Positions 1 to 64,000 of a DNA stretch of 64,000 nt are shown here, piece by piece. Positions within the stretch are counted from its first letter, which is position 1; the number at the start of each line of letters is the position of its first letter. A program made the translations under genes and the position numbers. The stretch covers positions 193 to 64,192 of the forward strand of contig NZ_AZVB01000021.1 of assembly GCF_000513995.1 (NCBI RefSeq). Reading direction: 5' to 3'. The notes below the pieces were generated by a model. The model was not told the origin of the DNA and did not search any database. It saw nothing but the letters and a program-made list of their open reading frames with translations. This DNA is from Pseudoxanthomonas sp. J35. GTDB lineage: Bacteria > Pseudomonadota > Gammaproteobacteria > Xanthomonadales > Xanthomonadaceae.

Positions 1-58
1 TTTTACGCTCTTGCCTGTTGCGCCGCACAAACCCCCTGGGTGTTCCCCCGAAACGCGC

Positions 59-86
59 GAAGCCCCGGCCCTGCCGGGGCTTCTTT
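59..86. terminator. Rho-independent terminator hairpin near hppA 3' end
   Basis: A perfect 11-bp stem (59-69 with 73-83, GAAGCCCCGGC and its complement) closes a 3-base loop and is followed on the + strand by CTTT. It would end a + strand gene left of the window. It may also serve hppA on the minus strand, although that side has no T run. Confidence 0.6.
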
Positions 87-152
87 CCATGCGAAATCAG
101 TGACTTGGCCCGTGCCGGCGACGGGCGCCCGCCGCCGGCAGGGACACCGGGC

Positions 153-2180
<2,028 letters not shown>

Positions 2181-2403
2181 GAACCCCTCCCAAGGTTGGT
2201 GGATGCCGTCCAGCGAGGACGAACATGGGGCAACGCCGGGCGAGTCGTGAAGCACTGGAACGGACTCGAAACCGAGGCGCGTTACACCGTGTTCAACATC
2301 CCTGGATGTGGGGTCGAGTATGACCACGGCAGGGCGCCAAGGCCACATGCCGTTCATGCGGGGGGTGACAGGCTTTGCACTCCACCGGCCATCCACCGAC
2401 CCG

Positions 2404-3003
2404 ATGACCCCCGATCGGACCCTGTCCCGCCGTGCTCCACGCGCCGCCGCCCGCCCCGCGTCGCGCCCGGGCAACCGTGAACTGTTCCGCCAGGCCCTGC
2501 TGCTGGTGGTGCTCGCCACCGTCGCCGCGATCGCCTTCCCGCTGCGCGCGGCCGAGCCGCAGCCCCGCCGCGGCGAGCGCCCGCCAGGCACGCCGCAGGC
2601 GGTGGGCGCGCTGCATACCGTACGCAACATCCCCGAGGCCTGCACCCGCCTGGAAGGCGTGTTCACCGGCGACGCGTCAGCGCCGTACCGGCTGCAGCCG
2701 GTGCCGGTGGGCGGCACCTGCCAGGCGCGCGCACGCTGGGTCGAGCCGGCGCAGGCGCGGCCGGCCGAGGCGGCGGGCTGGGTATTCGAGGACCGGATCC
2801 GGGTCCCGGCCGCCGGCTGTCCTGCGCAGGAAGCGGTGGTCGAGGTCTGGCACAAGCCGGTCGAGCAGCCGCTGGCGCGCGATGGCCAGGGCCAGGTGCG
2901 GATCTACCTGCAGGATGCGCAGAAGCAGGCGGCCGCGGGGAAGATGCAGCCGTTGCCGGAGTTCACCGCGCGGATGGCGCTGGCCGGCAAGCCTTGCCGC
3001 TGA
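2404..3003 (+). CDS. Conserved secreted/anchored protein of unknown function
   Basis: About 199 residues. A basic N-terminus of some 25 residues is followed by a hydrophobic stretch ([16 protein letters not shown]) ending in LRAAEP, which reads as a signal peptide or single anchor to the periplasm. The mature part has four cysteines spread along its length, enough for two disulfides, and no motif I recognise. The start is uncertain: ATG 2404 is the most compact choice, but ATGs at 2347 and 2356 are in frame. No strong ribosome binding site precedes any of them. The gene sits divergently from hppA and convergently to pfp, between two PPi-using genes. From memory, similar proteins occur in xanthomonads, but I cannot verify this here. 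Confidence 0.72.
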
Positions 3004-3073
3004 CACGTGGCGCTGCCGGTAAACACGAGGGCCGCCGCCGGTTCCGGCGACGGCCCCTGCCATATCCAGCTGC

Positions 3074-4342
3074 TCAGCCTTCCCAGGCCGGCAGCTTCTT
3101 CTTCACCGCCACGTTCCTCAGGGTGACGTACTTCGGCAGGCCGTCGCGGCCCCAGGCCAGCGGCGCCTCGCCGCGCACCAGCGGTTCCAGGTAATCGCGC
3201 GCCTTGGCGGTGATGCCGAAGCCGTCCTTGCGGATGAAGTTGGCCGGCATGGTTTTCTCGTGGTTGGCGACCTTGTGCAGCGGCGCCGGCTCGATCTTCC
3301 AGCGGTACGGCGAGGACGAGGTGCGCACGATCACCGGCATCACCGCGTTCATGCCCTTGAGCGCGTACTGCACGGCGGCCTTGCCCACCGCCTGCGCCTG
3401 CTCCCAGTCGGTCTTGCTGGCGACGTGGCGGGCCGAGCGCTGCAGGTAGTCGGGCAGGGTCCAGTGGACCTTGTAGCCCAGCGCGTCCTTGACCTTGCCG
3501 GCCAGGTACGAGGACACGCCACCCAGCTGGGTGTGGCCGAAGGCGTCCTTGCCGCCGCCGGCGTCGGCGACGAACTTGCCGTCCTTGTCGCGGATGCCTT
3601 CGCTGGCCACGACCACGCACCAGCCGACCTTCTTCACCACCTTGTCGACCTGGGCCAGGAACGCGGCCTCGTCGTAGGCGCGCTCGGGGAACAGGATGAC
3701 CTGCGGGGCGTCGTCCGGGCCCTGCCCGGCCAGGCCGGCGGCCGCGGCCAGCCAGCCGGCGTGGCGGCCCATGGCCTCGTAGACGAAGACCTTGGTCGAG
3801 GTCTCGGCCATCGCGGCCACGTCCAGCGCGGCCTCGCGCACGGACACGGCGGTGTACTTGGCGGCCGAGCCGAAGCCCGGGCAGGTGTCGGTCACGGCCA
3901 GGTCGTTGTCGATGGTCTTGGGCACGCCGATGCAGGTCAGCGGGTAGCCGAACTCCCTGGCCAGCTGCGAGACCTTCCAGGCGGTGTCGGCCGAGTCGTT
4001 GCCGCCGTTGTAGAGGAAGTACCACACGTCGTGGGCCTGCAGCACCTGCAGCAGGCGCTCGTACTTGGCGCGGTCGGCTTCCAGCGACTTGAGCTTGTAG
4101 CGGCACGAGCCGAAGGCGCCGCCCGGGGTCTGGGCGAGGGCGGCGATGGCCGCGGCGGATTCCTTCGAGGTGTCGACCAGTTCCTCGCGCAGGGCGCCGA
4201 GGATGCCGTTGCGGGCGGCCAGCACCTTCACGCCGCGGGCCCGGGCCTCGGTGATGACACCGCTGGCGGTGGCGTTGATGACAGCGGTGACTCCGCCGGA
4301 CTGGGCATACAGGAGGGTGCCTTGCTGCTTGGCTCGAGCCAT
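3074..4342 (-). CDS. pfp: PPi-dependent 6-phosphofructokinase
   Basis: A cytosolic glycolytic enzyme of 422 residues that phosphorylates fructose 6-phosphate reversibly. The catalytic PKTIDNDL motif and the effector/sugar-phosphate motif EAMGRHAGW are present. The nucleotide loop reads YNGGNDSADT, whereas ATP-dependent enzymes have GGDGS. The Asp at that position, and the large size compared with the roughly 320-residue bacterial ATP enzyme, indicate the PPi-utilising clade. Xanthomonads are known to rely on such an enzyme. The ATG at 4342 (MARAKQQGT) is preceded by GAGGA at good spacing; a longer in-frame extension upstream overlaps the adk promoter region and is rejected. It is divergent from adk with about 150 bp between the starts. 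PPi as donor is inferred from the motif and lineage, not shown directly. Confidence 0.93.
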   Translation of the reverse strand: MARAKQQGTLLYAQSGGVTAVINATASGVITEARARGVKVLAARNGILGALREELVDTSKESAAAIAALAQTPGGAFGSCRYKLKSLEADRAKYERLLQVLQAHDVWYFLYNGGNDSADTAWKVSQLAREFGYPLTCIGVPKTIDNDLAVTDTCPGFGSAAKYTAVSVREAALDVAAMAETSTKVFVYEAMGRHAGWLAAAAGLAGQGPDDAPQVILFPERAYDEAAFLAQVDKVVKKVGWCVVVASEGIRDKDGKFVADAGGGKDAFGHTQLGGVSSYLAGKVKDALGYKVHWTLPDYLQRSARHVASKTDWEQAQAVGKAAVQYALKGMNAVMPVIVRTSSSPYRWKIEPAPLHKVANHEKTMPANFIRKDGFGITAKARDYLEPLVRGEAPLAWGRDGLPKYVTLRNVAVKKKLPAWEG

Positions 4343-4493
4343 GGTTGGGAATCCTCGGGATGGGGCGGTTTCTTGGGACTGCGGTGCCGGATGCGGTAAG
4401 CTGCGCCGCGATGGTGCGGTGCAATGCGGTGCGCGCGGGCTGCAAAGTCTAGCGCCCCGGGCCGCCTCGGAACATTTCTCCAGGGAGCAATCG

Positions 4494-5060
4494 ATGCGAC
4501 TGGTACTACTCGGCCCGCCCGGTTCGGGCAAGGGAACGCAGGCGGCGCGCCTCAAGGAAATCCTTGGTGTCCCCCATATTTCGACCGGCGACCTGCTGCG
4601 TGCCGAAGTGGCGGCGGGCACTCCGCTGGGCCTGCAGGCCAAGGAAGTCATGGCGCGCGGCGACCTGGTGTCCGATGAGATCCTGCTGGGCATGCTCGAG
4701 TCGCGGCTGGGCCGCGAGGACGTGGGCGGCGGCTTCATCCTCGATGGCTATCCGCGCAACCTGGCCCAGGCCGATGCGCTGGACGGGCTGCTGGCCAAGA
4801 TCGGCCAGCCGCTGGACGCGGTGGTGCAGCTGGACGTGGGCACCGACCTGCTGGTCGAGCGCATCGCCGGCCGCGCGCAGGCCGAAGGCCGCGCCGACGA
4901 CAACCCGGAATCGGTGCGCAAGCGCCTGCAGGTCTACAACGATTCGACCGCGCCGGTGATCGGGTTCTACGAGAACCGCGGCACGCTGACCCGCATCGAT
5001 GGCGTCGGCACCATGGACGAGATCACCGCCCGGATCCTGGCCGCGCTCAAGAAGGCCTGA
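4494..5060 (+). CDS. adk: Adenylate kinase, short type
   Basis: Cytosolic enzyme (188 residues) that interconverts 2 ADP with ATP and AMP. The P-loop GPPGSGKGT is at residues 7-15, the AMP-binding STGDLLR follows, and DGYPRN marks the nucleoside-monophosphate-binding region. The LID is short (RAQAEGRADDNPESVRKRL), without the 27-residue insertion or the zinc cysteines of the long bacterial form. The ATG at 4494 has AGGGAGC just upstream. A strong terminator follows at 5082. Adenylate kinase also recycles AMP released together with PPi in biosynthesis, which fits the neighbouring PPi enzymes. Confidence 0.97.
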   Translation: MRLVLLGPPGSGKGTQAARLKEILGVPHISTGDLLRAEVAAGTPLGLQAKEVMARGDLVSDEILLGMLESRLGREDVGGGFILDGYPRNLAQADALDGLLAKIGQPLDAVVQLDVGTDLLVERIAGRAQAEGRADDNPESVRKRLQVYNDSTAPVIGFYENRGTLTRIDGVGTMDEITARILAALKKA

Positions 5061-5081
5061 TCCAGCATCGAGCGCAAACGA

Positions 5082-5115
5082 AGCGCGCGCCGCCGCAAGG
5101 TGGCGCGCGCTTTTT
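5082..5115 (+). terminator. adk rho-independent terminator
   Basis: A 13-bp GC-rich stem capped by a GCAA tetraloop is followed directly by TTTTT (5111-5115), 21 bases after the adk stop codon. Confidence 0.92.
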
Positions 5116-5154
5116 CGTGGGCGCGGTGGAAGCGGTTGCAGGAGGGCTGACAAC

Positions 5155-5220
5155 GGAAACGGCAACGGTAACGGTAATAGCCACAGCCACAGGCACAGGC
5201 ACAGCAAAGGCAACGGCATC
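5155..5220. repeat. Degenerate hexanucleotide tandem tract
   Basis: Eleven consecutive hexamers drift from GGAAAC/GGCAAC/GGTAAC/GGTAAT through AGCCAC (x2) and AGGCAC (x2) to AGCAAA/GGCAAC/GGCATC. The unit length is kept although the unit changes in steps, as expected from slippage followed by mutation. It lies in the 725-bp gap between adk and mpl, and I see no gene over it. Confidence 0.75.
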
Positions 5221-5252
5221 GGGGGGGGCGAGCTCCGGATGGGGCCGCCGCC

Positions 5253-5344
5253 CCAAGGGGGTATGGCGCATCGCGCGGTTCCGCGTCCTGCTCCAACGCG
5301 CGAACGCGGCACATCCATGTGCCGCTTGCGCCATACCCCCTTGG
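5253..5344 (+). repeat. Interspersed hairpin element, copy 1
   Basis: A 92-bp element bounded by an 18-bp perfect inverted repeat (5253-5270 with 5327-5344, core GGGGGTATGGCGCA). Inside are a bulged arm (CGCGCGGTT with AACGCGCG) and a perfect 9-bp hairpin, GCGGCACAT-CC-ATGTGCCGC, at 5306-5325. The overall shape is a long stem with two side arms. A second copy in the opposite orientation lies at 5571-5677. It has no coding capacity. It resembles a non-autonomous mobile element or structured repeat; I cannot assign a named family. Confidence 0.8.
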
Positions 5345-5424
5345 GACGACGTCCTCGGGTGCGTTGGGGCCATGGCTTCTATCGGCGTCGCGGAAAGCCC
5401 GTCATCCCGCAAGTCGCGCCGCCC

Positions 5425-5502
5425 GTAGAGTCGGGCTTGCCCGACTCCCCCGCCCTGATGTCCCAGCACACGCGAAAGGCAGCGGGGCAAGCCCCGCTCT
5501 AC
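5425..5502. repeat. Inverted pair of GTAG-type REP palindromes
   Basis: The + oriented unit is at 5425-5447 (GTAG followed by the palindrome AGTCGGGC-TT-GCCCGACT). The opposite unit is at 5481-5502 (AGCGGGGCAAGCCCCGCT followed by CTAC). The GTAG head and short GC stem match the repetitive extragenic palindromes known in Stenotrophomonas and relatives, which are mobilised by REP-associated tyrosine transposases. The paired arrangement is typical. It lies between the two copies of the larger hairpin element. Confidence 0.85.
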
Positions 5503-5570
5503 AGGGGCGTCCCCTTCCGGGACGGGAAGGAAACAGCGAACGAAGCCACGACCCGAAAGCGCCGAAAGAC

Positions 5571-5677
5571 GCGGTAGCGCGGGGGTATGGGGCAAGCAGG
5601 CCATGGATGGCCTGCGTTCGCGCGTTGGAGCCAGGAACGGCGGAACCGCGCGATGCGCCATACCCCCGCGCTGCCGC
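5571..5677 (-). repeat. Interspersed hairpin element, copy 2 (inverted)
   Basis: Read on the minus strand this matches copy 1 over most of its length: GGGGGTATGGCGCATCGCGC, the arm ending AACGCGCGAACGC, and the closing CATACCCCC. The outer stem here is about 20 bp (5571-5590 with 5658-5677). The inner hairpin at 5596-5615 is GCAGGCCAT-GG-ATGGCCTGC. Compared with copy 1, three stem positions differ and each is matched by a change on the other side, so pairing is kept. Confidence 0.8.
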
Positions 5678-5773
5678 GGCTCCGTCCGGAGCGCGCGAAC
5701 CCACGCTGTTGCCGCTGCTCGACCGCCAGCACGCGACAGGTCACGACGCCCCCAAATCCCCACGCCCATGGGC

Positions 5774-5779
5774 GACAAT
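5774..5779 (+). promoter_or_regulatory. Putative -10 element of mpl (possibly leaderless)
   Basis: GACAAT lies six bases before the mpl ATG, so transcription starting at the usual distance would begin at or next to the start codon. No convincing -35 box or ribosome binding site is visible. Similar ACAAT/AAAAT/ATAAT boxes precede other genes in this window. Confidence 0.3.
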
Positions 5780-5785
5780 CGGCGC

Positions 5786-7189
5786 ATGAGCACCATCCAT
5801 ATCCTCGGTATCGCCGGCACCTTCATGGGGGGCGTGGCCGCGCTGGCACGCGAACTGGGTTACACCGTCGAAGGCAGCGACCAGGCGGTGTATCCGCCGA
5901 TGTCCACCCAGCTGGAACGGCTGGGCATCCAGCTGCGGCAGGGCTACCTGCCGGAGCACATTTCCGCCGATGCGGAGGAAATCGTCGTCGGCAACGCCCT
6001 CTCGCGCGGCAATCCCGCGGTGGAGCAGGTGCTCGACGACGGCCGCCGCTACACCTCCGGCGCACAGTGGCTCGCCGAGAAGGTGCTGCCCGGGCGCACC
6101 ACGCTCGCGGTGGCCGGCACCCACGGCAAGACCACCACCACCACGATCCTGGCGTTCCTGCTGGAGGCGGCCGGGCGCGACCCGGGCTTCCTGGTTGGCG
6201 GCGTCGCCGAGGATTTCGGTGCCTCGGCGCGGCTCGGTACAGGCCGCGAATTCGTCGTCGAGGCGGACGAATACGACACCGCCTTCTTCGACAAGCGCAG
6301 CAAGTTCGTCCACTACCGGCCGACGGTCGCCATCCTCAACAACCTCGAATACGACCACGCCGACATCTTCCCGGACCTGGCCGCGATCCAGCGCCAGTTC
6401 CACCATCTCGTGCGCACCGTGCCGCGCGCCGGCCGCCTGGTGGTGAATGGCGAGGACGCGCACCTGGCCGAAGTGCTGGCGATGGGCTGCTGGACGCCGG
6501 TGGAAACCTTCGGCCTGGACGATGGCGCTGCAGCGCTCCCGCGCGCCGATGGCGGCGCCGGTTTCGACTGGAGCGCGCGCCTGGTCGAGGCCGACGGCAG
6601 CGCCTTCGTGGTCCTGCATCGCGGCGAGGAAGCCGGCACCGTGCGCTGGCCGCTGGTCGGTCGCCACAACGTGATGAACGCGCTGGCCGCGCTGGCGGCG
6701 GCGCATGCGGTGGGCGTGGCCCCGTCGCAGGTCGCCGCGGCGCTGTCGCGCTTCCACAGCGTCAAGCGGCGCCTGGAAGTGCTCGGCAACGCCCGCGGCA
6801 TCACCGTCTACGACGATTTCGCCCACCATCCCACGGCGATCCGGACCACGCTCGAAGGCCTGCGCGCGAAGGTCGGGACGGCGCGGATCGTGGTGGCGAT
6901 GGAGCCGCGCAGCAATTCGATGCGGCTGGGCGCGCATGCCGACGCGCTGGCGCCGTCGCTCGACCCGGCCGACGCGGTGGTGTTCCTGCATCGTCCGGAA
7001 CTGGCCTGGGATGCCGGCAAGGTGGTCGCGGCGGTGCGCGGCGAAGCGCGTACCGCGCCGGATACCGCGGCGCTGCTGGCCGCGCTGGGCGAGCTCGCGC
7101 GCGCCGGCGACCACGTGGTGTTCATGTCCAACGGCGGCTTCGACGGCGCGCCGCGCCGCTTCCTGGCGCAGCTGGCCGATGAAGGCTGA
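5786..7189 (+). CDS. mpl: UDP-MurNAc:L-Ala-D-Glu-meso-DAP tripeptide ligase
   Basis: A murein-recycling enzyme of 467 residues that joins recovered tripeptide to UDP-N-acetylmuramate in the cytosol, bypassing MurC/D/E. It has the three-domain Mur-ligase layout: N-terminal Rossmann-like UDP-binding part (ILGIAGTFMGGVA), central ATPase with GTHGKTTTT at 111-119, EADEYDTAFFDKRSKF and NNLEYDHADIF, and the C-terminal domain with DFAHHPTAI. IAGTFMGG and the DEYDTAFFDKR segment distinguish Mpl from MurC. The ATG at 5786 begins the conserved MSTIHILGI. No ribosome binding site is visible, and a -10-like box lies only six bases upstream. Confidence 0.96.
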   Translation: MSTIHILGIAGTFMGGVAALARELGYTVEGSDQAVYPPMSTQLERLGIQLRQGYLPEHISADAEEIVVGNALSRGNPAVEQVLDDGRRYTSGAQWLAEKVLPGRTTLAVAGTHGKTTTTTILAFLLEAAGRDPGFLVGGVAEDFGASARLGTGREFVVEADEYDTAFFDKRSKFVHYRPTVAILNNLEYDHADIFPDLAAIQRQFHHLVRTVPRAGRLVVNGEDAHLAEVLAMGCWTPVETFGLDDGAAALPRADGGAGFDWSARLVEADGSAFVVLHRGEEAGTVRWPLVGRHNVMNALAALAAAHAVGVAPSQVAAALSRFHSVKRRLEVLGNARGITVYDDFAHHPTAIRTTLEGLRAKVGTARIVVAMEPRSNSMRLGAHADALAPSLDPADAVVFLHRPELAWDAGKVVAAVRGEARTAPDTAALLAALGELARAGDHVVFMSNGGFDGAPRRFLAQLADEG

Positions 7190-7251
7190 TTGACGCAGGA
7201 CTGAGTGGCGCGGGGTTACCCTGCGGCCACTGGTCCTGCCGGGTTGCCTGC

Positions 7252-7866
7252 GTGCCGTCCAACGAATCCCTGCTGCTGTTCCCGCTGCACACCGTGCTCC
7301 TGCCCGGCGCTCCGCTGGGCCTGCGCGTGTTCGAACGCCGCTACCTGGACCTGGTCGCCGAATGCGGCCGTGCCAGCAAGGGCTTCGGCATCTGCCTGAT
7401 CCTCGAAGGCGAGGAAGTCGGCGCCCCGGCCAGGCCGGCCGCCTACGGCGTCGAGGCGGTGATCGAGGATTTCGGCAGCGACCGCAATGGCCTGCTGACC
7501 CTGCAGGTGCGTGGCCAGCGCCGTTTCCGCGTCTCCCGCACGCGCATCCGCGACAACGGCCTGCTGGTCGGCGACGTGGCCTGGTGCGACGACGCGGGCG
7601 AGACGCCGCTGCAGCCGCAGCACGCGGCGATGGCGACCCTGCTGCGCGAGCTGCTGGAGCGCGTCGGCGGCGCCCATCCCGACCTCGGGCATGCCGGCGC
7701 CAACCTGCGCCAGCTCGAGGACGCGTCCTGGGTCGGCTGGCGCCTGGCCGAGCTGTTGCCGCTCAGCGACGAACAGCGCCTGGCCCTGCTGCAGGAGGAC
7801 GATCCGCACCGGCGCCTGGACCTGCTGCTGGGCTGGATGGACGAGGAAGAGCCGGACGACGCCTAG
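7252..7866 (+). CDS. LON substrate-binding domain protein (stand-alone)
   Basis: 204 residues, starting with GTG at 7252 (PSNESLLLFPLHTVLLPG...LGLRVFERRY). It matches the N-terminal LON domain of Lon protease and has no AAA+ ATPase or protease domain. Stand-alone LON proteins of this size are widespread in gammaproteobacteria and unassigned; a role in protein recognition is only inferred. No good ribosome binding site is seen before the GTG, but the conserved N-terminal LFPLxTVLxPG segment requires this start. It converges on the DedA/PAP2 gene with a 4-bp overlap. Confidence 0.88.
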   Translation: MPSNESLLLFPLHTVLLPGAPLGLRVFERRYLDLVAECGRASKGFGICLILEGEEVGAPARPAAYGVEAVIEDFGSDRNGLLTLQVRGQRRFRVSRTRIRDNGLLVGDVAWCDDAGETPLQPQHAAMATLLRELLERVGGAHPDLGHAGANLRQLEDASWVGWRLAELLPLSDEQRLALLQEDDPHRRLDLLLGWMDEEEPDDA

Positions 7867-9866
7867 CGGGCGACGCCGTCGGTGCGCAGGCGCAGCACCG
7901 GCAGCTGCGATCCCGGGTGCGGGGCAACCGCATGCGGCAGGTCCTGCAGCGGCGCCAGCACCTGTTCGAACGCCGGATCCGTGCCCGGCTGCGGGCGCCA
8001 GGTCACGATCAGGCCCAGGTCGCGGCGGAAGTTCAGGGTCTGCGCCGTGCCCACCCACAGCGGCACGTCGCCGGGCTGCAGGCGCACCGCGCTGGGCCAC
8101 AGCCGCAGTACGTGGCGCACGGTGGGATCCGGATCGTCGCGGACCATCAGCAGCGCTTCGGTATGCGCCTCGAGGGTGGCCGGGAGCACCGGCACTTCCG
8201 CGGGGTTGGCATCGGTGTCGAGCAGGCTGATCGCCTGTTCCCAGCGCGCCTGCGGCTGCACCCGCCAGCCGGCCGCCTCGAGGCGCGCCTGCAGCGGCGG
8301 CAGCGGACCGGCGACCTGCACGTCCAGCGGCCAGCGCAGTTCATCGTCGAACTCGTTGCGCCGCGCCGGTTGCAGCATCCACTCGTGGCTCCACCAGTCC
8401 TCCAGGTCCTGCACCACCGGCAGCGCCGGCGGCGGCTCGAACTTGGCCAGCTTGACCTCGATGTTGCGCGGCGCGTACCACAGCGCCGCCACCGCGAACA
8501 CGCCGTAGAACACCGCCGCCACCGGTTTGACCCAGAACGAGCGGTTGAAGCGGCGGCGGTAGGCGATGCCCAGCACCAGCAGCCAGACGATGCCCAGCAG
8601 CATCCCGCCGACCACGTCGCTGAGCCAGTGCGCGCCCAGGTACAGGCGGGCGAAGCCGATCACGGTGACGGTGACGCCGGACACCAGGTACGGCCACACC
8701 CGGTCGCGGCCGGGCAGCTCGCGCGCGATCAGCACCGCGAAGAAGCCGAAGGCGATCGTCGACATGGTCACCGCGATCGACGGGAAGCCGAAGCCGCTGC
8801 TCGCGCCCGGCGGGCGCACCACGTCGACGGTGTTGCCCAGCAGCCAGGTCAGGGCCAGGCCGAAGGCCAGCGCCGCCAGCCAGTGCGCGGCGGCCATCCA
8901 CAGCCGGCGCCAGGCGAAGTAGCCCAGCACCGCCGCGCAGGCCGGCAGCAGCACCGGCCAGTCGCCAAGCGAGGCCAGCGCCGCCATCGGGTAGTCGGCC
9001 AGCGGATTGCGCAGCGCCAGCATCGCCTCGTGCACGAACAGGTCCAGCGCCAGCGGCTCGCCGTGGCCGATCACCACCACCAGCAGGGCGAACCAGGCCC
9101 AGCCGATCGCCAGCAGCAGCACGGCCAGCAGCGCCAGCGAGGTCGATTCGCGGTGCGAGGGATCGAACACCGCGGCCGAGTGCCGTCCGATCACCGGGTG
9201 GCGGTGGGTCCAGTCCAGCGCGCGCTGCAGCAGCGAATCGGCGTGGCCGGCGAACCAGCGGTAGGTGTACAGCACCCAGGCCCAGGCCAGGCCCAGCACC
9301 GCGGCCAGCAGGCCGAGCACGATCACCAGGTGGCCGGCGACCGCGGCCACCGCGTCGTAGGCGCGGCCGAGGATCCAGCCCGGCGCCAGGAACAGCAGGC
9401 CCCACGACAGGCAGGCCACGCCGCTGGCGAAGGCGTAGCGGCGCAGCGGCATGCGCGCGATGCCGGCGATCGCCGGCACGAACGGCCGCACCGCGCCGAC
9501 GTAGCGCGCGGCGAGGATCGCCTTGAACGCGTTGCGCCGGAACAGCACCTCGCCGCGGTCCAGCAGCTGCGGATAGCGCCGGAACGGCCATACCCCGTAC
9601 AGCCGCCGGCCCCAGCGCCGGCCGATCCAGAAGCTCAGGCCGTCGCCGAGGAAGGCGCCCAGGGTCACGCAGGCCACCGCATACGGTCCGGAGATCTCGC
9701 CCATGCCGATCAGCACGCCCACCGCGATCAGCAGGGGCAGGGCGGGCACGATCGCGCCGAGCACGATCAGCGCATCGCAGAACGCGATCGCGAACACCAC
9801 CAGCCCGGCCAGGACGGGGTGGCTCCCGATCCAGGCCAGTACGGCGTCCATCGAGGAGGAATTCAT
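7863..9866 (-). CDS. DedA / PAP2 / LssY_C fusion membrane protein
   Basis: 667 residues in three parts. Residues 1-205 are a DedA/VTT-type membrane domain with the re-entrant GAFLGD...GRRWGRR and ARYVGAVRPFVPAIAG motifs, the family of polyprenyl-phosphate/lipid transporters. Residues 240-440 form a PAP2-like membrane domain. Residues 480-650 are a soluble domain like the C-terminus of Legionella LssY. The phosphatase motifs are damaged: motif 1 has RP (351-352) but Gly at 344 in place of Lys, motif 2 reads FPSIA (361-365) in place of PSGH, and only motif 3 (ARLYLGAHWLSD, His413 and Asp417) is kept. Phosphatase activity is therefore doubtful. It probably acts in envelope lipid or undecaprenyl-phosphate handling; that is inferred from the families. 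Confidence 0.9.
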   Translation of the reverse strand: MNSSSMDAVLAWIGSHPVLAGLVVFAIAFCDALIVLGAIVPALPLLIAVGVLIGMGEISGPYAVACVTLGAFLGDGLSFWIGRRWGRRLYGVWPFRRYPQLLDRGEVLFRRNAFKAILAARYVGAVRPFVPAIAGIARMPLRRYAFASGVACLSWGLLFLAPGWILGRAYDAVAAVAGHLVIVLGLLAAVLGLAWAWVLYTYRWFAGHADSLLQRALDWTHRHPVIGRHSAAVFDPSHRESTSLALLAVLLLAIGWAWFALLVVVIGHGEPLALDLFVHEAMLALRNPLADYPMAALASLGDWPVLLPACAAVLGYFAWRRLWMAAAHWLAALAFGLALTWLLGNTVDVVRPPGASSGFGFPSIAVTMSTIAFGFFAVLIARELPGRDRVWPYLVSGVTVTVIGFARLYLGAHWLSDVVGGMLLGIVWLLVLGIAYRRRFNRSFWVKPVAAVFYGVFAVAALWYAPRNIEVKLAKFEPPPALPVVQDLEDWWSHEWMLQPARRNEFDDELRWPLDVQVAGPLPPLQARLEAAGWRVQPQARWEQAISLLDTDANPAEVPVLPATLEAHTEALLMVRDDPDPTVRHVLRLWPSAVRLQPGDVPLWVGTAQTLNFRRDLGLIVTWRPQPGTDPAFEQVLAPLQDLPHAVAPHPGSQLPVLRLRTDGVAR

Positions 9867-10000
9867 GGCGCGGGATTATAGGTGGCGGTACCCCGCGCCA
9901 GCCTTAAGGGGGTGGCGCCGGGCGCCGGGGGTGGCGGCTGGGCCGACCGGCGGCATCCGCGCGACAATGCCGGCCTCCCCTCGTCCGGAAGACCCGTTCC

Positions 10001-10816
10001 ATGACCACCCTCGCCGGCAAAACCCTGTTCATCACCGGCGCCTCGCGCGGCATCGGCCTGGCCATCGCCCTGCGCGCGGCGCGCGACGGCGCCAACGTCG
10101 CCATCGCGGCCAAGTCCTCGGTGCCCAACCCGAAGCTGCCCGGCACCATCCACAGCGCCGCCGAGGCGGTGAACGCGGCCGGCGGCCAGGGCCTGGCGCT
10201 GAAGTGCGACATCCGCGAGGAGGAGCAGGTACAGGCGGCCGTGGCCGCCACCGTCGACGCCTTCGGCGGCATCGACATCCTGGTCAACAACGCCAGCGCG
10301 ATCTGGCTGCGCGGCACCCTCGACACGCCGATGAAGCGCTTCGACCTGATGCAGCAGGTCAATGCGCGCGGCAGCTTCCTCTGCGCCCAGGCCTGCCTGC
10401 CGCACCTGCTGCAGGCGCCGAACCCGCACATCCTCACCCTGGCGCCGCCGCCGTCGCTGGATCCGAAGTGGTGGGGCCCGCACACCGGTTACACCCTGGC
10501 CAAGATGGGCATGAGTTTCGTCACCCTCGGCCTGGCCGCCGAGTTCGGTCCGCAGGGCGTGGCGGTGAACGCGCTGTGGCCGCGCACGCTGATCGCCACT
10601 GATGCGCTGAACATGATCCCCGGCGTCAGTGCCGCCAATGGCCGCCGCCCGGAGATCATGGCCGACGCCGCCCACGCCATCCTGGTACGCCGGGCCGCCG
10701 GCTTCAGCGGCCGCTTCCTGATCGACGACGAGGTGCTGGCCGAGGCTGGCGTCAGCGATTTCTCCGCCTACGCCGTCGATTCCACGCAGCCGCTGCTGCC
10801 CGACCTGTTCCTCTGA
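10001..10816 (+). CDS. Short-chain dehydrogenase, HSDL2-like
   Basis: 271 residues with the Rossmann nucleotide motif TGASRGIG near the N-terminus, NNAS in the central strand and YTLAK as the catalytic Tyr-Lys pair. The whole resembles the N-terminal domain of hydroxysteroid dehydrogenase-like 2 proteins, which are linked to fatty-acid metabolism, without their C-terminal sterol-carrier domain. At the position where HSDL2-type enzymes have the catalytic serine (LSPPL) this protein has LAPPP, so the Ser of the Ser-Tyr-Lys triad appears to be Ala. Substrate unknown. A GACAAT box lies about 33 bases upstream of the ATG. Confidence 0.88.
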
Positions 10817-10829
10817 GCCACGACGGCCC

Positions 10830-10852
10830 GCGGCACGCCCGACGCGTGCCGC
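10830..10852. terminator. GC-rich hairpin after the SDR gene
   Basis: Perfect 9-bp stem GCGGCACGC / GCGTGCCGC with a 5-base loop, 14 bases after the SDR stop codon. There is no T run, so it may be a weak terminator or an mRNA end-stabilising hairpin. Confidence 0.35.
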
Positions 10853-10901
10853 AGGCGGAGCCGGCTACTACAATGGCCGCCCCCACGCTGGAAAGATCCT
10901 G

Positions 10902-11339
10902 ATGAAGTACCTGCACGCCATGCTCCGCGTCCACGACCTGGACGCCACCAGCCGCTTCTTCACCGAAGGCCTCGGCCTGAAGCAGACCCGCCGCAGTGAC
11001 CACCCGGCCGGCCGTTTCACCCTGGTCTACTTCGGCGCCCCGGAAAACCCCGAGGCCGAGATCGAGCTGACGTACAACTGGCCGCCGGAAGACGGCTCGG
11101 CGCCGGAGAACTACGGCAGCGCCCGCAACTTCGGCCACCTGGCCTTCGAAGTGGACGACATCTACGCCACCTGCGCCCACCTGCAGTCGATGGGCATCAC
11201 CATCAACCGTCCACCGCGCGACGGCTGGATGGCCTTCGTCCGCACCCCGGACCTGATCTCGATCGAACTGCTGCAGAAGGGCAAGCCCCTGCCGCCGCAG
11301 GAGCCGTGGGCATCGATGCCCAACACCGGCACCTGGTAA
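10902..11339 (+). CDS. gloA: Glyoxalase I (lactoylglutathione lyase)
   Basis: 145-residue vicinal-oxygen-chelate protein that isomerises the methylglyoxal-glutathione hemithioacetal to S-lactoylglutathione in the cytosol. All four metal ligands expected from the Escherichia coli enzyme are present: His5 (YLHAMLRV), Glu55 (IELTYNW), His79 (FGHLAF) and Glu122 (ISIELLQ). The length and the short loops match the small, nickel-preferring bacterial type. A TACAAT box lies about 30 bases upstream. Confidence 0.94.
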
Positions 11340-11454
11340 GACCCCCCAAGGTCCGGCGGGCAGGACGCGGGCTTCGCGCGCGGTTGCCGGCATAAGGCCG
11401 CCGGCCATCGTGAAGCGTCACGGTCGCGGCCCGCCGACGCGGAGTAGAGGAGGA

Positions 11455-11477
11455 GGCTCCGGCCACGGGCCGGAGCC
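11455..11477. other. Perfect inverted repeat between gloA and the PLP gene
   Basis: GGCTCCGGCC-ACG-GGCCGGAGCC, a 10-bp perfect stem in the 248-bp convergent gap. It has no T tail on either side. It probably separates the two convergent transcripts, but nothing shows this directly. Confidence 0.5.
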
Positions 11478-11587
11478 GGGGCACGAGTGGCTGCCGCCTG
11501 CGCGCGGTGACGCCCTGGCGCACGTCCCGGCCCCGGCGCTCCGGCTTTGCTTGCGATGAAGCGCCACACGCCTGGGGCGTGCAGGCT

Positions 11588-12712
11588 TCAACCCGCCAGC
11601 GCCTGCTCCAGGTCCGCGACCAGGTCGTCCGCGTGCTCCAGCCCCACCGACAGCCGCAGCAGCCCGCCCGGCGTCGTCGACAGCGGTCCCTCGATCGAGG
11701 CCCGATGCTCCACCAGCGACTCCGTCGAGCCCAGCGACGTCGCATTGGTGAACAACCGCAGCCGCCCGGCCACCGCCAGCGCCGCCGCGCCGCCGCCGGC
11801 CACCTCCACCGACAGCATCCCGCCGAAGTCGCGCATCTGCCGCGCCGCCACCGCGTGCTGCGGATGGCTTTCCAGCCCCGGGTAATGCACCTTCTCCACC
11901 CGCTGGTGCCCGGCCAGGAACCGCGCCACCTGCATCGCGTTGCGGCAGTGCCAGGCCATCCGCGCCGGCAGCGTGCGCACCCCGCGCAGGATCATCCACG
12001 CCGCGAACGGCGACGCCGTCGAACCCGCCAGCAGCCGCAACCGGTGGCAGGCCGCCGCATGCTCGCCGTCGTCGGCGAAGCACAGCACCCCGCCCATCAC
12101 GTCGCCGTGCCCACCCAGGTACTTGGTCGCCGAATGCAGCACGATGTCCGCGCCCAGTGCCAGCGGCTGCTGCAGCACCGGCGAGGCGAAGGTGCCGTCC
12201 ACCAGCAGCCGCGCACCGGCCGCGTGGGCGATGTCCGCCAGCGCCGCGATGTCGGAGACCTTCAGCAGCGGATTGGACGGCGTCTCCGCCCACAGCAGCG
12301 CCGTCTCCGGGCGCAGCGCCGCGCGCACCGCGTCCAGGTCGGTGAAGTCCACGATTGTGCAGGTGAGGCCCCAGCGCCGGAACTGCTCCACCGCCAGGGT
12401 GCGGAACGAGAAATAGCTGTCGTCGCACAGCAGCACGTGGCTGCCCGGCGGCAGCGCCTGCAGCGCGGTGGCGCCGGCGGCCATGCCGGTGGGGAACAGC
12501 AGCGCCCGCGCCGCGCCGTCCAGCACGGCGAGCGCCCGTTCGGTGTCCTGCTGGGTCGGGTTGTCGTAGCGCTGGTACAGGAACCCCTGCGGCAGCCGGC
12601 CATCCGGGGAGTGCTCGAAGGTCGTCGCCAGCTGGATCGGCGGCGACAGCGCACCGCTGGACGGGTCGGGGGCGCTGCCGGCGCGGGCGGCGAGGGTCTC
12701 GATGCGGGGCAT
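11588..12712 (-). CDS. Cys/Met-metabolism PLP enzyme (cystathionine gamma-synthase/lyase-like)
   Basis: 374 residues of the trans-sulfuration family, fold type I. Visible marks are the PLP-phosphate-binding RYDNPTQ segment near the start, AETPSNPLLKVSD, the cofactor lysine in HSATKYLGGHGDVMGG and the C-terminal GLEHADDLVADLEQAL. The family includes cystathionine gamma-synthase, beta/gamma-lyases and methionine gamma-lyase, and sequence alone does not separate them here. The ATG at 12712 (MPRIETLAARAG) was preferred to an upstream in-frame ATG that adds a low-complexity 15-residue leader. The sulfur-assimilation regulon is 16 kb away, so there is no operon link. Confidence 0.9.
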   Translation of the reverse strand: MPRIETLAARAGSAPDPSSGALSPPIQLATTFEHSPDGRLPQGFLYQRYDNPTQQDTERALAVLDGAARALLFPTGMAAGATALQALPPGSHVLLCDDSYFSFRTLAVEQFRRWGLTCTIVDFTDLDAVRAALRPETALLWAETPSNPLLKVSDIAALADIAHAAGARLLVDGTFASPVLQQPLALGADIVLHSATKYLGGHGDVMGGVLCFADDGEHAAACHRLRLLAGSTASPFAAWMILRGVRTLPARMAWHCRNAMQVARFLAGHQRVEKVHYPGLESHPQHAVAARQMRDFGGMLSVEVAGGGAAALAVAGRLRLFTNATSLGSTESLVEHRASIEGPLSTTPGGLLRLSVGLEHADDLVADLEQALAG

Positions 12713-12870
12713 GGGGAATCCGGGAGAGGCGGAGGAAGGCGATGTTAGCGCCGCCACCGCGGCGCCCGGTGCCTGGCTTGGTGGTGCCGGCCATGGCGGG
12801 GGAGGGGATGCGGGCGGATAATGCCCGGGCCGGCAGCCGCCGGCGTCTTTCCCTGGATTCCACTGCTGAC

Positions 12871-14118
12871 ATGAACGCTTCCACGCTGCCCGCCGGCGAA
12901 ACCGCCGCGCTGCTCGACCTCGGCCGCCAGTACTACCTGCCCGTCTACCGCCCGCGCGAGCTGGTGCTGGAGCGGGGCCAGGGCTCGCGACTGTGGGACA
13001 GCGAGGGCCGCGAGTACGTCGACTTCGCCGCCGGCATCGCCGTGTGCGGCCTGGGCCACAACGACCCGGACCTGCACGCCGCGCTGGTCGAGCAGGCCGG
13101 CAAGCTGTGGCACACCAGCAACGTCTTCTACAGCGAACCGCCGCTGCGCCTGGCCGAGGAACTGGTCTCCGCCAGCCGCTTCGCCAGGCGCGTGTTCCTG
13201 TGCAATTCCGGCGCCGAGGCCAACGAGGTGGCGATCAAGCTGGTGCGCAAGTGGGCCGCCTCGCAGGGCCGGCCGCCGGCGCAGCGGGTGATCGTCACCT
13301 TCCGCGGCAGTTTCCACGGCCGCACCCTGGCCGCGGTCACCGCCACCGCCCAGCCCAAGTACCAGGAAGGCTACGAGCCGCTGCCCGGCGGCTTCCGCTA
13401 CGTCGATTTCAACGACATCGTGCAGCTGGAGACCGCCATGGCCGCCGGCGACGTGGCCGCGGTGATGCTCGAGCCGATCCAGGGCGAGGGCGGGGTGATG
13501 CCGGCCGCCTCCGGCTTCCTTCAGCAGGTGCGCGCGCTGTGCGACCGCCACAACGCACTGCTGGTGCTGGACGAGATCCAGGCCGGCATGGGCCGCAGCG
13601 GTACCCTGTTCGCGCACTGGCAGGACGGCGTGGCCCCGGACATCGTCACCCTGGCCAAGGCGCTGGGCGGCGGCTTCCCGATCGGCGCGATGCTGGCCGG
13701 CCCGAAGGTGGCCGAGGTCATGCAGTTCGGCGCCCACGGCACCACCTTCGGCGGCAACCCGCTGGCCGCGGCGGTGGCGCGGGTGGCGCTGCGCAAGCTG
13801 GCCTCGCCGCAGATCGCGGCCAACGTCAGCCGCCAGTCGCAGGCGCTGCGCGATGGGCTGATGGCGATCGGCAGCGAGACCGGCCTGTTCGCCCAGGTCC
13901 GCGGCCGCGGCCTGATGCTCGGCGCGGTGCTGGCGCCGCAGTACGCCGGCCGCGCCGGCGAAATCCTCGACTTCGCCGCGCGCGAGGGCCTGATGGTGCT
14001 GCAGGCCGGCCCGGACGTGCTGCGCCTGGTGCCGGCGCTGAACATCACCGACGCCGACGTGGCCGAGGGCCTGGCGCGCCTGCGCCGCGCCGTCGACGCC
14101 TTCCTCGCCCCGCGCTGA
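12871..14118 (+). CDS. argD: Acetylornithine/succinylornithine aminotransferase family
   Basis: 415-residue class III PLP aminotransferase. It contains the entry segment VDFAAGIAVCGLGHNDP, the phosphate-binding SGAEANEVAIKLVRKW, VMLEPIQGEGGV, DEIQAGMGRSG and the Schiff-base lysine in TLAKALGGGFPIGAML. This pattern is typical of ArgD/AstC enzymes that transfer the delta-amino group of N-acetyl- or N-succinyl-ornithine in arginine synthesis or breakdown; which direction is used cannot be decided from the sequence. The ATG at 12871 (MNASTLPAGE) fits the family length. A GATAAT box lies at 12817. The HIT gene starts six bases after its stop, suggesting cotranscription. Confidence 0.9.
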   Translation: MNASTLPAGETAALLDLGRQYYLPVYRPRELVLERGQGSRLWDSEGREYVDFAAGIAVCGLGHNDPDLHAALVEQAGKLWHTSNVFYSEPPLRLAEELVSASRFARRVFLCNSGAEANEVAIKLVRKWAASQGRPPAQRVIVTFRGSFHGRTLAAVTATAQPKYQEGYEPLPGGFRYVDFNDIVQLETAMAAGDVAAVMLEPIQGEGGVMPAASGFLQQVRALCDRHNALLVLDEIQAGMGRSGTLFAHWQDGVAPDIVTLAKALGGGFPIGAMLAGPKVAEVMQFGAHGTTFGGNPLAAAVARVALRKLASPQIAANVSRQSQALRDGLMAIGSETGLFAQVRGRGLMLGAVLAPQYAGRAGEILDFAAREGLMVLQAGPDVLRLVPALNITDADVAEGLARLRRAVDAFLAPR

Positions 14119-14124
14119 GCGGCG

Positions 14125-14550
14125 ATGGCTTGCGTCTTCTGCCAGATCCTGGCCGGCGCATCGCCGGCCAGCCTGGTCTGGGAGGATGCGCAGGTGGGGG
14201 CGCTGATGGACCTGCGCCAGCAGGTGCCAGGGCACGTGCTGGTGATCCCGCGCCAGCACGCGGAAACCCTCTACGACCTTGGCGAGGACACCGCCGCGCA
14301 TGCGATGCGGGTGGCCCACCGCGTCGCCCGCGCGATCCGCGACGCGCTGCAGCCGGCCGGGCTCAACCTGTGGCAGTCCAACGGCGTGGCCGCTGGCCAG
14401 GGAGTCCGGCATTTCCACCTGCACGTGCACCCGCGCCGGCATGGCGACGGGCTGGTGCGCTTCTATCCGCGCGGGCTGCCTGCGCCGCTGGCCTGCGGCC
14501 GGCTGGATGCGCTGGCGGAACAGCTGCGCGGGCATCTCGCGCGCGGCTGA
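14125..14550 (+). CDS. HIT family nucleotide hydrolase/transferase
   Basis: 141-residue histidine-triad protein. The N-terminal CVFCQILAG and the catalytic triad HFHLHVHPR near residue 95 place it in the Hint/HinT-like branch, which hydrolyses nucleoside phosphoramidates or dinucleotide substrates. The length is slightly greater than classical HinT (about 115). It is closely spaced behind argD and probably cotranscribed. Confidence 0.9.
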   Translation: MACVFCQILAGASPASLVWEDAQVGALMDLRQQVPGHVLVIPRQHAETLYDLGEDTAAHAMRVAHRVARAIRDALQPAGLNLWQSNGVAAGQGVRHFHLHVHPRRHGDGLVRFYPRGLPAPLACGRLDALAEQLRGHLARG

Positions 14551-14592
14551 GCGCCCGCGCCGCAGGTGCGCCGCGGCACCCGGCACCGCGCT

Positions 14593-15210
14593 TCAGAGCA
14601 GGCCGTAACGCTTGAAGACCTTGCGCAGGGTCTGCGCATCCCGCGCGGTTTCGGCGTGCAGTCCCGCTGCACGCGCGCCGCGGACATTGACGAACAGGTC
14701 GTCGACGAACAGCGCGTGCCGCGCCTCGGTGCCGCAATGCGCCAGCGCGGCGGCGAAGATTCCCGGATGCGGCTTGCGGGCCTGCAGCGCCGCGCTGCAC
14801 AGCACCCGTCCGTGCAACCGCGGATGCAGCGTCGGCAGCACCTGGCGCACGACTTCCGGCAGCAGGCCGCCGTTGTTGCTGAGGATGCCCACGGCGACCT
14901 GGCCGTCGAGCTGGCGCACCAGTTCGACCACCTGCGGCTGCACCCGGCACGAGGCGACCCGCGCCTGGATCCACGGCGCTTCATCCAGCCGGCTGCCGAG
15001 CGCTTCGCCGATCCGGCGCAGGTAGCTGGCGGTATCGAGGCTGCCGGAGTCGTGCGCGGCTTCCAGGCCGGAAGCGAACACCGCCTCGGCCACCTGCGCC
15101 GCCTCGACGCCGCAGCTGCGCGCCAGGTGCAGCAGACGCGCGCCGTGCGAGTAGTGGACCAGCAGCCCGTCGAAGTCGAGCAGCAGCAGGCGGGGTCGCG
15201 GATGGTGCAT
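14593..15210 (-). CDS. HAD-superfamily hydrolase
   Basis: 205 residues. The four HAD motifs are visible: nucleophile loop LLLDFDGLL near the N-terminus, ILSNNGG (motif II), RKPHPGIF (motif III lysine) and ALFVDDLFVNV (motif IV). An alpha-helical cap sits between motifs I and II, as in phosphoglycolate-phosphatase-like and haloacid-dehalogenase-like members. Substrate unknown. It converges with the HIT gene and lies about 120 bp downstream of hemL on the same strand. Confidence 0.88.
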   Translation of the reverse strand: MHHPRPRLLLLDFDGLLVHYSHGARLLHLARSCGVEAAQVAEAVFASGLEAAHDSGSLDTASYLRRIGEALGSRLDEAPWIQARVASCRVQPQVVELVRQLDGQVAVGILSNNGGLLPEVVRQVLPTLHPRLHGRVLCSAALQARKPHPGIFAAALAHCGTEARHALFVDDLFVNVRGARAAGLHAETARDAQTLRKVFKRYGLL

Positions 15211-15333
15211 GGGCCTACGCTAGCAGCCGCAGGCCGCGTTCGCGGCGCGCGCGGCGGACCGGGAAGCGTCGCCTTGCCGCGGGGCGGGCGCCTCATCGCC
15301 GGTGCCGCCCGCGCGGACGGCACCTGGCCTGGC

Positions 15334-16623
<1,290 letters not shown>

Positions 16624-16741
16624 CGGGGCAGGTCCTGCGTTTGCGGAAGCATGCCATTGTAGGAGCGGGGGCCGGCCGGGGCACGGGTGGCGCCCGGGAC
16701 AGGTTGTCCGGGCCCGGCGCAGCCGCGGCCAGGCGCCTGCT

Positions 16742-17371
16742 TCAGTCGAAGCAGCGCTGGTAGGCGCGGACCGCGGCCAGCGGGTCGGGCGCCTCGAACA
16801 CGCCGCCGATCACCGCCAGCAGGTCGGCGCCGGCTTCGACCAGGGCGCGGCCGTTGTCCGGGGTGATGCCGCCGATCGCCACGCGCGGCGCGCCCAGGGC
16901 GGCGGAATCGCGCAGCAGCCCAGGGGTGGCACGGCGGGTGACGACCTTGGTGGTGGTCGGGAAGAAGGCGCCGAAGGCGACGTAGCTGGCGCCATTGGCC
17001 ACGGCGTCGCGGGCCAGCTGCAGGCTGTCGTAGCAGGAGGCGCCGAGGATGGCGGCGGGGCCCAGCGCGGCCCGGGCCGCGGCCAGGGCGCCGTCGTCCT
17101 CGCCGAGATGGGCGCCGGCGGTGCCGATCTCCGCGGCCAGGGCCGCGTCGTCGTTGACCAGCAGCGGGACGCCAGCCCTGGCGCACAGGGCCTGCAAGGC
17201 CGTGGCCTGCTCGCGCCGGAGGGCGGCATTGGCGGTCTTGTTGCGGTATTGCAGCCAGGTGACGCCCGCCTCGAGCAATGGCGCGACACGTGCGAGCAGG
17301 CGCGCGGTGTCGGCTTCGTCCGGGGTGATGAGGTACAGGCCGCGCGGGATGTTCTTCGGGGCAGGGTTCAT
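16742..17371 (-). CDS. thiE: Thiamine-phosphate synthase
   Basis: 209-residue TIM-barrel enzyme that joins HMP-PP and the thiazole phosphate to make thiamine phosphate. Conserved segments are [44 protein letters not shown] and the phosphate-binding VAIGGI. The ATG at 17371 is used; an upstream in-frame ATG adds ten non-conserved residues. No thiamine-pyrophosphate riboswitch motif (CUGAGA-type) is visible in the 60-bp divergent gap, which holds a GATAAT box (17427-17432, minus strand). Partner genes thiG and thiS lie at 57-58.5 kb. Confidence 0.95.
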
Positions 17372-17432
17372 GTCGGTTCCGTTTCGCCGGCTGTGGGACA
17401 ATGGCGCCCCTACCGCAGGCCTGCATTATCCG

Positions 17433-17624
17433 ATGAGCGACACCGATACCGCCCCCTACCGCAGCTGGATGTGCGTCGTCTGCGGCTTCATCTACCACGA
17501 GGCCGAGGGGCTGCCGGAAGAGGGCATCGCGCCGGGTACGCGCTGGGAGGACATCCCGGACACCTGGACCTGCCCGGATTGCGGGGCGACCCGGGAAGAC
17601 TTCGAGATGGTGCAGATCGGCTGA
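17433..17624 (+). CDS. rubA: Rubredoxin
   Basis: 63-residue iron protein with the two iron-binding knuckles CVVCG and CPDCGA and the conserved EEGIAPGTRWEDIPDTW between them. It is an electron carrier in the cytosol; the partner (rubredoxin reductase, alkane hydroxylase or an oxidative-stress enzyme) is not in the window. A GACAAT box at 17397-17402 is a likely -10 element, divergent from thiE. Confidence 0.95.
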   Translation: MSDTDTAPYRSWMCVVCGFIYHEAEGLPEEGIAPGTRWEDIPDTWTCPDCGATREDFEMVQIG

Positions 17625-17730
17625 GCCTGGCCTGCGATACCCCTCTCCCTGCGGGGCGAGGCGGCATGTTTGCGCCGGCGCGCATGCCGTCGAACGGCTG
17701 AGTCCTCTGGAAGTCGGCCTGCAGGTTTCT

Positions 17731-18085
17731 GTAGAGCGGGGCTTGCCCCGCTGCTCTTTGCGGGGCGTTGGGTGTCAGGCGTGGGAGTCGGGCAAGCCCG
17801 ACTCTACGGGCGGCCGCAGCCTCCGACCCTCTCCCGGAGGCGAGGGCTATCAGGGCGCGACGTTCCTGTAGAGCGGGGCTTGCCCCGCTGCTCTTTGCGG
17901 GGCGTTGGGTGTCAGGCGTGGGAGTCGGGCAAGCCCGACTCTACGGGGCGGTTGCGACCCCCGACCCCTCTCCCGGTGGGCGAGGGCCATAAGGGCGCGA
18001 CGCTTCCTGTAGAGCGGGGCCTGCCCCGCTGCTTTTCGCACGGCCCGGGGCAGCAGGCGTGGGAGTCGGGCGAGCCCGACTCTAC
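17731..18085. repeat. Triple tandem array of inverted REP pairs
   Basis: Three units, each a + oriented GTAG palindrome followed by an opposite one: 17731-17752 with 17785-17807, 17868-17889 with 17922-17944, and 18009-18030 with 18063-18085. The head-to-head distance is constant (54 bases) and the unit period is 137 then 141 bases, with spacers that also match, so the whole unit was duplicated. The + heads are GTAGAGCGGGGCTTGCCCCG types and the reverse heads are the TCGGGC variant. This fills the 525-bp gap between rubredoxin and the SirB1 gene, where I see no gene. Confidence 0.9.
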
Positions 18086-18149
18086 GGGCGGCTGCGGCCC
18101 TCACCGCCGACACCTCTCCTGGTGGAGGGGGGGAAACAGCGGACTGCGC

Positions 18150-18995
18150 TCAGTGGACCACTGCTCGGGTGCCAGCGGCCTCGACCAGGCGTTCGCGGAT
18201 CTGTTCGGCGTCCGGCGCTTCCGGGGCGAGGGCGAGATAGCGCGAGAGGTCCTGGCGGGCGCCGGGGAGGTAGTCCAGCTGCAGGTAGGCCAGGCCGCGG
18301 TCGCGGATGGCTTCGGGCTGGTCGGGGGCCAGCTTGAGGATGCGGTCGACGCTGCGCGCGGCGCGGTCCCACTGGCCCTGTTCGGCGTAGACGCCGTGCA
18401 GGTTGCGCAGGATGCGCACGAGGATGGCGCGGTTCGGCGCGGGGCTGAGGATCTGCAGCAGGACGGTGTCGTCCGGCGGTTCGCCCAGGTGGGGGCGGGC
18501 GCGTTCGCGCAGTTCCTCCACCGCCAGCGGGCGGCCGCCGTTGAACGGGTCCATCACCAGCAGGCCGCCGTCCACCGGCAGGCGCACCAGGAAGTGGCCG
18601 GGGAAGGAGACGCCATCCAGGGCGATGCCCAGGCGGCGGGCGACCTCCATCTGCACCATCGCCAGCGAGATCGGGTTGCCCAGGCGGCGGTCCAGCACCT
18701 GGTTGAGGTAGCTGTTGCGCGGGTCGTAGTACTCGTCGTGGTTGCCGCTGTAGCCGACTTCCTCGAACAGGTGGTGGTTGATCACCGCCATCTTCAGCGG
18801 CGCCGGTTCGATCGCGGCGACCTGGCCGCGCAGGTGGTCGGCATGGGCCTGGACCACGGCGTCGTAGGGGCGCGGGTCCAGGTCCGGGTACTCGTCGCGG
18901 GCGATCAGCAGGGCCGCCGGCAGCAGCGGCAGCGAGTCGTCGTCCAGCGTGGCGAGCGTGTTCCAGTCCGGCAGTGGCGTGCGTTCGTTCCCCAT
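18150..18995 (-). CDS. SirB1 family transglutaminase-like/TPR protein
   Basis: 281 residues. The N-terminal half has the SirB1/transglutaminase-like core (NSYLNQVLDRRLGNPISLAM, then PGHFLVRL and MDPFNGG). The C-terminal part reads as tetratricopeptide-like helices (ILVRILRNLHGVYAEQGQWD, KLAPDQPEAIRDRGLAYLQL). Proteins of this kind are common in gammaproteobacteria, often near prmC/hemK, and have no settled enzymatic role. The ATG at 18995 (MGNERTPLPD) was chosen over one 36 bases upstream for better spacing. It is last in a same-strand run rpiA, DUF192, SirB1. Confidence 0.87.
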   Translation of the reverse strand: MGNERTPLPDWNTLATLDDDSLPLLPAALLIARDEYPDLDPRPYDAVVQAHADHLRGQVAAIEPAPLKMAVINHHLFEEVGYSGNHDEYYDPRNSYLNQVLDRRLGNPISLAMVQMEVARRLGIALDGVSFPGHFLVRLPVDGGLLVMDPFNGGRPLAVEELRERARPHLGEPPDDTVLLQILSPAPNRAILVRILRNLHGVYAEQGQWDRAARSVDRILKLAPDQPEAIRDRGLAYLQLDYLPGARQDLSRYLALAPEAPDAEQIRERLVEAAGTRAVVH

Positions 18996-19071
18996 GCCGC
19001 AGAGACTGGGGCCGCCCCTGGCGACAATCAAGCCCCGGCGGGCGGGCGCCGGGGGCGCATGCGCGGGGTTT

Positions 19072-19521
19072 CTAGCGGGTCGGCGCGGGGATGCCGGGGC
19101 CGAACACCAGTTCGGCGCCGTCCTCCAGGCCCAGCTTCGCGGCCTGGCCGGCGTTGAGTTCGAGCACGTAGCGGGCCGGGCGGCGGCTCGGGTAGGGCGG
19201 GCAGCGGTCGCCCGCGGAGCATGGCGGCACGTCGCGCTGCTGCGAGACCAGCCGGCGCTGTTCGTCGAAGTAGAGGATGTCCAGCGGGATGCGGGTGTTC
19301 TTCATCCAGTACGCCTGCGGTTCCTGGCGGTCGTGGATGAAGAGCATGCCCTGGCCATCCGGCAGCACGTCGCGGAACATCAGGCCGCGTGCACGCTCGG
19401 CGTCGTCGTCGGCGACCTCCACCTGGAAGCGCTGGCCGGCCAGCTCCACCCACGGCGTGCTCGCGGCCGCGCAGCTGCTGAGCAGGAGCATCAGGGGCAG
19501 GACGATCAGGCGGAAGCGCAT
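19072..19521 (-). CDS. DUF192 lipoprotein
   Basis: 149 residues with a lipoprotein signal: positively charged start, hydrophobic LIVLPLMLLL and lipobox LSSC, so probably anchored in the periplasm or outer membrane. The DUF192 domain follows with its signature GLMFRDVLPDGQGMLF and YWMKNTRIPLDILYFD. The fold is known but the function is not. The ATG at 19521 begins the signal peptide directly. Confidence 0.88.
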   Translation of the reverse strand: MRFRLIVLPLMLLLSSCAAASTPWVELAGQRFQVEVADDDAERARGLMFRDVLPDGQGMLFIHDRQEPQAYWMKNTRIPLDILYFDEQRRLVSQQRDVPPCSAGDRCPPYPSRRPARYVLELNAGQAAKLGLEDGAELVFGPGIPAPTR

Positions 19522-19596
19522 GGCGGTACCGGGTGGCTGGGACGACGGACGTGCACGTTCGGGCAAGGGCGGGCGGCGGTCAAGCCGCCCGGTGCC

Positions 19597-20244
19597 TCAG
19601 AGCACCTTCGGTGGTTCGCCGCCGACGATGACGATGTCGGCCGGGCGGCGCGCGAACAGGCCGACGCTGACCACGCCGGGGATCTGGTTGAGCTCGGTTT
19701 CCATCGCCACCGGGTCGGTGATCGACAGGTTGTGCACGTCCAGGATCCAGTTGCCGTTGTCGGTGACCACGCCGTCGCGCCACACCGGCTGGCCGCCGGT
19801 CAGGGCAAGGATGCGGCGGGCGACCAGGCTGCGCGCCATCGGGATCACTTCCACCGGCAGCGGGAACTTCCCGAGCACTGGCACCTGCTTGGCCGGGTCG
19901 ATGATGCAGACGAAGGTCTCGCTGGCCTCGGCGATGATCTTCTCCCGGGTCAGCGCGCCGCCGCCGCCCTTGATCAGGCGCTTGTGCGGGTCGCACTCGT
20001 CGGCGCCGTCCACGTACAGCTTCAGCGGGCCGGCGGCGTTGGCGTCCAGCACCTCGATGCCCAGCGCCTTCAGCCGCGCGGTGCTCTGCTCGGAGCTGGA
20101 CACCGCTCCGGCGATGCGGTCCTTGATCCGGCCCAGCGCTTCGATGAAGTAGGCCACGGTCGAACCGGTACCAACGCCGACGACCATGCCGTCCTCGACG
20201 TAATCGATGGCCTTTTCGCCGGCCAGGCGTTTGGGGTCAGACAT
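19597..20244 (-). CDS. rpiA: Ribose-5-phosphate isomerase A
   Basis: 215 residues; interconverts ribose 5-phosphate and ribulose 5-phosphate in the pentose phosphate pathway. Visible are [16 protein letters not shown], the catalytic [20 protein letters not shown] and the C-terminal [15 protein letters not shown]. The bases directly before the ATG are the GGATTC-type repeat (AATCCCC on the coding strand), so no ribosome binding site is visible. Confidence 0.97.
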
Positions 20245-20338
20245 GGGATTGGGGATTCGGGATTGGGGATTCGGGGGGATTGGTGATTGGTGATTCGAGT
20301 GGTGGGGTGGCTGTGCTTTTTCGAATCACCAATCACGA
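20245..20338. repeat. GGGATTC/GATTGGTG repeat with hairpin
   Basis: Variants of GGGATTG/GGGATTC run from the rpiA start codon to about 20276. Then GATTGGTGATTCGA (20285-20298) pairs perfectly over 14 bp with 20321-20334, enclosing a 22-base loop. The repeat ends against the stop codon of the EVE gene. The same family occurs at 35170 and 38280 in this window. Confidence 0.85.
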
Positions 20339-20339
20339 A

Positions 20340-20812
<473 letters not shown>

Positions 20813-20816
<4 letters not shown>

Positions 20817-21412
20817 GCGGGGTCGGTGGTGCGGGCGGGGGCGCGGAGCAGGGTGGCCTGTTCGGTGCAGATCGCGTCGGGGACGACGTCCCAGTCGGCC
20901 GCCGCCAGCGCGGGTACCTGCTGGGTGGCGAAGCCGACGCCCACCAGCCAGGGCGGTGCGGCGCGGTCGCGACGGAACGCGAAGCTGCGATCGTACCAGC
21001 CGCCTCCCATGCCCAGCCGCTGGCCGCCCGCGTCGAAGCCCACCAGCGGCATCACCGCCAGCGACAGGGCCTCCGGCGGCAGGGCGGAAGACGGTTCGAC
21101 ATCGGGCTCGGGGATGCCGAAGCGGTTGGTCACCAGCGGGTCGCCGGAGCGCCAGGGCGCGAAGCGCAACCGGTCGCCATCGAGCACCGGCAGGCACCAG
21201 ACCAGTCCCGGCGGCAGGCCCATCTGCAGGACGTGCAGGCCGATCTCGCCGTCCATTGCCCAGTAGCCGGAGACGTAGCCTTCGCGCGGCAGGAAGGGCA
21301 GGGCGAGGATGCGCCGGGCCAGCGCCTCGGCCGCGGCGATGCGCACGGCAGCGGGCAGGGCGCGGCGGCGTTCGCGCAGTTCGCGGCGCAGCGAGGCGCG
21401 GTCCTGGATCAT
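20813..21412 (-). CDS. 5-formyltetrahydrofolate cycloligase
   Basis: 199 residues; uses ATP to convert 5-formyl-THF to 5,10-methenyl-THF. The N-terminal LRRELRERRRAL and the C-terminal GMGGGWYDRSFAF (the family GxGxGYYDR motif) are characteristic. It follows the 6S RNA gene on the same strand, the arrangement known for this gene (ygfA) in Escherichia coli and many other proteobacteria. The ATG at 21412 lies after the 6S terminator; a longer frame would run through the 6S RNA and is rejected. Confidence 0.94.
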
Positions 21413-21479
21413 CGGGTCGCGGCTGGGTGGCGGGAGGAGCGGCGCGCAGTGTCGCATACCGGCCACGTGCGCGCCCCGG

Positions 21480-21510
21480 AAAAGACAACGCCTCCCGCGG
21501 GGGAGGCGCT
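21480..21510 (-). terminator. Terminator after 6S RNA
   Basis: On the minus strand a 10-bp stem (AGCGCCTCCC with GGGAGGCGTT) closes a 4-base loop and is followed by GTCTTTT. It lies 10-40 bases after the inferred 6S RNA 3' end. Read-through would reach the cycloligase gene. Confidence 0.75.
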
Positions 21511-21521
21511 GCCTGGAAGAA

Positions 21522-21704
21522 TGGTTCTCCACCATGCCGATGCGGCGAAACGACCTTGAACCCGAGGTTCAAGTGGGAACGGTCGGAAACCTTCGGGCTT
21601 CCCGCTCATGGCGGACATGCACACCCGGCGTCGTCGCATCCCCGGTGTCGTTTTTAAGGGACAAGGCGAATGTTTTGCCAGCTGTCGAACACGGCAGAGA
21701 ACGC
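21522..21704 (-). ncRNA. ssrS: 6S RNA
   Basis: About 183 nt between zapA and the 5-formyl-THF cycloligase gene, the standard location for 6S RNA. The ends pair: TTCTCTGCCGTG near the 5' end with CATGGTGGAGAA near the 3' end gives 12 consecutive pairs including G-U. The 3' half contains CTTGAACC...GGGTTCAAGG, the well-conserved hairpin of gammaproteobacterial 6S RNA. A perfect TATAAT lies at 21711-21716 on the minus strand, seven bases before the inferred start. 6S RNA mimics an open promoter and binds sigma-70 RNA polymerase in stationary phase. The ends are estimated to within about five bases. Confidence 0.9.
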
Positions 21705-21710
21705 AGGTGG

Positions 21711-21716
21711 ATTATA
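21711..21716 (-). promoter_or_regulatory. -10 box of the 6S RNA promoter
   Basis: Consensus TATAAT on the minus strand, correctly spaced from the inferred 5' end at about 21704. No close match to TTGACA is seen at -35. Confidence 0.7.
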
Positions 21717-21816
21717 GCCGCCATCCATCCGCTGCCTAGTCTTTGCCGCGTGAGCGGCGAAGGAATCGGCAATGTCCGGTTCAGCGGCGCAAGACCCCGC
21801 CTATGGGCGGGCGCAT

Positions 21817-22122
21817 TCAGGCGGAGGTGGCGCCGAGCAGCCCGTCGAGGCGGCGGTTCAGCGTTTCCAGCGTGAGGGCCAGTTCACGCTGCTGCGCGTC
21901 GCGCTCCTGGCGCAGCTGCTGCAGTTCGTGGGCCAGGTTCAACGCCGCCAGCACGGCGACGCGGTCCAGCGCGACCATGCGGTTGTTGCCGCGCACCTCG
22001 CGCATGCGTGCGTCGAGCAGGCGCGCCGCGCCAAGCAGGCTGTCGCGTTCGTCGGCATGGACGCCGACGGTGTACTCGCGGTCGAGGATGCGGACGCTGA
22101 CCGGTTCGCTGGGGTTGCTCAC
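21817..22122 (-). CDS. zapA: Cell division protein ZapA
   Basis: 101 residues, starting with GTG (VSNPSEPVSVRILDREYTVG). The N-terminal beta part with EYTVGV and the long C-terminal helix (LNLAHELQQLRQERDAQQ onward) match ZapA, which cross-links FtsZ filaments at the division ring. The GTG overlaps the stop of the upstream coiled-coil gene in a GTGA junction. The neighbouring 6S RNA and cycloligase complete a conserved locus. Confidence 0.93.
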   Translation of the reverse strand: MSNPSEPVSVRILDREYTVGVHADERDSLLGAARLLDARMREVRGNNRMVALDRVAVLAALNLAHELQQLRQERDAQQRELALTLETLNRRLDGLLGATSA

Positions 22123-22343
22123 GTGTGCTGCTCCAGCGATTTCAGTCGCGCGATCATCGCCTCCACCCGCGAACGCGCCTGCTCGTTCTTGTTGAGCAGC
22201 TGGGCGCGCTCGGCGAACAGCTGCTCCTGCTGCTGGCGCAGGCTGCGGTTCTCGTCGGCCAGCCGCTGGCAGCGTTCGGCCAGCGCCTCGACCCGCGCGG
22301 CGAGGGCGCGGAGCTGGGCAATGGCGTCGGTGGAGGCATCCAT
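22119..22343 (-). CDS. Small coiled-coil protein, TIGR02449/ZapB-like
   Basis: 74 residues, almost all predicted heptad-repeat coiled coil (LRALAARVEALAERCQRLAD, then LRQQQEQLFAERAQLLNKN). Short proteins of this type sit directly upstream of zapA in xanthomonads and pseudomonads and resemble ZapB in length and character. A role in division-ring assembly is inferred from coupling to zapA. The ATG at 22343 was chosen; an earlier in-frame ATG adds ten residues. Confidence 0.85.
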   Translation of the reverse strand: MDASTDAIAQLRALAARVEALAERCQRLADENRSLRQQQEQLFAERAQLLNKNEQARSRVEAMIARLKSLEQHT

Positions 22344-22376
22344 GGCGGCCACGATAGGCAGCGCCCGGCGCACCGG

Positions 22377-24560
22377 TCAAGCGGGCGCGCCGGCGTCCAG
22401 CGCCGGCACCGGCGTGGCCCCGGAGAGGAAGGCCTGGCACTGGTCGCGGTCCATCGCCATGGCGATGTAGTGGCCCTGGACCTCGTCGCAGCCGTGCTCG
22501 CGCAGGAACTGCAGCTGGCCGGCCGTTTCCACGCCCTCGGCGACCACGGTCAGGTCCAGCGAGTGGCCCATGGCGATCACCGTACTGGTGATGGCCTCGT
22601 CGTCCGGGTTGTGGGTCAGGTCGCCGACGAACTCCTGGTCGATCTTCAGCGTGGTCAGCGGCAGGCGCTTGAGGTAGGCCAGCGAGGAGTAGCCGGTGCC
22701 GAAGTCGTCCACCGCCACGCCGACGCCCAGGTTGCGGCAGGCGTGCAGCACGCTGGCGCTGCGGCCGACGTTGGCCATGATCGCGCTCTCGGTCAGCTCC
22801 AGTTCCAGCTGGCCGGAAGCGACCCCGGTCTCGGCCAGGATCCGCGCCAGGGTGCCGGGCAGGTCGCCGCGCAGCAGCTGGATCGCCGAGACATTGACCG
22901 ACATGGTCATCGCCGGCAGCCCGGCCTCGCGCCAGTGGCGCAGGGTGGTGCAGGCCTCGCGCAGCACCCATTCGCCGATTTCCAGGATCAGCCCGGTGTC
23001 CTCGGCCAGCGGGATGAACTGCTCCGGCGGGATCACCCCGAACTCCGGGTTGTGCCAGCGCAGCAGGGCCTCGGCGCCGACCGGGCGTTCCCCGTGCAGC
23101 GACCAGCGCGGCTGGTAGACCAGGCGCAGCTCGCCGCGCTCGACCACCCGGCGCAGCAGGCCGGCGAGGGTGGCGCGGCGGCGGGTGGCCTCGTCCATCC
23201 GCGCCGAGTACAGCTGCCAGGTGCGACGGCCGGCGGCCTTGGCCTGGTACATCGCGGTGTCGGCGTGCTTGAGCAGTTCGGTCGGCACCTGGGCGTGGTC
23301 CGGGAACAGGCTGATGCCGATCGAGGGCGAGACGGTGATCTCGTGCTGCTCGTCCAGCGCCAGCGGCAGGGCGAAGGACTCGATCACCCGCTGCGCCACC
23401 TCGCCGGCGGCATCGGGCGAGGCCAGCCCCTCCAGCACCACGGTGAACTCGTCGCCGCCGAGGCGGGCCACCGTGTGCTGCGGGCCGACCGCGTGCTGCA
23501 CGCGTTCGGCCGCCGCGCGCAGGACCCGGTCGCCGACGGCGTGGCCGAGCGAGTCGTTGACGTCCTTGAAGCGGTCCAGGTCCAGGAACAGCACCGCCAC
23601 GTGCCCGCCCTCGCGGCGTGCCCGCACGATCGCCCGGGCCAGACGCTCGGACAGCAGCGAGCGGTTGGGCAGGCTGGTCAGCGCGTCGTAGTTGGCCAGG
23701 TAGCGCAGCTCCTGCTCGGCGCGCTTCTGCTCGGTGATGTCGCTGAGCACGACCACGTGGAAGCCGACCTCGCCGCCGGCATCGGCGATGACGTTGTGCT
23801 TGACGTGGCAGAGGATCTCCTCGCCGTCGCGGCGGGTCATCCACACGTTGCCCTGCCAGTGGCGGCGCTCCAGGTCCTGCTGCAGGCCGCCGTAGCGGCC
23901 CTGGCCGTGGTCGCTGTCGAGCATCGAGAACGGGCGGCCGAGCGCCTCGACGTCGCTGTAGCCGGTGATCTGGCTGAAGGCCGGGTTGACCGCGACGAAG
24001 TGCTGCTCGCGGTCGAGCACCGCCACCGCCTCGCTCATGCTGCGCAGCACCTCGCTGGCGATGCGGCGCTCGGCCTCGGCGTGGCGGCTGGAGGTGATGT
24101 CCAGGGCGGTACCGGCGAGCCGGCGCGGGCGGCCGCGCGCGTCGCGCTCGACCGTGCGGCCGTGGACCCGCATCCACACCCAGTTGCCGTTGCCTTCCGG
24201 GTCGACCCGGTGCTCGGAGGTGAACAGCGGTTCGTGGCCGCGCAGGTGCGCGCGCAGGCGCCGGCGCAGGAACAGGCGGTCGTGGGCGTGGACCCGCGGC
24301 AGTGGCACCATGCGGCTGGCCAGCACCAGGTCCTCGCCGGGCGCGTCGCCGCCTTCCTCGGCCTGCAGCAGGTGCAGCTCGCGGCGTTCCAGGTCGAAGT
24401 CCCAGAACTGTTCGCCGGATCCCCACAGCGCCACGGTCAGGTGGCCGGCGCGCGCGTGCAGCGCCTCGTAGCGGGCAAGGTGGCCGCTACGCCAGCGGAA
24501 GACGAGGAGCAGCACGGCGATCATGAGCGCCGCGGCCAGCGACATCAGCGCGGCGGTCAC
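22377..24560 (-). CDS. Membrane PAS-GGDEF-EAL cyclic-di-GMP protein
   Basis: About 727 residues. One N-terminal membrane helix (MSLAAALMIAVLLLVF) is followed by two PAS domains, the first ending in RLAGTALDIT and the second in VVVLSDITEQKRAE, then GGDEF and EAL domains. The cyclase loop is intact (RLGGDEFTVVLEG). The phosphodiesterase residues are also in place (AEALLRW, MSVNVSAIQL, LELTESA, VDDFGTGYSS, LKID, AEGVET), so either or both activities are possible. GTG at 24560 is taken as the start; ATG at 24545 is the alternative and no ribosome binding site settles it. It sits between the zapA pair and ygfB, which are closer neighbours in many gammaproteobacteria, so it looks inserted into the locus. 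Confidence 0.9.
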   Translation of the reverse strand: MTAALMSLAAALMIAVLLLVFRWRSGHLARYEALHARAGHLTVALWGSGEQFWDFDLERRELHLLQAEEGGDAPGEDLVLASRMVPLPRVHAHDRLFLRRRLRAHLRGHEPLFTSEHRVDPEGNGNWVWMRVHGRTVERDARGRPRRLAGTALDITSSRHAEAERRIASEVLRSMSEAVAVLDREQHFVAVNPAFSQITGYSDVEALGRPFSMLDSDHGQGRYGGLQQDLERRHWQGNVWMTRRDGEEILCHVKHNVIADAGGEVGFHVVVLSDITEQKRAEQELRYLANYDALTSLPNRSLLSERLARAIVRARREGGHVAVLFLDLDRFKDVNDSLGHAVGDRVLRAAAERVQHAVGPQHTVARLGGDEFTVVLEGLASPDAAGEVAQRVIESFALPLALDEQHEITVSPSIGISLFPDHAQVPTELLKHADTAMYQAKAAGRRTWQLYSARMDEATRRRATLAGLLRRVVERGELRLVYQPRWSLHGERPVGAEALLRWHNPEFGVIPPEQFIPLAEDTGLILEIGEWVLREACTTLRHWREAGLPAMTMSVNVSAIQLLRGDLPGTLARILAETGVASGQLELELTESAIMANVGRSASVLHACRNLGVGVAVDDFGTGYSSLAYLKRLPLTTLKIDQEFVGDLTHNPDDEAITSTVIAMGHSLDLTVVAEGVETAGQLQFLREHGCDEVQGHYIAMAMDRDQCQAFLSGATPVPALDAGAPA

Positions 24561-24724
24561 GGATGGCCGCTCCGGCGGGGTCCTGCCTTGCGGGTGCGCG
24601 CAACGACGTCGGACGGCATGGGCAGCGGCTGGATGGGCTGTCCGGTCGAGTGTACATGCACCGGGAACGCCTACAAGCGGCGGGGCGGTACACTTGGGAG
24701 CCCGCCCCCGCCGCGATTCCGCCC

Positions 24725-25273
24725 ATGCCCGATCTGCCCGCACCCGCCGAGGTCGCCCGAGCCAGCCAGGCGCTGGGCCTGGCCGCCACCGCCCCGGAAC
24801 TGCACGGCGCCCTGTGCGGCTGGCTGGCCGGTGGCGGCGAGGACAGTCCCGCCTGGGTAGGCAAGGTCATGGCCGACGCGGCGGTCCCGCCGGCGCCGGC
24901 CGGTGGCGCCCTGGAGCAGCTGCGCCAGGCCACCGTGGCCCAGATCGACGACGGCGAGTTCTCCTTCCAGCTGCTGCTGGGCGAGGACGAGCTGCCGCTG
25001 CGCGAGCGCGCGCAGGCCCTGTTCGACTGGTGCCGCAGCTTCCTCGGCGGCTTCGGCCTGGCCGCCGGCGCGCAGCCGCCGCTGTCGGAGGAGGGCAACG
25101 AGGCACTGAACGACCTCGGCCGCCTGGCCGCCGCCAGCGTGCTGGAGATCGACGAGGACGAGGAAGAGGACGAATCCGCCCTGTCCGAGCTGGAGGAGTT
25201 CGTCCGCGTCGCCGTGCTGCTGCTGCATGGCGACTGCGTGCTGGGACCCCGCCACCGCCGCACCCTCAACTGA
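24725..25273 (+). CDS. UPF0149 (YgfB/YecA-like) protein
   Basis: 182 residues, helical, with LHGALCGWLAGGGED near the start, WCRSFLGGFGLA in the middle and an acidic stretch EIDEDEEEDESALSE before the C-terminal helix. It matches the YgfB family, which precedes pepP in many gammaproteobacteria. Its role is poorly defined; in Pseudomonas YgfB has been linked to regulation of ampDh3 and beta-lactam tolerance. pepP starts four bases after its stop. The 164-bp gap upstream is divergent with the GGDEF-EAL gene. Confidence 0.9.
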   Translation: MPDLPAPAEVARASQALGLAATAPELHGALCGWLAGGGEDSPAWVGKVMADAAVPPAPAGGALEQLRQATVAQIDDGEFSFQLLLGEDELPLRERAQALFDWCRSFLGGFGLAAGAQPPLSEEGNEALNDLGRLAAASVLEIDEDEEEDESALSELEEFVRVAVLLLHGDCVLGPRHRRTLN

Positions 25274-25277
25274 CCGC

Positions 25278-26606
25278 ATGCTCCGCTCGATCACCGGCAT
25301 CACCAGCGCCGAGTTCGCCCGCCGCCGCCGCCAGCTGATGCGCATGGCCGGCGAGGACGCCATCCTGGTCCTGCCCGCCGCGCCGGTGCGCGTGCGCAGC
25401 CACGACACCCACTACCCGTACCGCCAGGATTCCGATTTCTGGTACCTGTGCGGCTTCCCCGAACCGGAAGCGGTGCTGGTGCTGGTGCCCGGGCGCAAGC
25501 ACGGCGAGGCGCTGCTGTTCTGCCGCGAGCGCGACCCGGAACGCGAGGGCTGGGACGGCCCGCGCTTCGGCCAGGAGGGCGCCGTATCGGTGTTCGGCAT
25601 GGACGACGCCTACCCCATCGACGACCTCGACGAGATCCTGCCGGGCCTGCTCGAAGGCCGCAGCCGGGTCTACTACCACTTCGGCCGCGACGCGGAGTTC
25701 GACCTCAAGCTGATCGGCTGGGTCAACCGCGTGCGCGCGCAGGTGCGGCATGGCGCGCAGCCGCCGCACGAGTTCCTCGAGCTGGGCCACCTGCTGCACG
25801 AACAGCGCCTGTTCAAGTCGCGCGACGAGCTGCGGCTGATGGAGAAGGCCGCAGCGATCAGCGTGCGCGCCCACCAGGCGGCGATGCGCGCGGTCCGCCC
25901 GGGGATCGCCGAATACGAACTGCAGGCCGAGCTGGAGCGCGTGTTCCGCGCCGCCGACGCCTGGCCGGCCTACGGCAGCATCGTCGGGGCCGGCGCCAAC
26001 GGCTGCGTGCTGCACTACGTGGCCAACAACGGCAAGGTCCGCGATGGCGACCTGGTCCTGATCGACGCCGGCGCCGAGTACCGCAACTACGCCGCCGACA
26101 TCACCCGCACCTTCCCGGCCAACGGCCGCTTCACGAAGGAGCAGCGCGCGCTGCACGACCTGGTCGGCGCGGCGCAGGCCGCGGCGCTGGCGCAGGTCCG
26201 CCCGGGCGTGCCTTACGAGGCGATCCACGAGGCCGCGGTGCGGACGCTGACCGAAGGGCTGCTCGGCCTGGGCCTGCTCAAGGGCAGCCTGGAGAAGAAC
26301 ATCGCCGAGGGCCACTACCGGCGCTACTACCGGCACAAGAGCGGCCACTGGCTGGGCCTGGACGTGCACGACGTGGGCGACTACCGCATCGATGGCCAGT
26401 CGCGCCTGCTCGAGCCGGGGATGGTCCTGACCATCGAGCCGGGCCTGTACATCCCGCCAGACGACACCACCGTGGCGGCGAAATGGCGCGGCATCGGCAT
26501 CCGCACCGAGGACGACGTGCTGGTCACCGGCGACGGCCATCGCGTGCTGACCGAAGGCCTGGCCCGCTCGGCCGACGAGATCGAAGCGTTCATGGCGCAG
26601 GCCTGA
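25278..26606 (+). CDS. pepP: Xaa-Pro aminopeptidase
   Basis: 442-residue M24B metallopeptidase that removes N-terminal residues preceding proline. The creatinase-like N-terminal domain (DSDFWYLCGFPEPEAVLVL) is followed by the pita-bread catalytic domain with the five metal ligands: Asp in IDAGAEYRNYAADITRTF (two), His in GHWLGLDVHD, Glu in TIEPGLYIPP and Glu in RTEDDVLV. The start at 25278 follows ygfB in a tight operon. The ubiH/ubiI genes that often follow in Escherichia coli are replaced here by a CoA transferase after 273 bp. Confidence 0.96.
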   Translation: MLRSITGITSAEFARRRRQLMRMAGEDAILVLPAAPVRVRSHDTHYPYRQDSDFWYLCGFPEPEAVLVLVPGRKHGEALLFCRERDPEREGWDGPRFGQEGAVSVFGMDDAYPIDDLDEILPGLLEGRSRVYYHFGRDAEFDLKLIGWVNRVRAQVRHGAQPPHEFLELGHLLHEQRLFKSRDELRLMEKAAAISVRAHQAAMRAVRPGIAEYELQAELERVFRAADAWPAYGSIVGAGANGCVLHYVANNGKVRDGDLVLIDAGAEYRNYAADITRTFPANGRFTKEQRALHDLVGAAQAAALAQVRPGVPYEAIHEAAVRTLTEGLLGLGLLKGSLEKNIAEGHYRRYYRHKSGHWLGLDVHDVGDYRIDGQSRLLEPGMVLTIEPGLYIPPDDTTVAAKWRGIGIRTEDDVLVTGDGHRVLTEGLARSADEIEAFMAQA

Positions 26607-26846
26607 GCCGCGCGCTGCGCGGCCGGCCCTGTACCGGCTGCCAGGGGAGCCACCTCTGCCGTCGCCGTGCCCGCGCGGGGCCGGGCAGGCCGGTCATGGA
26701 CGGGCGGGATGACGCTGGCCGCCCGCCCCCGGCGCCCGCAAGGACGACCGTGGCCAAAGTGGCGCATATCTTCCGCTGCAGTGCAATACGCCGAAGATCG
26801 AACGTCCAACCGGGCGCGCGCTCACGGCCGCGGTCCCCCGGCCCGC

Positions 26847-26852
26847 TAAAAT
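26847..26852 (+). promoter_or_regulatory. Putative -10 box of the CoA-transferase gene
   Basis: TAAAAT (one mismatch to TATAAT) 27 bases before the ATG at 26880. No clear -35 box. The rest of the 273-bp gap after pepP shows only GC-rich short palindromes. Confidence 0.4.
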
Positions 26853-26879
26853 GCGCTGTTTCCCCCGACTGCAGCAGCA

Positions 26880-28391
26880 ATGAACGACAGGATCGCCCAC
26901 GCGGGGCTCGCCGCGAAGCTCATGCCCGCCGAACAGGCCGCCACGCTGATCGAACCGGGCATGTCGGTGGGGATGAGCGGGTTCACCGGCGCCGGCTACC
27001 CTAAAGCGGTGCCGCTGGCCCTGGCCCACCGCATCGCCGCCGCCCAGGATCGTGGCGAGTCCTTCGCCCTGCGCATCCTCACCGGCGCCTCCACCGCGCC
27101 GGAACTCGACGGCGCCCTCGCGCGCGCCGGCGGCATCGACTTCCGCCTGCCGTACCAGTCCGACCCGGACCTGCGCGCGCGCATCAACGGCGGCCAGATC
27201 GAGTACATGGACATCCACCTGGGCCACGTCGCCCAGTACACCTGGTTCGGCTTCCTCGGCAAGATCGACGTGGCGGTGATCGAAGTCACCGCGATCCTGC
27301 CCGACGGCCGCCTGGTGCCCTCCACCTCGGTGGGCAACAACAAGACCTGGCTGGACCTGGCCGAGAAGGTGATCATCGAGGTCAACCACCGCCAGCCGAT
27401 GGGCCTGGACGGGATGCACGACATCTACTACGGCACCGCGTTGCCGCCGGCGCGCAAGCCGATCCCGCTGACCTCCCCCGGTGACCGCATCGGCGAGCCG
27501 TACCTCAAGGTCGACCTGGACAAGGTCGTGGCCGTGGTCGAGACCGACGCACCGGACCGCATCGGCCGCTTCACCCCGCCGGACGAGACCTCCAGGCGCA
27601 TCGCCGGCCACCTGGTGGAGTTCTTCCGCCACGAGATCCGCGCCGGGCGCCTGGGCGAGCACCTGCTGCCGCTGCAGTCGGGCGTGGGCAACATCGCCAA
27701 TGCGGTGCTGGCTGGCCTGCACGAGGGCGGCTTCCGCGGCCTGACCGCGTTCACCGAGGTGATCCAGGACGGCATGCTGGAGCTGATCGGCAACGGCACG
27801 ATCGACATGGCCTCGGCGACCTCGTTCTCGCTCAGCCCGGAGGGCGTGGAGGAGTTCGTCCGCAACATCGACCTGTACCGCAGGAAGATCGTGCTGCGCC
27901 CGCAGGAAATCTCCAACCACGCCGAACTGGTGCGCCGCCTCGGCTGCATCGCCATGAACGGGATGGTCGAGGCCGACCTGTACGGCAACGTCAATTCCAC
28001 CCACGTGGCCGGCACCAGCATCATCAACGGCATCGGCGGTTCGGGCGACTTCGCCCGCAACGGCTTCATGTCCTGCTTCGTCACCCCGAGCACGGCCAAG
28101 AACGGCGCGATCTCGGCCTTCGTGCCGATGGTCAGCCACGTCGACCACACCGAGCACGACGTGGCGGTGCTGGTCAGCGAACAGGGCCTGGCGGACCTGC
28201 GCGGGCTGTCGCCGAAGCAGCGCGCCAGGCAGATCATCGCCAACTGCGCGCACCCGGACTACCGGCCGATGCTGCAGGACTACTTCGATCGCGCCCTGCG
28301 CGACAGCAAGGGCCGGCACACCCCGCACCTGCTGGCCGAGGCGCTGTCCTGGCACCAGCGCTATCTCGACACCGGCACCATGCGCGCATGA
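26880..28391 (+). CDS. Acetyl-CoA hydrolase/succinyl-CoA:acetate CoA-transferase
   Basis: 503 residues of the class I CoA-transferase Cat1/AarC group. Features are GMSVGMSGFTGAGYPKAVP at the start, the catalytic glutamate in LTAFTEVIQDGM, the glycine-rich QSGVGNIANAV and the C-terminal GLADLRGLSPKQRA. Members move CoA between succinate and acetate, or hydrolyse acetyl-CoA slowly. They serve acetate use or a modified citric acid cycle; which applies here is not visible. A terminator and a REP pair follow directly. Confidence 0.92.
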   Translation: MNDRIAHAGLAAKLMPAEQAATLIEPGMSVGMSGFTGAGYPKAVPLALAHRIAAAQDRGESFALRILTGASTAPELDGALARAGGIDFRLPYQSDPDLRARINGGQIEYMDIHLGHVAQYTWFGFLGKIDVAVIEVTAILPDGRLVPSTSVGNNKTWLDLAEKVIIEVNHRQPMGLDGMHDIYYGTALPPARKPIPLTSPGDRIGEPYLKVDLDKVVAVVETDAPDRIGRFTPPDETSRRIAGHLVEFFRHEIRAGRLGEHLLPLQSGVGNIANAVLAGLHEGGFRGLTAFTEVIQDGMLELIGNGTIDMASATSFSLSPEGVEEFVRNIDLYRRKIVLRPQEISNHAELVRRLGCIAMNGMVEADLYGNVNSTHVAGTSIINGIGGSGDFARNGFMSCFVTPSTAKNGAISAFVPMVSHVDHTEHDVAVLVSEQGLADLRGLSPKQRARQIIANCAHPDYRPMLQDYFDRALRDSKGRHTPHLLAEALSWHQRYLDTGTMRA

Positions 28392-28396
28392 AGAAA

Positions 28397-28424
28397 GGGG
28401 AGCGGTAACGCTCCCCCTTCCTTT
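28397..28424 (+). terminator. Terminator of the CoA-transferase gene
   Basis: An 8-bp stem GGGGAGCG / CGCTCCCC with a GTAA loop (28397-28416), then CTTCCTTT. It starts six bases after the stop codon. Confidence 0.65.
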
Positions 28425-28506
28425 GTGGGGCGGGGCTTGCCCCGCTGTTTTCTCTTCCGGGTGCCCGGCCTGGCCAGGCGGGGGAGCGGGGCGAGCCCCG
28501 CTCTAC
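28425..28506. repeat. Inverted pair of GTAG-type REP palindromes
   Basis: The + unit at 28425-28446 has a degenerate head (GTGGGG for GTAGAG) before CGGGGCTTGCCCCG. The reverse unit at 28484-28506 is GAGCGGGGCGAGCCCCGCTC ending in TAC. They fill the gap between the convergent CoA-transferase and cysK genes. Confidence 0.85.
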
Positions 28507-28517
28507 GGGGACCGCGC

Positions 28518-29477
28518 TCAGCCGAGCGAAGCCAGCCACTCGTCGTCCGAGCCCTCGTTGACGCCTTCGAACAGCGGTGTGGAGAAGTAGCGCTCGCCGG
28601 TATCCGGCAGCACCGCCAGCAGCACCGAGCCTTCCGGCGCGTCGGCGGCGACCTTCAGCGCCGCCGCCACGGTGGCGCCGGCGGAGATGCCGACGAAGAT
28701 GCCTTCCTCGGCGGCCAGGCGGCGCGCGGTGGCGATGGCCTCGTCGTCGGTGACGCCGAGGATCTGGTCGGCGACCTCGCGGTTGAGCACGGCCGGGACG
28801 AAGTCCGGGGTCCAGCCCTGCACCTTGTGCGGCTTCCACTCGCCGCCGGCGAGCAGCGAGGCGTTGGCCGGCTCGGCCGCGGTGATCTTCACTTCCGGAC
28901 GCGCCACCCGCAGCACCTCGCCGACGCCGGTCAACGTGCCGCCGGTGCCCCAGCCGCTGACGAAGTGGTCGAGGCGGCGGCCGGCGAAGTCGCGCAGGAT
29001 CTCGGCGGCGGTGGTCTGGCGGTGGTAGGCCGGGTTGGCCGGGTTCTCGAACTGGCGGGCCAGGAACCAGCCGTGCTTCTTCGCCAGCTCCTCGGCCTTG
29101 CGCACCATGCCGCTGCCGCGCTCGGCGGCCGGGGTCAGGATCACCTTGCCGCCGTAGGCGCGGATCAGCTTGCGGCGCTCGACCGAGAAGGTCTCGACCA
29201 TGGTCGCCACGAACTTGTAGCCGCGCGCCGCGGCCACCGCGGCCAGGGCCACGCCGGTGTTGCCCGAGGTGGCCTCGACGATGGTGTCGCCGGGCTTGAG
29301 CAGGCCCTTGGCCTCGGCGTCGAGCACGATCGCCAGGGCCAGGCGGTCCTTGACCGAACCGGCGGGGTTGAACGCCTCGACCTTGGCGTACAGCTCCACG
29401 TGCGCGGGCGCGACGCGGTGCAGCTTGACGACCGGGGTGCGGCCGATGGTGTCGAGGATGCTGTCGTAGATGGCCAT
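28518..29477 (-). CDS. cysK: O-acetylserine sulfhydrylase (cysteine synthase)
   Basis: 319-residue PLP enzyme, fold type II, that makes cysteine from O-acetylserine and sulfide. The cofactor lysine is in NPAGSVKDRLAL, the phosphate-binding loop is TSGNTGVALAAVAA, and SGWGTGGTLTGVGEVLR and GISAGATVAAAL follow. This is the CysK pattern; CysM cannot be fully excluded. It follows cobA on the minus strand with a 54-bp gap, so the two are probably cotranscribed from the cysB-cobA intergenic region. Confidence 0.94.
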   Translation of the reverse strand: MAIYDSILDTIGRTPVVKLHRVAPAHVELYAKVEAFNPAGSVKDRLALAIVLDAEAKGLLKPGDTIVEATSGNTGVALAAVAAARGYKFVATMVETFSVERRKLIRAYGGKVILTPAAERGSGMVRKAEELAKKHGWFLARQFENPANPAYHRQTTAAEILRDFAGRRLDHFVSGWGTGGTLTGVGEVLRVARPEVKITAAEPANASLLAGGEWKPHKVQGWTPDFVPAVLNREVADQILGVTDDEAIATARRLAAEEGIFVGISAGATVAAALKVAADAPEGSVLLAVLPDTGERYFSTPLFEGVNEGSDDEWLASLG

Positions 29478-29531
29478 GGGATGTTTCCGTGTTCCGTGGA
29501 AGTCGGGGATGTGGAAGGCAGTACGGGGGTT

Positions 29532-30359
29532 TCAGGCGGCCCGGGCCAACGCCGGTTCAGCGGGCGGCGGGCCCAGTGGCAGCGCGCCGAACCAGTGCAG
29601 CTGCGCTGCCAGCGCCGCCACTTCGCCGAGGACCAGCAGCGCCGGCGAGGCGACCGCGTGGGCGCGGGCGGTGCCGGGCAGGTCGGCGAGGGTGCCGGTG
29701 ATGACGCGCTGCTCCGGGCGCGAGCCGTTCTCGACCAGGGCGAACGGGGTGGCCGGGTCGCGGCCGGCGGCCAGCAGGCGTTCGCGCAGCCGCTCCAGGC
29801 CGGCCACGCCCATGTAGATGGCCAGGGTCTGGCGCTCGCGGGCCAGCTCCTCCCAGTCGAGGGTGTCGATCGAGTCGCGGCAGTGCGCGGTCAGCAGGCG
29901 CACCGACTGGGCGTGGTCGCGATGGGTCAGCGGGATCCCGGCGTAGGCGGCGCAGGCCAGCGCGGCGGTGATGCCCGGCACCACCCGGAACGGGATGCCG
30001 TGGGCGCGCAGGAACTCCAGTTCCTCGCCGCCGCGGCCGAACACGAACGGGTCGCCACCCTTGAGCCGGACCACGCGGCGGCCGGCGCGGGAGTGTTCCA
30101 GCATCAGCGCGTGGATCTGCTCCTGGGCCATGCCGTGGGCGCCGGCCGACTTGCCGGTCTCCACCCGCAGCGTCCCGGCGGGGACCAGCGCCAGCACGCC
30201 GGCGCCGACCAGGCGGTCGTGCAGGACCACCTCGGCCTGTTCCAGGGCGCGCACCGCGTGCAGGGTCAGCAGGCCGGGGTCGCCCGGCCCGGCGCCGACC
30301 AGGGCGACGCCGCCCGGAGGCAGGTCGAAGTCGGAGGGAGAGGCTGCAGTCAGGCTCAC
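29532..30359 (-). CDS. cobA: Uroporphyrinogen-III C-methyltransferase
   Basis: 275 residues; methylates uroporphyrinogen III twice to precorrin-2, the first step to sirohaem, the cofactor of sulfite reductase CysI. Signature segments are [20 protein letters not shown], the SUMT motif [16 protein letters not shown] and [22 protein letters not shown]. It is the stand-alone methyltransferase; the dehydrogenase/ferrochelatase half of CysG is absent here and must lie elsewhere. The place between cysK and cysB supports a role in sulfur assimilation rather than cobalamin synthesis. Confidence 0.95.
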
Positions 30360-30403
30360 GGGAGGCGACCGGCGAGGGGATGCGGCGACCGTACGACGGC
30401 CTC

Positions 30404-30452
30404 ATAACCGGCGGAAATAACTTGCCGCACATGGTTCATGCCTTCCGGTTAT
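30404..30452. promoter_or_regulatory. Putative CysB-binding region between cobA and cysB
   Basis: Arms ATAACCGG (30404-30411) and CCGGTTAT (30445-30452) form an 8-bp inverted repeat around a further AATAAC. CysB sites in enterics carry ATAAC-type half sites. The 161-bp region is divergent between cobA-cysK and cysB, as expected for autoregulation and activation of cysK. This is inference from sequence likeness and position. Confidence 0.45.
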
Positions 30453-30520
30453 AAGATCGTGAGGGCATTCCCTCTTACATTCCGCTTCTGTCGCCCGCGC
30501 GTTGCACCGGACCCCACCCG

Positions 30521-31504
30521 ATGACGCTGACCCAGCTGCGCTACCTCGTCGCAATCGCCGATGCCGGGCTCAACATCACCCTGGCCGCCGCCCGCGTGCA
30601 CGCGACCCAGCCCGGCCTGTCCAAGCAGCTCAAGCAGCTGGAGGACGAGCTGGGCTTCCTGTTGTTCGTGCGCAAGGGCCGCAGCCTGGAGGCGATCACC
30701 CCGGCCGGCGCCGAAGTGCTGGAGCGCGCGCGCGTCATCCTCGCCGAAACCGCCAACATCCGCGCCTACGCCGCCAACCAGCGCCGCGAGAGCCACGGCC
30801 AGCTGACCATCACCACCACCCACACCCAGGCGCGCTTCGTGCTGCCGCCGGCGATCGCGCGGATCAAGCGCGACTTCCCGCAGGTGAGCGTGCACCTGCA
30901 GCAGTCCGCCGAGGGCGCGGCGCTGGACCTGCTCGGCAGCGGCGAGGCCGACATGGCCGTGGTCAGCACCGCCGGCGGCGAACCGCAGGGCGGGGTGGCG
31001 GTACCGCTGTACCGCTGGCGCCGGCTGGCGCTGGTGCCGCGCGGCCACGCGCTCGATCGCGCCGGCCGCGCGCCGGACATCCAGGAGCTGTCGCAGTACC
31101 CGCTGATCAGCTACGAATCCTCGGTGCGCCCGGAATCCTCGCTGCAGCGCGCCTTCACCGGCGTCGGCCTGGAACCGAACCTGGCCCTGACCGCGCTGGA
31201 CGCCGACCTGATCAAGACCTACGTCCGCGCCGGCCTGGGCGTGGGCATCCTGGCGGAGATGGCGGTCAGCACCGGCGATACCGACCTGCGCGGCTGGCCG
31301 GCGCCGAAGGAGATCAGCGAATGCGTGTGCTGGGCGGTGCTGCCGCGCGAGCGCGTGCTGCGCGACTACGCGCTGGAGCTGGTCAACGTGCTCGCCCCGC
31401 AGATCGACAAGCGCGACCTGCGCCGCGTCCTGGATGGCAACCAGGAGCCTGACTGGCCCGAGCCGCCGAGCTGGGAATCGCTGACCCAGACCATCACCAG
31501 CTGA
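30521..31504 (+). CDS. cysB: LysR-type regulator CysB
   Basis: 327 residues. The N-terminal winged helix-turn-helix (MTLTQLRYLVAIADAGLN...QPGLSKQLKQLEDELG) is followed by the inducer-binding domain. TITTTHTQARFVLP matches the TTHTQARY signature of CysB/Cbl, which binds N-acetylserine or sulfate. It activates sulfate assimilation genes when cysteine is low. Nearly all its expected targets (cysK, cobA, cysH, cysI, cysJ, cysD, cysNC) lie within 10 kb on both sides. Confidence 0.95.
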   Translation: MTLTQLRYLVAIADAGLNITLAAARVHATQPGLSKQLKQLEDELGFLLFVRKGRSLEAITPAGAEVLERARVILAETANIRAYAANQRRESHGQLTITTTHTQARFVLPPAIARIKRDFPQVSVHLQQSAEGAALDLLGSGEADMAVVSTAGGEPQGGVAVPLYRWRRLALVPRGHALDRAGRAPDIQELSQYPLISYESSVRPESSLQRAFTGVGLEPNLALTALDADLIKTYVRAGLGVGILAEMAVSTGDTDLRGWPAPKEISECVCWAVLPRERVLRDYALELVNVLAPQIDKRDLRRVLDGNQEPDWPEPPSWESLTQTITS

Positions 31505-31528
31505 GCGGCACGCGGGGCCCGGCGCCGC

Positions 31529-31747
31529 TCAGGTTCCATCCCGGGCCTCGCCGTTGCCGCTGGGAGCGTTGCCGCCGTCCTTGCGTGGGGTCAGCGCGAG
31601 CGCCATGGCGATGCCTGTCGCGATCCCGGGGCCGGTGCCGAGGTCCAGGTTGTCCAGCGCAATGCCGGCCACCGCGCCCGACGCGACGCCTGCGGCGATG
31701 CCGAGCGCCAGCGCGCGGCTACTGCCTGCCGTCCGGTGCTGCTTCAT
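31529..31747 (-). CDS. Small membrane protein, unknown
   Basis: 72 residues with two Gly/Ala-rich hydrophobic stretches (LALGIAAGVASGAVAGIAL and GPGIATGIAMALAL) separated by a short polar DNLDLG turn, a basic start (MKQHR) and a polar tail. The shape suggests a two-helix inner-membrane protein. I recognise no family. It is included because the charge and hydrophobicity pattern is protein-like and it fits the gap behind cysB; codon pattern alone would not prove it. Confidence 0.5.
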   Translation of the reverse strand: MKQHRTAGSSRALALGIAAGVASGAVAGIALDNLDLGTGPGIATGIAMALALTPRKDGGNAPSGNGEARDGT

Positions 31748-31855
31748 CGCCCAGCTCCGGTGCCGCCGTGCGTGGTGCGGGTGTGCCGGCGCGACGGGTG
31801 GAGGAGGCGTCGCGCCGGCGTGACGGACATGAGCGCCGGCGCGCGCTGCCAGGAG

Positions 31856-32521
31856 TCATCCCGCCTTCGGGCAGGTCATCGATGCCCGCGCGTCGCCGTT
31901 GAACACCAGGTCGATCTGCGGCTTGCCGCTGGACTTGACCGAGAAGCGGCCGGTGGCGTTGGCCATCGGCCCGGTGAAGCGCATCCGCCCCTGCGCATCG
32001 AAGCTGTAGGTGCCCGCACTCTTGCCCACCGAGTAGCGGTTGCCCGCCTGCACCACCACGTCGGTGTAGGTGTAGTTGAGCTGGCCGTTGTCGAAGGTGT
32101 AGCAGGTGTACTTGCCGGCCGGGACGCTGGCCGGAGCCTTCGCGGTACTGCCGGTGGCGGTGGCCGCGGTGGTGGCCGGCGACGCTTTGCCGGCGGCGGC
32201 AGCGGGCTTCGAGGAAGTGGCCGGCGCGGCGGCCGTGGCGGGCTTCTGCGGGATGGGGGCGGCGTTCGCCGCCGGGCGCATGCGCTGCGCGCTGACCCAT
32301 TCGTCCCAGTTGGAGCCGTAGCCGTCGTAGGACACCAGGCAGGTGCCCATCCGGTCGGGGCCGTCGAGGACCTTCGCCGGATACCAGGTACCGGCATAGA
32401 GCACGCTCACCGCCTTGCCCTTGCTGCACAGGCCGGCATCGGCCTGGCCCTTGTCCGCGGCGCTGGCGTGGAAGCCGGCCAGCAGCAGGCCCGCCGCTGC
32501 CGGAAGCAGATACTGACGCAT
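31856..32521 (-). CDS. Secreted protein with a Tudor/chromo-barrel-like domain
   Basis: 221 residues. A signal peptide (MRQYLLPAAAGLLLAGFHASA) is followed by a small domain, residues 33-82, containing GTWYPAKVLDGPD, CLVSYDGYG and SNWDEWV. This order of aromatic residues is that of Tudor-knot/chromo-barrel folds. An Ala/Pro/Thr-rich linker of about 50 residues leads to a C-terminal domain (136-221) rich in Tyr, Thr and Asn (YTCYTFDNGQLNYTYTD). Four cysteines suggest disulfides in the periplasm or outside. No enzymatic motif. It lies between cysB and cysH but faces no obvious operon partner. Function unknown. Confidence 0.82.
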   Translation of the reverse strand: MRQYLLPAAAGLLLAGFHASAADKGQADAGLCSKGKAVSVLYAGTWYPAKVLDGPDRMGTCLVSYDGYGSNWDEWVSAQRMRPAANAAPIPQKPATAAAPATSSKPAAAAGKASPATTAATATGSTAKAPASVPAGKYTCYTFDNGQLNYTYTDVVVQAGNRYSVGKSAGTYSFDAQGRMRFTGPMANATGRFSVKSSGKPQIDLVFNGDARASMTCPKAG

Positions 32522-32668
32522 CGTGTTTTCCCCCTGTAGGCGCCGCCGCCCGTCGAAGGAGGGCGCGGCTGCGGCCGATTATGCCAGCCGTGCAGGCCGG
32601 TGGCAGGGGGGAAGCCCCGATGGGGCGTCCGCCATCGCGGCGCCGCAGGCGGCGGCGCGGACGCGGCC

Positions 32669-33412
32669 TCAGATGTCCTCGTGGATCCCGCACTCGCGCT
32701 TGAGGCCGAAGAAGCGCGTGTCCTCGTCCTTCATGCCCGGCTCCCAGCGGGTGGTGGTGTGGAAATCGCCGATGGAGACGTAGCCCTCGTGCCACAGCGG
32801 GTGGTAGGGCAGGTCGTGCTTTTTCAGGTACTGCCACACGTCGCGGTCGTTCCAGTCGGCGATCGGGCTGACCTTCAGGCGGTTGCCGCGCCACTGCAGG
32901 ATCGGCGTGTCGGCGCGGCTGGCCGACTGGCTGCGGCGCAGGCCGGTGAACCAGGTGCCGGCGCCCAGCTCCTCCAGGGCGCGGCGCATCGGTTCGACCT
33001 TGCGCAGCTGGTTGTAGTTGTCCAGGCCGACCACGCCCTGTTCCCACAGGCGGCCGTGGCGCGCTTCCATCCAGGCGCGGCTGACCAGCGGCCGGTAGAC
33101 CTTGAGGTTGAGCTTGAGCCGGTCGGTGAGTTCGTCGGCGAAGCGGTAGGTCTCCGGGAACAGGTAGCCGGTATCGATCAGCACCACCGGGATGTCGGGC
33201 TTCTGCGCGGTGAGCATATGCAGCGCCACCGCCGCCTGCGCGCCGAAGCTGGAGGACAGCACGTGGGTCGCGGGCCCGTGCTGCAGCGCCCAGGCCACGC
33301 GGGCCTCGGCGTCCATCGCCTCGAGCTGGCGGTTGAGGACTTCCAGGTCCAGGGCCGGCGTGGAGGCGGCCTCGCTGTTGGCGGCTTCCTGGGGGGCGGC
33401 GGTCAGGCTCAT
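32669..33412 (-). CDS. cysH: Phosphoadenosine phosphosulfate (PAPS) reductase
   Basis: 247 residues; reduces PAPS to sulfite with thioredoxin. The family motifs [15 protein letters not shown] (modified P-loop), [23 protein letters not shown] and the C-terminal active cysteine in KRECGIHE are present. That cysteine is the only one in the protein, so the iron-sulfur cysteine pairs of APS reductases are absent. Use of PAPS agrees with the APS kinase domain in CysNC. It is last in cysJ-cysI-cysH, 29 bases after cysI. Confidence 0.96.
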
Positions 33413-33441
33413 GGAAGGCTCCGGACGCAATGCGAGGACGG

Positions 33442-35163
33442 TCAGGCGGCGACAGGCGCGGCGGCTTCGGCCGGCCCGACCTGGACGTGGGTGGGATACG
33501 GGGGCAGGGCGACGAGCCCGGCGCGGTGCAGGAAGTCGCCGAAGCGCTCGCCCTCGCAGCGCTCGGCGGCGTAGCGCGCCAGCAGGGGTTCCAGCGCCTC
33601 GAGGATCTCGGCCTCGGTGATGTTCTCGCGGTACAGCGTGTTGAGTCGCTGGCCGCGGTGGTCGGCGCCGAGCATCAGGTTGTAGCGGCCCGGTGCCTTG
33701 CCGACCAGGGCGATCTCGCCCAGGTAGGGACGCGAGCAGCCGTTGGGGCAGCCGGAAATGCGCAGCAGGATCGGCGCCTCGGCCAGGCCGTGCTTCTCCA
33801 GCAGCGGCTGCAGCTTCGCGCCGAAGTCCGGCAGGTAGCGCTCCGCCTCGGCCATGGCCAGGGCGCAGGTGGGCAGGGCGACGCAGGCCATCGCCGTGCG
33901 CTGCAGCGCGGTCGGTGCACGGTTCTCCAGGTCCAGGCCATGGTCGCGGACCAGCGCGTCGATGCGCTTGCGCTCGCCGGCCGGCACGTCGGCGATGACC
34001 AGGTTCTGGTTGGCGGTCACCCGGAAGTGGCCGCGGTGCACGTTGGCGATCTCGCGCAGTCCGGTGAGGTGCGGCGCGCCCGGGCGGTCGGCGATGCGGC
34101 CGGAGGGAATCGACAGGGTCAGGTGCCAGCGCCCGTCCTCGCCCTCGACCCAGCCGAACCGGTCGCCGTTGTGCTCGAAGTGGAACGGCCGCGCCGGCTC
34201 CAGGTGCACGCCGGCGAGCTGTTCCATGCGCGCGACGATGGCGTCCAGGCCATGGTCGTCGATGGTGTACTTGAAGCGCGCGTGCTTGCGCTCGACCCGG
34301 TCGCCGAGGTCGCGCTGCACCAGCAGCGCCGCGCGGGCGATGTCGATCGCGTGGCCTGGCGTGACGAAACCGATCACGTTGCCCAGCCGCGGGTAGGTCT
34401 TCGGGTCGCCGTGGCTCGCGCCCATGCCGCCGCCGATGGTGACGTTGAAGCCGGCCAGGCCGCCGGCGCCGTCGTCGATCGCGACCAGGCCGAAGTCGTT
34501 GGCGAACACGTCGACGTCGTTCAGCGGCGGCACCGCCACCGCCATCTTGAACTTGCGCGGCAGGTAGGCGGTGCCGTAGACCGGGTCCTCCTCGGCGCCG
34601 CTGTCGGCCAGCTTTTCCTCGTCCAGCCAGATCTCGAAGTAGGCGCGGGTCTTGGGCAGGAATTCCAGCGAGAGGCGGCGCGCCCAGTCGTGCACCTGCG
34701 CGTGCAGGCTGGACAGCAGCGGGTTGCTGCAGCCGAGCACGTTGCGGTTGACGTCGCCGCAGGCGGAGATGGTGTCCAGCGCGGCGGCGTGGATGGCCTG
34801 CATGGTCGCCTTCAGCTCGCGCTTGATCACGCCATGGAACTGGAAGGTCTGGCGGGTGGTGATGCGCAGCGAGTGGTTGGCGAAGCTGGTGGCGATCGCA
34901 TCCAGCTTCAGCCACTGCTCCGGGCTGAACACGCCGCCGGGCGCGCGGATCCGGATCATGAACTGGTGCGCCGGCTCCAGCTTCTGCCGGCGGCGCTCGT
35001 CGCGGATGTCGCGGTCGTCCTGCTGGTAGGTACCGTGGAACTTGACCAGGCGCTGGTCCTCGAACGACAGCGAGCCGGTCACCGGGTCGGCCAGCCCTTC
35101 CAGCAGCGTGCCCCGCAGGCCGCGGCTGCCGGTCTTGATGTCTTCTACGGAGGGATGGCTCAT
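33442..35163 (-). CDS. cysI: Sulfite reductase hemoprotein, beta subunit
   Basis: 573 residues; six-electron reduction of sulfite to sulfide with sirohaem and a 4Fe-4S cluster. The cluster/sirohaem cysteines are in the two expected blocks, [15 protein letters not shown] and [14 protein letters not shown]. Substrate-binding [12 protein letters not shown] is also present. The leader directly before the ATG at 35163 is the heptamer repeat (GAATCCC on the coding strand), and no Shine-Dalgarno sequence is seen. It works as a complex with CysJ, encoded 104 bp upstream. Confidence 0.96.
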
Positions 35164-35169
35164 GGGGGC

Positions 35170-35223
35170 GGGATTCGGGATTCGGGATTCGGGATTCGGG
35201 ATTCGGGATTCGGGATTCGGGAT
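35170..35223. repeat. Seven perfect tandem GGGATTC heptamers
   Basis: Seven exact copies at 35170-35218 plus a partial eighth, starting seven bases upstream of the cysI start codon and filling half of the cysJ-cysI gap. Perfect repetition suggests recent slippage or gene conversion. Confidence 0.95.
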
Positions 35224-35266
35224 GAGCGGACGTGCCTCTGCTGAAAGCCGCGATCGCAGACCTGGG

Positions 35267-37126
35267 TCAGTAGACGTCGCGGGCGTAGCGGCCTTCGGCC
35301 TGCAGCGTGGTGAGGTACTCGGCGGCCGCGTCGCGGTCGCCGCCGTTGTGCGCGGCCACGATGTCCAGCAGCGCCGCGTGCACGTCCTTGCCCATGGCGA
35401 TGGCGCCGCAGACGTACAGGTGCGCGCCGCCCTGCAGCCAGTCGTAGACCTCCGCGCTGCGTTCCCTCAGGCGGTCCTGCACGTAGACCTTGCGCGGCTG
35501 GTCGCGGGAGAAGGCCAGGTCGAGGCGATGCAGTTCCTTCCGCTGCAGGGCCTCCTGCCACTCGACCTGGTAGAGGAAGCCGGTGTTGAAGTGCTGGGCG
35601 CCGAAGAACAGCCAGTTGCGGCCGCTGGCGCCGGTCTCGGCGCGCTCCTGGACGAAGCCGCGGAACGGCGCCACGCCGGTGCCGGGACCGACCATGATGA
35701 TGTCGCGGCTGGCATCGGCGGGGACGCGGAAGCGCTCGTTGGGCTCGATGTACACCGGCAGCTGCGCGCCTTCCTCCAGCGCCGCCAGGAACGCGCTGGC
35801 CGCGCCGGCGTGGTCGTGGCCGTGTGCCTGGTAGCGCAGCACGTCGACGGTGAGGTGCGCCTCCTCGCCCACGCGCTTGCGGCTGGAGGCGATCGAGTAC
35901 AGCCGCTGGGCCTGCGGACGCAGCGCCGCGACCAGCGCCTGGTGGTCCCAATCCGCCGGCCAGCGGCGCAGCACGTCGACCAGCTGGTGGTCCGCGAGCA
36001 GCGCCGCCAGGCCGGCAGGCTGGGTGGGGTCGAGCAGCTGCGTCAGCGACGCGGCGCCGGAGCGTTCGGCATGCGCGGCCAGGAACGGACGCGACAGCCG
36101 GGTCAGCTCGCGGCGGGTGGCCAGCCACTCGAGCAGGGGCAGAGTCTCCTCGCCCAGCGTGACAGGGGCGTTACCGTCCAGGCGCGCCGCCTCCAGCACC
36201 GCATCGACCAGCGCCGGCGGGTTGCGGTGGCGGATGCCCAGTGCGTCGCCGGGTTCGTAGGCCAGCCCGGAGCCTTCCAGCGACAGCTCCAGGTGGCGCA
36301 CGTCCTTGCCGTCGTCGCGGTACTGGCGGAAGCCGGTGCCGTGGAACTCGCGGCCGCTGATCCGCTGGTTGGCCAGCACCTCGGCCGGGAACGGCCGCTC
36401 GTGCGACCAGGCCGAGGTGGCCGGGCGCAGCGGGGTGACCGTGGCCAGGTGCGCTGCCGGCGCGGCCGGGGCGGCGGGCTTCAGCAGCTCGCGCGCCTGG
36501 GCCAGGGCCCGTTCGCGCCAGGGCGCGGCGACGGTGTCGATGTCCAGGTCGGCGAAGGCCGGTTCGGCCAGGCGCTGCGCGCCCAGATCGGCCAGGCGCG
36601 CGTCCAGCTTGCGGGCGATGCCGCAGAAGTCGGCGTAGCTGGTATCGCCCAGGCCGAGCACGGCGAACTTCAGTTCCGGCAGCTTCGGCGCGCGCCTGCC
36701 CAGCAGGAACTCGGTGAAGCCGACCGCGTCGTCCGGCGGGTCGCCCTCGCCCTGGGTGCTGATCACCAGGTACAGCAGGCGTTCGCCGGCCAGCTCGCGG
36801 GTGGGGTAGGCGTCGGTGCGGACCAGGCGCACGCCCAGGCCGGCGGCCTCGGCGGCCTGGGCCAGCTTCTCGGCCTCGCGGCGGGCGTTGCCGGTCTGGC
36901 TGCCGTAGAGCACGGTCAGGCGCTGGCCGGGCGCGGTGGCGGCCGGGGCGCCGCCGCCGGGCAGCACGGCCAGCTGCGGCGCGCCCAGGTTCTGCGCCAG
37001 CCCGGCGGTGTAGCCGGACAGCCACCACAGCGAGGGCGCGTCGAGGCCGTCGACCAGCCGCGCCAGCAGGACCTTGCGGTCCTCGTTGAGCGGGCTCGGC
37101 GGCAGTGCGGGAGACGCGGCGGACAT
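35267..37126 (-). CDS. cysJ: Sulfite reductase flavoprotein, alpha subunit
   Basis: 619 residues; passes electrons from NADPH through FAD and FMN to CysI. The FMN flavodoxin domain starts at [18 protein letters not shown], followed by [18 protein letters not shown]. The FAD domain carries [10 protein letters not shown], and the NADPH part has [18 protein letters not shown] and ends in ...EGRYARDVY. It is the first gene of cysJ-cysI-cysH and faces cysD across a 232-bp divergent promoter region. Confidence 0.96.
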
Positions 37127-37203
37127 GGCGGTGGCCTGGCACGACGTCGGAACGACGGATGACCGATGTTAGGAACCCGCAAAGCGCCGCTGAAACGGCT
37201 TGT

Positions 37204-37232
37204 GGTTATTGGCTTATGCTCTGCGCTTATTT
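37204..37232. promoter_or_regulatory. Putative CysB-binding region between cysJ and cysD
   Basis: GGTTATTGGCTTATGCTCTGCGCTTATTT contains three spaced GYTTAT/GGTTAT-like half sites, similar to those between cobA and cysB (shown as positions, 29 bases in all). The region lies between the two divergent sulfate operons. The rest of the 232-bp gap, toward cysD, is GC-rich with no clear promoter. Assignment to CysB is inference. Confidence 0.4.
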
Positions 37233-37358
37233 CGCTGCCGCGGACCGCAGCCCGAATACTCGCCGTCCCGGATCCGGTGCGTCGTCCACCCTGCGGGGGC
37301 GTACGGGGTCCGCCCCGGGGAGCCGGCATGCCCCGTCCGCCCCGATCGAAGCCCCCGA

Positions 37359-38270
37359 ATGAGCCTCGCCCACCGCCTGTCCCACCTCGACCGCCTGGAA
37401 GCGGAAAGCATCCACATCCTCCGCGAGGTGGCGGCAGAGTTCCGCAACCCGGTACTGCTGTACTCGGTGGGCAAGGACAGCTCGGTGCTGCTGCACCTGC
37501 TGCTGAAGGCCTTCGCCCCGGCGCCGCCGCCGATCCCGCTGCTGCACGTGGACACGCGCTGGAAGTTCCGCGAGATGATCGCCTTCCGCGACCGCCGCGC
37601 CGCCGAGACCGGCGTGGAGCTGCGCGTGCACGTCAATCCCGACGGCATCGCCCAGGACATCGGTCCGTTCAGCCACGGCGCCACCGTGCACACCGACGTG
37701 ATGAAGACCCAGGGCCTGAAGCAGGCGCTGGACCAGTGGCAGTTCGACGCGGCCATCGGCGGCGCGCGCCGCGATGAGGAGAAGTCGCGCGCCAAGGAGC
37801 GCGTGTTCTCGTTCCGCAACGAGCACCACCGCTGGGATCCCAAGCGCCAGCGCCCGGAGCTGTGGAGCCTGTACAACGCCCGCATCCGCAAGGGCGAAAG
37901 CGTGCGCGTGTTCCCGCTGTCCAACTGGACCGAGCTGGACGTGTGGCTGTACATCTACCGCGAGGACATCCCGGTGGTGCCGCTGTACTTCGCCGCCGAA
38001 AGGCCCGTGGTCGAGCGCGACGGCGCGCTGATCATGGTCGACGACGAACGCATGCCGCTGGCCCCGGGCGAGGTGCCGCAGCTGCGCAAGGTCCGCTTCC
38101 GCACCCTCGGCTGCTACCCGCTGACCGGGGCGATCGAGTCGGAGGCCGACTCGCTGGAGAAGATCATCGCCGAGATGCTGGTGACCACCAGCTCCGAGCG
38201 CCAGGGCCGGGTGATCGACCACGATCCTTCCGCGTCGATGGAGAAGAAGAAGCTGGAAGGGTATTTTTGA
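37359..38270 (+). CDS. cysD: Sulfate adenylyltransferase subunit 2
   Basis: 303 residues; the catalytic subunit that makes APS from ATP and sulfate, driven by GTP hydrolysis in CysN. The PP-loop [53 protein letters not shown] and the C-terminal EKKKLEGYF are diagnostic. An upstream in-frame extension was rejected because [20 protein letters not shown] is the conserved family start. Its stop overlaps the cysNC ATG (ATGA). Confidence 0.96.
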
Positions 38271-40261
38271 TGAACAGCCGGGATTCGGGATTCGTGATTG
38301 GTGATTCGAAAGAGCGGGCGCCCGCTGTTGCTTCTGCGAATCACCAATCACCAATCACCAATCACGACGCTGGTAGCGCAGTAGGCGCCTATCTGCGCCA
38401 GCACGAATCCAAGCCGCTGCTGCGCTTCATCACCTGCGGCAGCGTCGACGACGGCAAGAGCACCCTGATCGGGCGCCTGCTGTACGAGAGCAAGCGCCTG
38501 TTCGACGACCAGCTGGCCGCGCTGGAGAAGGACAGCCGCAAGCACGGCACCCAGGGCGAGCGCATCGACTACGCGCTGCTGCTCGACGGCCTGGCCGCCG
38601 AGCGCGAGCAGGGCATCACCATCGACGTGGCCTACCGCTACTTCGACACCGACCGGCGCAAGTTCATCGTCGCCGACTGCCCCGGCCACGAACAGTACAC
38701 CCGCAACATGGCCACCGGCGCCTCCACCGCCGACCTGGCCGTGGTCCTGGTCGATGCGCGCAAGGGCCTGCTGCCGCAGACCCGCCGGCACAGCTACATC
38801 GTCTCGCTGCTGGGCATCCGCCACGTGGTGCTGGCGGTGAACAAGATGGACCTGGTCGGCTACGACCAGACGGTGTTCCACGGCATCGCCGAAGGCTATC
38901 GCGAACTGGCCGCGCAGCTGGGCATTCCGCACGTGCAGGCGATCCCGCTGTCGGCGCTGGAAGGCGACAACCTGCTCGGGCGCTCCGCGAACACGCCATG
39001 GTACGAGGGCCCGGCGCTGCTGCCGCACCTGGAGACGGTGGAGCTGGACGACGGCCAGGCCGCCAGCGGCCTGCGCCTGCCGGTGCAGTGGGTGAACCGC
39101 CCGCACCAGGACTTCCGCGGCTTCGCCGGCACCATCGCCGCCGGCGAGGCGAGGCCGGGCGACGCCATCGTGGTCCTGCCCTCGGCGCGGCGCTCGACCA
39201 TCGCCCAGGTGCTCGGCCCGGATGGCCCGCTGGACGTGGCCGGCGCCGGCCAGGCCGTGACCCTGACCCTCAGCGACGAGATCGACGTCAGCCGCGGCGA
39301 CGTGATCGCCGCCGCCGGCGACCCGCCGGCGGTGGCCGACCAGTTCGCCGCGCACCTGCTGTGGATGGGCGAGGCGCCGCTGCTGCCGGGCCGGCCGTAC
39401 TGGCTGAAGATCGGCACCCGCACCGTCGCCGCCAGCGTCAGCGAGATCAAGCACCGGGTCGACGTGAACACCCAGGAGCACCTGGCCGCCAAGCGCCTGG
39501 AGCTCAACGAGGTCGGCTACTGCAACCTCAGCCTGGAGGCGCCGGTCGCCTTCGCCCCGTACGCGGAGAACCGCACGCTGGGCGGCTTCATCCTGATCGA
39601 CCGGCAGAACAACGACACCGTCGCCGCCGGCACCCTCGACTTCGCCCTGCGCCGGGCCGAGAACGTGCACTGGCAGCACATCGACGTGGACAAGGCCGCG
39701 CGCGCGCGGATCAAGGGCCAGCAGCCGAAGGTGCTGTGGTTCACCGGCCTGTCCGGCGCCGGCAAGTCGACCATCGCCAACCTGGTCGACAGGCGCCTGC
39801 ACGCGCTCGGCTACCACACCTTCGTGCTGGACGGCGACAACGTGCGCCACGGCCTCAACCGCGACCTGGGCTTCACCGACGAGGACCGGGTGGAGAACAT
39901 CCGCCGCGTCGCCGAGGTGGCGAAGCTGATGACCGACGCCGGGCTGATCGTGCTGGTCAGCTTCATCTCGCCGTTCAGGGCCGAGCGGCGGATGGCGCGC
40001 GAGCGCTTCGAGGCGGGCGAGTTCATCGAGGTGTTCGTCGACGTGCCGCTGGAGGTGGCCGAGGCGCGCGACGTGAAGGGCCTGTACCGCAAGGCCCGCG
40101 CCGGCCTGATCCCGAACTTCACCGGCATCGACTCGCCGTACGAGGCGCCGGAACGCCCGGAAGTGCACCTGGACGCCACCGCGCCCACCGAGGCGCTGGT
40201 CGCGCAGGTGCTCGACGCGCTGGACCTGGACTGGAGCGCCGGCGGCACGTCCTGGATCTAG
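38270..40261 (+). CDS. cysNC: Bifunctional sulfate adenylyltransferase subunit 1/APS kinase
   Basis: 663 residues. Residues about 50-460 are the CysN GTPase: G1 GSVDDGKST (57-65), [17 protein letters not shown], then two beta-barrel domains. Residues about 480-655 are APS kinase, with P-loop GLSGAGKST near 490 and [15 protein letters not shown]. It powers APS synthesis and phosphorylates APS to PAPS for CysH. Translation is coupled to cysD through ATGA with a GGAAGGG upstream. The first 38 residues are odd: they are encoded by the GGATTC/GATTGGTG repeat ([13 protein letters not shown], then [10 protein letters not shown]) and precede the normal family start near [15 protein letters not shown]. 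No other ATG or GTG start is available close to that point. Confidence 0.95.
38280..38355 (+). repeat. GGATTC/GATTGGTG repeat with hairpin inside cysN
   Basis: GGGATTC-like units lead into GTGATTGGTGATTCG (38294-38308), which pairs perfectly over 15 bp with 38337-38351. The loop holds a 14-base perfect palindrome AGCGGGCGCCCGCT (38313-38326). It is translated in frame as part of cysNC, starting about 10 bases after the ATG. Same family as 20245 and 35170. Confidence 0.9.
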
Positions 40262-40301
40262 GGGCGGAGGCGGGCGTCGTGCCCGCATAGGCCATTGGTC
40301 A

Positions 40302-40321
40302 TGTACGCCGGAAGGTGTACA
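40302..40321. promoter_or_regulatory. Putative operator upstream of the RND efflux operon
   Basis: TGTACGCC-GGAA-GGTGTACA, an inverted repeat with seven of eight positions matching, 53 bases before the adaptor start. It resembles operators of TetR-type efflux regulators, but no regulator gene is adjacent. Confidence 0.4.
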
Positions 40322-40374
40322 CGAACGTTGACGGCATGCCGCTAAACTCGGCCTGTTCCGCCACGGATCCACGC

Positions 40375-41475
40375 ATGCCAATCGCCCTGCTGTTTCGCGC
40401 CCTGCTGCTCGGCGCGCTCGTCCTCGTGTTGTCCGCCTGCGGGCGTGGAGATGGCGGTGGGGGCCGCGGCCCGGCACCGGTGCCGGTGACCATCCTGGAA
40501 GTGCAGCCGGTGCGCTGGACCGACGAGCTCAAGGCGCTGGGCACGGCGCAGGCGCGCGAGTCGGTGACCATCACCGCCAGCGTCACCCAGGCCATCGCCT
40601 CGGTGGAGTTCGACAGCGGCCAGTACGTGGAGAAGGGCCAGCCGCTGGTGACCCTGGTGCAGGGCCAGCAGGCCGCCGGCGTGGCCGAAGCCGAAGCGCA
40701 GCTGCGCAACGAGGAGCAGCTGTACGAGCGCAGCCGCCAGCTCGCCGAGCGCCAGCTGGTCTCGCGGGCCGAACTGGAGACGCGCCGCGCCGCCCTGGAA
40801 GCGGCTCGCGCCCGCGTCGCCACCCAGCGTGCCAGCGTCGCCGACCGGGTGATCCGCACCCCGTTCGCCGGGGTCCTGGGCCTGCGCCTGGTCAGTGCCG
40901 GTTCGCTGGTCACGCCCGGCACGCCGATCACCACCCTCGACGACGTCTCGCTGATCAAGCTCGATTTCACCGTGCCCGAGGCGCAGCTGCCGCAGCTGCA
41001 GGTCGGGCAGCGGGTCACCGCGCGCAGCAACGCCTGGCCGGGCGAGGCCTTCACCGGGACGATCGCCTCGATCGACTCGCGGGTGGACGCGGTCTCGCGC
41101 GCGGTCACCGTGCGCGCCGAGATCCCCAACCCGGACGGCCGCCTGCGCCCGGGCATGCTGCTGGAGGTGGGCGTGGAGCGCGCCGCGCGCGCCGCGCTGG
41201 CGATCCCGGAACTGGCCGTGCAGCAGAACGGCAGCCGCTCCAGCGTGTTCGTGGTCGCCGAGGACGGCGCCAGCGTGCGCGAGGTGCCGGTGCAGCTGGG
41301 CTCGCGCCGTTTCGGCGAGGTCGAGGTCGCCTCCGGCCTCAAGGCCGGCGACCGCATCGTGGTCGAAGGCACCGTGAGGCTGCGCGACGGCGCCCGCATC
41401 CGCGAGGTCAAGCCCGGTGCGGACGGCGACGCCGCCGACCCTGCGGGCAATGCGCCCGGCAAGACGGAAGGCTGA
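40375..41475 (+). CDS. RND efflux periplasmic adaptor lipoprotein
   Basis: 366 residues of the membrane fusion protein family. A lipoprotein signal (ALLLGALVLVLSAC, lipobox LSAC) leads to the lipoyl/barrel-sandwich half VTITASVTQAIASVEFDSGQ, a short alpha-hairpin (AEAEAQLRNEEQLYERSRQL), the second lipoyl half RVIRTPFAGVLGLRLVSAG and beta-barrel domains. It links the inner-membrane pump to an outer-membrane channel, which is not encoded here. The ATG at 40375 was preferred to an upstream in-frame ATG since it starts the signal peptide. The pump gene follows after three bases. Confidence 0.94.
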   Translation: MPIALLFRALLLGALVLVLSACGRGDGGGGRGPAPVPVTILEVQPVRWTDELKALGTAQARESVTITASVTQAIASVEFDSGQYVEKGQPLVTLVQGQQAAGVAEAEAQLRNEEQLYERSRQLAERQLVSRAELETRRAALEAARARVATQRASVADRVIRTPFAGVLGLRLVSAGSLVTPGTPITTLDDVSLIKLDFTVPEAQLPQLQVGQRVTARSNAWPGEAFTGTIASIDSRVDAVSRAVTVRAEIPNPDGRLRPGMLLEVGVERAARAALAIPELAVQQNGSRSSVFVVAEDGASVREVPVQLGSRRFGEVEVASGLKAGDRIVVEGTVRLRDGARIREVKPGADGDAADPAGNAPGKTEG

Positions 41476-41478
41476 GCC

Positions 41479-44400
41479 ATGCTGCTGTCCGATGTCTCGA
41501 TCAAGCGGCCCGTCTTCGCGACGGTGATGTCGCTGATCCTGATCGTGCTGGGCGTGGTCTCGTTCACCCGCCTGCCGCTGCGCGAGCTTCCCGACGTCGA
41601 CCCGCCGGTGGTCTCGGTCGACACGACCTATACCGGCGCCTCGGCGGCGGTGGTCGAGAGCCGCATCACCCAGGTGCTGGAGGACGCGATCAGCGGCATC
41701 GAGGGCGTGGACCTGATCACCGCCAGCAGCCGCAACGGCCGCTCGGACATCAACATCGAGTTCACCCTGGCCCGCGACATCGAGGGCGCGGCCAACGACG
41801 TGCGCGACGCGATCAGCCGCGTCGCCAACCGCCTGCCGGAGGACGTCGACCCGCCGCGCGTGTCCAAGCAGGACAGCGACTCCTCGCCGATCATGTTCCT
41901 CAACCTCAGCGACGCGCGGCTCAACGCGCAGCAGCTGACCGACTACGCCGACCGCAACCTGGTCGACCAGTTCTCCTCGATCGACGGCGTGTCCTCGGTG
42001 TTCATCGGCGGCGGCCAGCGCTACGCGATCCGGGTGTGGCTGGACGCGTCCGCGCTGGCCGCGCGCGGCCTCACCGCCGAGGACGTGCGCACCGCGCTGC
42101 GCCGCGAGAACCTTGAACTGCCCGGTGGCAGCATCGAGTCACGCGACCGCGAGTTCGCCCTGCGGGTGATGCGCGGCTACCGTACGCCGGAGAGCTTCGA
42201 GTCCCTGGTCGTGGGCAAGGGCGGCGACGGCCACGTCATCACCCTCGGCGAGGTCGCCCGGGTGGAACTGGCCTCGGAGGAGCGCCGCGCCTTCTACCAC
42301 GGCAACGGCGTGCCGCAGGTCGGCCTGGCCATCGTCGCCACCTCCACCGCCAACTCGCTGGAAGTCGGGCGCAACGTGCGCGCACTGGCGGAGAAGGTCT
42401 CGCAGACGCTGCCGGAGGGCATGCAGCTGACCGTGGCCTACGACTCCACCGTGTTCACCGACGCGGCGGTGGAAGAGGTCTACAAGACCCTCGTCGAGGC
42501 CATCGTGCTGGTGCTGCTGGTGGTGTTCGTGTTCCTCGGCAGCGTGCGCGCGGCGCTGATCCCGGCGGTGACCGTGCCGGTGTGCGTGACCGCCGCCTTC
42601 CTGGCGCTGTACGCGGCCGGCTTCTCGATCAACCAGCTGACCCTGCTGTCGCTGGTGCTGTCGATCGGCCTGGTGGTGGACGACGCCATCGTGGTCCTGG
42701 AGAACTGCCAGCGCCGCGTCGACCTGGGCGAACCGCCGCTGCTGGCGGCGCGCCGCGGCACCACCCAGGTCGCGTTCGCGGTGATCGCCACCACCCTGGT
42801 GCTGATCGCTGTGTTCCTGCCGATCGCCTTCATGCAAGGCAACACCGGTCGCCTGTTCCGCGAACTGGCGGTGGCGGTGGCCGGCGCGGTGGCCATCTCC
42901 GGCTTCGTCGCGCTGACCCTGACGCCGATGATGTGCTCGATCCTGCTGCGCCCGCACACCCGCCGCGCCGGCTTCAACAACTGGGTCAACGACCGCCTCG
43001 ACGGGCTGACCCGCCGCTACCGCGGGCTGGTGGCGAAGGTGGTCGGGCGCGGCTGGCTGCTGGCGGCGTTGATGCTGGCGACCTTCGCCGCCAGCAGCGT
43101 GCTGTTCAAGCTGGTGCCCTCGGAGCTGGCACCGGCCGAGGACCGCGGCGACTTCAACGTCACCGTCACCGGTCCGGAAGGTGCGGGCTTCGACTACCTG
43201 GTCACGCAGATGACCGAGATCGAGAAGCGGTTGCTGGCGTATTCCGGCGAGGACGGCCCGGTCGCGCGCGTGATCATCCGCGTGCCCGGCGGGTTCGGCG
43301 GCCAGGGCGCCAACATGAACACCGGCCGCGCCACCATCTTCCTCAAGCCGTGGGACCAGCGCGACGTCACCACCCAGCAGGTCATGCAGGACGTGCTGGG
43401 CCGGCTGTCCGACATCCCTGGCGTGCGGGTGACCGCGGAGATGCGCCAGGGCCTGGTGCGCGGCTTCGGCCGGCCGGTGCAGTTCGTGCTGCGTGGCCCG
43501 ACCTACGAGACCCTGGCGCAGTGGCGCGACCGCATGCTGCTGCGGATGGAAGAGAATCGCAACCTGGTCAACATCGACTCCGACTACAAGGAGACGGTGC
43601 CGCAGATCCGGGTGGAGATCGACAAGGCGCGCGCTGCCGACCTGGGCGTGCCGGTGGAGGCGATCGGCAGCACCTTGCAGACCATGCTCGGTTCGCTGCG
43701 CGCCGGCACCTGGGAGATGGACGGCGAGGAGTACTACGTGATCATGCAGGCGCCGCTGGAGAACCGGCGCAGCCTGGACGACATCGCCGGCCTGTACGTG
43801 CGCTCGACCACCAGCGGCCAGCTGGTGCCGCTGTCGAATCTTGTGACGATGACCGAGCACGCCGAGGCCAGCGCCCTGTCGCGCTTCAACCGCATGCGCG
43901 CGGTCACCCTCAGCGCCGGCCTGGCGCCGGGCTACACCGTCGGCGAGGCGCTTGAATACCTGCGTACCATCGCCGCCGAGGAGCTGCCGCCGGAGGCGCA
44001 GTTCGACTACCGCGGCGAATCGCGCGAGTTCATGCGCTCCAGCGGCGCGGTGTTCTTCACCTTCGGCATGGCCCTGCTGGTGGTGTTCCTGGTGCTGGCG
44101 GCGCAGTTCGAGAGCTTCCTGCACCCGCTGGTGATCATGCTGACCGTGCCGCTGGCGATGCTCGGTGCGCTGCTGGGCCTGGCGATCTGGGGCGTGAGCC
44201 TCAACCTGTACAGCCAGATCGGCATCGTCATGCTGGTCGGCCTGGCGGCGAAGAACGGCATCCTGATCGTGGAGTTCGCCAACCAGCTGCGCGACGAGGG
44301 CCGGGCGGTGGCCGAGGCCATCGTCGAGGCCGCGGCGGTGCGCCTGCGCCCGATCCTGATGACCTCGGTGGCGATGATCTGCGGCGCGATCCCGCTGATG

Positions 44401-44604
44401 CTGTCCAGCGGCGCCGGCGCGGCCAGCCGCGAATCGATCGGCGTGGTGATCGTGTTCGGCGTGGCCTTCTCGACCCTGCTGTCGCTGTTCGTGGTGCCGG
44501 CGTTCTATGCGCTGCTGGCGCCGTACACGCGTTCGCCCGAGGCGGTGGCCCAGGAGCTGGAGAAGCTCGAGGCCGAGGTGCCGCCGGTGGGGGGCCATGG
44601 CTGA
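41479..44604 (+). CDS. RND multidrug efflux transporter permease
   Basis: 1041 residues, twelve-helix HAE1-type pump driven by protons. The start SDVSIKRPVFATVMSLILIV, the proton-relay aspartates in LSIGLVVDDAIVVLEN, the relay lysine in VGLAAKNGILIVEFANQLRD and the large periplasmic loops are all present. ATTLVLIAVFLPIAFMQG and SVAMICGAIPLMLSSGAG are conserved helix segments. Substrates cannot be predicted from sequence. With only adaptor and pump in the operon, it probably borrows a TolC-like channel. Confidence 0.96.
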   Translation: MLLSDVSIKRPVFATVMSLILIVLGVVSFTRLPLRELPDVDPPVVSVDTTYTGASAAVVESRITQVLEDAISGIEGVDLITASSRNGRSDINIEFTLARDIEGAANDVRDAISRVANRLPEDVDPPRVSKQDSDSSPIMFLNLSDARLNAQQLTDYADRNLVDQFSSIDGVSSVFIGGGQRYAIRVWLDASALAARGLTAEDVRTALRRENLELPGGSIESRDREFALRVMRGYRTPESFESLVVGKGGDGHVITLGEVARVELASEERRAFYHGNGVPQVGLAIVATSTANSLEVGRNVRALAEKVSQTLPEGMQLTVAYDSTVFTDAAVEEVYKTLVEAIVLVLLVVFVFLGSVRAALIPAVTVPVCVTAAFLALYAAGFSINQLTLLSLVLSIGLVVDDAIVVLENCQRRVDLGEPPLLAARRGTTQVAFAVIATTLVLIAVFLPIAFMQGNTGRLFRELAVAVAGAVAISGFVALTLTPMMCSILLRPHTRRAGFNNWVNDRLDGLTRRYRGLVAKVVGRGWLLAALMLATFAASSVLFKLVPSELAPAEDRGDFNVTVTGPEGAGFDYLVTQMTEIEKRLLAYSGEDGPVARVIIRVPGGFGGQGANMNTGRATIFLKPWDQRDVTTQQVMQDVLGRLSDIPGVRVTAEMRQGLVRGFGRPVQFVLRGPTYETLAQWRDRMLLRMEENRNLVNIDSDYKETVPQIRVEIDKARAADLGVPVEAIGSTLQTMLGSLRAGTWEMDGEEYYVIMQAPLENRRSLDDIAGLYVRSTTSGQLVPLSNLVTMTEHAEASALSRFNRMRAVTLSAGLAPGYTVGEALEYLRTIAAEELPPEAQFDYRGESREFMRSSGAVFFTFGMALLVVFLVLAAQFESFLHPLVIMLTVPLAMLGALLGLAIWGVSLNLYSQIGIVMLVGLAAKNGILIVEFANQLRDEGRAVAEAIVEAAAVRLRPILMTSVAMICGAIPLMLSSGAGAASRESIGVVIVFGVAFSTLLSLFVVPAFYALLAPYTRSPEAVAQELEKLEAEVPPVGGHG

Positions 44605-45181
44605 GCGGCCGGCCGCGACCGGGGCGGCCGGATACCGTGCCGGCACCGGCTTCGATCCGGGGTTCCGCCTGGCGGGCGACGGTTTCGTGCTGCGGCCGTG
44701 GCGGCACGACGACCTGGAGGCGCTGCTGCGCCATGCCGACGATCCGGCGGTGGCGCGCGGGCTCAGCGACCGCTTTCCGAGCCCGTACACGCGCGCCGAC
44801 GGCGAGGCCTTCCTGGCCGGCAAGGTGGTCGACTTCGCCGGACCGCTGCTGGCGATCGAGGCCGCTGGCGAGGCCTGTGGCGGGATAGGCATGCGACCAG
44901 GCCGCGATGCCCGTCCCGGCGTGGCCGAACTGGGTTACTGGCTGGGCCGCGCGCACTGGGGCCGCGGGCTCATGACCCGGGTGGTCGCGTGCTACCTCGA
45001 CTGGCTGGTGCCGGCGCTGGGGTTGCACCGGGTCGAGGCGGTGGTGCTGGACTCCAACCCGGCCTCGGCGCGGGTGCTGGAGAAGAACGGCTTCCGCCAG
45101 CAGGGCGTGCGCCGCGCCGCCCTGCGGCGGGCCGAAGGCATGCACGACCTCGGGCTGTTCGTCCGCGACCGGGCGGGCTGA
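44597..45181 (+). CDS. GNAT family N-acetyltransferase (RimJ/RimL-like)
   Basis: 194 residues. FVLRPWRHDDLEALLRHADD, ELGYWLGRAHWGRGLMTRVV (acetyl-CoA pyrophosphate loop) and the C-terminal ASARVLEKNGFRQQGV match the ribosomal-protein-type GNAT group. Its ATG overlaps the pump gene by eight bases, so it is translationally coupled to the efflux operon. Substrate unknown. Confidence 0.9.
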   Translation: MAERPAATGAAGYRAGTGFDPGFRLAGDGFVLRPWRHDDLEALLRHADDPAVARGLSDRFPSPYTRADGEAFLAGKVVDFAGPLLAIEAAGEACGGIGMRPGRDARPGVAELGYWLGRAHWGRGLMTRVVACYLDWLVPALGLHRVEAVVLDSNPASARVLEKNGFRQQGVRRAALRRAEGMHDLGLFVRDRAG

Positions 45182-45286
45182 GCTCCCCCCCGGGCGCCTC
45201 GCGCGGCGGTTCCGTCGACGGCCGGCCGTTCCCCCGCCGGCCGGCGTGGGCCATGATGCGGCGTCCCAACGCCTCGGGGTGGTCCC

Positions 45287-46490
45287 ATGGGGAAGGTGGA
45301 ACACGCGTCGCGCATGGAGTCGCTGGATGCCCTGCGCGGGTTCGCCCTGTTCGGGATCTTCATCGTGCACATGCCCGAGCTGTTCGAGCTGTACTGGGCG
45401 AAGCCGGCCACCGATCCGCTGCAGCTGGCGGTGCACGACACCGTCTGGCTGCTGTTCGCGGGCAAGGCCTTCGCCCTGCTGGCGCTGTGCTTCGGGGTCA
45501 GCTTCTTCATCATCATGGACCGCGCGGCGCGCCGCGGCATCGACTTCACCGGCCGCTTCGTCTGGCGCCTGGCGCTGCTGGGCCTGCTGCACGGCGTCTG
45601 GTACCGCGGCGACGTGCTCGAGGTGCTGGCGGTGATGGGCCTGTTCCTGCTGCCGTTCCACCTCGTCCGTTCCAACCGGGTGCTGCTCGTGGTGGCGGCG
45701 TTCTTCCTCCTGCAGCCGCTGATGCTGGTGCGCATCGTCGCCGGCCTGCGCGGCGCGGACTGGCCAACCAGCCGCTGCAGTACTGGAGCGCGACCATCCC
45801 GGAGGTCTACCTGCACGGCGGCTTCGCGGAGACCGTGCGCATGAACCTGGCCGACGGCCATGGCTTCAAGTGGCTCTTCATGTACGAGTCCGGGCGGCTG
45901 AGCCAGATCCTCGGGCTGTCGCTGGTGGGCATGGTGCTCGGGCGGATCGGCTTCTTCGAACGGCCGGCGCGGTTCGCCACCGCGCGCTGGGTGGGCCTGG
46001 CGGTGGCGCTGGCCGTGGCGGTGGCGCTGTACTTCGGCCGCGACGCGCTGGTCGCGCGGGTGCCCGGCAGCGAGGCGATGCCGATGCCGCGGGCGATGGC
46101 CAATGCGCTGCTGGGCAGCCTGTTGGACCTGGCGGTGATGGCGGCCTCGATGCTCGCCTTCCTGATCGCCTACCACGGGGCGTCCGGGCCCGCCCTGCGC
46201 ATGCTGGCCCGGCCGGGCGCATGACCCTGACTCTGTACGTGGCGCAGTCGCTGGTGTTCGTGCCGGTGTTCTACGGCTACGGCCTGGGCCTGTGGGCCAG
46301 CATGACCCAGGTCCAGGCGGTGCTGCTGGGGCTGGCCGGCTTCGCCGCGCAGCTGCTGTTCGCCCACCTGTGGTTCCGGCGCTTCTACTACGGACCGCTG
46401 GAATGGCTGTGGCGGGCAGGCACCTGGCTGACCTGGAAAGTGCCGATGGTCAGGCCGGCCACGCCGCGCGGCGCCGCCGAAGCGGGCTGA
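45287..46490 (+). pseudogene. DUF418 family membrane protein, broken by two frameshifts
   Basis: The product is readable only by changing frame twice. The first part, 45287 to about 45765, encodes MESLDALRGFALFGIFIVHM and several membrane helices. The second, about 45765-46215, continues with LQYWSATIPEVYLHGGFAE, further helices and AYHGASGPALRMLA. The third, about 46215-46490, reads GRMTLTLYVAQSLVFVPVFY to the stop. Joined, this is a full-length DUF418 protein of roughly 400 residues with the usual GRMxLTxYxxQS end. Each break behaves as one missing base in a G/C run, so sequencing error is as likely as real decay. Function of DUF418 unknown. Confidence 0.8.
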
Positions 46491-46619
46491 GGGCGTACCG
46501 GTCGCGCCGGGTGGCTGCGTTCGGGCGCCACTTGCGGTTATCTTGCGTGGCTACGCGCGCAGGCTCCCTGCGCGCTTCCCGTTCCTGACCCGCCTTCCGG
46601 CGACCGGAGATCCTTCATC

Positions 46620-48125
46620 GTGGAAGCCTTTCTCAACTGGCTCAACAGCATCATCTGGAGCAACGCGCTGATCGCGCTGTGCCTGGGCGCCGGCCTGTGG
46701 TTCACCTTCCGCACCCGCGCCATGCAGCTGCGCGGGTTCGCGGAGATGTGCCGCCTGACCGTGACCGGACAGAAGTCCGAGGCCGGCGTGTCCTCGTTCC
46801 AGGCGCTGGCCATCTCGATGGCCGGGCGCATGGGCATCGGCAACATCGCCGGCGTGGCCACAGCGATTGCCTATGGCGGCCCGGGCGCGGTGTTCTGGAT
46901 GTGGGTGATGGGCTTCCTCGGCGCCTCGACCTCGTACATCGAGTGCACCCTGGCGCAGATCTACAAGGAGAAGGACGCCGAGGGGCGCTACCGCGGCGGC
47001 CCTGCGTACTACATCGAGAAGGCGATGGGCCTGAAGTGGTACGCGGTGGTCTTCGCCGTCGCCACCGTGGTCGCCACCGGCCTGCTGCTGCCGGGCGTGC
47101 AGGCCAACGCCATCGCCGACAGCGCCAGCGGCGTGCTGTGCAGCGGCGACGGCGCCCTGTGCGGCAGCCTCGGCGGCGCCGGCATGCTCAAGCTGTGGAT
47201 CGGCCTGGCCGTGGCCGTGCTGCTGGGCCTGATCATCTTCGGCGGCATCAAGCGCATCGCCGCGTTCGCCGAGCTGGTGGTGCCGTTCATGGCGCTGGCC
47301 TTCATCCTGATGGCGATCACCGTGATGGCGCTCAACCTGGACAAGGTGCCGGCGATGTTCGCCGACATCTTCACCAGCGCCTTCGGCGCGCACGCCGCGT
47401 TCGGCGCGATCCTCGGCCAGGCCATCGCCTGGGGCGTCAAGCGCGGCGTCTACGCCAACGAGGCCGGCCAGGGCACCGGCCCGCATGCGGCGGCCGCGGC
47501 CGAGGTCTCGCACCCGGCCAAGCAGGGCTACGTGCAGGCCTTCGCGATCTACTTCGACACCATGCTGGTGTGCACCTCGACCGCGTTCCTGCTGCTGTCC
47601 ACCGGCATGTACAACACCTTCCGGGTGATCAAGGAAGCGGGCGCGGAAAAGCTCGAGGCGGTGTTCACCGGCGTGCCCGGCGTACTGCCCTCCGAGGGCG
47701 CGCAGTTCACCCAGGCGGCGGTGGAATCGGTGCTGCCGGGCTGGGGCGCCGGCTTCGTGGCGCTGGCGCTGTTCTTCTTCGCCTTCACCACGATCATGGC
47801 CTACTACTACATGGCCGAGACCAACCTCACCTACCTGGCCGGCGTGCGCAAGACCCACCCGCTGGCCACCTTCCTGCTGCGCATCGGCATCATCGGCATG
47901 GTCGTGTTCGGCGCGTACCACAACGCGGCCACCGCCTGGACCCTGGGCGATATCGGCGTCGGCGTGATGGCATGGCTGAACATCATCGCCATCCTGATCC
48001 TGCAGAAGCCGGCGCTGCTGGCGCTGCGCGACTACGAGCGCCAGAAGAAGCTGGGCCTGGACCCGGTGTTCGATCCGGATGCCGTGGGGGTGCGCAACGC
48101 CGACTTCTGGAAGAGCCGCACCTGA
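46620..48125 (+). CDS. Sodium:alanine/glycine symporter (AGCS family)
   Basis: 501 residues with about ten or eleven membrane helices, starting with GTG at 46620 after GGAGATCC. The family signature is visible: GRMGIGNIAGVATAIAYGGPGAVFWMWVMG with the conserved Gly-rich turn, then GVKRGVYANEAGQGTGPHAAAAAE and YYYMAETNLTYL. Family members take up alanine or glycine with Na+ (or H+). The trmH-type gene starts one base after its stop. Confidence 0.94.
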   Translation: MEAFLNWLNSIIWSNALIALCLGAGLWFTFRTRAMQLRGFAEMCRLTVTGQKSEAGVSSFQALAISMAGRMGIGNIAGVATAIAYGGPGAVFWMWVMGFLGASTSYIECTLAQIYKEKDAEGRYRGGPAYYIEKAMGLKWYAVVFAVATVVATGLLLPGVQANAIADSASGVLCSGDGALCGSLGGAGMLKLWIGLAVAVLLGLIIFGGIKRIAAFAELVVPFMALAFILMAITVMALNLDKVPAMFADIFTSAFGAHAAFGAILGQAIAWGVKRGVYANEAGQGTGPHAAAAAEVSHPAKQGYVQAFAIYFDTMLVCTSTAFLLLSTGMYNTFRVIKEAGAEKLEAVFTGVPGVLPSEGAQFTQAAVESVLPGWGAGFVALALFFFAFTTIMAYYYMAETNLTYLAGVRKTHPLATFLLRIGIIGMVVFGAYHNAATAWTLGDIGVGVMAWLNIIAILILQKPALLALRDYERQKKLGLDPVFDPDAVGVRNADFWKSRT

Positions 48126-48126
48126 C

Positions 48127-49008
48127 ATGACTGGACCCTGGGACCGTGGACCGCGTCCGCCACGCCCACCGGGCGGCGCGCCGCGGTCGCGGCCGACGCC
48201 TGCCGGCCCGCGCGCACCGCGCCGGGCCACGCCGGAACAGGCGGCCGCCGGTTCCGGCGGCCAGGCGCCGCGGCCCGCGCGTCGCGAGGAGTTGCGCCTG
48301 TACGGGCTCAACGCGGTGGAGGCGGTGTTCCGCCGCCGCCCGGAGGCGATCCGCAAGGTCTACCTGGCCGAGGCGCGCATCCCGGTGCTGAAGCCGTTGC
48401 TGGCCTGGTGCGTGAAGCACCGGGTCGGCTACAGGGTGGTCGCCGACGAGGATCTGGAAAGGCTGGCGGCCAGCGCGCACCACGAGGGCGTGGTCGCCGA
48501 CGTGCAGCGCACAACGCCGCTGCCGCTGCAGGACTGGCTGGCCTCGCTGGCGCCGGGCGCGCCGGCGCTGGCGCTGTGGCTGGACGGCGTCGGCAATCCG
48601 CACAACTTCGGCGCGATCCTGCGCTCGGCCGCGCATTTCGGCGCGGCGGTGCTGCTGCCGCCGGCGTCGGAACTGGCCCTGTCCGGTGCCGCCGCGCGCG
48701 TGGCCGAAGGCGGCGCCGAAGCGGTGCCGCTGGTGCGCCTGCCGCAGACCGGCGCCGCGCTCGAGGCGCTGCGCGCCGCGGGCTTCCAGCTGGCGGCCAC
48801 CGTCGTACGCGGGGGCGACAGCCTGTTCGCGGCGGAACTGCCGCCACGGCTGGTCTACGTGATGGGCGCCGAAGGCGAGGGCATGGACCCGGCGCTGGCC
48901 GCGGCCTGCGACCGGCGCCTGTCGATCCCCGGCACCGGCGCGGTGGAGAGCCTCAACGTGGCCGCCGCCACCGCGGTGTTCCTCGCCCGCTGGGCGGCGC
49001 GCGGCTGA
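48127..49008 (+). CDS. TrmH/SpoU family RNA 2'-O-methyltransferase
   Basis: 293 residues. A 55-residue Pro/Arg/Gly-rich N-terminal extension, probably disordered, precedes an RNA-binding substrate domain (ELRLYGLNAVEAVFRRRPEA) and the SPOUT knot: motif 1 GNPHNFGAILRSAAHFG, motif 2 VMGAEGEGMD and motif 3 SIPGTGAVESLNVAAATAVF. It should methylate ribose in rRNA or tRNA with SAM. The layout, with a long basic extension, resembles YfiF-type proteins more than RlmB or TrmH. Target unknown. Its 3' end overlaps the convergent GH97 gene by 56 bases. Confidence 0.92.
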   Translation: MTGPWDRGPRPPRPPGGAPRSRPTPAGPRAPRRATPEQAAAGSGGQAPRPARREELRLYGLNAVEAVFRRRPEAIRKVYLAEARIPVLKPLLAWCVKHRVGYRVVADEDLERLAASAHHEGVVADVQRTTPLPLQDWLASLAPGAPALALWLDGVGNPHNFGAILRSAAHFGAAVLLPPASELALSGAAARVAEGGAEAVPLVRLPQTGAALEALRAAGFQLAATVVRGGDSLFAAELPPRLVYVMGAEGEGMDPALAAACDRRLSIPGTGAVESLNVAAATAVFLARWAARG

Positions 49009-51058
49009 GGCCGCACGCTCCTCGGCGAATGCCCGCGGCATCCACCGCGGCGATGCGTGGCGACGGCGGCACCAGGTGCAGCACCGCGCCGCCGCCGTTG
49101 GCCAGTTCGAGGCTGAGCCTGCGCCGGTCGGCATCGAGGCGTTCCTCCACGCGCCGTACGTCGGTCGGCAGCGCGCCGTCCAGCCACAGCGTGGCCTGCC
49201 AGTCCGCGGCGGGCAGGAAGTCCAGGTCCAGTTCCAGCGTGCGCGGCCGGTCGGTCATCGCGCCGATGTACCAGTCGCGGCCGCTGCGCCGCGCCACCAC
49301 GATGTAGCGGCCGATCTCGCCGGCCAGCACCCGGGTCTCGTCCCAGCGGGCCGGCACCAGGCGCAGGAATTCCGCCCCGGGCGCGAGTCCGCCGCTGCCG
49401 TCGAGGTAGGCGTCGGGGCTGTCGGCGACCATCTGCAGGCCGCTTTCGTAGACCATGTACATCGCCAGCTGGTGGGCGCGCGTGCCCATCACCCGGGGCG
49501 CGTCGAACACCACCTGGAAGCGTTCCGGCGCCACGTTGCGGAACCCGCCCGGCGTGTAGTCCATCGGCCCCAGCAGCATGCGGGTGAACGGCAGGGTGAG
49601 GTTGTGCCCGGGGGTGATGCGCCGGCTCCACTTGTTGTACTCGGCGCCGAGCACCGCTTCGCTGGTGAGCAGGTTGGGCCAGGTGCGCTCGAGGCCGGTG
49701 GGCCGGTACATGCCGTGCAGGTCGAGCATCAGCCGGTGCTGCGCCGCGCTGCGCGCCATGCGGTGGATGAAGTCGACCATCTCCTGGTCGTCGCGTTCCA
49801 TGAAGTCGACCTTGACCCCGTGCACGCCGAGTTCGCGGTAGCGCGCGAACACCGCGTCCATGCGCGGCTCCAGCGCCTTCCAGTGGTTCCACAGCCAGAT
49901 GCCGACGCCGCGCTGGCGCGCGTAGACGATCACCGCCGCCAGGTCCAGCGCCGGCACCGCGCGGGTGATGTCGGCCTCCGGGTGGTAGCGGCCGTCGCCG
50001 CTGCTGCCCACGTACCAGCCGTCGTCGATGAGCATGTAGTCCAGGCCCAGCGCGGCGGCGTGGTCGATGTAGCGCCTGATCGTCGCCGTGTTCATGCCGG
50101 CGCCGGGCAGGTCGGGCGCGCGGCTGGCCGACCACCAGTCCCACGCGGCCTTGCCCGGGCGGATCCACGCGGTGTCCTGCAGCGGCGTGGGCGGGTTGAG
50201 GCTGGCGATGAGGCTGGATTCGACCAGCACGCCGGGGCTGTCGCCGATCATCAGCACGCGCCACGGCGTCAGGTGGCCGTTCGCCGCGACTTCCGCGCGC
50301 GGCAGGCGCACGGCGATGCCGGGCGCATCGAGGCGCGGCGACAGCTTCGCTTCCACGCCGAGGCGGCCGTCGCCGCGGCCGGCCAGGTACAGCGCGGCGT
50401 AGCGGTCCAGGTCGGCCTCGGCGATGGCGAAGGCGGTGCTGCCTTCGCCGCTGGCGCAGACCAGGGGCAGTTCGATGAGGTGGTGGGCGCGCAGGCGCGA
50501 GGCGTCGATGGGGTCGTACTCGCCCTCGTGGCTGGTGCCGAAGCGGCCGAGGTTGAGCGCGTGGCAGGCGTAGTCGCGCGGGAAGATGAAACCGGTGAGG
50601 TCCTGCTGCACGACCAGGTCGCCCTCGGCGGGCCGCGGCAGGCGGTAGCGCAGGGCGACGCCGTCGTCGTAGGCGCGCAGCACCAGGCCGAGGACGCGGC
50701 CCTGTCCGTCGGCCAGGTCCACCTCCAGCTGGTTGTAGTGGTCGCGCGCCTGGCGGGTCTTGCCGGCGACCAGTTCGTAGCGGGAGTCGGTCTGCGAGCG
50801 GCGCGCGGCGGTGGCCTTCGTCCCGGGGCCGGGCCGGTCGATGCCGTCCATCCGCACGCCCAGCGGCGAGGGCGCGATCAGCGCCCGGCCATCGCGCTCG
50901 ACCGCCCACGCGGGGGAGCCGTCGACGTCCGTCGCCAGGATGACCACGGTGCGGCCGTCGGGCGATTCCAGCCGCAGCGGTGGCGGCGCGGACGCGGAGG
51001 CCGGCGCGCAGGCCAGGCCGAGCAGCAGGGCGACGGCGGTACGCGGCAGGCGCGGCAT
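48953..51058 (-). CDS. Glycoside hydrolase family 97 (alpha-glucosidase/galactosidase-like)
   Basis: 701 residues with a signal peptide (PRTAVALLLGLACAPASASA), so periplasmic or secreted. The GH97 N-terminal beta-sandwich (LESPDGRTVV onward) precedes the TIM barrel with PGKAAWDWWS, MLIDDGWY, VGIWLWNHWKALE, GVHGVKVDFMERDDQEMVDF and LLTSEAVLGAEYNKW. The Asp in VKVDFM (residue 418) is where retaining GH97 enzymes carry their nucleophile; the inverting type, like SusB, lacks it. A retaining mechanism is inferred. The C-terminal few residues run into the trmH-type gene, and the true stop could only be earlier if a frameshift exists. ATG 51058 starts the signal peptide. Confidence 0.92.
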   Translation of the reverse strand: MPRLPRTAVALLLGLACAPASASAPPPLRLESPDGRTVVILATDVDGSPAWAVERDGRALIAPSPLGVRMDGIDRPGPGTKATAARRSQTDSRYELVAGKTRQARDHYNQLEVDLADGQGRVLGLVLRAYDDGVALRYRLPRPAEGDLVVQQDLTGFIFPRDYACHALNLGRFGTSHEGEYDPIDASRLRAHHLIELPLVCASGEGSTAFAIAEADLDRYAALYLAGRGDGRLGVEAKLSPRLDAPGIAVRLPRAEVAANGHLTPWRVLMIGDSPGVLVESSLIASLNPPTPLQDTAWIRPGKAAWDWWSASRAPDLPGAGMNTATIRRYIDHAAALGLDYMLIDDGWYVGSSGDGRYHPEADITRAVPALDLAAVIVYARQRGVGIWLWNHWKALEPRMDAVFARYRELGVHGVKVDFMERDDQEMVDFIHRMARSAAQHRLMLDLHGMYRPTGLERTWPNLLTSEAVLGAEYNKWSRRITPGHNLTLPFTRMLLGPMDYTPGGFRNVAPERFQVVFDAPRVMGTRAHQLAMYMVYESGLQMVADSPDAYLDGSGGLAPGAEFLRLVPARWDETRVLAGEIGRYIVVARRSGRDWYIGAMTDRPRTLELDLDFLPAADWQATLWLDGALPTDVRRVEERLDADRRRLSLELANGGGAVLHLVPPSPRIAAVDAAGIRRGACGLSRAPPSGRGTPRWRRPR

Positions 51059-51235
51059 CGGAAGCTCCCTTCCCGGAGGAGGACAGGAGCGTACCCGCCA
51101 TCGTGGACGGTGTCTGGAATAGCTCGCCGGCGCATCCGGCATAGGCTCAACGCGCAAGCGCGGGGTGCGTCGCCGCGCGGGCGACGCGTTGCGTGGAGCC
51201 GGCCGGCATGCCCGCCGGCTCCTCGGTGTCGCGGA

Positions 51236-52630
51236 TTACTTCGCCGGTGCCGCTTCCTTCACCTGGCTGCCGAAGTCACCTTCCGCTTCCGCGGCGAGGA
51301 AGGCGAACACGGCGTAGGCGGCGACGTTCTGCGCCAGCGCCGCCGGGTCGATCTTGTCGAGGGTGTCATCGGCGGTGTGGTGCAGGTCGAAGTAGTCGCT
51401 GCCGTCCTGGGCCAGCCAGGCCCAGGTCACGCCCTTGGCCGCCAGCGGGATGATATCCGGGCCCGGGCCGCCCTTGTCCGGGGCGTACTCGATGCCCAGC
51501 GGCGCCAGCGCCTGGGCGATCTGCGCGGTGGCCGCGCGCGCGTGTTCCGGCGCGCCGGTGTTGAAGGCGTAGATGCGGCCGGCGCCGAAGTCGCTCTCGG
51601 CGGCCAGCTGGTGGAGGTTGGCCTCGGCCGCATGCGCGGCGGCGTAGGCCTTGCCGCCGTGCAGGCCCTGTTCCTCGTTGGCGTAGGCCACTACGCGGAT
51701 GCTGCGCGCCGGGCGCTGCGGCAGGCCGGCGATCAGCTTCGCCGCGGCCATGGTGATGCCGATGCCGGCGGCGTCGTCGACCGCGCCGGTGCCCAGGTCC
51801 CAGGAGTCGAGGTGGCCGCTGATCAGCACCACTTCCTCCGGGCGGCGGCTGCCGGTGATCTCGCCGATCACGTTCTGCGAGGTATAGGTGCCGTCCCAGC
51901 CGGCGTCGATGGCCAGGCGCAGCTTCACCGGCCCGCGCGCGACCAGGCGCGCCAGCTGCTCGGCGTCGGGAATGCTCAGCGCCGCCGAGGGCACCGGGGT
52001 CAGGCCGTCGTCGAAGCGGGTGATGCCGGTGTGCGGCACGCGGTGGCTGTCGGTGCCGGCCGAACGCATCAGGAAGCCGGCGGCGCCCTTGCGGATCGCC
52101 AGCGACGGGCCCTTGGACCGCACCGCGCTGCCCGGGCCGTAGCCGCTGCCGTCGCGCGCGGCGGTCATGCGGTAGTCGACGAAGGCGATCTTGCCGGCCA
52201 GCGAACCTTCCGGCGCGGCCTCCAGCGCGGCCAGGTCGGCGAAGCGCACGACCTCGCCTTCGACGGTGCCGCCCGGGCTGCCGCCCAGCGCGGTGATCGC
52301 CAGCGGCTGCGCATGCTTGCCGAGCACGGTCAGGCTCTCGCTGCGGCGCTCCCACTTCGGGAAGGTCACCGGCTCGGTCCACACGCGGTCGAAGCCCAGT
52401 TCGCGGAACTTGGCCTGCGCCCAGGCCACGGCGCGCGCATCGGCCTCGCTGCCGGCCAGGCGCGGCCCGACCTCGGTGGTCAGCGATTCGGTGACCTTCC
52501 AGGCGGTGTCGTCGGCCAGCGCACGCTCGCGCAGCTGCGCGGCCTGCTGCAGGGCGTGGTCCGGGATGCGGGTTTCGGCGGCGCTGGCCACGAGTGGGAC
52601 CAGCAGGGCGGCGAGCAGTGCAAGGCGCAT
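51236..52630 (-). CDS. Secreted M28 family zinc aminopeptidase
   Basis: 464 residues with a signal peptide (MRLALLAALLVPLVASAAE). A PA-type insert (VVRFADLAALEAAPEGSLAG, KGAAGFLMRS) precedes the M28 catalytic domain. Zinc ligands are visible as His in LISGHLDSWD, Asp in AVDDAAG, Glu pair in YANEEQGL and His in FDLHHTADDTLDKID. It is a periplasmic or secreted carboxy/aminopeptidase of the Q-type group. An unT-tailed hairpin (51194-51222) lies after its stop. Confidence 0.94.
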   Translation of the reverse strand: MRLALLAALLVPLVASAAETRIPDHALQQAAQLRERALADDTAWKVTESLTTEVGPRLAGSEADARAVAWAQAKFRELGFDRVWTEPVTFPKWERRSESLTVLGKHAQPLAITALGGSPGGTVEGEVVRFADLAALEAAPEGSLAGKIAFVDYRMTAARDGSGYGPGSAVRSKGPSLAIRKGAAGFLMRSAGTDSHRVPHTGITRFDDGLTPVPSAALSIPDAEQLARLVARGPVKLRLAIDAGWDGTYTSQNVIGEITGSRRPEEVVLISGHLDSWDLGTGAVDDAAGIGITMAAAKLIAGLPQRPARSIRVVAYANEEQGLHGGKAYAAAHAAEANLHQLAAESDFGAGRIYAFNTGAPEHARAATAQIAQALAPLGIEYAPDKGGPGPDIIPLAAKGVTWAWLAQDGSDYFDLHHTADDTLDKIDPAALAQNVAAYAVFAFLAAEAEGDFGSQVKEAAPAK

Positions 52631-52724
52631 GCGAACAGGGCTCCGGAAAGGAAGTCCCCGAGCCTAGCAGAGCCGCCTGGCGCGCTCCCGTGCGCATGGT
52701 CACGGGAGCACACCAACGGGCGTA

Positions 52725-53147
52725 TCAGCGCGGCTGCTGCAGCGAGTCGCGGATCTGGCGCAGCAGCACCACTTCCTCGCTCGGCTCGGCCGGCGCGGCG
52801 GGCGCTTCCTCCTGCTTCTTGCGGGCCAGCCGGTTGACGCCCTTGACCAGCAGGAAGATGGCGAAGGCCACGATCAGGAACTGGATGACGGTGTTGAGGA
52901 ACACGCCGTAGCCGACCACCACCGCCGGGATCTCGCTGCCGTCGGCGGCCACGCGCGCCGGCGACAGGGTCCAGGCCAAGTCGGAGAAATCCACGTTCCC
53001 GATCAGCCAGCCCAGCGGCGGCATGATGATGTTGTCCACCAGCGAAGTGACGATCTTGCCGAACGCCGCGCCGATCACCACGCCGACGGCCAGGTCGATC
53101 ACGTTGCCGCGCATCGCGAATTCCTTGAACTCGCTGATCATGCCCAT
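52725..53147 (-). CDS. mscL: Large-conductance mechanosensitive channel
   Basis: 140 residues, two membrane helices. The N-terminal [32 protein letters not shown] and the second helix [20 protein letters not shown] are typical, followed by the cytoplasmic helix ending in LLRQIRDSL. It releases solutes under hypo-osmotic shock. ATG 53147 has AGGAGG five bases upstream; the second ATG (53141) is too close to it to be preferred. Confidence 0.97.
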
Positions 53148-53217
53148 CTTGTCCTCCTTGTGTTCCGGCGTGCCGGCGGCACGCATGCACAGCGTAACCC
53201 GTGGCCGTGCCCGGCGA

Positions 53218-53922
53218 TCAGCCTTCGACGTGGCCGCGCAGGGTGGCGATGCCTTCCAGTCGTGCCTCGAAACGGTCGCCCGGCTGCAGGGCGGCCACGC
53301 CGGCCGGGGTGCCCATGAACACCAGGTCGCCGGCGCGCAGGGCGTACAGCTTCGACAGCTCGTGCAGGATCTCCGGCACGTCCCAGATCAGGTCCGACAG
53401 CGGCGCGCGCTGGCGCGGCTGGCCGTTGACCTGCAGTTCCAGTACCCGCGCGCCCAGCTCGCCGGCCTCGGTGGCCGGCACCAGTTCGGCGACCGGCGCG
53501 GAATGGTCGAAACCCTTGGCCGTGTCCCAGGGCAGGCCCTTGGCCTTGGCCGCGGCCTGCAGGTCGCGGCGGGTGAGGTCCAGGCCGACGGTGTAGCCGA
53601 ACACCAGCGCCTGCGCCTGCTCCACCGGCAGCACGCCGGCCGGCGCGTCGCGGCCGATCGCCACGACCAGCTCGACCTCGTGGTGCAGGTCGGCGGTGGC
53701 CGGCGGGTAGGGCACCGCCTCGCCGGTGACGACGGCGTCGGCCGGCTTCATGAAGAACACCGGGGTGCCGCGTTCGGCCTTCGAGGCCGGCGCGGTGGCG
53801 CCCATCTCGCGCGCGTGCTCGGCGAAGTTGCGGCCCACGCAGTAGATGCGGTGCACCGGGAAGCGCCCGCCGCCACGTACCGCGAGGCGCGGCACCGGCG
53901 GGGCGGGGATCACATCGTTCAT
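53218..53922 (-). CDS. Fumarylacetoacetate hydrolase family protein
   Basis: 234 residues of the FAH fold. [38 protein letters not shown] (metal-binding glutamates), [14 protein letters not shown] and VFMGTPAGV are the family blocks. Members include acylpyruvases and oxaloacetate decarboxylases or tautomerases; the short single-domain form here is of the acylpyruvase (FAHD1/YcgM) type. Substrate not decided. Confidence 0.92.
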
Positions 53923-53981
53923 GGCGGCGCCCATGTGGAAGGGGCGCACAGTCTACGCGCCGGCGGCGCGGCTTTCGCGCC

Positions 53982-54266
53982 TCAGCGCGGGGTCGGCAGT
54001 TGCGGCTTCCGCACCACGTGGTACTCGGCCTCGAAGGTCTGGCGCGCGGCGGCGGGCGTGCGCGGCGTGCGCCGCGCCAGCAGGCGCCAGGCCATGCCGA
54101 CGGCCAGCATCGCTGCGCCGACGAACACGCCGAAGAACACCAGCACCGCCAGCAGGACCAGTCCCACCAGGCCGAACAGCACGCGCAGCAGCGGCGTGCG
54201 CGGCTTGCGGGGGGCGAACAGGGAGTTCAGCTGGAACGCGTCGAAGCGGAACGAACGGGCGTGCAT
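53982..54266 (-). CDS. Small conserved membrane protein, unknown
   Basis: 94 residues (from ATG 54266, MHARSFRFDAFQLNSLF). One long hydrophobic region (VLFGLVGLVLLAVLVFFGVFVGAAML) probably forms one or two helices. A basic segment follows, then EAEYHVVRKPQLPTPR. No family recognised. It lies between the FAH gene and the divergent Rieske gene, 62 bp apart at the starts. Confidence 0.7.
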   Translation of the reverse strand: MHARSFRFDAFQLNSLFAPRKPRTPLLRVLFGLVGLVLLAVLVFFGVFVGAAMLAVGMAWRLLARRTPRTPAAARQTFEAEYHVVRKPQLPTPR

Positions 54267-54328
54267 CGGTACATGTGCCAGAATTGCAACCAGTGCGCAG
54301 GGTAGCCGCGCCTGCCGACAGGGTTGTG

Positions 54329-54691
54329 ATGGGATCGTTAAACGCTGAACCACTGCTCAGTTTCGAGGGCCTGGCCGATGGCGCCCTGGTCGAGGTCGAG
54401 GCCGTGCTCGATGGCGATTCCGAGTCGCTGGTCGTGCATCGCCAGGGCGACGCGGTGCGCGCCTGGCTCAACGTCTGCCCGCACGCCGGACGGCGCCTGG
54501 ACTGGGCCCCGGGCCAGTTCCTGAAGTCGCGCGAAGGGCTGCTGGTGTGCGCCGCGCACGGCGCCAGCTTCGAGCTGGAAGGCGGCCAGTGCGTGGCCGG
54601 GCCGTGCCGCGGCGACGCGCTGCGCGCGGTGGCGGTGGAAGTGCGCGACGGCCAGGTCTGGCTGGCCGCGGCGCCGCGCGGCGAGGCCTAG
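54329..54691 (+). CDS. Rieske [2Fe-2S] ferredoxin
   Basis: 120 residues with the two Rieske ligand pairs, NVCPHAGRRLDW and LLVCAAHGASFE, in the small soluble ferredoxin layout (compare NirD/biphenyl-type). It transfers electrons in the cytosol to an unknown partner. ATG 54329 is used. Its stop overlaps the convergent transporter gene stop by four bases. Confidence 0.9.
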   Translation: MGSLNAEPLLSFEGLADGALVEVEAVLDGDSESLVVHRQGDAVRAWLNVCPHAGRRLDWAPGQFLKSREGLLVCAAHGASFELEGGQCVAGPCRGDALRAVAVEVRDGQVWLAAAPRGEA

Positions 54692-56550
54692 CGCCCGCCC
54701 CAGAACATCAGGTTCACCACCACCACCACGATCAGCGTGTAGATCGCCGACAGCGGCGCGCCGACGCGCCACAGGTCGCGCGAGGCGTAGTTGGCCGGGC
54801 CGGTGATCATCGAGATCACCGGGTTGGAGGCGGTCATGAAGTTGTTGGACGCCGACAGCGCGGTGACCAGGGCGAACGCGGTCGGGTCGCCGCCCACCGC
54901 CAGCGCCAGGTTGATCGCGATGGGTACCATCACGATGGTCGCGCCGACATGGCTGATCACCAGCGAGAACGCGGTGGTCAGCACCGCCACCACGATCTGC
55001 AGCAGCCACGGCGGCGTGCCTTCGGGCAGCCGGTCGAGGGTGTTGCCGGCGACCCAGGCCGCCGCACCGCTGCTGTCCATCGCCCAGCCCAGCGGGATCA
55101 GGCCGGCGGTGAGGAACACCGTCTTCCAGCTGATCGCCGCGTAGGCTTCGTCCATCTTCAGCACGCCGGTCAACAGCATGCCGGCCACGCCGGTCATCAG
55201 GGTCAGCGACACCGGCAGCTTGGCGGTCAGCGCGATGAGGATGGTGAAGGCGAAGATCGCCATGGCGATCTTGAACTTGTGCGGGCGCTGCTCGCCCTTC
55301 GGATAGTCGGTGACCACGGCGAAGTCGCGGCTCTCCGCGGCCTGCGCCAGGTCCTGCCAGATGCTGTGGAACACCAGCATGTCGCCGGCGCGCAGCGGCA
55401 CCGAGCGCACGTCCTCGCGGATCACCTGCTTGTCGCGGTTGATCGCCAGCAGGCTGATGCCCAGCTGCTTGCGCAGGCGCAGCTCGCGCGCGCTCTTGCC
55501 GATGAAGCGCGAGGTCGGCGGCAGCACCGCTTCGGAGATGCCGGCGCGCGCCGGATTGAACAGGTCGCCGAGGTTGCGCAGGCGCGAGGACATGCGCAGG
55601 AACTGGTTCTGGGCGAAGTCGGCCACCTGCTGGCGCGGGCCCATCACGCCGAGCACGCTGCCGACCCAGATGCGCATGTCCGCCGGCGGCGCCAGGCGGG
55701 TGTCGTTGCCGGACTTCAGCGCCAGCAGCAGCGGCGCGTTGTGCAGCGACTCGGCCTCGGCCACGGCCATGCCGACCAGCGGGCTTTCCGGGCTGACCAC
55801 CAGCTCGAACACGTCGCCCTCGATGCCGTAGGTGCGGGCGAAGTAGCTTTCGGTGCGCGCGGGGGTGACGTTCTCCTCGCCGCCTTCGCTTTCCAGCTCG
55901 GCGAGCTTGCGGTTGCCGTAGAAGTGGAAGTACAGCAGCGCCGCGGCCAGCAGGGTCACGCCCACCGGCGCCGGCGCGAACATCGGCAGTTGTTCCAGCG
56001 TGGCGGCGCCCGAGGGCAGGTTGTTGTTGGCCGAGACCAGCAGGTCATTGAGCAGGATCAGCGGCGAGTTGCCGACCATGGTCAGCGCCGCGCCCATCAC
56101 GATCGCCGCCGCCAGCGGCAGCAGCAGGCGCGACATGGACAGCCCGCTGCGCGCCGACAGCCGCGCCGCCACCGGCAGGTACAGCGACATCACCGACGGG
56201 TTCTGCATGAACGCGGAGTTGAGGCCGGCGACCAGCGAGGTCATCGCCAGCAGCCGTTTCTCCTTGCCGTGGCCGCGGCGCAGGAGCCAGCCGGCCAGGC
56301 GGTTCAGCGCGCCGGTGCGGTCAAGCCCGGCGCCCAGCACCATGGTGGCCATGATGCTGATCACCGCGTTGCCGGAGAAGCCGCTGAAGATCTCCTCCGG
56401 GGCCACCAGGCCAGTGACGCCCAGCACCACCAGCACCACCAGCGCGACCAGGTCGGCGCGGATCCGGTCGAACAGGAACATGGCCATCGAGAACCCGACC
56501 AGCCCCAGCACCAGGCGCATGTCGTTGGTCAGGGTGAGGCCGGATTCCAT
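54688..56550 (-). CDS. SLC13/DASS-type transporter with two TrkA-C domains
   Basis: 620 residues. Two blocks of membrane helices (about 10-210 and 425-620) flank a cytosolic insert with two TrkA-C (RCK_C) domains: VFELVVSPESPLVGMAVAEA near 255-320 and ISEAVLPPTSRFIGKSAREL near 340-410. The membrane parts contain MVGNSPLILLNDLL and SASNNFMTASNPVISMITG, the two substrate-site motifs of the divalent-anion/Na+ symporter superfamily. Members move sulfate, dicarboxylates or other anions. Sulfate would suit the cys genes, but they are 15 kb away and no direct link is visible. Confidence 0.92.
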   Translation of the reverse strand: MESGLTLTNDMRLVLGLVGFSMAMFLFDRIRADLVALVVLVVLGVTGLVAPEEIFSGFSGNAVISIMATMVLGAGLDRTGALNRLAGWLLRRGHGKEKRLLAMTSLVAGLNSAFMQNPSVMSLYLPVAARLSARSGLSMSRLLLPLAAAIVMGAALTMVGNSPLILLNDLLVSANNNLPSGAATLEQLPMFAPAPVGVTLLAAALLYFHFYGNRKLAELESEGGEENVTPARTESYFARTYGIEGDVFELVVSPESPLVGMAVAEAESLHNAPLLLALKSGNDTRLAPPADMRIWVGSVLGVMGPRQQVADFAQNQFLRMSSRLRNLGDLFNPARAGISEAVLPPTSRFIGKSARELRLRKQLGISLLAINRDKQVIREDVRSVPLRAGDMLVFHSIWQDLAQAAESRDFAVVTDYPKGEQRPHKFKIAMAIFAFTILIALTAKLPVSLTLMTGVAGMLLTGVLKMDEAYAAISWKTVFLTAGLIPLGWAMDSSGAAAWVAGNTLDRLPEGTPPWLLQIVVAVLTTAFSLVISHVGATIVMVPIAINLALAVGGDPTAFALVTALSASNNFMTASNPVISMITGPANYASRDLWRVGAPLSAIYTLIVVVVVNLMFWGGR

Positions 56551-56654
56551 TGGCGCGCCGGGTCCTTATGGCGATGCGGGAACGGAGGCGGAAGCGGGAC
56601 GCGCGCCCCCGGCAGGGCCGGAGCAGGAGGGGCGGGATGCGGACGGCGCGACGC

Positions 56655-57458
56655 TCATGTGGGATCGAGTTTAGCCGTCCGCGGCGGGGTTGGGTCCGCG
56701 ATCGCCTCACCCCTGCCGCTTTTGCCGACGCGGTCGTAGAGCAGGTCCCACACCCCGTGGCCCAGCTTCAGGCCGCGGCGCTCGAAATGGGTTTCCGGCC
56801 GCCATTCCGGGCGCGGCACGTGGCCGCGCGGACCGGCGCGGTTGGCCAGGCCGGCGGTGGCCTCGAGCACGTCCCACATGTGTTCGGCATACGGTTCCCA
56901 GTCGGTGGCCAGGTGCAGGCGGCCGCCGATGCGCAGCTTGCGCACCAGCAGCGCGGCGAACTCCGGCTGCACCAGGCGGCGCTTGTTGTGGCGTTTCTTG
57001 TGCCAGGGATCGGGGAAGTAGATGCGGATCTCGTCGAGGGTGCCGTCGGCGACCTCGTTGCGCAGCACCTCGACCGCGTCGTGGTGGTAGACGCGCACGT
57101 GGTCGCTGCCGTCGGCGGCCAGGGCGTTGAGCAGGCGGCCGACGCCGGGAGCGTGGACTTCCAGGCCGATGTAGTCGCGCGAGGGATCCTGGCGGGCGGC
57201 GAAGCGCAGCGCCTCGCCGTTGCCGAAGCCGATCTCCAGCACCTTCGGCGCGCCGCGGCCGAACACCGCGTCGTAGTCGCGCAGGCGGCCGGTGTAGTCG
57301 AGGCCGAAGCGCGGCCAGGCCTCGTCGAAGGCGCGCTGCTGGGCCGGGGTGAAGCGGCCCTGGCGCAGGACGAAGCTGCGGATCTCGCGCCGGCCTTCGC
57401 TGGCGGTATAGGGCTTGGGCGGGGCCTTGGCGCCGTCGCTGCTGAACGGGTCGGTCAT
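56655..57458 (-). CDS. trmB: tRNA (guanine-N7-)-methyltransferase
   Basis: 267 residues; methylates G46 in the variable loop of tRNA with SAM. Motif I is [15 protein letters not shown], followed by [14 protein letters not shown], the catalytic [18 protein letters not shown] and the C-terminal [22 protein letters not shown] 57458 lies two bases after the thiG stop, so thiS-thiG-trmB form one operon, a known xanthomonad arrangement. Confidence 0.96.
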
Positions 57459-57460
57459 CG

Positions 57461-58255
57461 TCAGCCGATCAGTCCGTCCACCGGCGAGGAAGCGCTGGCG
57501 TAGCGCTTGCGCGGGATGCGCCCGGCGAGGAAGGCCTCGCGCCCGGCCTGCACGGCCTTGCGCATGGCGCTGGCCATCAGCACCGGGTCCCTGGCCCCGG
57601 CGATGGCGGTGTTCATCAGCACGCCGTCGCAACCCAGCTCCATGGCGATGGCCGCGTCGGAGGCGGTGCCCACGCCGGCGTCGACGATGATCGGCACCCT
57701 GGCGTTGTCGATGATCTCCAGCAGGGTGTAGCGGTTCTGGATGCCCAGGCCCGAACCGATCGGCGCGGCCAGCGGCATCACCGCGCAGCAGCCGATCTGT
57801 TCGAGCTGGCGGGCCAGGATCGGGTCGTCGGAGGTGTAGACCATCACGTCGAAGCCGTCGGCGACCAGCAGCTCGGCGGCCTTCAGGGTCTGCACCACGT
57901 CCGGGTACAGGGTGCGCTGGTCGCCCAGCACCTCGAGCTTGACCAGGTTGTGGCCGTCCAGCAGTTCGCGCGCCAGGCGGCAGGTGCGCACCGCGTCCTC
58001 GGCGGTGTAGCAGCCGGCGGTGTTGGGCAGGATGGTGTAGCGCTCCGGCGGCAGCACGTCGAGCAGGTTGGGCTCGCCGGGGTTCTGGCCGATGTTGGTG
58101 CGGCGGATGGCGACGGTGACGATCTGCGCGCCGGCGGCTTCGGTGGCCAGGCGGGTCTCGTCGAGGTCCTTGAACTTGCCGGTGCCGGTCAGCAGGCGCG
58201 ATTGGAAGGTCCGCCCGGCGATGACCAGCGGATCGTGCGTGTGGGGGGTGTCCAT
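57461..58255 (-). CDS. thiG: Thiazole synthase
   Basis: 264-residue TIM barrel that builds the thiamine thiazole from 1-deoxyxylulose 5-phosphate, dehydroglycine and ThiS-thiocarboxylate. The Schiff-base lysine is in [10 protein letters not shown]. The start [22 protein letters not shown] and [28 protein letters not shown] are conserved. ATG 58255 is used; an upstream in-frame extension belongs to the thiS region. Confidence 0.97.
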
Positions 58256-58310
58256 GCGCCAATTATGGCCCGCCGGGGCGGCGGCCGATAGCGCGGGCGG
58301 CCCCGCCGGC

Positions 58311-58511
58311 TCAGCCGCCGCCGAGGGCGTGCACGATCTCGATCCGGTCGCCGGCGCCCAGCGCATGGTCGGCGTGGCGGCCGCGCGGGACGATCTGGCC
58401 GTTGACCTCCACCGCCACGCGGCGGCCGGCCAGGCCTTCGGCTTCGAGCAGAGCTTGCAGGGTGGTTCCGGCCGCGACGCTGCGCGGTTCGCCGTTGATC
58501 ACGATGTCCAT
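58311..58511 (-). CDS. thiS: Sulfur carrier protein ThiS
   Basis: 66 residues with the ubiquitin-like fold and the C-terminal ALGGG; the final Gly-Gly is thiocarboxylated to carry sulfur for thiazole formation. The start [12 protein letters not shown] is canonical. It is the first gene of thiS-thiG-trmB. No TPP riboswitch was recognised in the 143-bp upstream gap, which is divergent with the esterase. Confidence 0.95.
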
Positions 58512-58654
58512 GGCGCGATTGTCGCATCGCCGGCGGCTTGCCGCAGCGCAGCGTGAGTGCCGGCGGCCATCGGCGGACCATTGGGACCATCCGCTCGCGT
58601 ACGTCCTGTTGCGCCTGCGTCCGCATCCCAGTTCCACGAATCTCAGGAGATTCC

Positions 58655-60454
58655 ATGACCGTATCCCGTCCGCTCCGCACCCCGCTGGCCCTTGCCCTGG
58701 CCCTCGCCGCCGCCCCGGCCTTCGCCGGGCAGTTCGACGGCGGCACCGTGTTCTTCGGCGACAGCCTCACCGACTCGGGCCACTTCCAGAACCAGCTGCC
58801 GGAAGCGGTGCGCCCGGCGACGGGCCGCTTCACCACCAATCCGGGCTGGGTGTGGGCCGAGTACGTGGCGAGGAACTTCGACGGCGACGGCCGCACCGAC
58901 AACCAGGGCGGCGACAACTACGCCCAGGGCGGCTCGCGCGTGACCGTGCAGAACGGCGCCGCCGAATCGACCCTGTCGCAGGTCGGCCGCTACCTGGCGG
59001 CCAACGGCGGCCGCGCCAACCCGGATGCGCTGTACACGGTGTGGACCGGCGCCAACGACATCTTCGCGATCGCCGCCGGCGCCCCGGCGCAGTCGACCAT
59101 CGCCACCGCCGTGGGCGGGGTGGTGCAGATCGTCGGCACCCTGGACGCGGCCGGCGCGCGCTACATCCTGGTGCCGAACCTGCCGGACATGGGCCTGACC
59201 CCGAACGCGATCGCCGCCGGCCCGGCCGGCCAGGCCGCGCTGACCCAGCTGGCCGCCACCTACAACACCGCCATGTACGGCGCGCTGGCGCAGCAGGGCT
59301 ACCGGGTGATCCCGCTGGATACCTTCACCATGCTGCGCGAGGTGGTCGCCAGCCCGTCCACCTACGGCCTGCGCAACGTCACCCAGACCGCGTGCCTGCC
59401 GCCGGACGGCAGCTCGCTGACCTGCAACCCGACCTCGCTGGTCTCGCCGGACGCGGCCTCGACCTACCTGTTCGCCGACGGCGTGCATCCCAGCGGCGCG
59501 GCGCACGCGATCCTGGGCGACTATGCGATCTCGGTGCTGGAAGGCCCGCAGCTGGTCGGCCTGCTGCCGCAGTCGGCGCGCGCCATCGGCCGCAGCCGCG
59601 CCGAACAGGTCGCCTGGCACCTGGGCGGCGCGCCGGAAGCGGCGGGCCTGCGCTGGTGGGGCGGCCTGCGCGCCGACAACCAGCGCCGCGAGCACGCCGA
59701 CCTGTACGACGGCCTCGCCCCGGCCGGGCTGTTCGGCCTGGACTGGTCCAACGGCCAGGGCCTGGTAGCCGGCGGCTTCGCCGGCTACGGCCGCCTGGAC
59801 GCCGATTTCGGCGGCCGCCGCGGCGGCTTCGAGCAGACCGACGCCAGCATCGGCGGCTTCATCGGCTGGTACGGCGCGCACGGCTGGGTCAACGCCCAGG
59901 CCAGCTACACCGGCCTGGACTTCGACGTCGAGCGCCGCGTGCGGATGGGGCCGGCGGAGCGCCGCCACGCCGGCTCGGCCGACGGCAGCAACACCGCCAT
60001 CGGCGTGAACGGCGGCTGGGAGTTCGGCCAGGGCGCGCTGCGCCACGGCCCGGTCGCCGGCCTGCTGTGGCAGAAGATCGAGCTGGACGGCTACGCCGAG
60101 GACAACCTGGCCTCGACCGCGCTGGCCTACCCGGACCAGGACCTGGATTCGCTGGTCGGCAGCCTGGGCTGGCAGGCCCGGATCGACGCCGGCAGCTGGT
60201 CGCCGTACGTGCGCGCCACCTGGGACCACGAGTTCGAGGACGCGCCGGCCGAGGCCTTCGCGAGCCTGCAGACCGTGCCGGGGATGGAGTACGCGGTCCC
60301 GGCGGCGATGCTGGACGACAACTCCGGCACGGTGGTGCTGGGCGCGCGCATGCGCCTGGGCGGCCTGGAGGCCGACGCCGGCGTCCGCGCCACGGTCGGC
60401 CAGCGCGGCGGCAACGACACCGGCCTGTTCCTGGGCATCGGCGGCAGCTTCTGA
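58655..60454 (+). CDS. estA: GDSL autotransporter esterase (EstA-like)
   Basis: 599 residues. Signal peptide (TPLALALALAAAPAFA), then a GDSL hydrolase passenger with the serine in FFGDSLTDSG (Ser37), GGDNYAQGG, GANDIF and the Asp-His block FADGVHPSGAAHA. From about residue 300 it becomes a 12-strand autotransporter barrel (RWWGGLRADNQR onward) ending in an outer-membrane-type terminal Phe (GIGGSF). It should be an outer-membrane anchored esterase or lipase exposed at the surface. The Shine-Dalgarno AGGAGA sits eight bases before the ATG. Confidence 0.95.
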   Translation: MTVSRPLRTPLALALALAAAPAFAGQFDGGTVFFGDSLTDSGHFQNQLPEAVRPATGRFTTNPGWVWAEYVARNFDGDGRTDNQGGDNYAQGGSRVTVQNGAAESTLSQVGRYLAANGGRANPDALYTVWTGANDIFAIAAGAPAQSTIATAVGGVVQIVGTLDAAGARYILVPNLPDMGLTPNAIAAGPAGQAALTQLAATYNTAMYGALAQQGYRVIPLDTFTMLREVVASPSTYGLRNVTQTACLPPDGSSLTCNPTSLVSPDAASTYLFADGVHPSGAAHAILGDYAISVLEGPQLVGLLPQSARAIGRSRAEQVAWHLGGAPEAAGLRWWGGLRADNQRREHADLYDGLAPAGLFGLDWSNGQGLVAGGFAGYGRLDADFGGRRGGFEQTDASIGGFIGWYGAHGWVNAQASYTGLDFDVERRVRMGPAERRHAGSADGSNTAIGVNGGWEFGQGALRHGPVAGLLWQKIELDGYAEDNLASTALAYPDQDLDSLVGSLGWQARIDAGSWSPYVRATWDHEFEDAPAEAFASLQTVPGMEYAVPAAMLDDNSGTVVLGARMRLGGLEADAGVRATVGQRGGNDTGLFLGIGGSF

Positions 60455-60465
60455 GCCGCCCGCCC

Positions 60466-60490
60466 CGCCGGGCGCCGCGCGCGCCCGGCG
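60466..60490. terminator. GC hairpin between esterase and tRNA
   Basis: Perfect 10-bp inverted repeat CGCCGGGCGC / GCGCCCGGCG with a 5-base loop, 12 bases after the esterase stop. It has no T run, so termination is only possible. Confidence 0.4.
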
Positions 60491-60534
60491 GCGTTGCGCC
60501 GGCGCCCCGCTGGCGCATAGACTTCCGGTCCCGC

Positions 60535-60608
60535 GCGGGTGTAGTTCAATGGTAGAACTGCAGCTTCCCAAGCTGCTAACGTGGGTTCGATTCCCATCAC
60601 CCGCTCCA
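60535..60608 (+). tRNA. glyU: tRNA-Gly (anticodon CCC)
   Basis: 74 nt with the encoded CCA (60606-60608). Acceptor GCGGGTG pairs with CACCCGC, followed by discriminator T. The anticodon arm GCAGC-TTCCCAA-GCTGC gives anticodon CCC, reading GGG. The T arm GTGGG-TTCGATT-CCCAT is standard. It reads GGG codons, used in a high-G+C genome. Confidence 0.97.
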
Positions 60609-60684
60609 GACACCACGCCAGGCGCCGCGGATGCTCCCGCGGCGTTCTGCGTTTCCAGGGGCCAGGCTCCACGGCGGCGCATCG

Positions 60685-61623
60685 ATGAAACTGGCGATCC
60701 TTTCGCGCAACGCTTCCCTGTATTCCACCCGCCGGCTGGTGGAGGCGGCGCGCGTGCGCGGCCACAGCGTGCGCGTGCTCGACCCGCTGCGCTGCTACAT
60801 GCGCATCGCCCCGGACGGCTTCGCCATGCGCTACAAGGGCAAGCCGGTGAGCGGCTACGACGCGGTGATCCCGCGCATCGGCACCTCCATCACCCGCTAC
60901 GCCACCGCGGTGCTGCGCCAGTTCGAGCTGATGGGCAGCTGGACCCCCAACGGTTCGGACGCGATCCTGCGCGCCCGCGACAAGCTGCGCACCCACCAGC
61001 TGCTGGCGGCGCAGGGCATCGGCCTGCCGACCACGGTGTTCGGCGACAACCCCGACGACACCGACGACCTGCTGTCGCTGCTGGGCCCGCCGCCGCACGT
61101 GGTCAAGCTGAGCGAGGGCACCCAGGGAGCCGGGGTGATGCTGACCGAGAAGCCCTCCGCCTCGCGGGCGGTGGTGGAGGCCTTGCGCGGGCTCTACGCC
61201 AACTTCCTGCTGCAGGAGTTCGTCGCCGAGGCCGAGGGCGCCGACCTGCGCTGCTTCGTGGTCGGCGACCGGGTGGTCGCGGCGATGCGCCGGCAGGCGG
61301 CCGAGGGCGAGTTCCGTTCGAACCTGCATCGCGGCGGCGAGGCCTCCCCGGCCCAGGCCAGCGAGGAGGAGCAGGCGATGGCGGTGCGCTCGGCGCGGGC
61401 GCTTGGCCTGGGGGTGGCGGGGGTGGACCTGATCCGCTCCAGCCGCGGCCCGCTGGTCCTGGAGGTCAACTCGACCCCGGGCCTGGAAGGGGTCGAGACC
61501 GCCTGCGGGGTGGATGTGGCCGGGGCGATCATGGATTACGTGGCGGCCTCGGTTTCCATTTCAAATCAATCAGATGGGCCGGTTTCCGGGGTCCGGGGCG
61601 GGGCCCGGCGCCGGCCCTTTTAA
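60685..61623 (+). CDS. rimK: Ribosomal protein S6--L-glutamate ligase (RimK)
   Basis: 312-residue ATP-grasp enzyme that adds glutamates to the C-terminus of ribosomal protein S6. The N-terminus [18 protein letters not shown] and [18 protein letters not shown] match Escherichia coli RimK closely. The ATP-grasp part has [29 protein letters not shown] and [15 protein letters not shown]. It is about a dozen residues longer than the E. coli protein, ending in a Gly/Arg-rich tail. A weak hairpin followed by TTTT overlaps its stop codon (61601-61621). A -10-like TTTAAT for the next RNA lies just downstream. Confidence 0.95.
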
Positions 61624-61639
61624 CGCACCTTTAATCGGT

Positions 61640-61770
61640 TCCGGCTTAGGCTCCATCGGACCGCAGCTCCTTCGTCAGCCGGGGGGATCGCAGCCTCCCC
61701 GGCCGGCACACGAGATACGGTAATCGGGGCAATCCTTGGCCCAGGCGGTCTCCCCAGCCTGGGCCTTTTT
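61640..61770 (+). ncRNA. Candidate small RNA with C-rich loops
   Basis: About 130 nt of non-coding sequence ending in a strong rho-independent terminator, with a TTTAAT -10-like box at 61630-61635 and no coding frame. Predicted arms are: a middle hairpin CCGGGGGG...CCTCCCCGG (about 61679-61702) and the terminator hairpin whose loop is GGTCTCCCCA. Unpaired C-runs in loops are typical of Xanthomonas-family sRNAs such as sX13 that base-pair with G-rich ribosome-binding sites. Likeness to sX13 is from memory and not checked. It could also be the long leader of the 61890 gene. Confidence 0.4.
61738..61770 (+). terminator. Strong rho-independent terminator
   Basis: Perfect 9-bp stem GGCCCAGGC / GCCTGGGCC, 10-base loop, then TTTTT (61766-61770). 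It lies 115 bases after rimK and 120 bases before the next gene, too far to be rimK's own obvious terminator. Confidence 0.9.
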
Positions 61771-61889
61771 GCATCCGGGCGTTGCCTCCGGGCGATGTCG
61801 TTTGCCCGGTCATGCATGCCTAGGCAGAATCGGGACGGCGGCCTCCGTCGCCGGACCGTCCCTTTCCACCCGTCATTCGCGAGGTTCCG

Positions 61890-62378
61890 ATGTACAAGCT
61901 GCTCATCCTCTCCGTCCTCGCCCTGGCGCCGGTGGCCGCCGGCGCCACCATCAACGCGAGCGGCGAATCCTTCTCCCCCGAGAAGGGGTTGGACCTGGCG
62001 CGTTCGTTCGACGCCCAGCGCACCGCGATCCTGCAGGCGCTCGCCGACGGCGAGACCTACAGCGAGATCGGCGCCGAGGAACGCCGCCAGGTGCGCGCGT
62101 CCCTGGACCGCATCGACGCGTTGCTGAACGGCGTGCAGGACGTCAACCAGCTGTCCGAGCGCGACAAGGTCGAGGTCTTCAACGAGCAGGAGCGGATCAA
62201 CACGCTGCTGACCAGGGCCCGCGAGGACAGCCGCCTGGTCTGCGTCCGCGAGAAGAAGGTCGGCTCGCACCGGGCCACCAACAACTGCCAGACCGTGGCC
62301 GAGCGCCGCCGTGCCCACGAACAGACGCAGAACGCGCTGATGAACAACCGCGGTGTCCGCCTGCCAATGGCCAACTGA
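61890..62378 (+). CDS. Small secreted protein preceding a two-component system
   Basis: 162 residues. Signal peptide (MYKLLILSVLALAPVAAGA), then a mostly helical mature part with LDRIDALLNGVQDVNQLSER, FNEQERINTLL and two cysteines in LVCVREKKVGSHRATNNC, probably a disulfide. GAGGTTCC precedes the ATG. It is only seven bases upstream of the response-regulator gene, so it is the first gene of a three-gene operon. A role as periplasmic partner or reporter of the kinase is possible but only inferred. No family recognised. Confidence 0.85.
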   Translation: MYKLLILSVLALAPVAAGATINASGESFSPEKGLDLARSFDAQRTAILQALADGETYSEIGAEERRQVRASLDRIDALLNGVQDVNQLSERDKVEVFNEQERINTLLTRAREDSRLVCVREKKVGSHRATNNCQTVAERRRAHEQTQNALMNNRGVRLPMAN

Positions 62379-62385
62379 GGCGCCC

Positions 62386-63069
62386 ATGCGCATCCTCGTC
62401 ATCGAAGACAACAGCGACATCGCGGCCAACCTCGGGGACTACCTCGAGGACCGCGGCCATACCGTCGATTTCGCCGCCGACGGGGTCACCGGCCTGCACC
62501 TGGCGGTGGTCCACGATTTCGACGCGATCGTCCTGGACCTGAACCTGCCGGGGATGGACGGCATCGAGGTCTGTCGCAAGCTTCGCAACGAGGCGCGCAA
62601 GCAGACCCCGGTGCTGATGCTCACCGCCCGCGACAGCCTGGAGAACAAGCTGGCCGGTTTCGACTCCGGCGCCGACGACTACCTGATCAAGCCGTTCGCG
62701 CTGCAGGAAGTCGAGGTGCGGCTCAACGCGCTGTCGCGGCGCGGCAAGGGCGTGCAGACGCGGGTGCTCAACGTCGGCGACCTCGAGTACAACCTCGACA
62801 CCCTCGAGGTCCGTCGCGAAGGCCGCCTGCTGCAGCTCAACCCCACCGCGCTGAAGATCCTGCAGGCGCTGATGGAGGCCTCGCCGGCCGTGGTTACCCG
62901 CCAGGAGCTGGAGACCCGCGTGTGGGGCGAGGAGCTGCCGGATTCCGATTCCCTGCGCGTGCACATCCATGGCCTGCGCGCGGTGGTCGACAAGCCTTTC
63001 CCGGTGCCCTACATCCAGACCCGGCATGGCATCGGCTACCGCATCGCCGCGCCCGATGGCGGAAGCTGA
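62386..63069 (+). CDS. OmpR-family response regulator
   Basis: 227 residues. Receiver domain with the acidic pocket IEDNSD, phosphoacceptor Asp51 (IVLDLNLPGMDG), Thr80 (LMLTARD) and Lys102 (YLIKPFA), then a winged-helix DNA-binding domain ending in VPYIQTRHGIGYRI. It should be phosphorylated by the kinase encoded just downstream, whose start overlaps its 3' end by 14 bases. Confidence 0.95.
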   Translation: MRILVIEDNSDIAANLGDYLEDRGHTVDFAADGVTGLHLAVVHDFDAIVLDLNLPGMDGIEVCRKLRNEARKQTPVLMLTARDSLENKLAGFDSGADDYLIKPFALQEVEVRLNALSRRGKGVQTRVLNVGDLEYNLDTLEVRREGRLLQLNPTALKILQALMEASPAVVTRQELETRVWGEELPDSDSLRVHIHGLRAVVDKPFPVPYIQTRHGIGYRIAAPDGGS

Positions 63070-64000
63070 GTCCACGACGCATCCCCGCCGGCACCGGAGG
63101 TTCCGGCGCCGGCTGCGTACCCGCATCATCCTCTCGTTCCTGCTGCTGGGCACGGGCCTGACGGCCCTGTTCGCGTTCCTCACCGACTACGCGCGCCAGC
63201 GCGTGGAGAGCCAACTGGTCGAGGACGTGATGAACCGCAACATCAACGAGTACGCGCGGCGTTTCTACCTCGACCCCGGCAACGCGCGCCCGGAACTGCC
63301 GGTGCAGCAGATGTACGGGCGCGTGGTCACCCGCGAGGGCTTCGAGCAGCTGCGCCGCGAGGAGCCGGACTGGTACGAGCTGCCCGACGGCATCCACAAC
63401 ATCAGCGGCCAGGACGAGGACGGCAACCCGTTCGCCTACAAGCTGGCGGTGCGCAAGACGCCGAACGAGTGGTTCTTCCTCGCCTACGACATGACCCAGA
63501 CGCTGCGCGGCGAGGTCCAGCTCAAGCGCGCGCTGTACGTGTCGATCCTGCTGTTCAGCGGCCTGTCGCTGCTGATTGGCTGGTGGTCGGCGTCGCGGGT
63601 GATGCGGCCGGTCACCGAGCTGGCCTCGCGGCTGCGCGCCTACCGCGGCAGCAGCCAGCCGCGGCGCCTGGCGCCGCACTTCCCCGAGGACGAGGTCGGC
63701 CAGCTGGCCGAGGCGCTGGACGACTACGCCACGCGGCTGACCGAGGTGGTCCAGCGCGACCGCGAATTCAACGCCGACGTCAGCCACGAACTGCGCACGC
63801 CGCTGGCGGTGATCAAGGGCGCGGTGGAGCTGCTGCTGTCGCGCCCGGACTTGGACGAGCGCACCCGCGCGCGCCTGCTGCGCATCCAGCGCGCCGAACA
63901 GCAGTGCAGCGACCTGATCGGTTCGCTGCTGCTGCTGTCGCGCAACGAGCGCGGCCAGGGCCACAGCGACGTGGCGCGGGTGGCCGAGCAGCTGCTGGAC
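63056..64000 (+). CDS. Sensor histidine kinase, truncated by the window end
   Basis: 315 residues visible. A basic N-terminus leads to a membrane helix (about 23-43), a periplasmic domain of about 110 residues (44-157, with REEPDWYELPDG), a second helix (about 160-178), a HAMP-like linker and the phosphoacceptor helix with His244 in FNADVSHELRTPLAVIKG. The ATPase domain lies beyond the window. Translationally coupled to the regulator by a 14-base overlap. The signal is unknown; the periplasmic domain has no fold I recognise. Confidence 0.93.
   Translation, partial: MAEAESTTHPRRHRRFRRRLRTRIILSFLLLGTGLTALFAFLTDYARQRVESQLVEDVMNRNINEYARRFYLDPGNARPELPVQQMYGRVVTREGFEQLRREEPDWYELPDGIHNISGQDEDGNPFAYKLAVRKTPNEWFFLAYDMTQTLRGEVQLKRALYVSILLFSGLSLLIGWWSASRVMRPVTELASRLRAYRGSSQPRRLAPHFPEDEVGQLAEALDDYATRLTEVVQRDREFNADVSHELRTPLAVIKGAVELLLSRPDLDERTRARLLRIQRAEQQCSDLIGSLLLLSRNERGQGHSDVARVAEQLLD

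Follow-up and report, generated by a model that had tools for sequence, protein, structure and literature searches.

An interspersed TwoAYGGAY-like hairpin repeat of Pseudoxanthomonas as a candidate RsmA/CsrA-binding RNA element

Introduction

RsmX, RsmY, RsmZ, CsrB and CsrC are each encoded by a dedicated sRNA gene and carry several GGA hairpins. The consensus obtained for CsrA by SELEX is RUACARGGAUGU, with the GGA in a hairpin loop (PMC4347634). In Xanthomonas campestris, the 3'-UTR-derived, GGA-bearing RNA RsmU binds RsmA, and mutation of all four of its GGAs abolishes neither binding nor function (PMC7694677). A further motif, TwoAYGGAY (RF01731), which Rfam places in clan CL00106 alongside RsmY and rsmX, was listed in 2010 from the human gut, gamma-Proteobacteria and Clostridiales (available text of PMC2864571), and CsrA binding was later predicted for it (PMC4333381). 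REPs are 20-40 bp long and carry a GTAG or CGTC tag and short single stems of 5-13 bp; a 3'-end location and pairing in opposite orientations are typical of ordinary members (PMC3733652).

Here we describe a pair of hairpin elements in a 64,000-nucleotide stretch (the window) of the genome of Pseudoxanthomonas sp. J35, from the family Xanthomonadaceae. With slightly better than even confidence, we read this pair as a divergent, interspersed TwoAYGGAY-like RNA element that is probably bound by RsmA/CsrA and putatively transcribed.

The hairpin pair in the window

A first-pass annotation had placed two hairpin copies in opposite orientations within 5253-5677. Both copies were located in the sequence, with bounds that have to be moved to about 5244-5351 and 5570-5680, since the outer stem runs 9-11 bp past GGGGGTATGGCGCA. 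The three inner-stem differences that it had pointed out between copies A and B (GCGGCACAT/ATGTGCCGC vs GCAGGCCAT/ATGGCCTGC) are indeed each compensated, and the GTAG REP pair lies between the copies as described (Table 1).

Table 1. Features of the hairpin pair and of its neighbouring genes (positions in the window)
Feature	Position	Strand	Remarks
Element copy A	5244..5351	- (folded RNA-like GGA strand)	R1/R2 match C8:5436-5543
Copy A outer stem, 5' arm on GGA strand, 25 nt	5327..5351	-	Partner 5246-5270
Copy A outer stem, 3' arm on GGA strand	5246..5270	-	Predicted fold, alignment
Copy A hairpin 1, GCGGCACA-UGGA-UGUGCCGC	5306..5325	-	Loop GGA 5314-5316 (TCC on +)
Copy A hairpin 2, bulged GC arm	5271..5303	-	Apical loop AGGAC 5285-5289
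Copy A conserved 5' flank, minus strand ATAGAAGCCATGGCCCCAACGCACCCGAGGA	5352..5385	-	44 own-genome copies aligned
GTAG REP, first of spacer pair; separate repeat	5425..5447	+	Sequence; spacers elsewhere differ
GTAG REP, second of spacer pair; separate repeat	5481..5503	-	Sequence; spacers elsewhere differ
Copy B conserved 5' flank (GAACGAAGCCACGACCC...GCCGAAAGA)	5538..5569	+	44 own-genome copies aligned
Element copy B	5570..5680	+ (GGA strand)	R1 match C8:5762-5872; fold -79 kcal/mol
Copy B hairpin 1, GCAGGCCA-UGGA-UGGCCUGC	5596..5615	+	GGA 5605-5607
Copy B hairpin 2, apical loop CAGGAACG	5618..5653	+	GGA 5634-5636
Copy B conserved 3' flank (TCCGTCCGGAGC)	5681..5693	+	44 own-genome copies aligned
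adk (adenylate kinase), upstream gene	4494..5060	+	
mpl (UDP-N-acetylmuramate ligase family), downstream gene	5786..7189	+	

On both strands, the two copies fold far above shuffled sequence (z from -8.2 to -9.9, reached by 0 of 200 shuffles). On the strand with GGA in its apical loops, here called the GGA strand (minus in copy A, plus in copy B), the predicted fold is a three-way junction closed by a 25-bp stem, one arm being an 8-bp hairpin and the other a bulged arm. For copy A the minimum free energy is -77 kcal/mol on this strand against -72.5 on its complement; the architecture of its hairpin 1 recurs in other species, and its hairpin 2 carries additional GGAs in an internal loop, UUGGA/GGAAC. 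The outer stem of copy B has a single mismatch, GGGGCA against TGCGCC. In the alignment of 44 own-genome copies, conservation extends beyond the element itself, with flanks of about 30 nt and 13 nt on its two sides.

Copy number and distribution

The first-pass annotation proposed to look through the whole genome for further copies and to see whether their differences break the stems. A BLAST search with copy A (3.24 Mb, 33 contigs) returned at least 40 near full-length copies, and a covariance model built from 26 copies (R1) located the element at about 67 places once opposite-strand echoes were removed, with differences between copies that preserve the stems. All 67 lie between genes as predicted by a simple codon-usage gene finder validated on the window only. 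Thirteen close neighbour pairs are formed by these copies, nine of them divergent like that of the window, and copies outside these nine are mostly solitary.

Across Pseudoxanthomonas genomes the number of matches, opposite-strand echoes included, ranges from 0 (G010 and G011) to more than 70. A second model of the GGA strand (R2), made from 35 copies of many species, matched 71 of the 247 genomes sampled in the host's family, from 19 of its 54 sampled genera, and almost none outside it; the phage and plasmid collections searched gave no match.

Conservation of structure

In the R2 alignment, 97.3% of stem cells are standard pairs, an excess that is partly expected because the structure was derived from one of the aligned sequences, and two-sided changes occur in 32 of 42 pairs. 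None of 500 shuffles reached any of five covariation measures, and sliding the partner by 1-3 columns brought pairing down to 28-47%. Stems of distant species are visibly unrelated, as in AAGGGGATTTCGTCC (G016), AAGGGGGTATGGCGC (own genome) and CCGGGTATGGGCGTC (G075). The stems thus turn over almost wholly across species yet remain paired, and since the covariance-model search that had been suggested gave many strongly covarying copies, the earlier claim that structure rather than sequence is kept holds well beyond the two copies from which it was drawn.

The folded strand and its loops

Reverse-complement hairpins share identical Watson-Crick stems, so that any energy difference between the strands comes only from wobbles, mismatches and loops. 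The fold of the GGA strand has the lower energy in 53 of 56 own-genome copies, 41 of 42 from the genus and 25 of 28 from other genera, and each member of a divergent pair is biased to its own GGA strand. The outer stem on this strand holds 101 G-U pairs against 10 A-C mismatches, and this large excess marks one strand as the folded one. Because copies are related by descent, sign-test p values are optimistic here, and it is the agreement across genera that carries the weight. A single DNA strand engaged in a reaction could in principle give the same wobble bias.

By fold-based parsing, 108 of 126 copies have GGA in both apical loops (CANGGAUG-like) despite the turnover of the stems, so these copies have the two or more hairpin-loop GGA sites by which a CsrA/RsmA-binding RNA is recognised. 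The loops are mostly ANGGA, the first being nearly always CA-N-GGA-UG. Hairpin 1 has AUGGAU in most copies; in hairpin 2, which has AUGGAC, AGGGAC or AGGAC, the position before GGA is not always a Y, and some second loops are ACGAC and lack GGA (L110; the G423/G533 set). The apical loops match the SELEX hairpin of CsrA/RsmA and strongly suggest RsmA/CsrA binding as the most likely function. The presence of CsrA (PF02599) in 17 of 17 genus genomes favours this reading; G010 and G011, which keep it and have no element, speak against it, as do the second loops without GGA.

The strand asymmetry and the near-invariant GGA loops together argue for a protein-binding RNA, with CsrA/RsmA as the probable partner, rather than for the site of a DNA-binding protein. 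The first-pass annotation had left three options side by side, and of these the RNA structure gains from strand bias and loops and mobile-element spread from the species distribution described below, whereas the DNA-binding-protein site is disfavoured. The same evidence bears on a neutral origin, in which hairpin-templated mutation and gene conversion would match the arms of quasi-palindromes with no selection on structure. Such a process would account for two-sided changes far exceeding one-sided ones, for a within-genome consensus that differs by species, as under concerted evolution, and for copy L015, where one arm has been replaced by the inverted other arm. However, template switching offers no reason for a roughly 10:1 excess of G-U over A-C on one strand or for the keeping of both apical loops, and we regard this origin as very improbable.

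Relationship to TwoAYGGAY and other GGA-bearing RNAs

Among the closest described systems is TwoAYGGAY, with a gathering threshold for RF01731 of 43 bits. None of the matches seen in the host's family reached it, the best being L112 (40.6 bits, E 0.0037), to which RF01731 aligns over its full length on the GGA strand; L116 (32.1 bits) and an own-genome copy (32.0 bits) also align end to end. An Rfam scan of the window itself gave only chance-level matches, mostly to microRNA models. All five sub-threshold RF01731 matches in the J35 genome fall on elements and on the GGA strand, which can hardly happen by chance. As in TwoAYGGAY, two hairpins with A-Y-GGA-Y-like loops branch from a three-way junction, the long external stem that closes it is free in sequence, and the conserved strand is the GGA strand. 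The element differs in being sub-threshold and GC-rich and in having its own flanks.

Of 321 genomes sampled in the class, 13 have members above the cut-off. In G351, G533 and G423, which represent two gammaproteobacterial genera other than the host's, there are 30, 15 and 16 RF01731 matches, dispersed and mostly in divergent pairs, so that, in these genomes at least, the wider motif shares the paired dispersal; a paired interspersed repeat is not part of the description of TwoAYGGAY in the available text of PMC2864571. Among 18 pairs mapped, 17 have a spacer of 78-205 bp and one has a spacer of 273 bp. An R2 match at the TwoAYGGAY locus L189 lies on the opposite strand and was left out of the counts. 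In G351, conservation of the flanks extends further out, and the aligned spacers share a conserved block immediately 5' of the element but no convincing promoter. The pairs of this genome (L279-L289) are bordered by conserved outer palindromes (GGTGACTTTTTGTTACGACAAAAAGT...), for which reason the full G351 repeat is probably at least 600 bp long.

With RsmX/RsmY/RsmZ and CsrB/CsrC the element shares ANGGA in hairpin loops and the proposed target, CsrA/RsmA, but it is spread over intergenic DNA as about 67 units of two hairpins. RsmU is likewise a GGA-bearing RNA from the host's bacterial order, but a single locus after comEA; as a member of the family it was ruled out, comEA in genomes of genus g30 (possibly Xanthomonas) not being near any element match. 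Our literature searches found nothing of the kind of a dispersed CsrA-binding repeat.

Gene context and expression

In the J35 genome, 35 copies lie in convergent gaps, 26 in co-directional and 4 in divergent ones (n = 65), compared with 9, 39 and 10 for the window's own genes. They mostly adjoin gene 3' ends; followed along the GGA strand, the next gene lies at a median distance of 170 bp. That gene has the opposite orientation in 54 of 65 cases, so that the GGA strand mostly runs antisense to whichever gene is nearer; the farther one is co-oriented with this strand in 42 of 65. Where the gap is co-directional, both neighbours usually have the GGA strand as antisense (19:7), and most of these copies could thus not be expressed by read-through alone. 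No promoter was recognised for the GGA strand, whose transcription is the weakest link of the RNA reading.

Nearness to gene 3' ends, enrichment in convergent gaps and very stable stems would also be expected from a transcribed 3'-end structure, be it a terminator back-up, an mRNA stabiliser or a convergent-gene insulator, whose loops have no protein partner. We hold this to be quite improbable, since the strand that folds opposes the nearer gene by 54:11 and a stabiliser needs no GGA conserved in both loops across many genera. The same ratio rules out a 3'-UTR element of the nearer gene.

Gain, loss and mobility

Thirteen genomes of the genus have adk next to mpl. The pair is present between them in G000, G003, G012, G008 and G013 and absent from G001, G002, G004, G005, G007, G010, G011 and G016; in G006, G009 and G015 adk is not beside mpl. 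The gap measures 153 and 166 bp without the pair (G001/G002) vs 632-800 bp with it, and this presence and absence by species agrees with a repeat that spreads. At adk-mpl the gap DNA is too diverged to show a target duplication, and none was seen. The spacer holds GTAG REPs in G000 and G003 and other repeats in G012, G008 and G013, which makes the GTAG REP pair a passenger, a repeat separate from the element. Most of 20 copies sampled from P. suwonensis J47 occupy places that also have a copy in J35. For one that J35 lacks (L267), the flanks lie on two J35 contigs, one gap having a truncated remnant and the other no copy, and a clean empty site was not found in this genome. As in MITEs, there are terminal inverted repeats (the outer stem arms) and no coding capacity, 67 of 67 copies being intergenic. 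Copy L015 (C12:34214) is chimeric, its right outer arm and flank being the inverted left arm and flank, which suggests recombination between copies.

A rival reading is a REPIN-like or MITE-like mobile DNA palindrome, in which a transposase would read the single-stranded GGA hairpin and the loops would serve for its recognition instead of CsrA binding. High copy number, inverted pairs (9 divergent among 13 close neighbours), placement in gaps that are convergent (35 of 65) or co-directional (26 of 65), presence or absence at adk-mpl and contig ends at copies all agree with it; REPs behave alike (PMC3733652), the REP/REPIN/BIME class too forming pairs of opposite orientation in convergent and co-directional intergenic gaps, and G-T wobble on the reacting DNA strand would also produce strand asymmetry. 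However, the element, with about 108 nt and a three-way junction, far exceeds REP size, follows no tag tetranucleotide rule and has left no target duplication that could be seen in the diverged adk-mpl DNA; moreover, its stem sequence is free while its loops match an RNA-protein SELEX site, and it matches independently an RNA family of the RsmY/rsmX clan. We consider this reading unlikely. As for a CGTC-tagged REP, copies start with CGTC in some cases and with CGCG, CGTG or others in many, and size and structure (a 108-nt three-way junction with a 25-bp stem) rule it out.

Neighbouring repeats

Many copies are interrupted by a second hairpin repeat of about 80-100 bp (GCGCCGGGAATGAAC...GGGCGCTGGC...GCCACGCGCCAGC), which lies at a fixed position of the outer stem or at another in arm 2. 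It was seen at L016, L022, L028, L029, L014 and L061:2389-2492, and in the J35 genome at C2:152933, C7:59678, C24:84877, C2:131130 and C2:74789. After the conserved 3' flank, most own-genome copies have (GTTGCC/GTTGCT)n hexamer-like tracts, for example at 5150-5221 of the window, which resemble a simple-repeat tail. CTCTCCC...GGGAGAG hairpins and GTAG REPs recur on the 5' side of the GGA strand in many own-genome copies, forming a repeat mosaic, and a REP cluster at 17729-18096 of the window has three stretches that resemble the GTAG REP region between the copies. In genus g30, at L203 (G146:C3) and L204 (G094:C1), there are two tandem same-orientation copies about 245 bp apart before a moaB-like gene, possibly a stable sRNA locus. 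At L061, an N and a sequence break inside mpl (about 2160, G003 C13) suggest a scaffold join in P. suwonensis J47.

Proposed function and significance

In the RNA reading that we favour, the GGA strand would be transcribed either as read-through of a neighbouring gene or by initiation within the spacer, and its two GGA loops may clamp one RsmA/CsrA dimer. Many copies could then jointly titrate RsmA/CsrA or tie host transcripts to it, the copies themselves having spread as a non-autonomous repeat. A further step, beyond RsmA/CsrA binding, would be that the repeats together constitute the host's CsrA/RsmA antagonist, a genome-wide, self-spreading sponge of paired TwoAYGGAY-like units that replaces a few sRNA genes, in an arrangement common to several gammaproteobacterial families; we put this forward as a tentative and rather doubtful proposal.

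TwoAYGGAY was described in 2010, and in the literature that we found its binding of CsrA is a prediction. The element described here is a close relative of this motif and forms a high-copy interspersed repeat, in divergent pairs and with a clear folded strand. Since that strand is clear and each genome offers dozens of natural compensatory variants, the CsrA prediction is directly testable in culturable Pseudoxanthomonas. The finding warns that a view of the TwoAYGGAY motif as a single-copy sRNA falls short, and it suggests a route by which a mobile repeat could tune a global regulator.

Follow-up and report, generated by a model that had tools for sequence, protein, structure and literature searches.

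A 64,000-nt stretch of DNA from Pseudoxanthomonas sp. J35 (hereafter the window) almost certainly carries a stand-alone small RNA (sRNA) gene immediately behind rimK, as judged from its sequence features and their conservation. Predicted promoter elements of its own, a structured RNA and an intrinsic terminator could be shown to be kept between rimK and the gene for an OmpR-family response regulator, and comparison among relatives strongly supports conservation of the sRNA gene across the order Xanthomonadales/Lysobacterales. The reading that we favour, with reasonable but by no means full confidence, is that of an order-wide trans-acting sRNA that would be activated by a regulator and would block ribosome binding on target mRNAs. 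An earlier note had proposed an unassigned small RNA at this place, a proposal now strongly supported, since promoter, RNA core and terminator are conserved order-wide; the note had mentioned neither the repeat in the promoter nor the near-invariant core, nor any link to the response regulator.

The features of the locus are collected in Table 1, in which the 5′ end of the RNA is predicted to within a few nucleotides and the 3′ end is that of the T run. Read from 61619 on the forward strand, the order is TTTAAC-GCACC-TTTAAT, 11 nt, TAGGCT, GGACCGCAGCUC..., a GC-rich hairpin, GAGAUACGGUAAUCGGGGCAAU and the terminator hairpin, which reads GGCCCAGGC...GCCUGGGCC and is followed by five T's. The -10-like box, the folded non-coding stretch and the terminator with its T5 tail that the earlier note had described were all recovered. 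Its statement that they lie well apart from both neighbouring genes did not hold, since rimK ends only ~35 nt before the RNA, with the promoter repeat overlapping the rimK stop codon, and the gap between the end of the RNA and the next open reading frame (ORF) is ~120 nt. The sensor histidine kinase ORF probably has its real start at ~63060, as judged by eye. The only other Rfam RNAs in the window are a 6S RNA at 21522-21703 on the minus strand (RF00013, 94.6 bits) and a tRNA at 60535-60605.

Table 1. Features of the sRNA locus and its neighbours (positions in the window)
Feature	Position	Strand	Basis or remark
rimK (ribosomal protein S6 glutamate ligase)	60685..61623	+	NCBIfam NF007764 over cut-off, Pfam PF08443; upstream neighbour
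Direct repeat TTTAAC-N5-TTTAAT, proposed OmpR-family regulator site	61619..61635	+	Sequence; overlaps rimK stop codon
-10 element TAGGCT, 11 nt past the repeat	61647..61652	+	TANNNT at this offset in 67/71 distinct loci
Small RNA (predicted)	61658..61770	+	Conserved block and covariance models
5′ strand of outer helix (ACCG; partner CGGT, 61718-61721)	61660..61663	+	Fold; pair counts, 37 sequences
CUCCUU, anti-Shine-Dalgarno-like run	61667..61672	+	Sequence; half paired in minimum-energy fold
Variable GC-rich hairpin	61676..61707	+	Fold; alignment A1
Near-invariant core CGGTAATCGGGGCA	61718..61731	+	Alignments A1 and A3
Intrinsic terminator, 9-bp stem and T5	61738..61770	+	Sequence; pair counts
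162-aa ORF in the RNA-to-regulator interval	61890..62378	+	No Pfam/NCBIfam family; present between them in some loci only
OmpR-family response regulator, probable VgrR ('ColR') orthologue	62386..63069	+	Pfam PF00072 and PF00486
Sensor histidine kinase ORF, continuing past the window edge	62969..64000	+	Pfam PF00512 and PF00672

Promoters activated by OmpR-family regulators usually have a repeat at a fixed distance from the -10 element and no separate -35 box, and the box of the family member PmrA (BasR) is YTTAAK-N5-YTTAAK. The promoter of the small RNA is, as a sequence, of this OmpR/PmrA-type activated layout: there is no separate -35 box, its place being taken by the direct repeat YTTAAC-N5-YTTAAN, the half-sites of which are spaced by 11 bp. 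A TANNNT motif starts exactly 28 nt from the start of the repeat in 67 of the 71 distinct loci, whereas at each of the 13 other offsets tested it occurs in none or only one, and this spacing was not pre-selected by the search pattern. For the repeat itself the count is 72 of 79 loci, obtained with a regular expression in which it is pre-selected. When one mismatch was allowed, ten genomes contained 28 repeats, compared with 7 for the reversed pattern, and in eight of these ten the exact repeat lies at the small RNA. The likeness to PmrA and its box lies in the direct repeat (YTTAA-N6-YTTAA) and in the recognition helix of the neighbouring regulator (SLRVHIHGLR, aligned with TLEVHIHNLR of PmrA/BasR), whereas the candidate repeat stands ahead of an sRNA and its first half-site ends in C instead of G/T. 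Simple promoter and terminator scans of the region flagged no site, the latter probably because the terminator loop is longer than the 8-nt limit of the scan.

The segment 61640-61775 folds with -63.0 kcal/mol (z = -2.36), and 3 of 200 dinucleotide shuffles were equally stable. The fold by itself is thus only moderately unusual, and it is conservation that raises the candidate above chance. Pairing was counted in an alignment of 37 sequences from several families (A3), without the row of locus L070, the start of which was misassigned. Over all helices 88.2% of the cells were paired and 11 of 18 pairs showed double changes; the number of double-change cells was 43, compared with 16.2 in shuffles, none of 500 of which reached as high. 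The terminator is the structure with the best comparative support (97% of cells paired, with changes on both sides in 6 of its 9 pairs). At the 5′ end, the outer helix shows hardly any variation, while the inner helix, in which CUC (61667-61669) pairs with GAG (61712-61714), had 70.5% of its cells paired. When the two strands of the 5′ helix were cross-paired between members, 192 of 10000 permutations overall were as good as the true partners, and 75 of 10000 in the other families; within the family alone the test was not significant (1088 of 10000). When folding was left unconstrained, 36 of the 59 distinct members formed this helix. An alternative pairing suggested by the family-level fold, GCUCC with GGGGC, was rejected, as GGGGC is lost in Xanthomonas and Stenotrophomonas (AAUCGGGAAU, AAUCGGGAUA).

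The core CGGTAATCGGGGCA consists of the 3′ strand of the helix and a single-stranded, G-rich linker, and its near-invariant unpaired part reads CGGTAATCGGGGC. In many members (L158, L093, L164 and others) the core is GATTAC-G-GTAATC, a 13-bp DNA palindrome, which might form a hairpin in the RNA or serve as a site for a protein. The lengths of the variable region differ among members by non-multiples of three, so that it is not coding, and the idea that a small ORF is what the locus conserves was rejected because of this out-of-frame variation. The locus therefore presents, as predicted from DNA alone, its own promoter, an intrinsic terminator and a non-coding transcript, as expected of a stand-alone sRNA. 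A different reading, that the conserved hairpin merely terminates rimK transcription and that there is no functional RNA, would fit its place directly 3′ of rimK and the fact that the terminator is the best-conserved structure, but several families also conserve what lies upstream of the terminator, namely the repeat, the -10 element with its fixed spacing, and the CGGUAAUCGGGGC core, all of which would be needless for a terminator alone, and this reading is highly improbable.

A DNA search of 60 relatives found matches in 16 of the 17 genomes of the genus (its own included), in 5 of 19 other genomes of the family and in none of 24 other genomes of the order. A covariance model built from 21 sequences of that search (R1; alignment A1) reached much further, with matches in 226 of 297 family genomes (42 of 54 genera) and in 67 of 200 order genomes, six other families among them. 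The covariance search in Xanthomonadaceae that the earlier note had suggested was extended with a second model (R2), built from 37 sequences of several families, which matched 239 of the 297 family genomes and 105 of the 200 order genomes (47 of 69 genera), although part of this count is by construction, since R2 was trained on some of the searched genomes, and the E-values are rough. In a class-wide set R2 matched 3 of 185 genomes, all three being members of the same family (Xanthomonadaceae). Among named genomes a pattern search returned 35 matches, which carry the names Pseudoxanthomonas, Xanthomonas, Stenotrophomonas, Lysobacter and one unclassified Lysobacterales MAG.

Across these genomes the RNA lies almost always between rimK and the OmpR-family regulator gene. 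Among 20 family loci picked from the matches to spread over genera, all 20 have rimK upstream and the regulator downstream, and the regulator (66-77% identity) is also downstream in all 18 loci taken from the 39 R1 matches in other families. Of the 35 named loci, 34 show rimK and 28 show the regulator, the RNA of the remaining ones being close to the end of the available sequence piece. The 162-aa ORF accompanies the locus, mostly in the interval between RNA and regulator, but between rimK and RNA in L060 and L070; L183 has two copies, and some loci have none. In the loci seen within the family the response regulator is strongly conserved (81-100% identity), whereas the adjoining sensor kinase shows 39-60%.

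Such constant placement, with one and the same gene following on the same strand in 20/20 and 18/18 loci, would also be expected if the RNA were a cis-acting leader or attenuator, that is, the 5′ end of the regulator-operon transcript with a conditional terminator at which structure switching sets read-through. The family genomes negative with R1 bear on this possibility. The regulator gene was present in 15 of 16 such genomes probed; upstream of it there was a diverged RNA in four (by eye) and the promoter alone in two more, while in the other nine a regular expression found neither RNA nor promoter. Three of these nine have the RNA elsewhere: in G061 and G105 (the latter a weak match, E 0.046) on a contig other than that of the regulator, and in G072 at 2.6 kb from it, and in all three the RNA, the promoter repeat and the terminator are still found behind rimK. 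The persistence of the RNA behind rimK without an adjoining regulator argues that it is not simply the regulator's leader. Another gene is, besides, often present between the two, so that the same downstream gene is not found directly in line throughout. For X. campestris, the portion of the published study available to us reports vgrR start sites mapped at -31 and +23 and saw no co-transcript from XC1048, which lies upstream of vgrR and vgrS (PMC5231390). A leader function thus appears improbable, and we retain the interpretation as a trans-acting sRNA.

Control of the sRNA gene by an OmpR-family regulator seems likely from the promoter layout, and the neighbouring regulator is, with somewhat less assurance, the probable controller. 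This regulator is probably the VgrR/'ColR' orthologue, because its family, its neighbourhood and the 94-95% identity in those named Xanthomonas loci that contain it fit; the regulator of P. suwonensis J47 is 100% identical to that of the window over the aligned part. VgrR is described, in the available parts of two papers, as an OmpR-family regulator that binds promoters directly and responds to iron status (PMC5231390, PMC6237974), and the name 'ColR' has been confused in the literature among VgrR, RaxR and DetR (PMC8306577, seen in part).

The repeat of this trans-acting sRNA might, however, be the site of a different OmpR-family member, for instance PmrA/QseB, PhoP or one of the VgrR paralogues like RaxR or DetR, and the neighbour would then be a bystander. 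TTAA repeats are common to related regulators. In genome G206 (locus L127) a similar repeat, TTTAAGAACTTTTTAAT, stands ahead of a different response regulator gene, perhaps an autoregulated one of PmrA/QseB type, and the RNA can separate from its neighbour gene yet retain the repeat. Six TonB-dependent receptor genes (L173-L178), from five of the ten genomes scanned, have a TTAAC-N5-TTTAATT repeat upstream, and this could suggest that the repeat may serve another regulator. These six genes also share a GGAGAGAGA leader immediately ahead of the ATG; the receptors are a mixture of paralogues, 922-986 aa long and with 27-72% identity, and their repeat lies at a larger distance from the apparent -10 element than at the sRNA. 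The receptor TdvA has 928 aa according to the available text of its report (PMC5231390), and tdvA could not be identified among the six repeat-bearing receptors, so that the repeat was not tied to VgrR by that route. Since adjacency of the RNA and the regulator gene is otherwise maintained across the examined families, control by a different regulator seems rather unlikely, and the neighbouring VgrR-type regulator is preferred as the activator.

Regarding targets, the earlier note had held that C-rich runs exposed in the terminator loop and the middle arm would pair with G-rich translation starts. In the window the terminator loop GGUCUCCCCA is indeed partly open, whereas CCUCCCC of the middle arm is paired in the minimum-energy fold. 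Pairing with translation starts is kept as a working model mainly on account of the relatives, and less of the window: in Xanthomonas and Stenotrophomonas the fold exposes CCUCCUCA in an 8-nt apical loop, and more distant members have CACUCC(U) at the apical loop position and UUCCCCC in the terminator loop. Of 64 distinct members, 45 have CUCC within the 5′ domain, compared with a mean of 29.5 and a maximum of 37 over 300 shuffles. Among genus-spread representatives the motif is present in 16 of 23 from the family, a count attained by 17 of 300 shuffles, and in 7 of 12 from other families, attained by 2 of 300. CU-rich loops are not universal among members. In several distant members (L158, L160, L164, L168, L171, L182-L185) the terminator hairpin is long, and its apical loop is a conserved C-rich sequence, ~GTTCCCCC, which is absent from the window's genus. 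The other candidate seed is the near-invariant linker AAUCGGGGCA. A pattern search for the complement of the core found GGTAATCGGG 4-9 times per genome, about the number expected from composition (a rough estimate), and yielded no targets. Repression at ribosome-binding sites is slightly favoured as the mode of action.

No family of Rfam release 15, a library that includes at least sX8 and asX2 among Xanthomonas sRNAs, reached its gathering threshold in the window or in six related loci; CyaR, the best weak match, was rejected at 23.3 bits against a threshold of 47. The proposed logic, in which a two-component system extends its regulon by a repressing sRNA, resembles that of OmrA/B, CpxQ and MgrR, enterobacterial sRNAs under OmpR-family regulators, none of which showed any sequence relation to the small RNA in the Rfam scans. 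A literature search of titles and abstract starts, with sRNA survey tables outside its range and an earlier listing therefore possible, returned no sRNA described between rimK and vgrR/colR. The term 'sRNA' does not occur in the main text, as far as available, of the VgrR-VgrS papers (PMC5231390, PMC6237974), to whose system the present one is linked by the probable VgrR orthologue. The likeness to sX13 drawn in the earlier note stands as an analogy only: the two share a length of ~115 nt, a stand-alone intergenic gene, the bacterial group, and C-rich hairpin-loop runs proposed to pair with G-rich starts. In the accessible part of its description, sX13 has homologues always downstream of polA, a 5′ region that lacks structure, and three stem-loops whose loops are CCCC/CCCCC (PMC3771888). 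The RNA described here is flanked by rimK and the response regulator gene, is helical at its 5′ end, contains a G-rich linker, is preceded by a promoter repeat, and in its short Xanthomonas/Stenotrophomonas form consists of a 5′ hairpin (with the CCUCCUCA loop) and the terminator hairpin. Identity with sX13, as described there, was ruled out by this different locus and structure.

The proposed course of events is as follows. A member of the OmpR family, for which the VgrR-type regulator next door is the most likely candidate, would bind TTTAAC-N5-TTTAAT by the -10 element and activate transcription, which would start near 61658. The CU-rich, anti-Shine-Dalgarno-like loop or loops would then pair with G-rich ribosome-binding regions of mRNAs encoded elsewhere, possibly helped by the AAUCGGGGCA linker, and the regulator would gain a repressing arm through the sRNA. 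Since VgrR responds to iron and binds promoters directly, the RNA could be VgrR's repressing arm. A bolder version, which we regard as quite improbable, is that this core sRNA carries opposite seeds on one molecule and links the VgrRS signal to the sRNA network, the CU-rich anti-Shine-Dalgarno loops blocking ribosome-binding sites and the G-rich linker AAUCGGGGCA pairing, as a sponge, with C-rich-loop sRNAs such as sX13.

What is new here is the breadth of the family and the fixed promoter design, not a new principle, and the small RNA would make a good Rfam entry. If expressed and controlled as proposed, it would be a core sRNA for an order in which major plant pathogens (Xanthomonas) stand beside opportunists (Stenotrophomonas) and biocontrol bacteria (Lysobacter). 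It would moreover be tied to a two-component system, VgrRS, for which control of iron responses, stress responses and virulence has been reported in X. campestris, and a conserved sRNA arm could account for some of the indirect repressing effects of that system.
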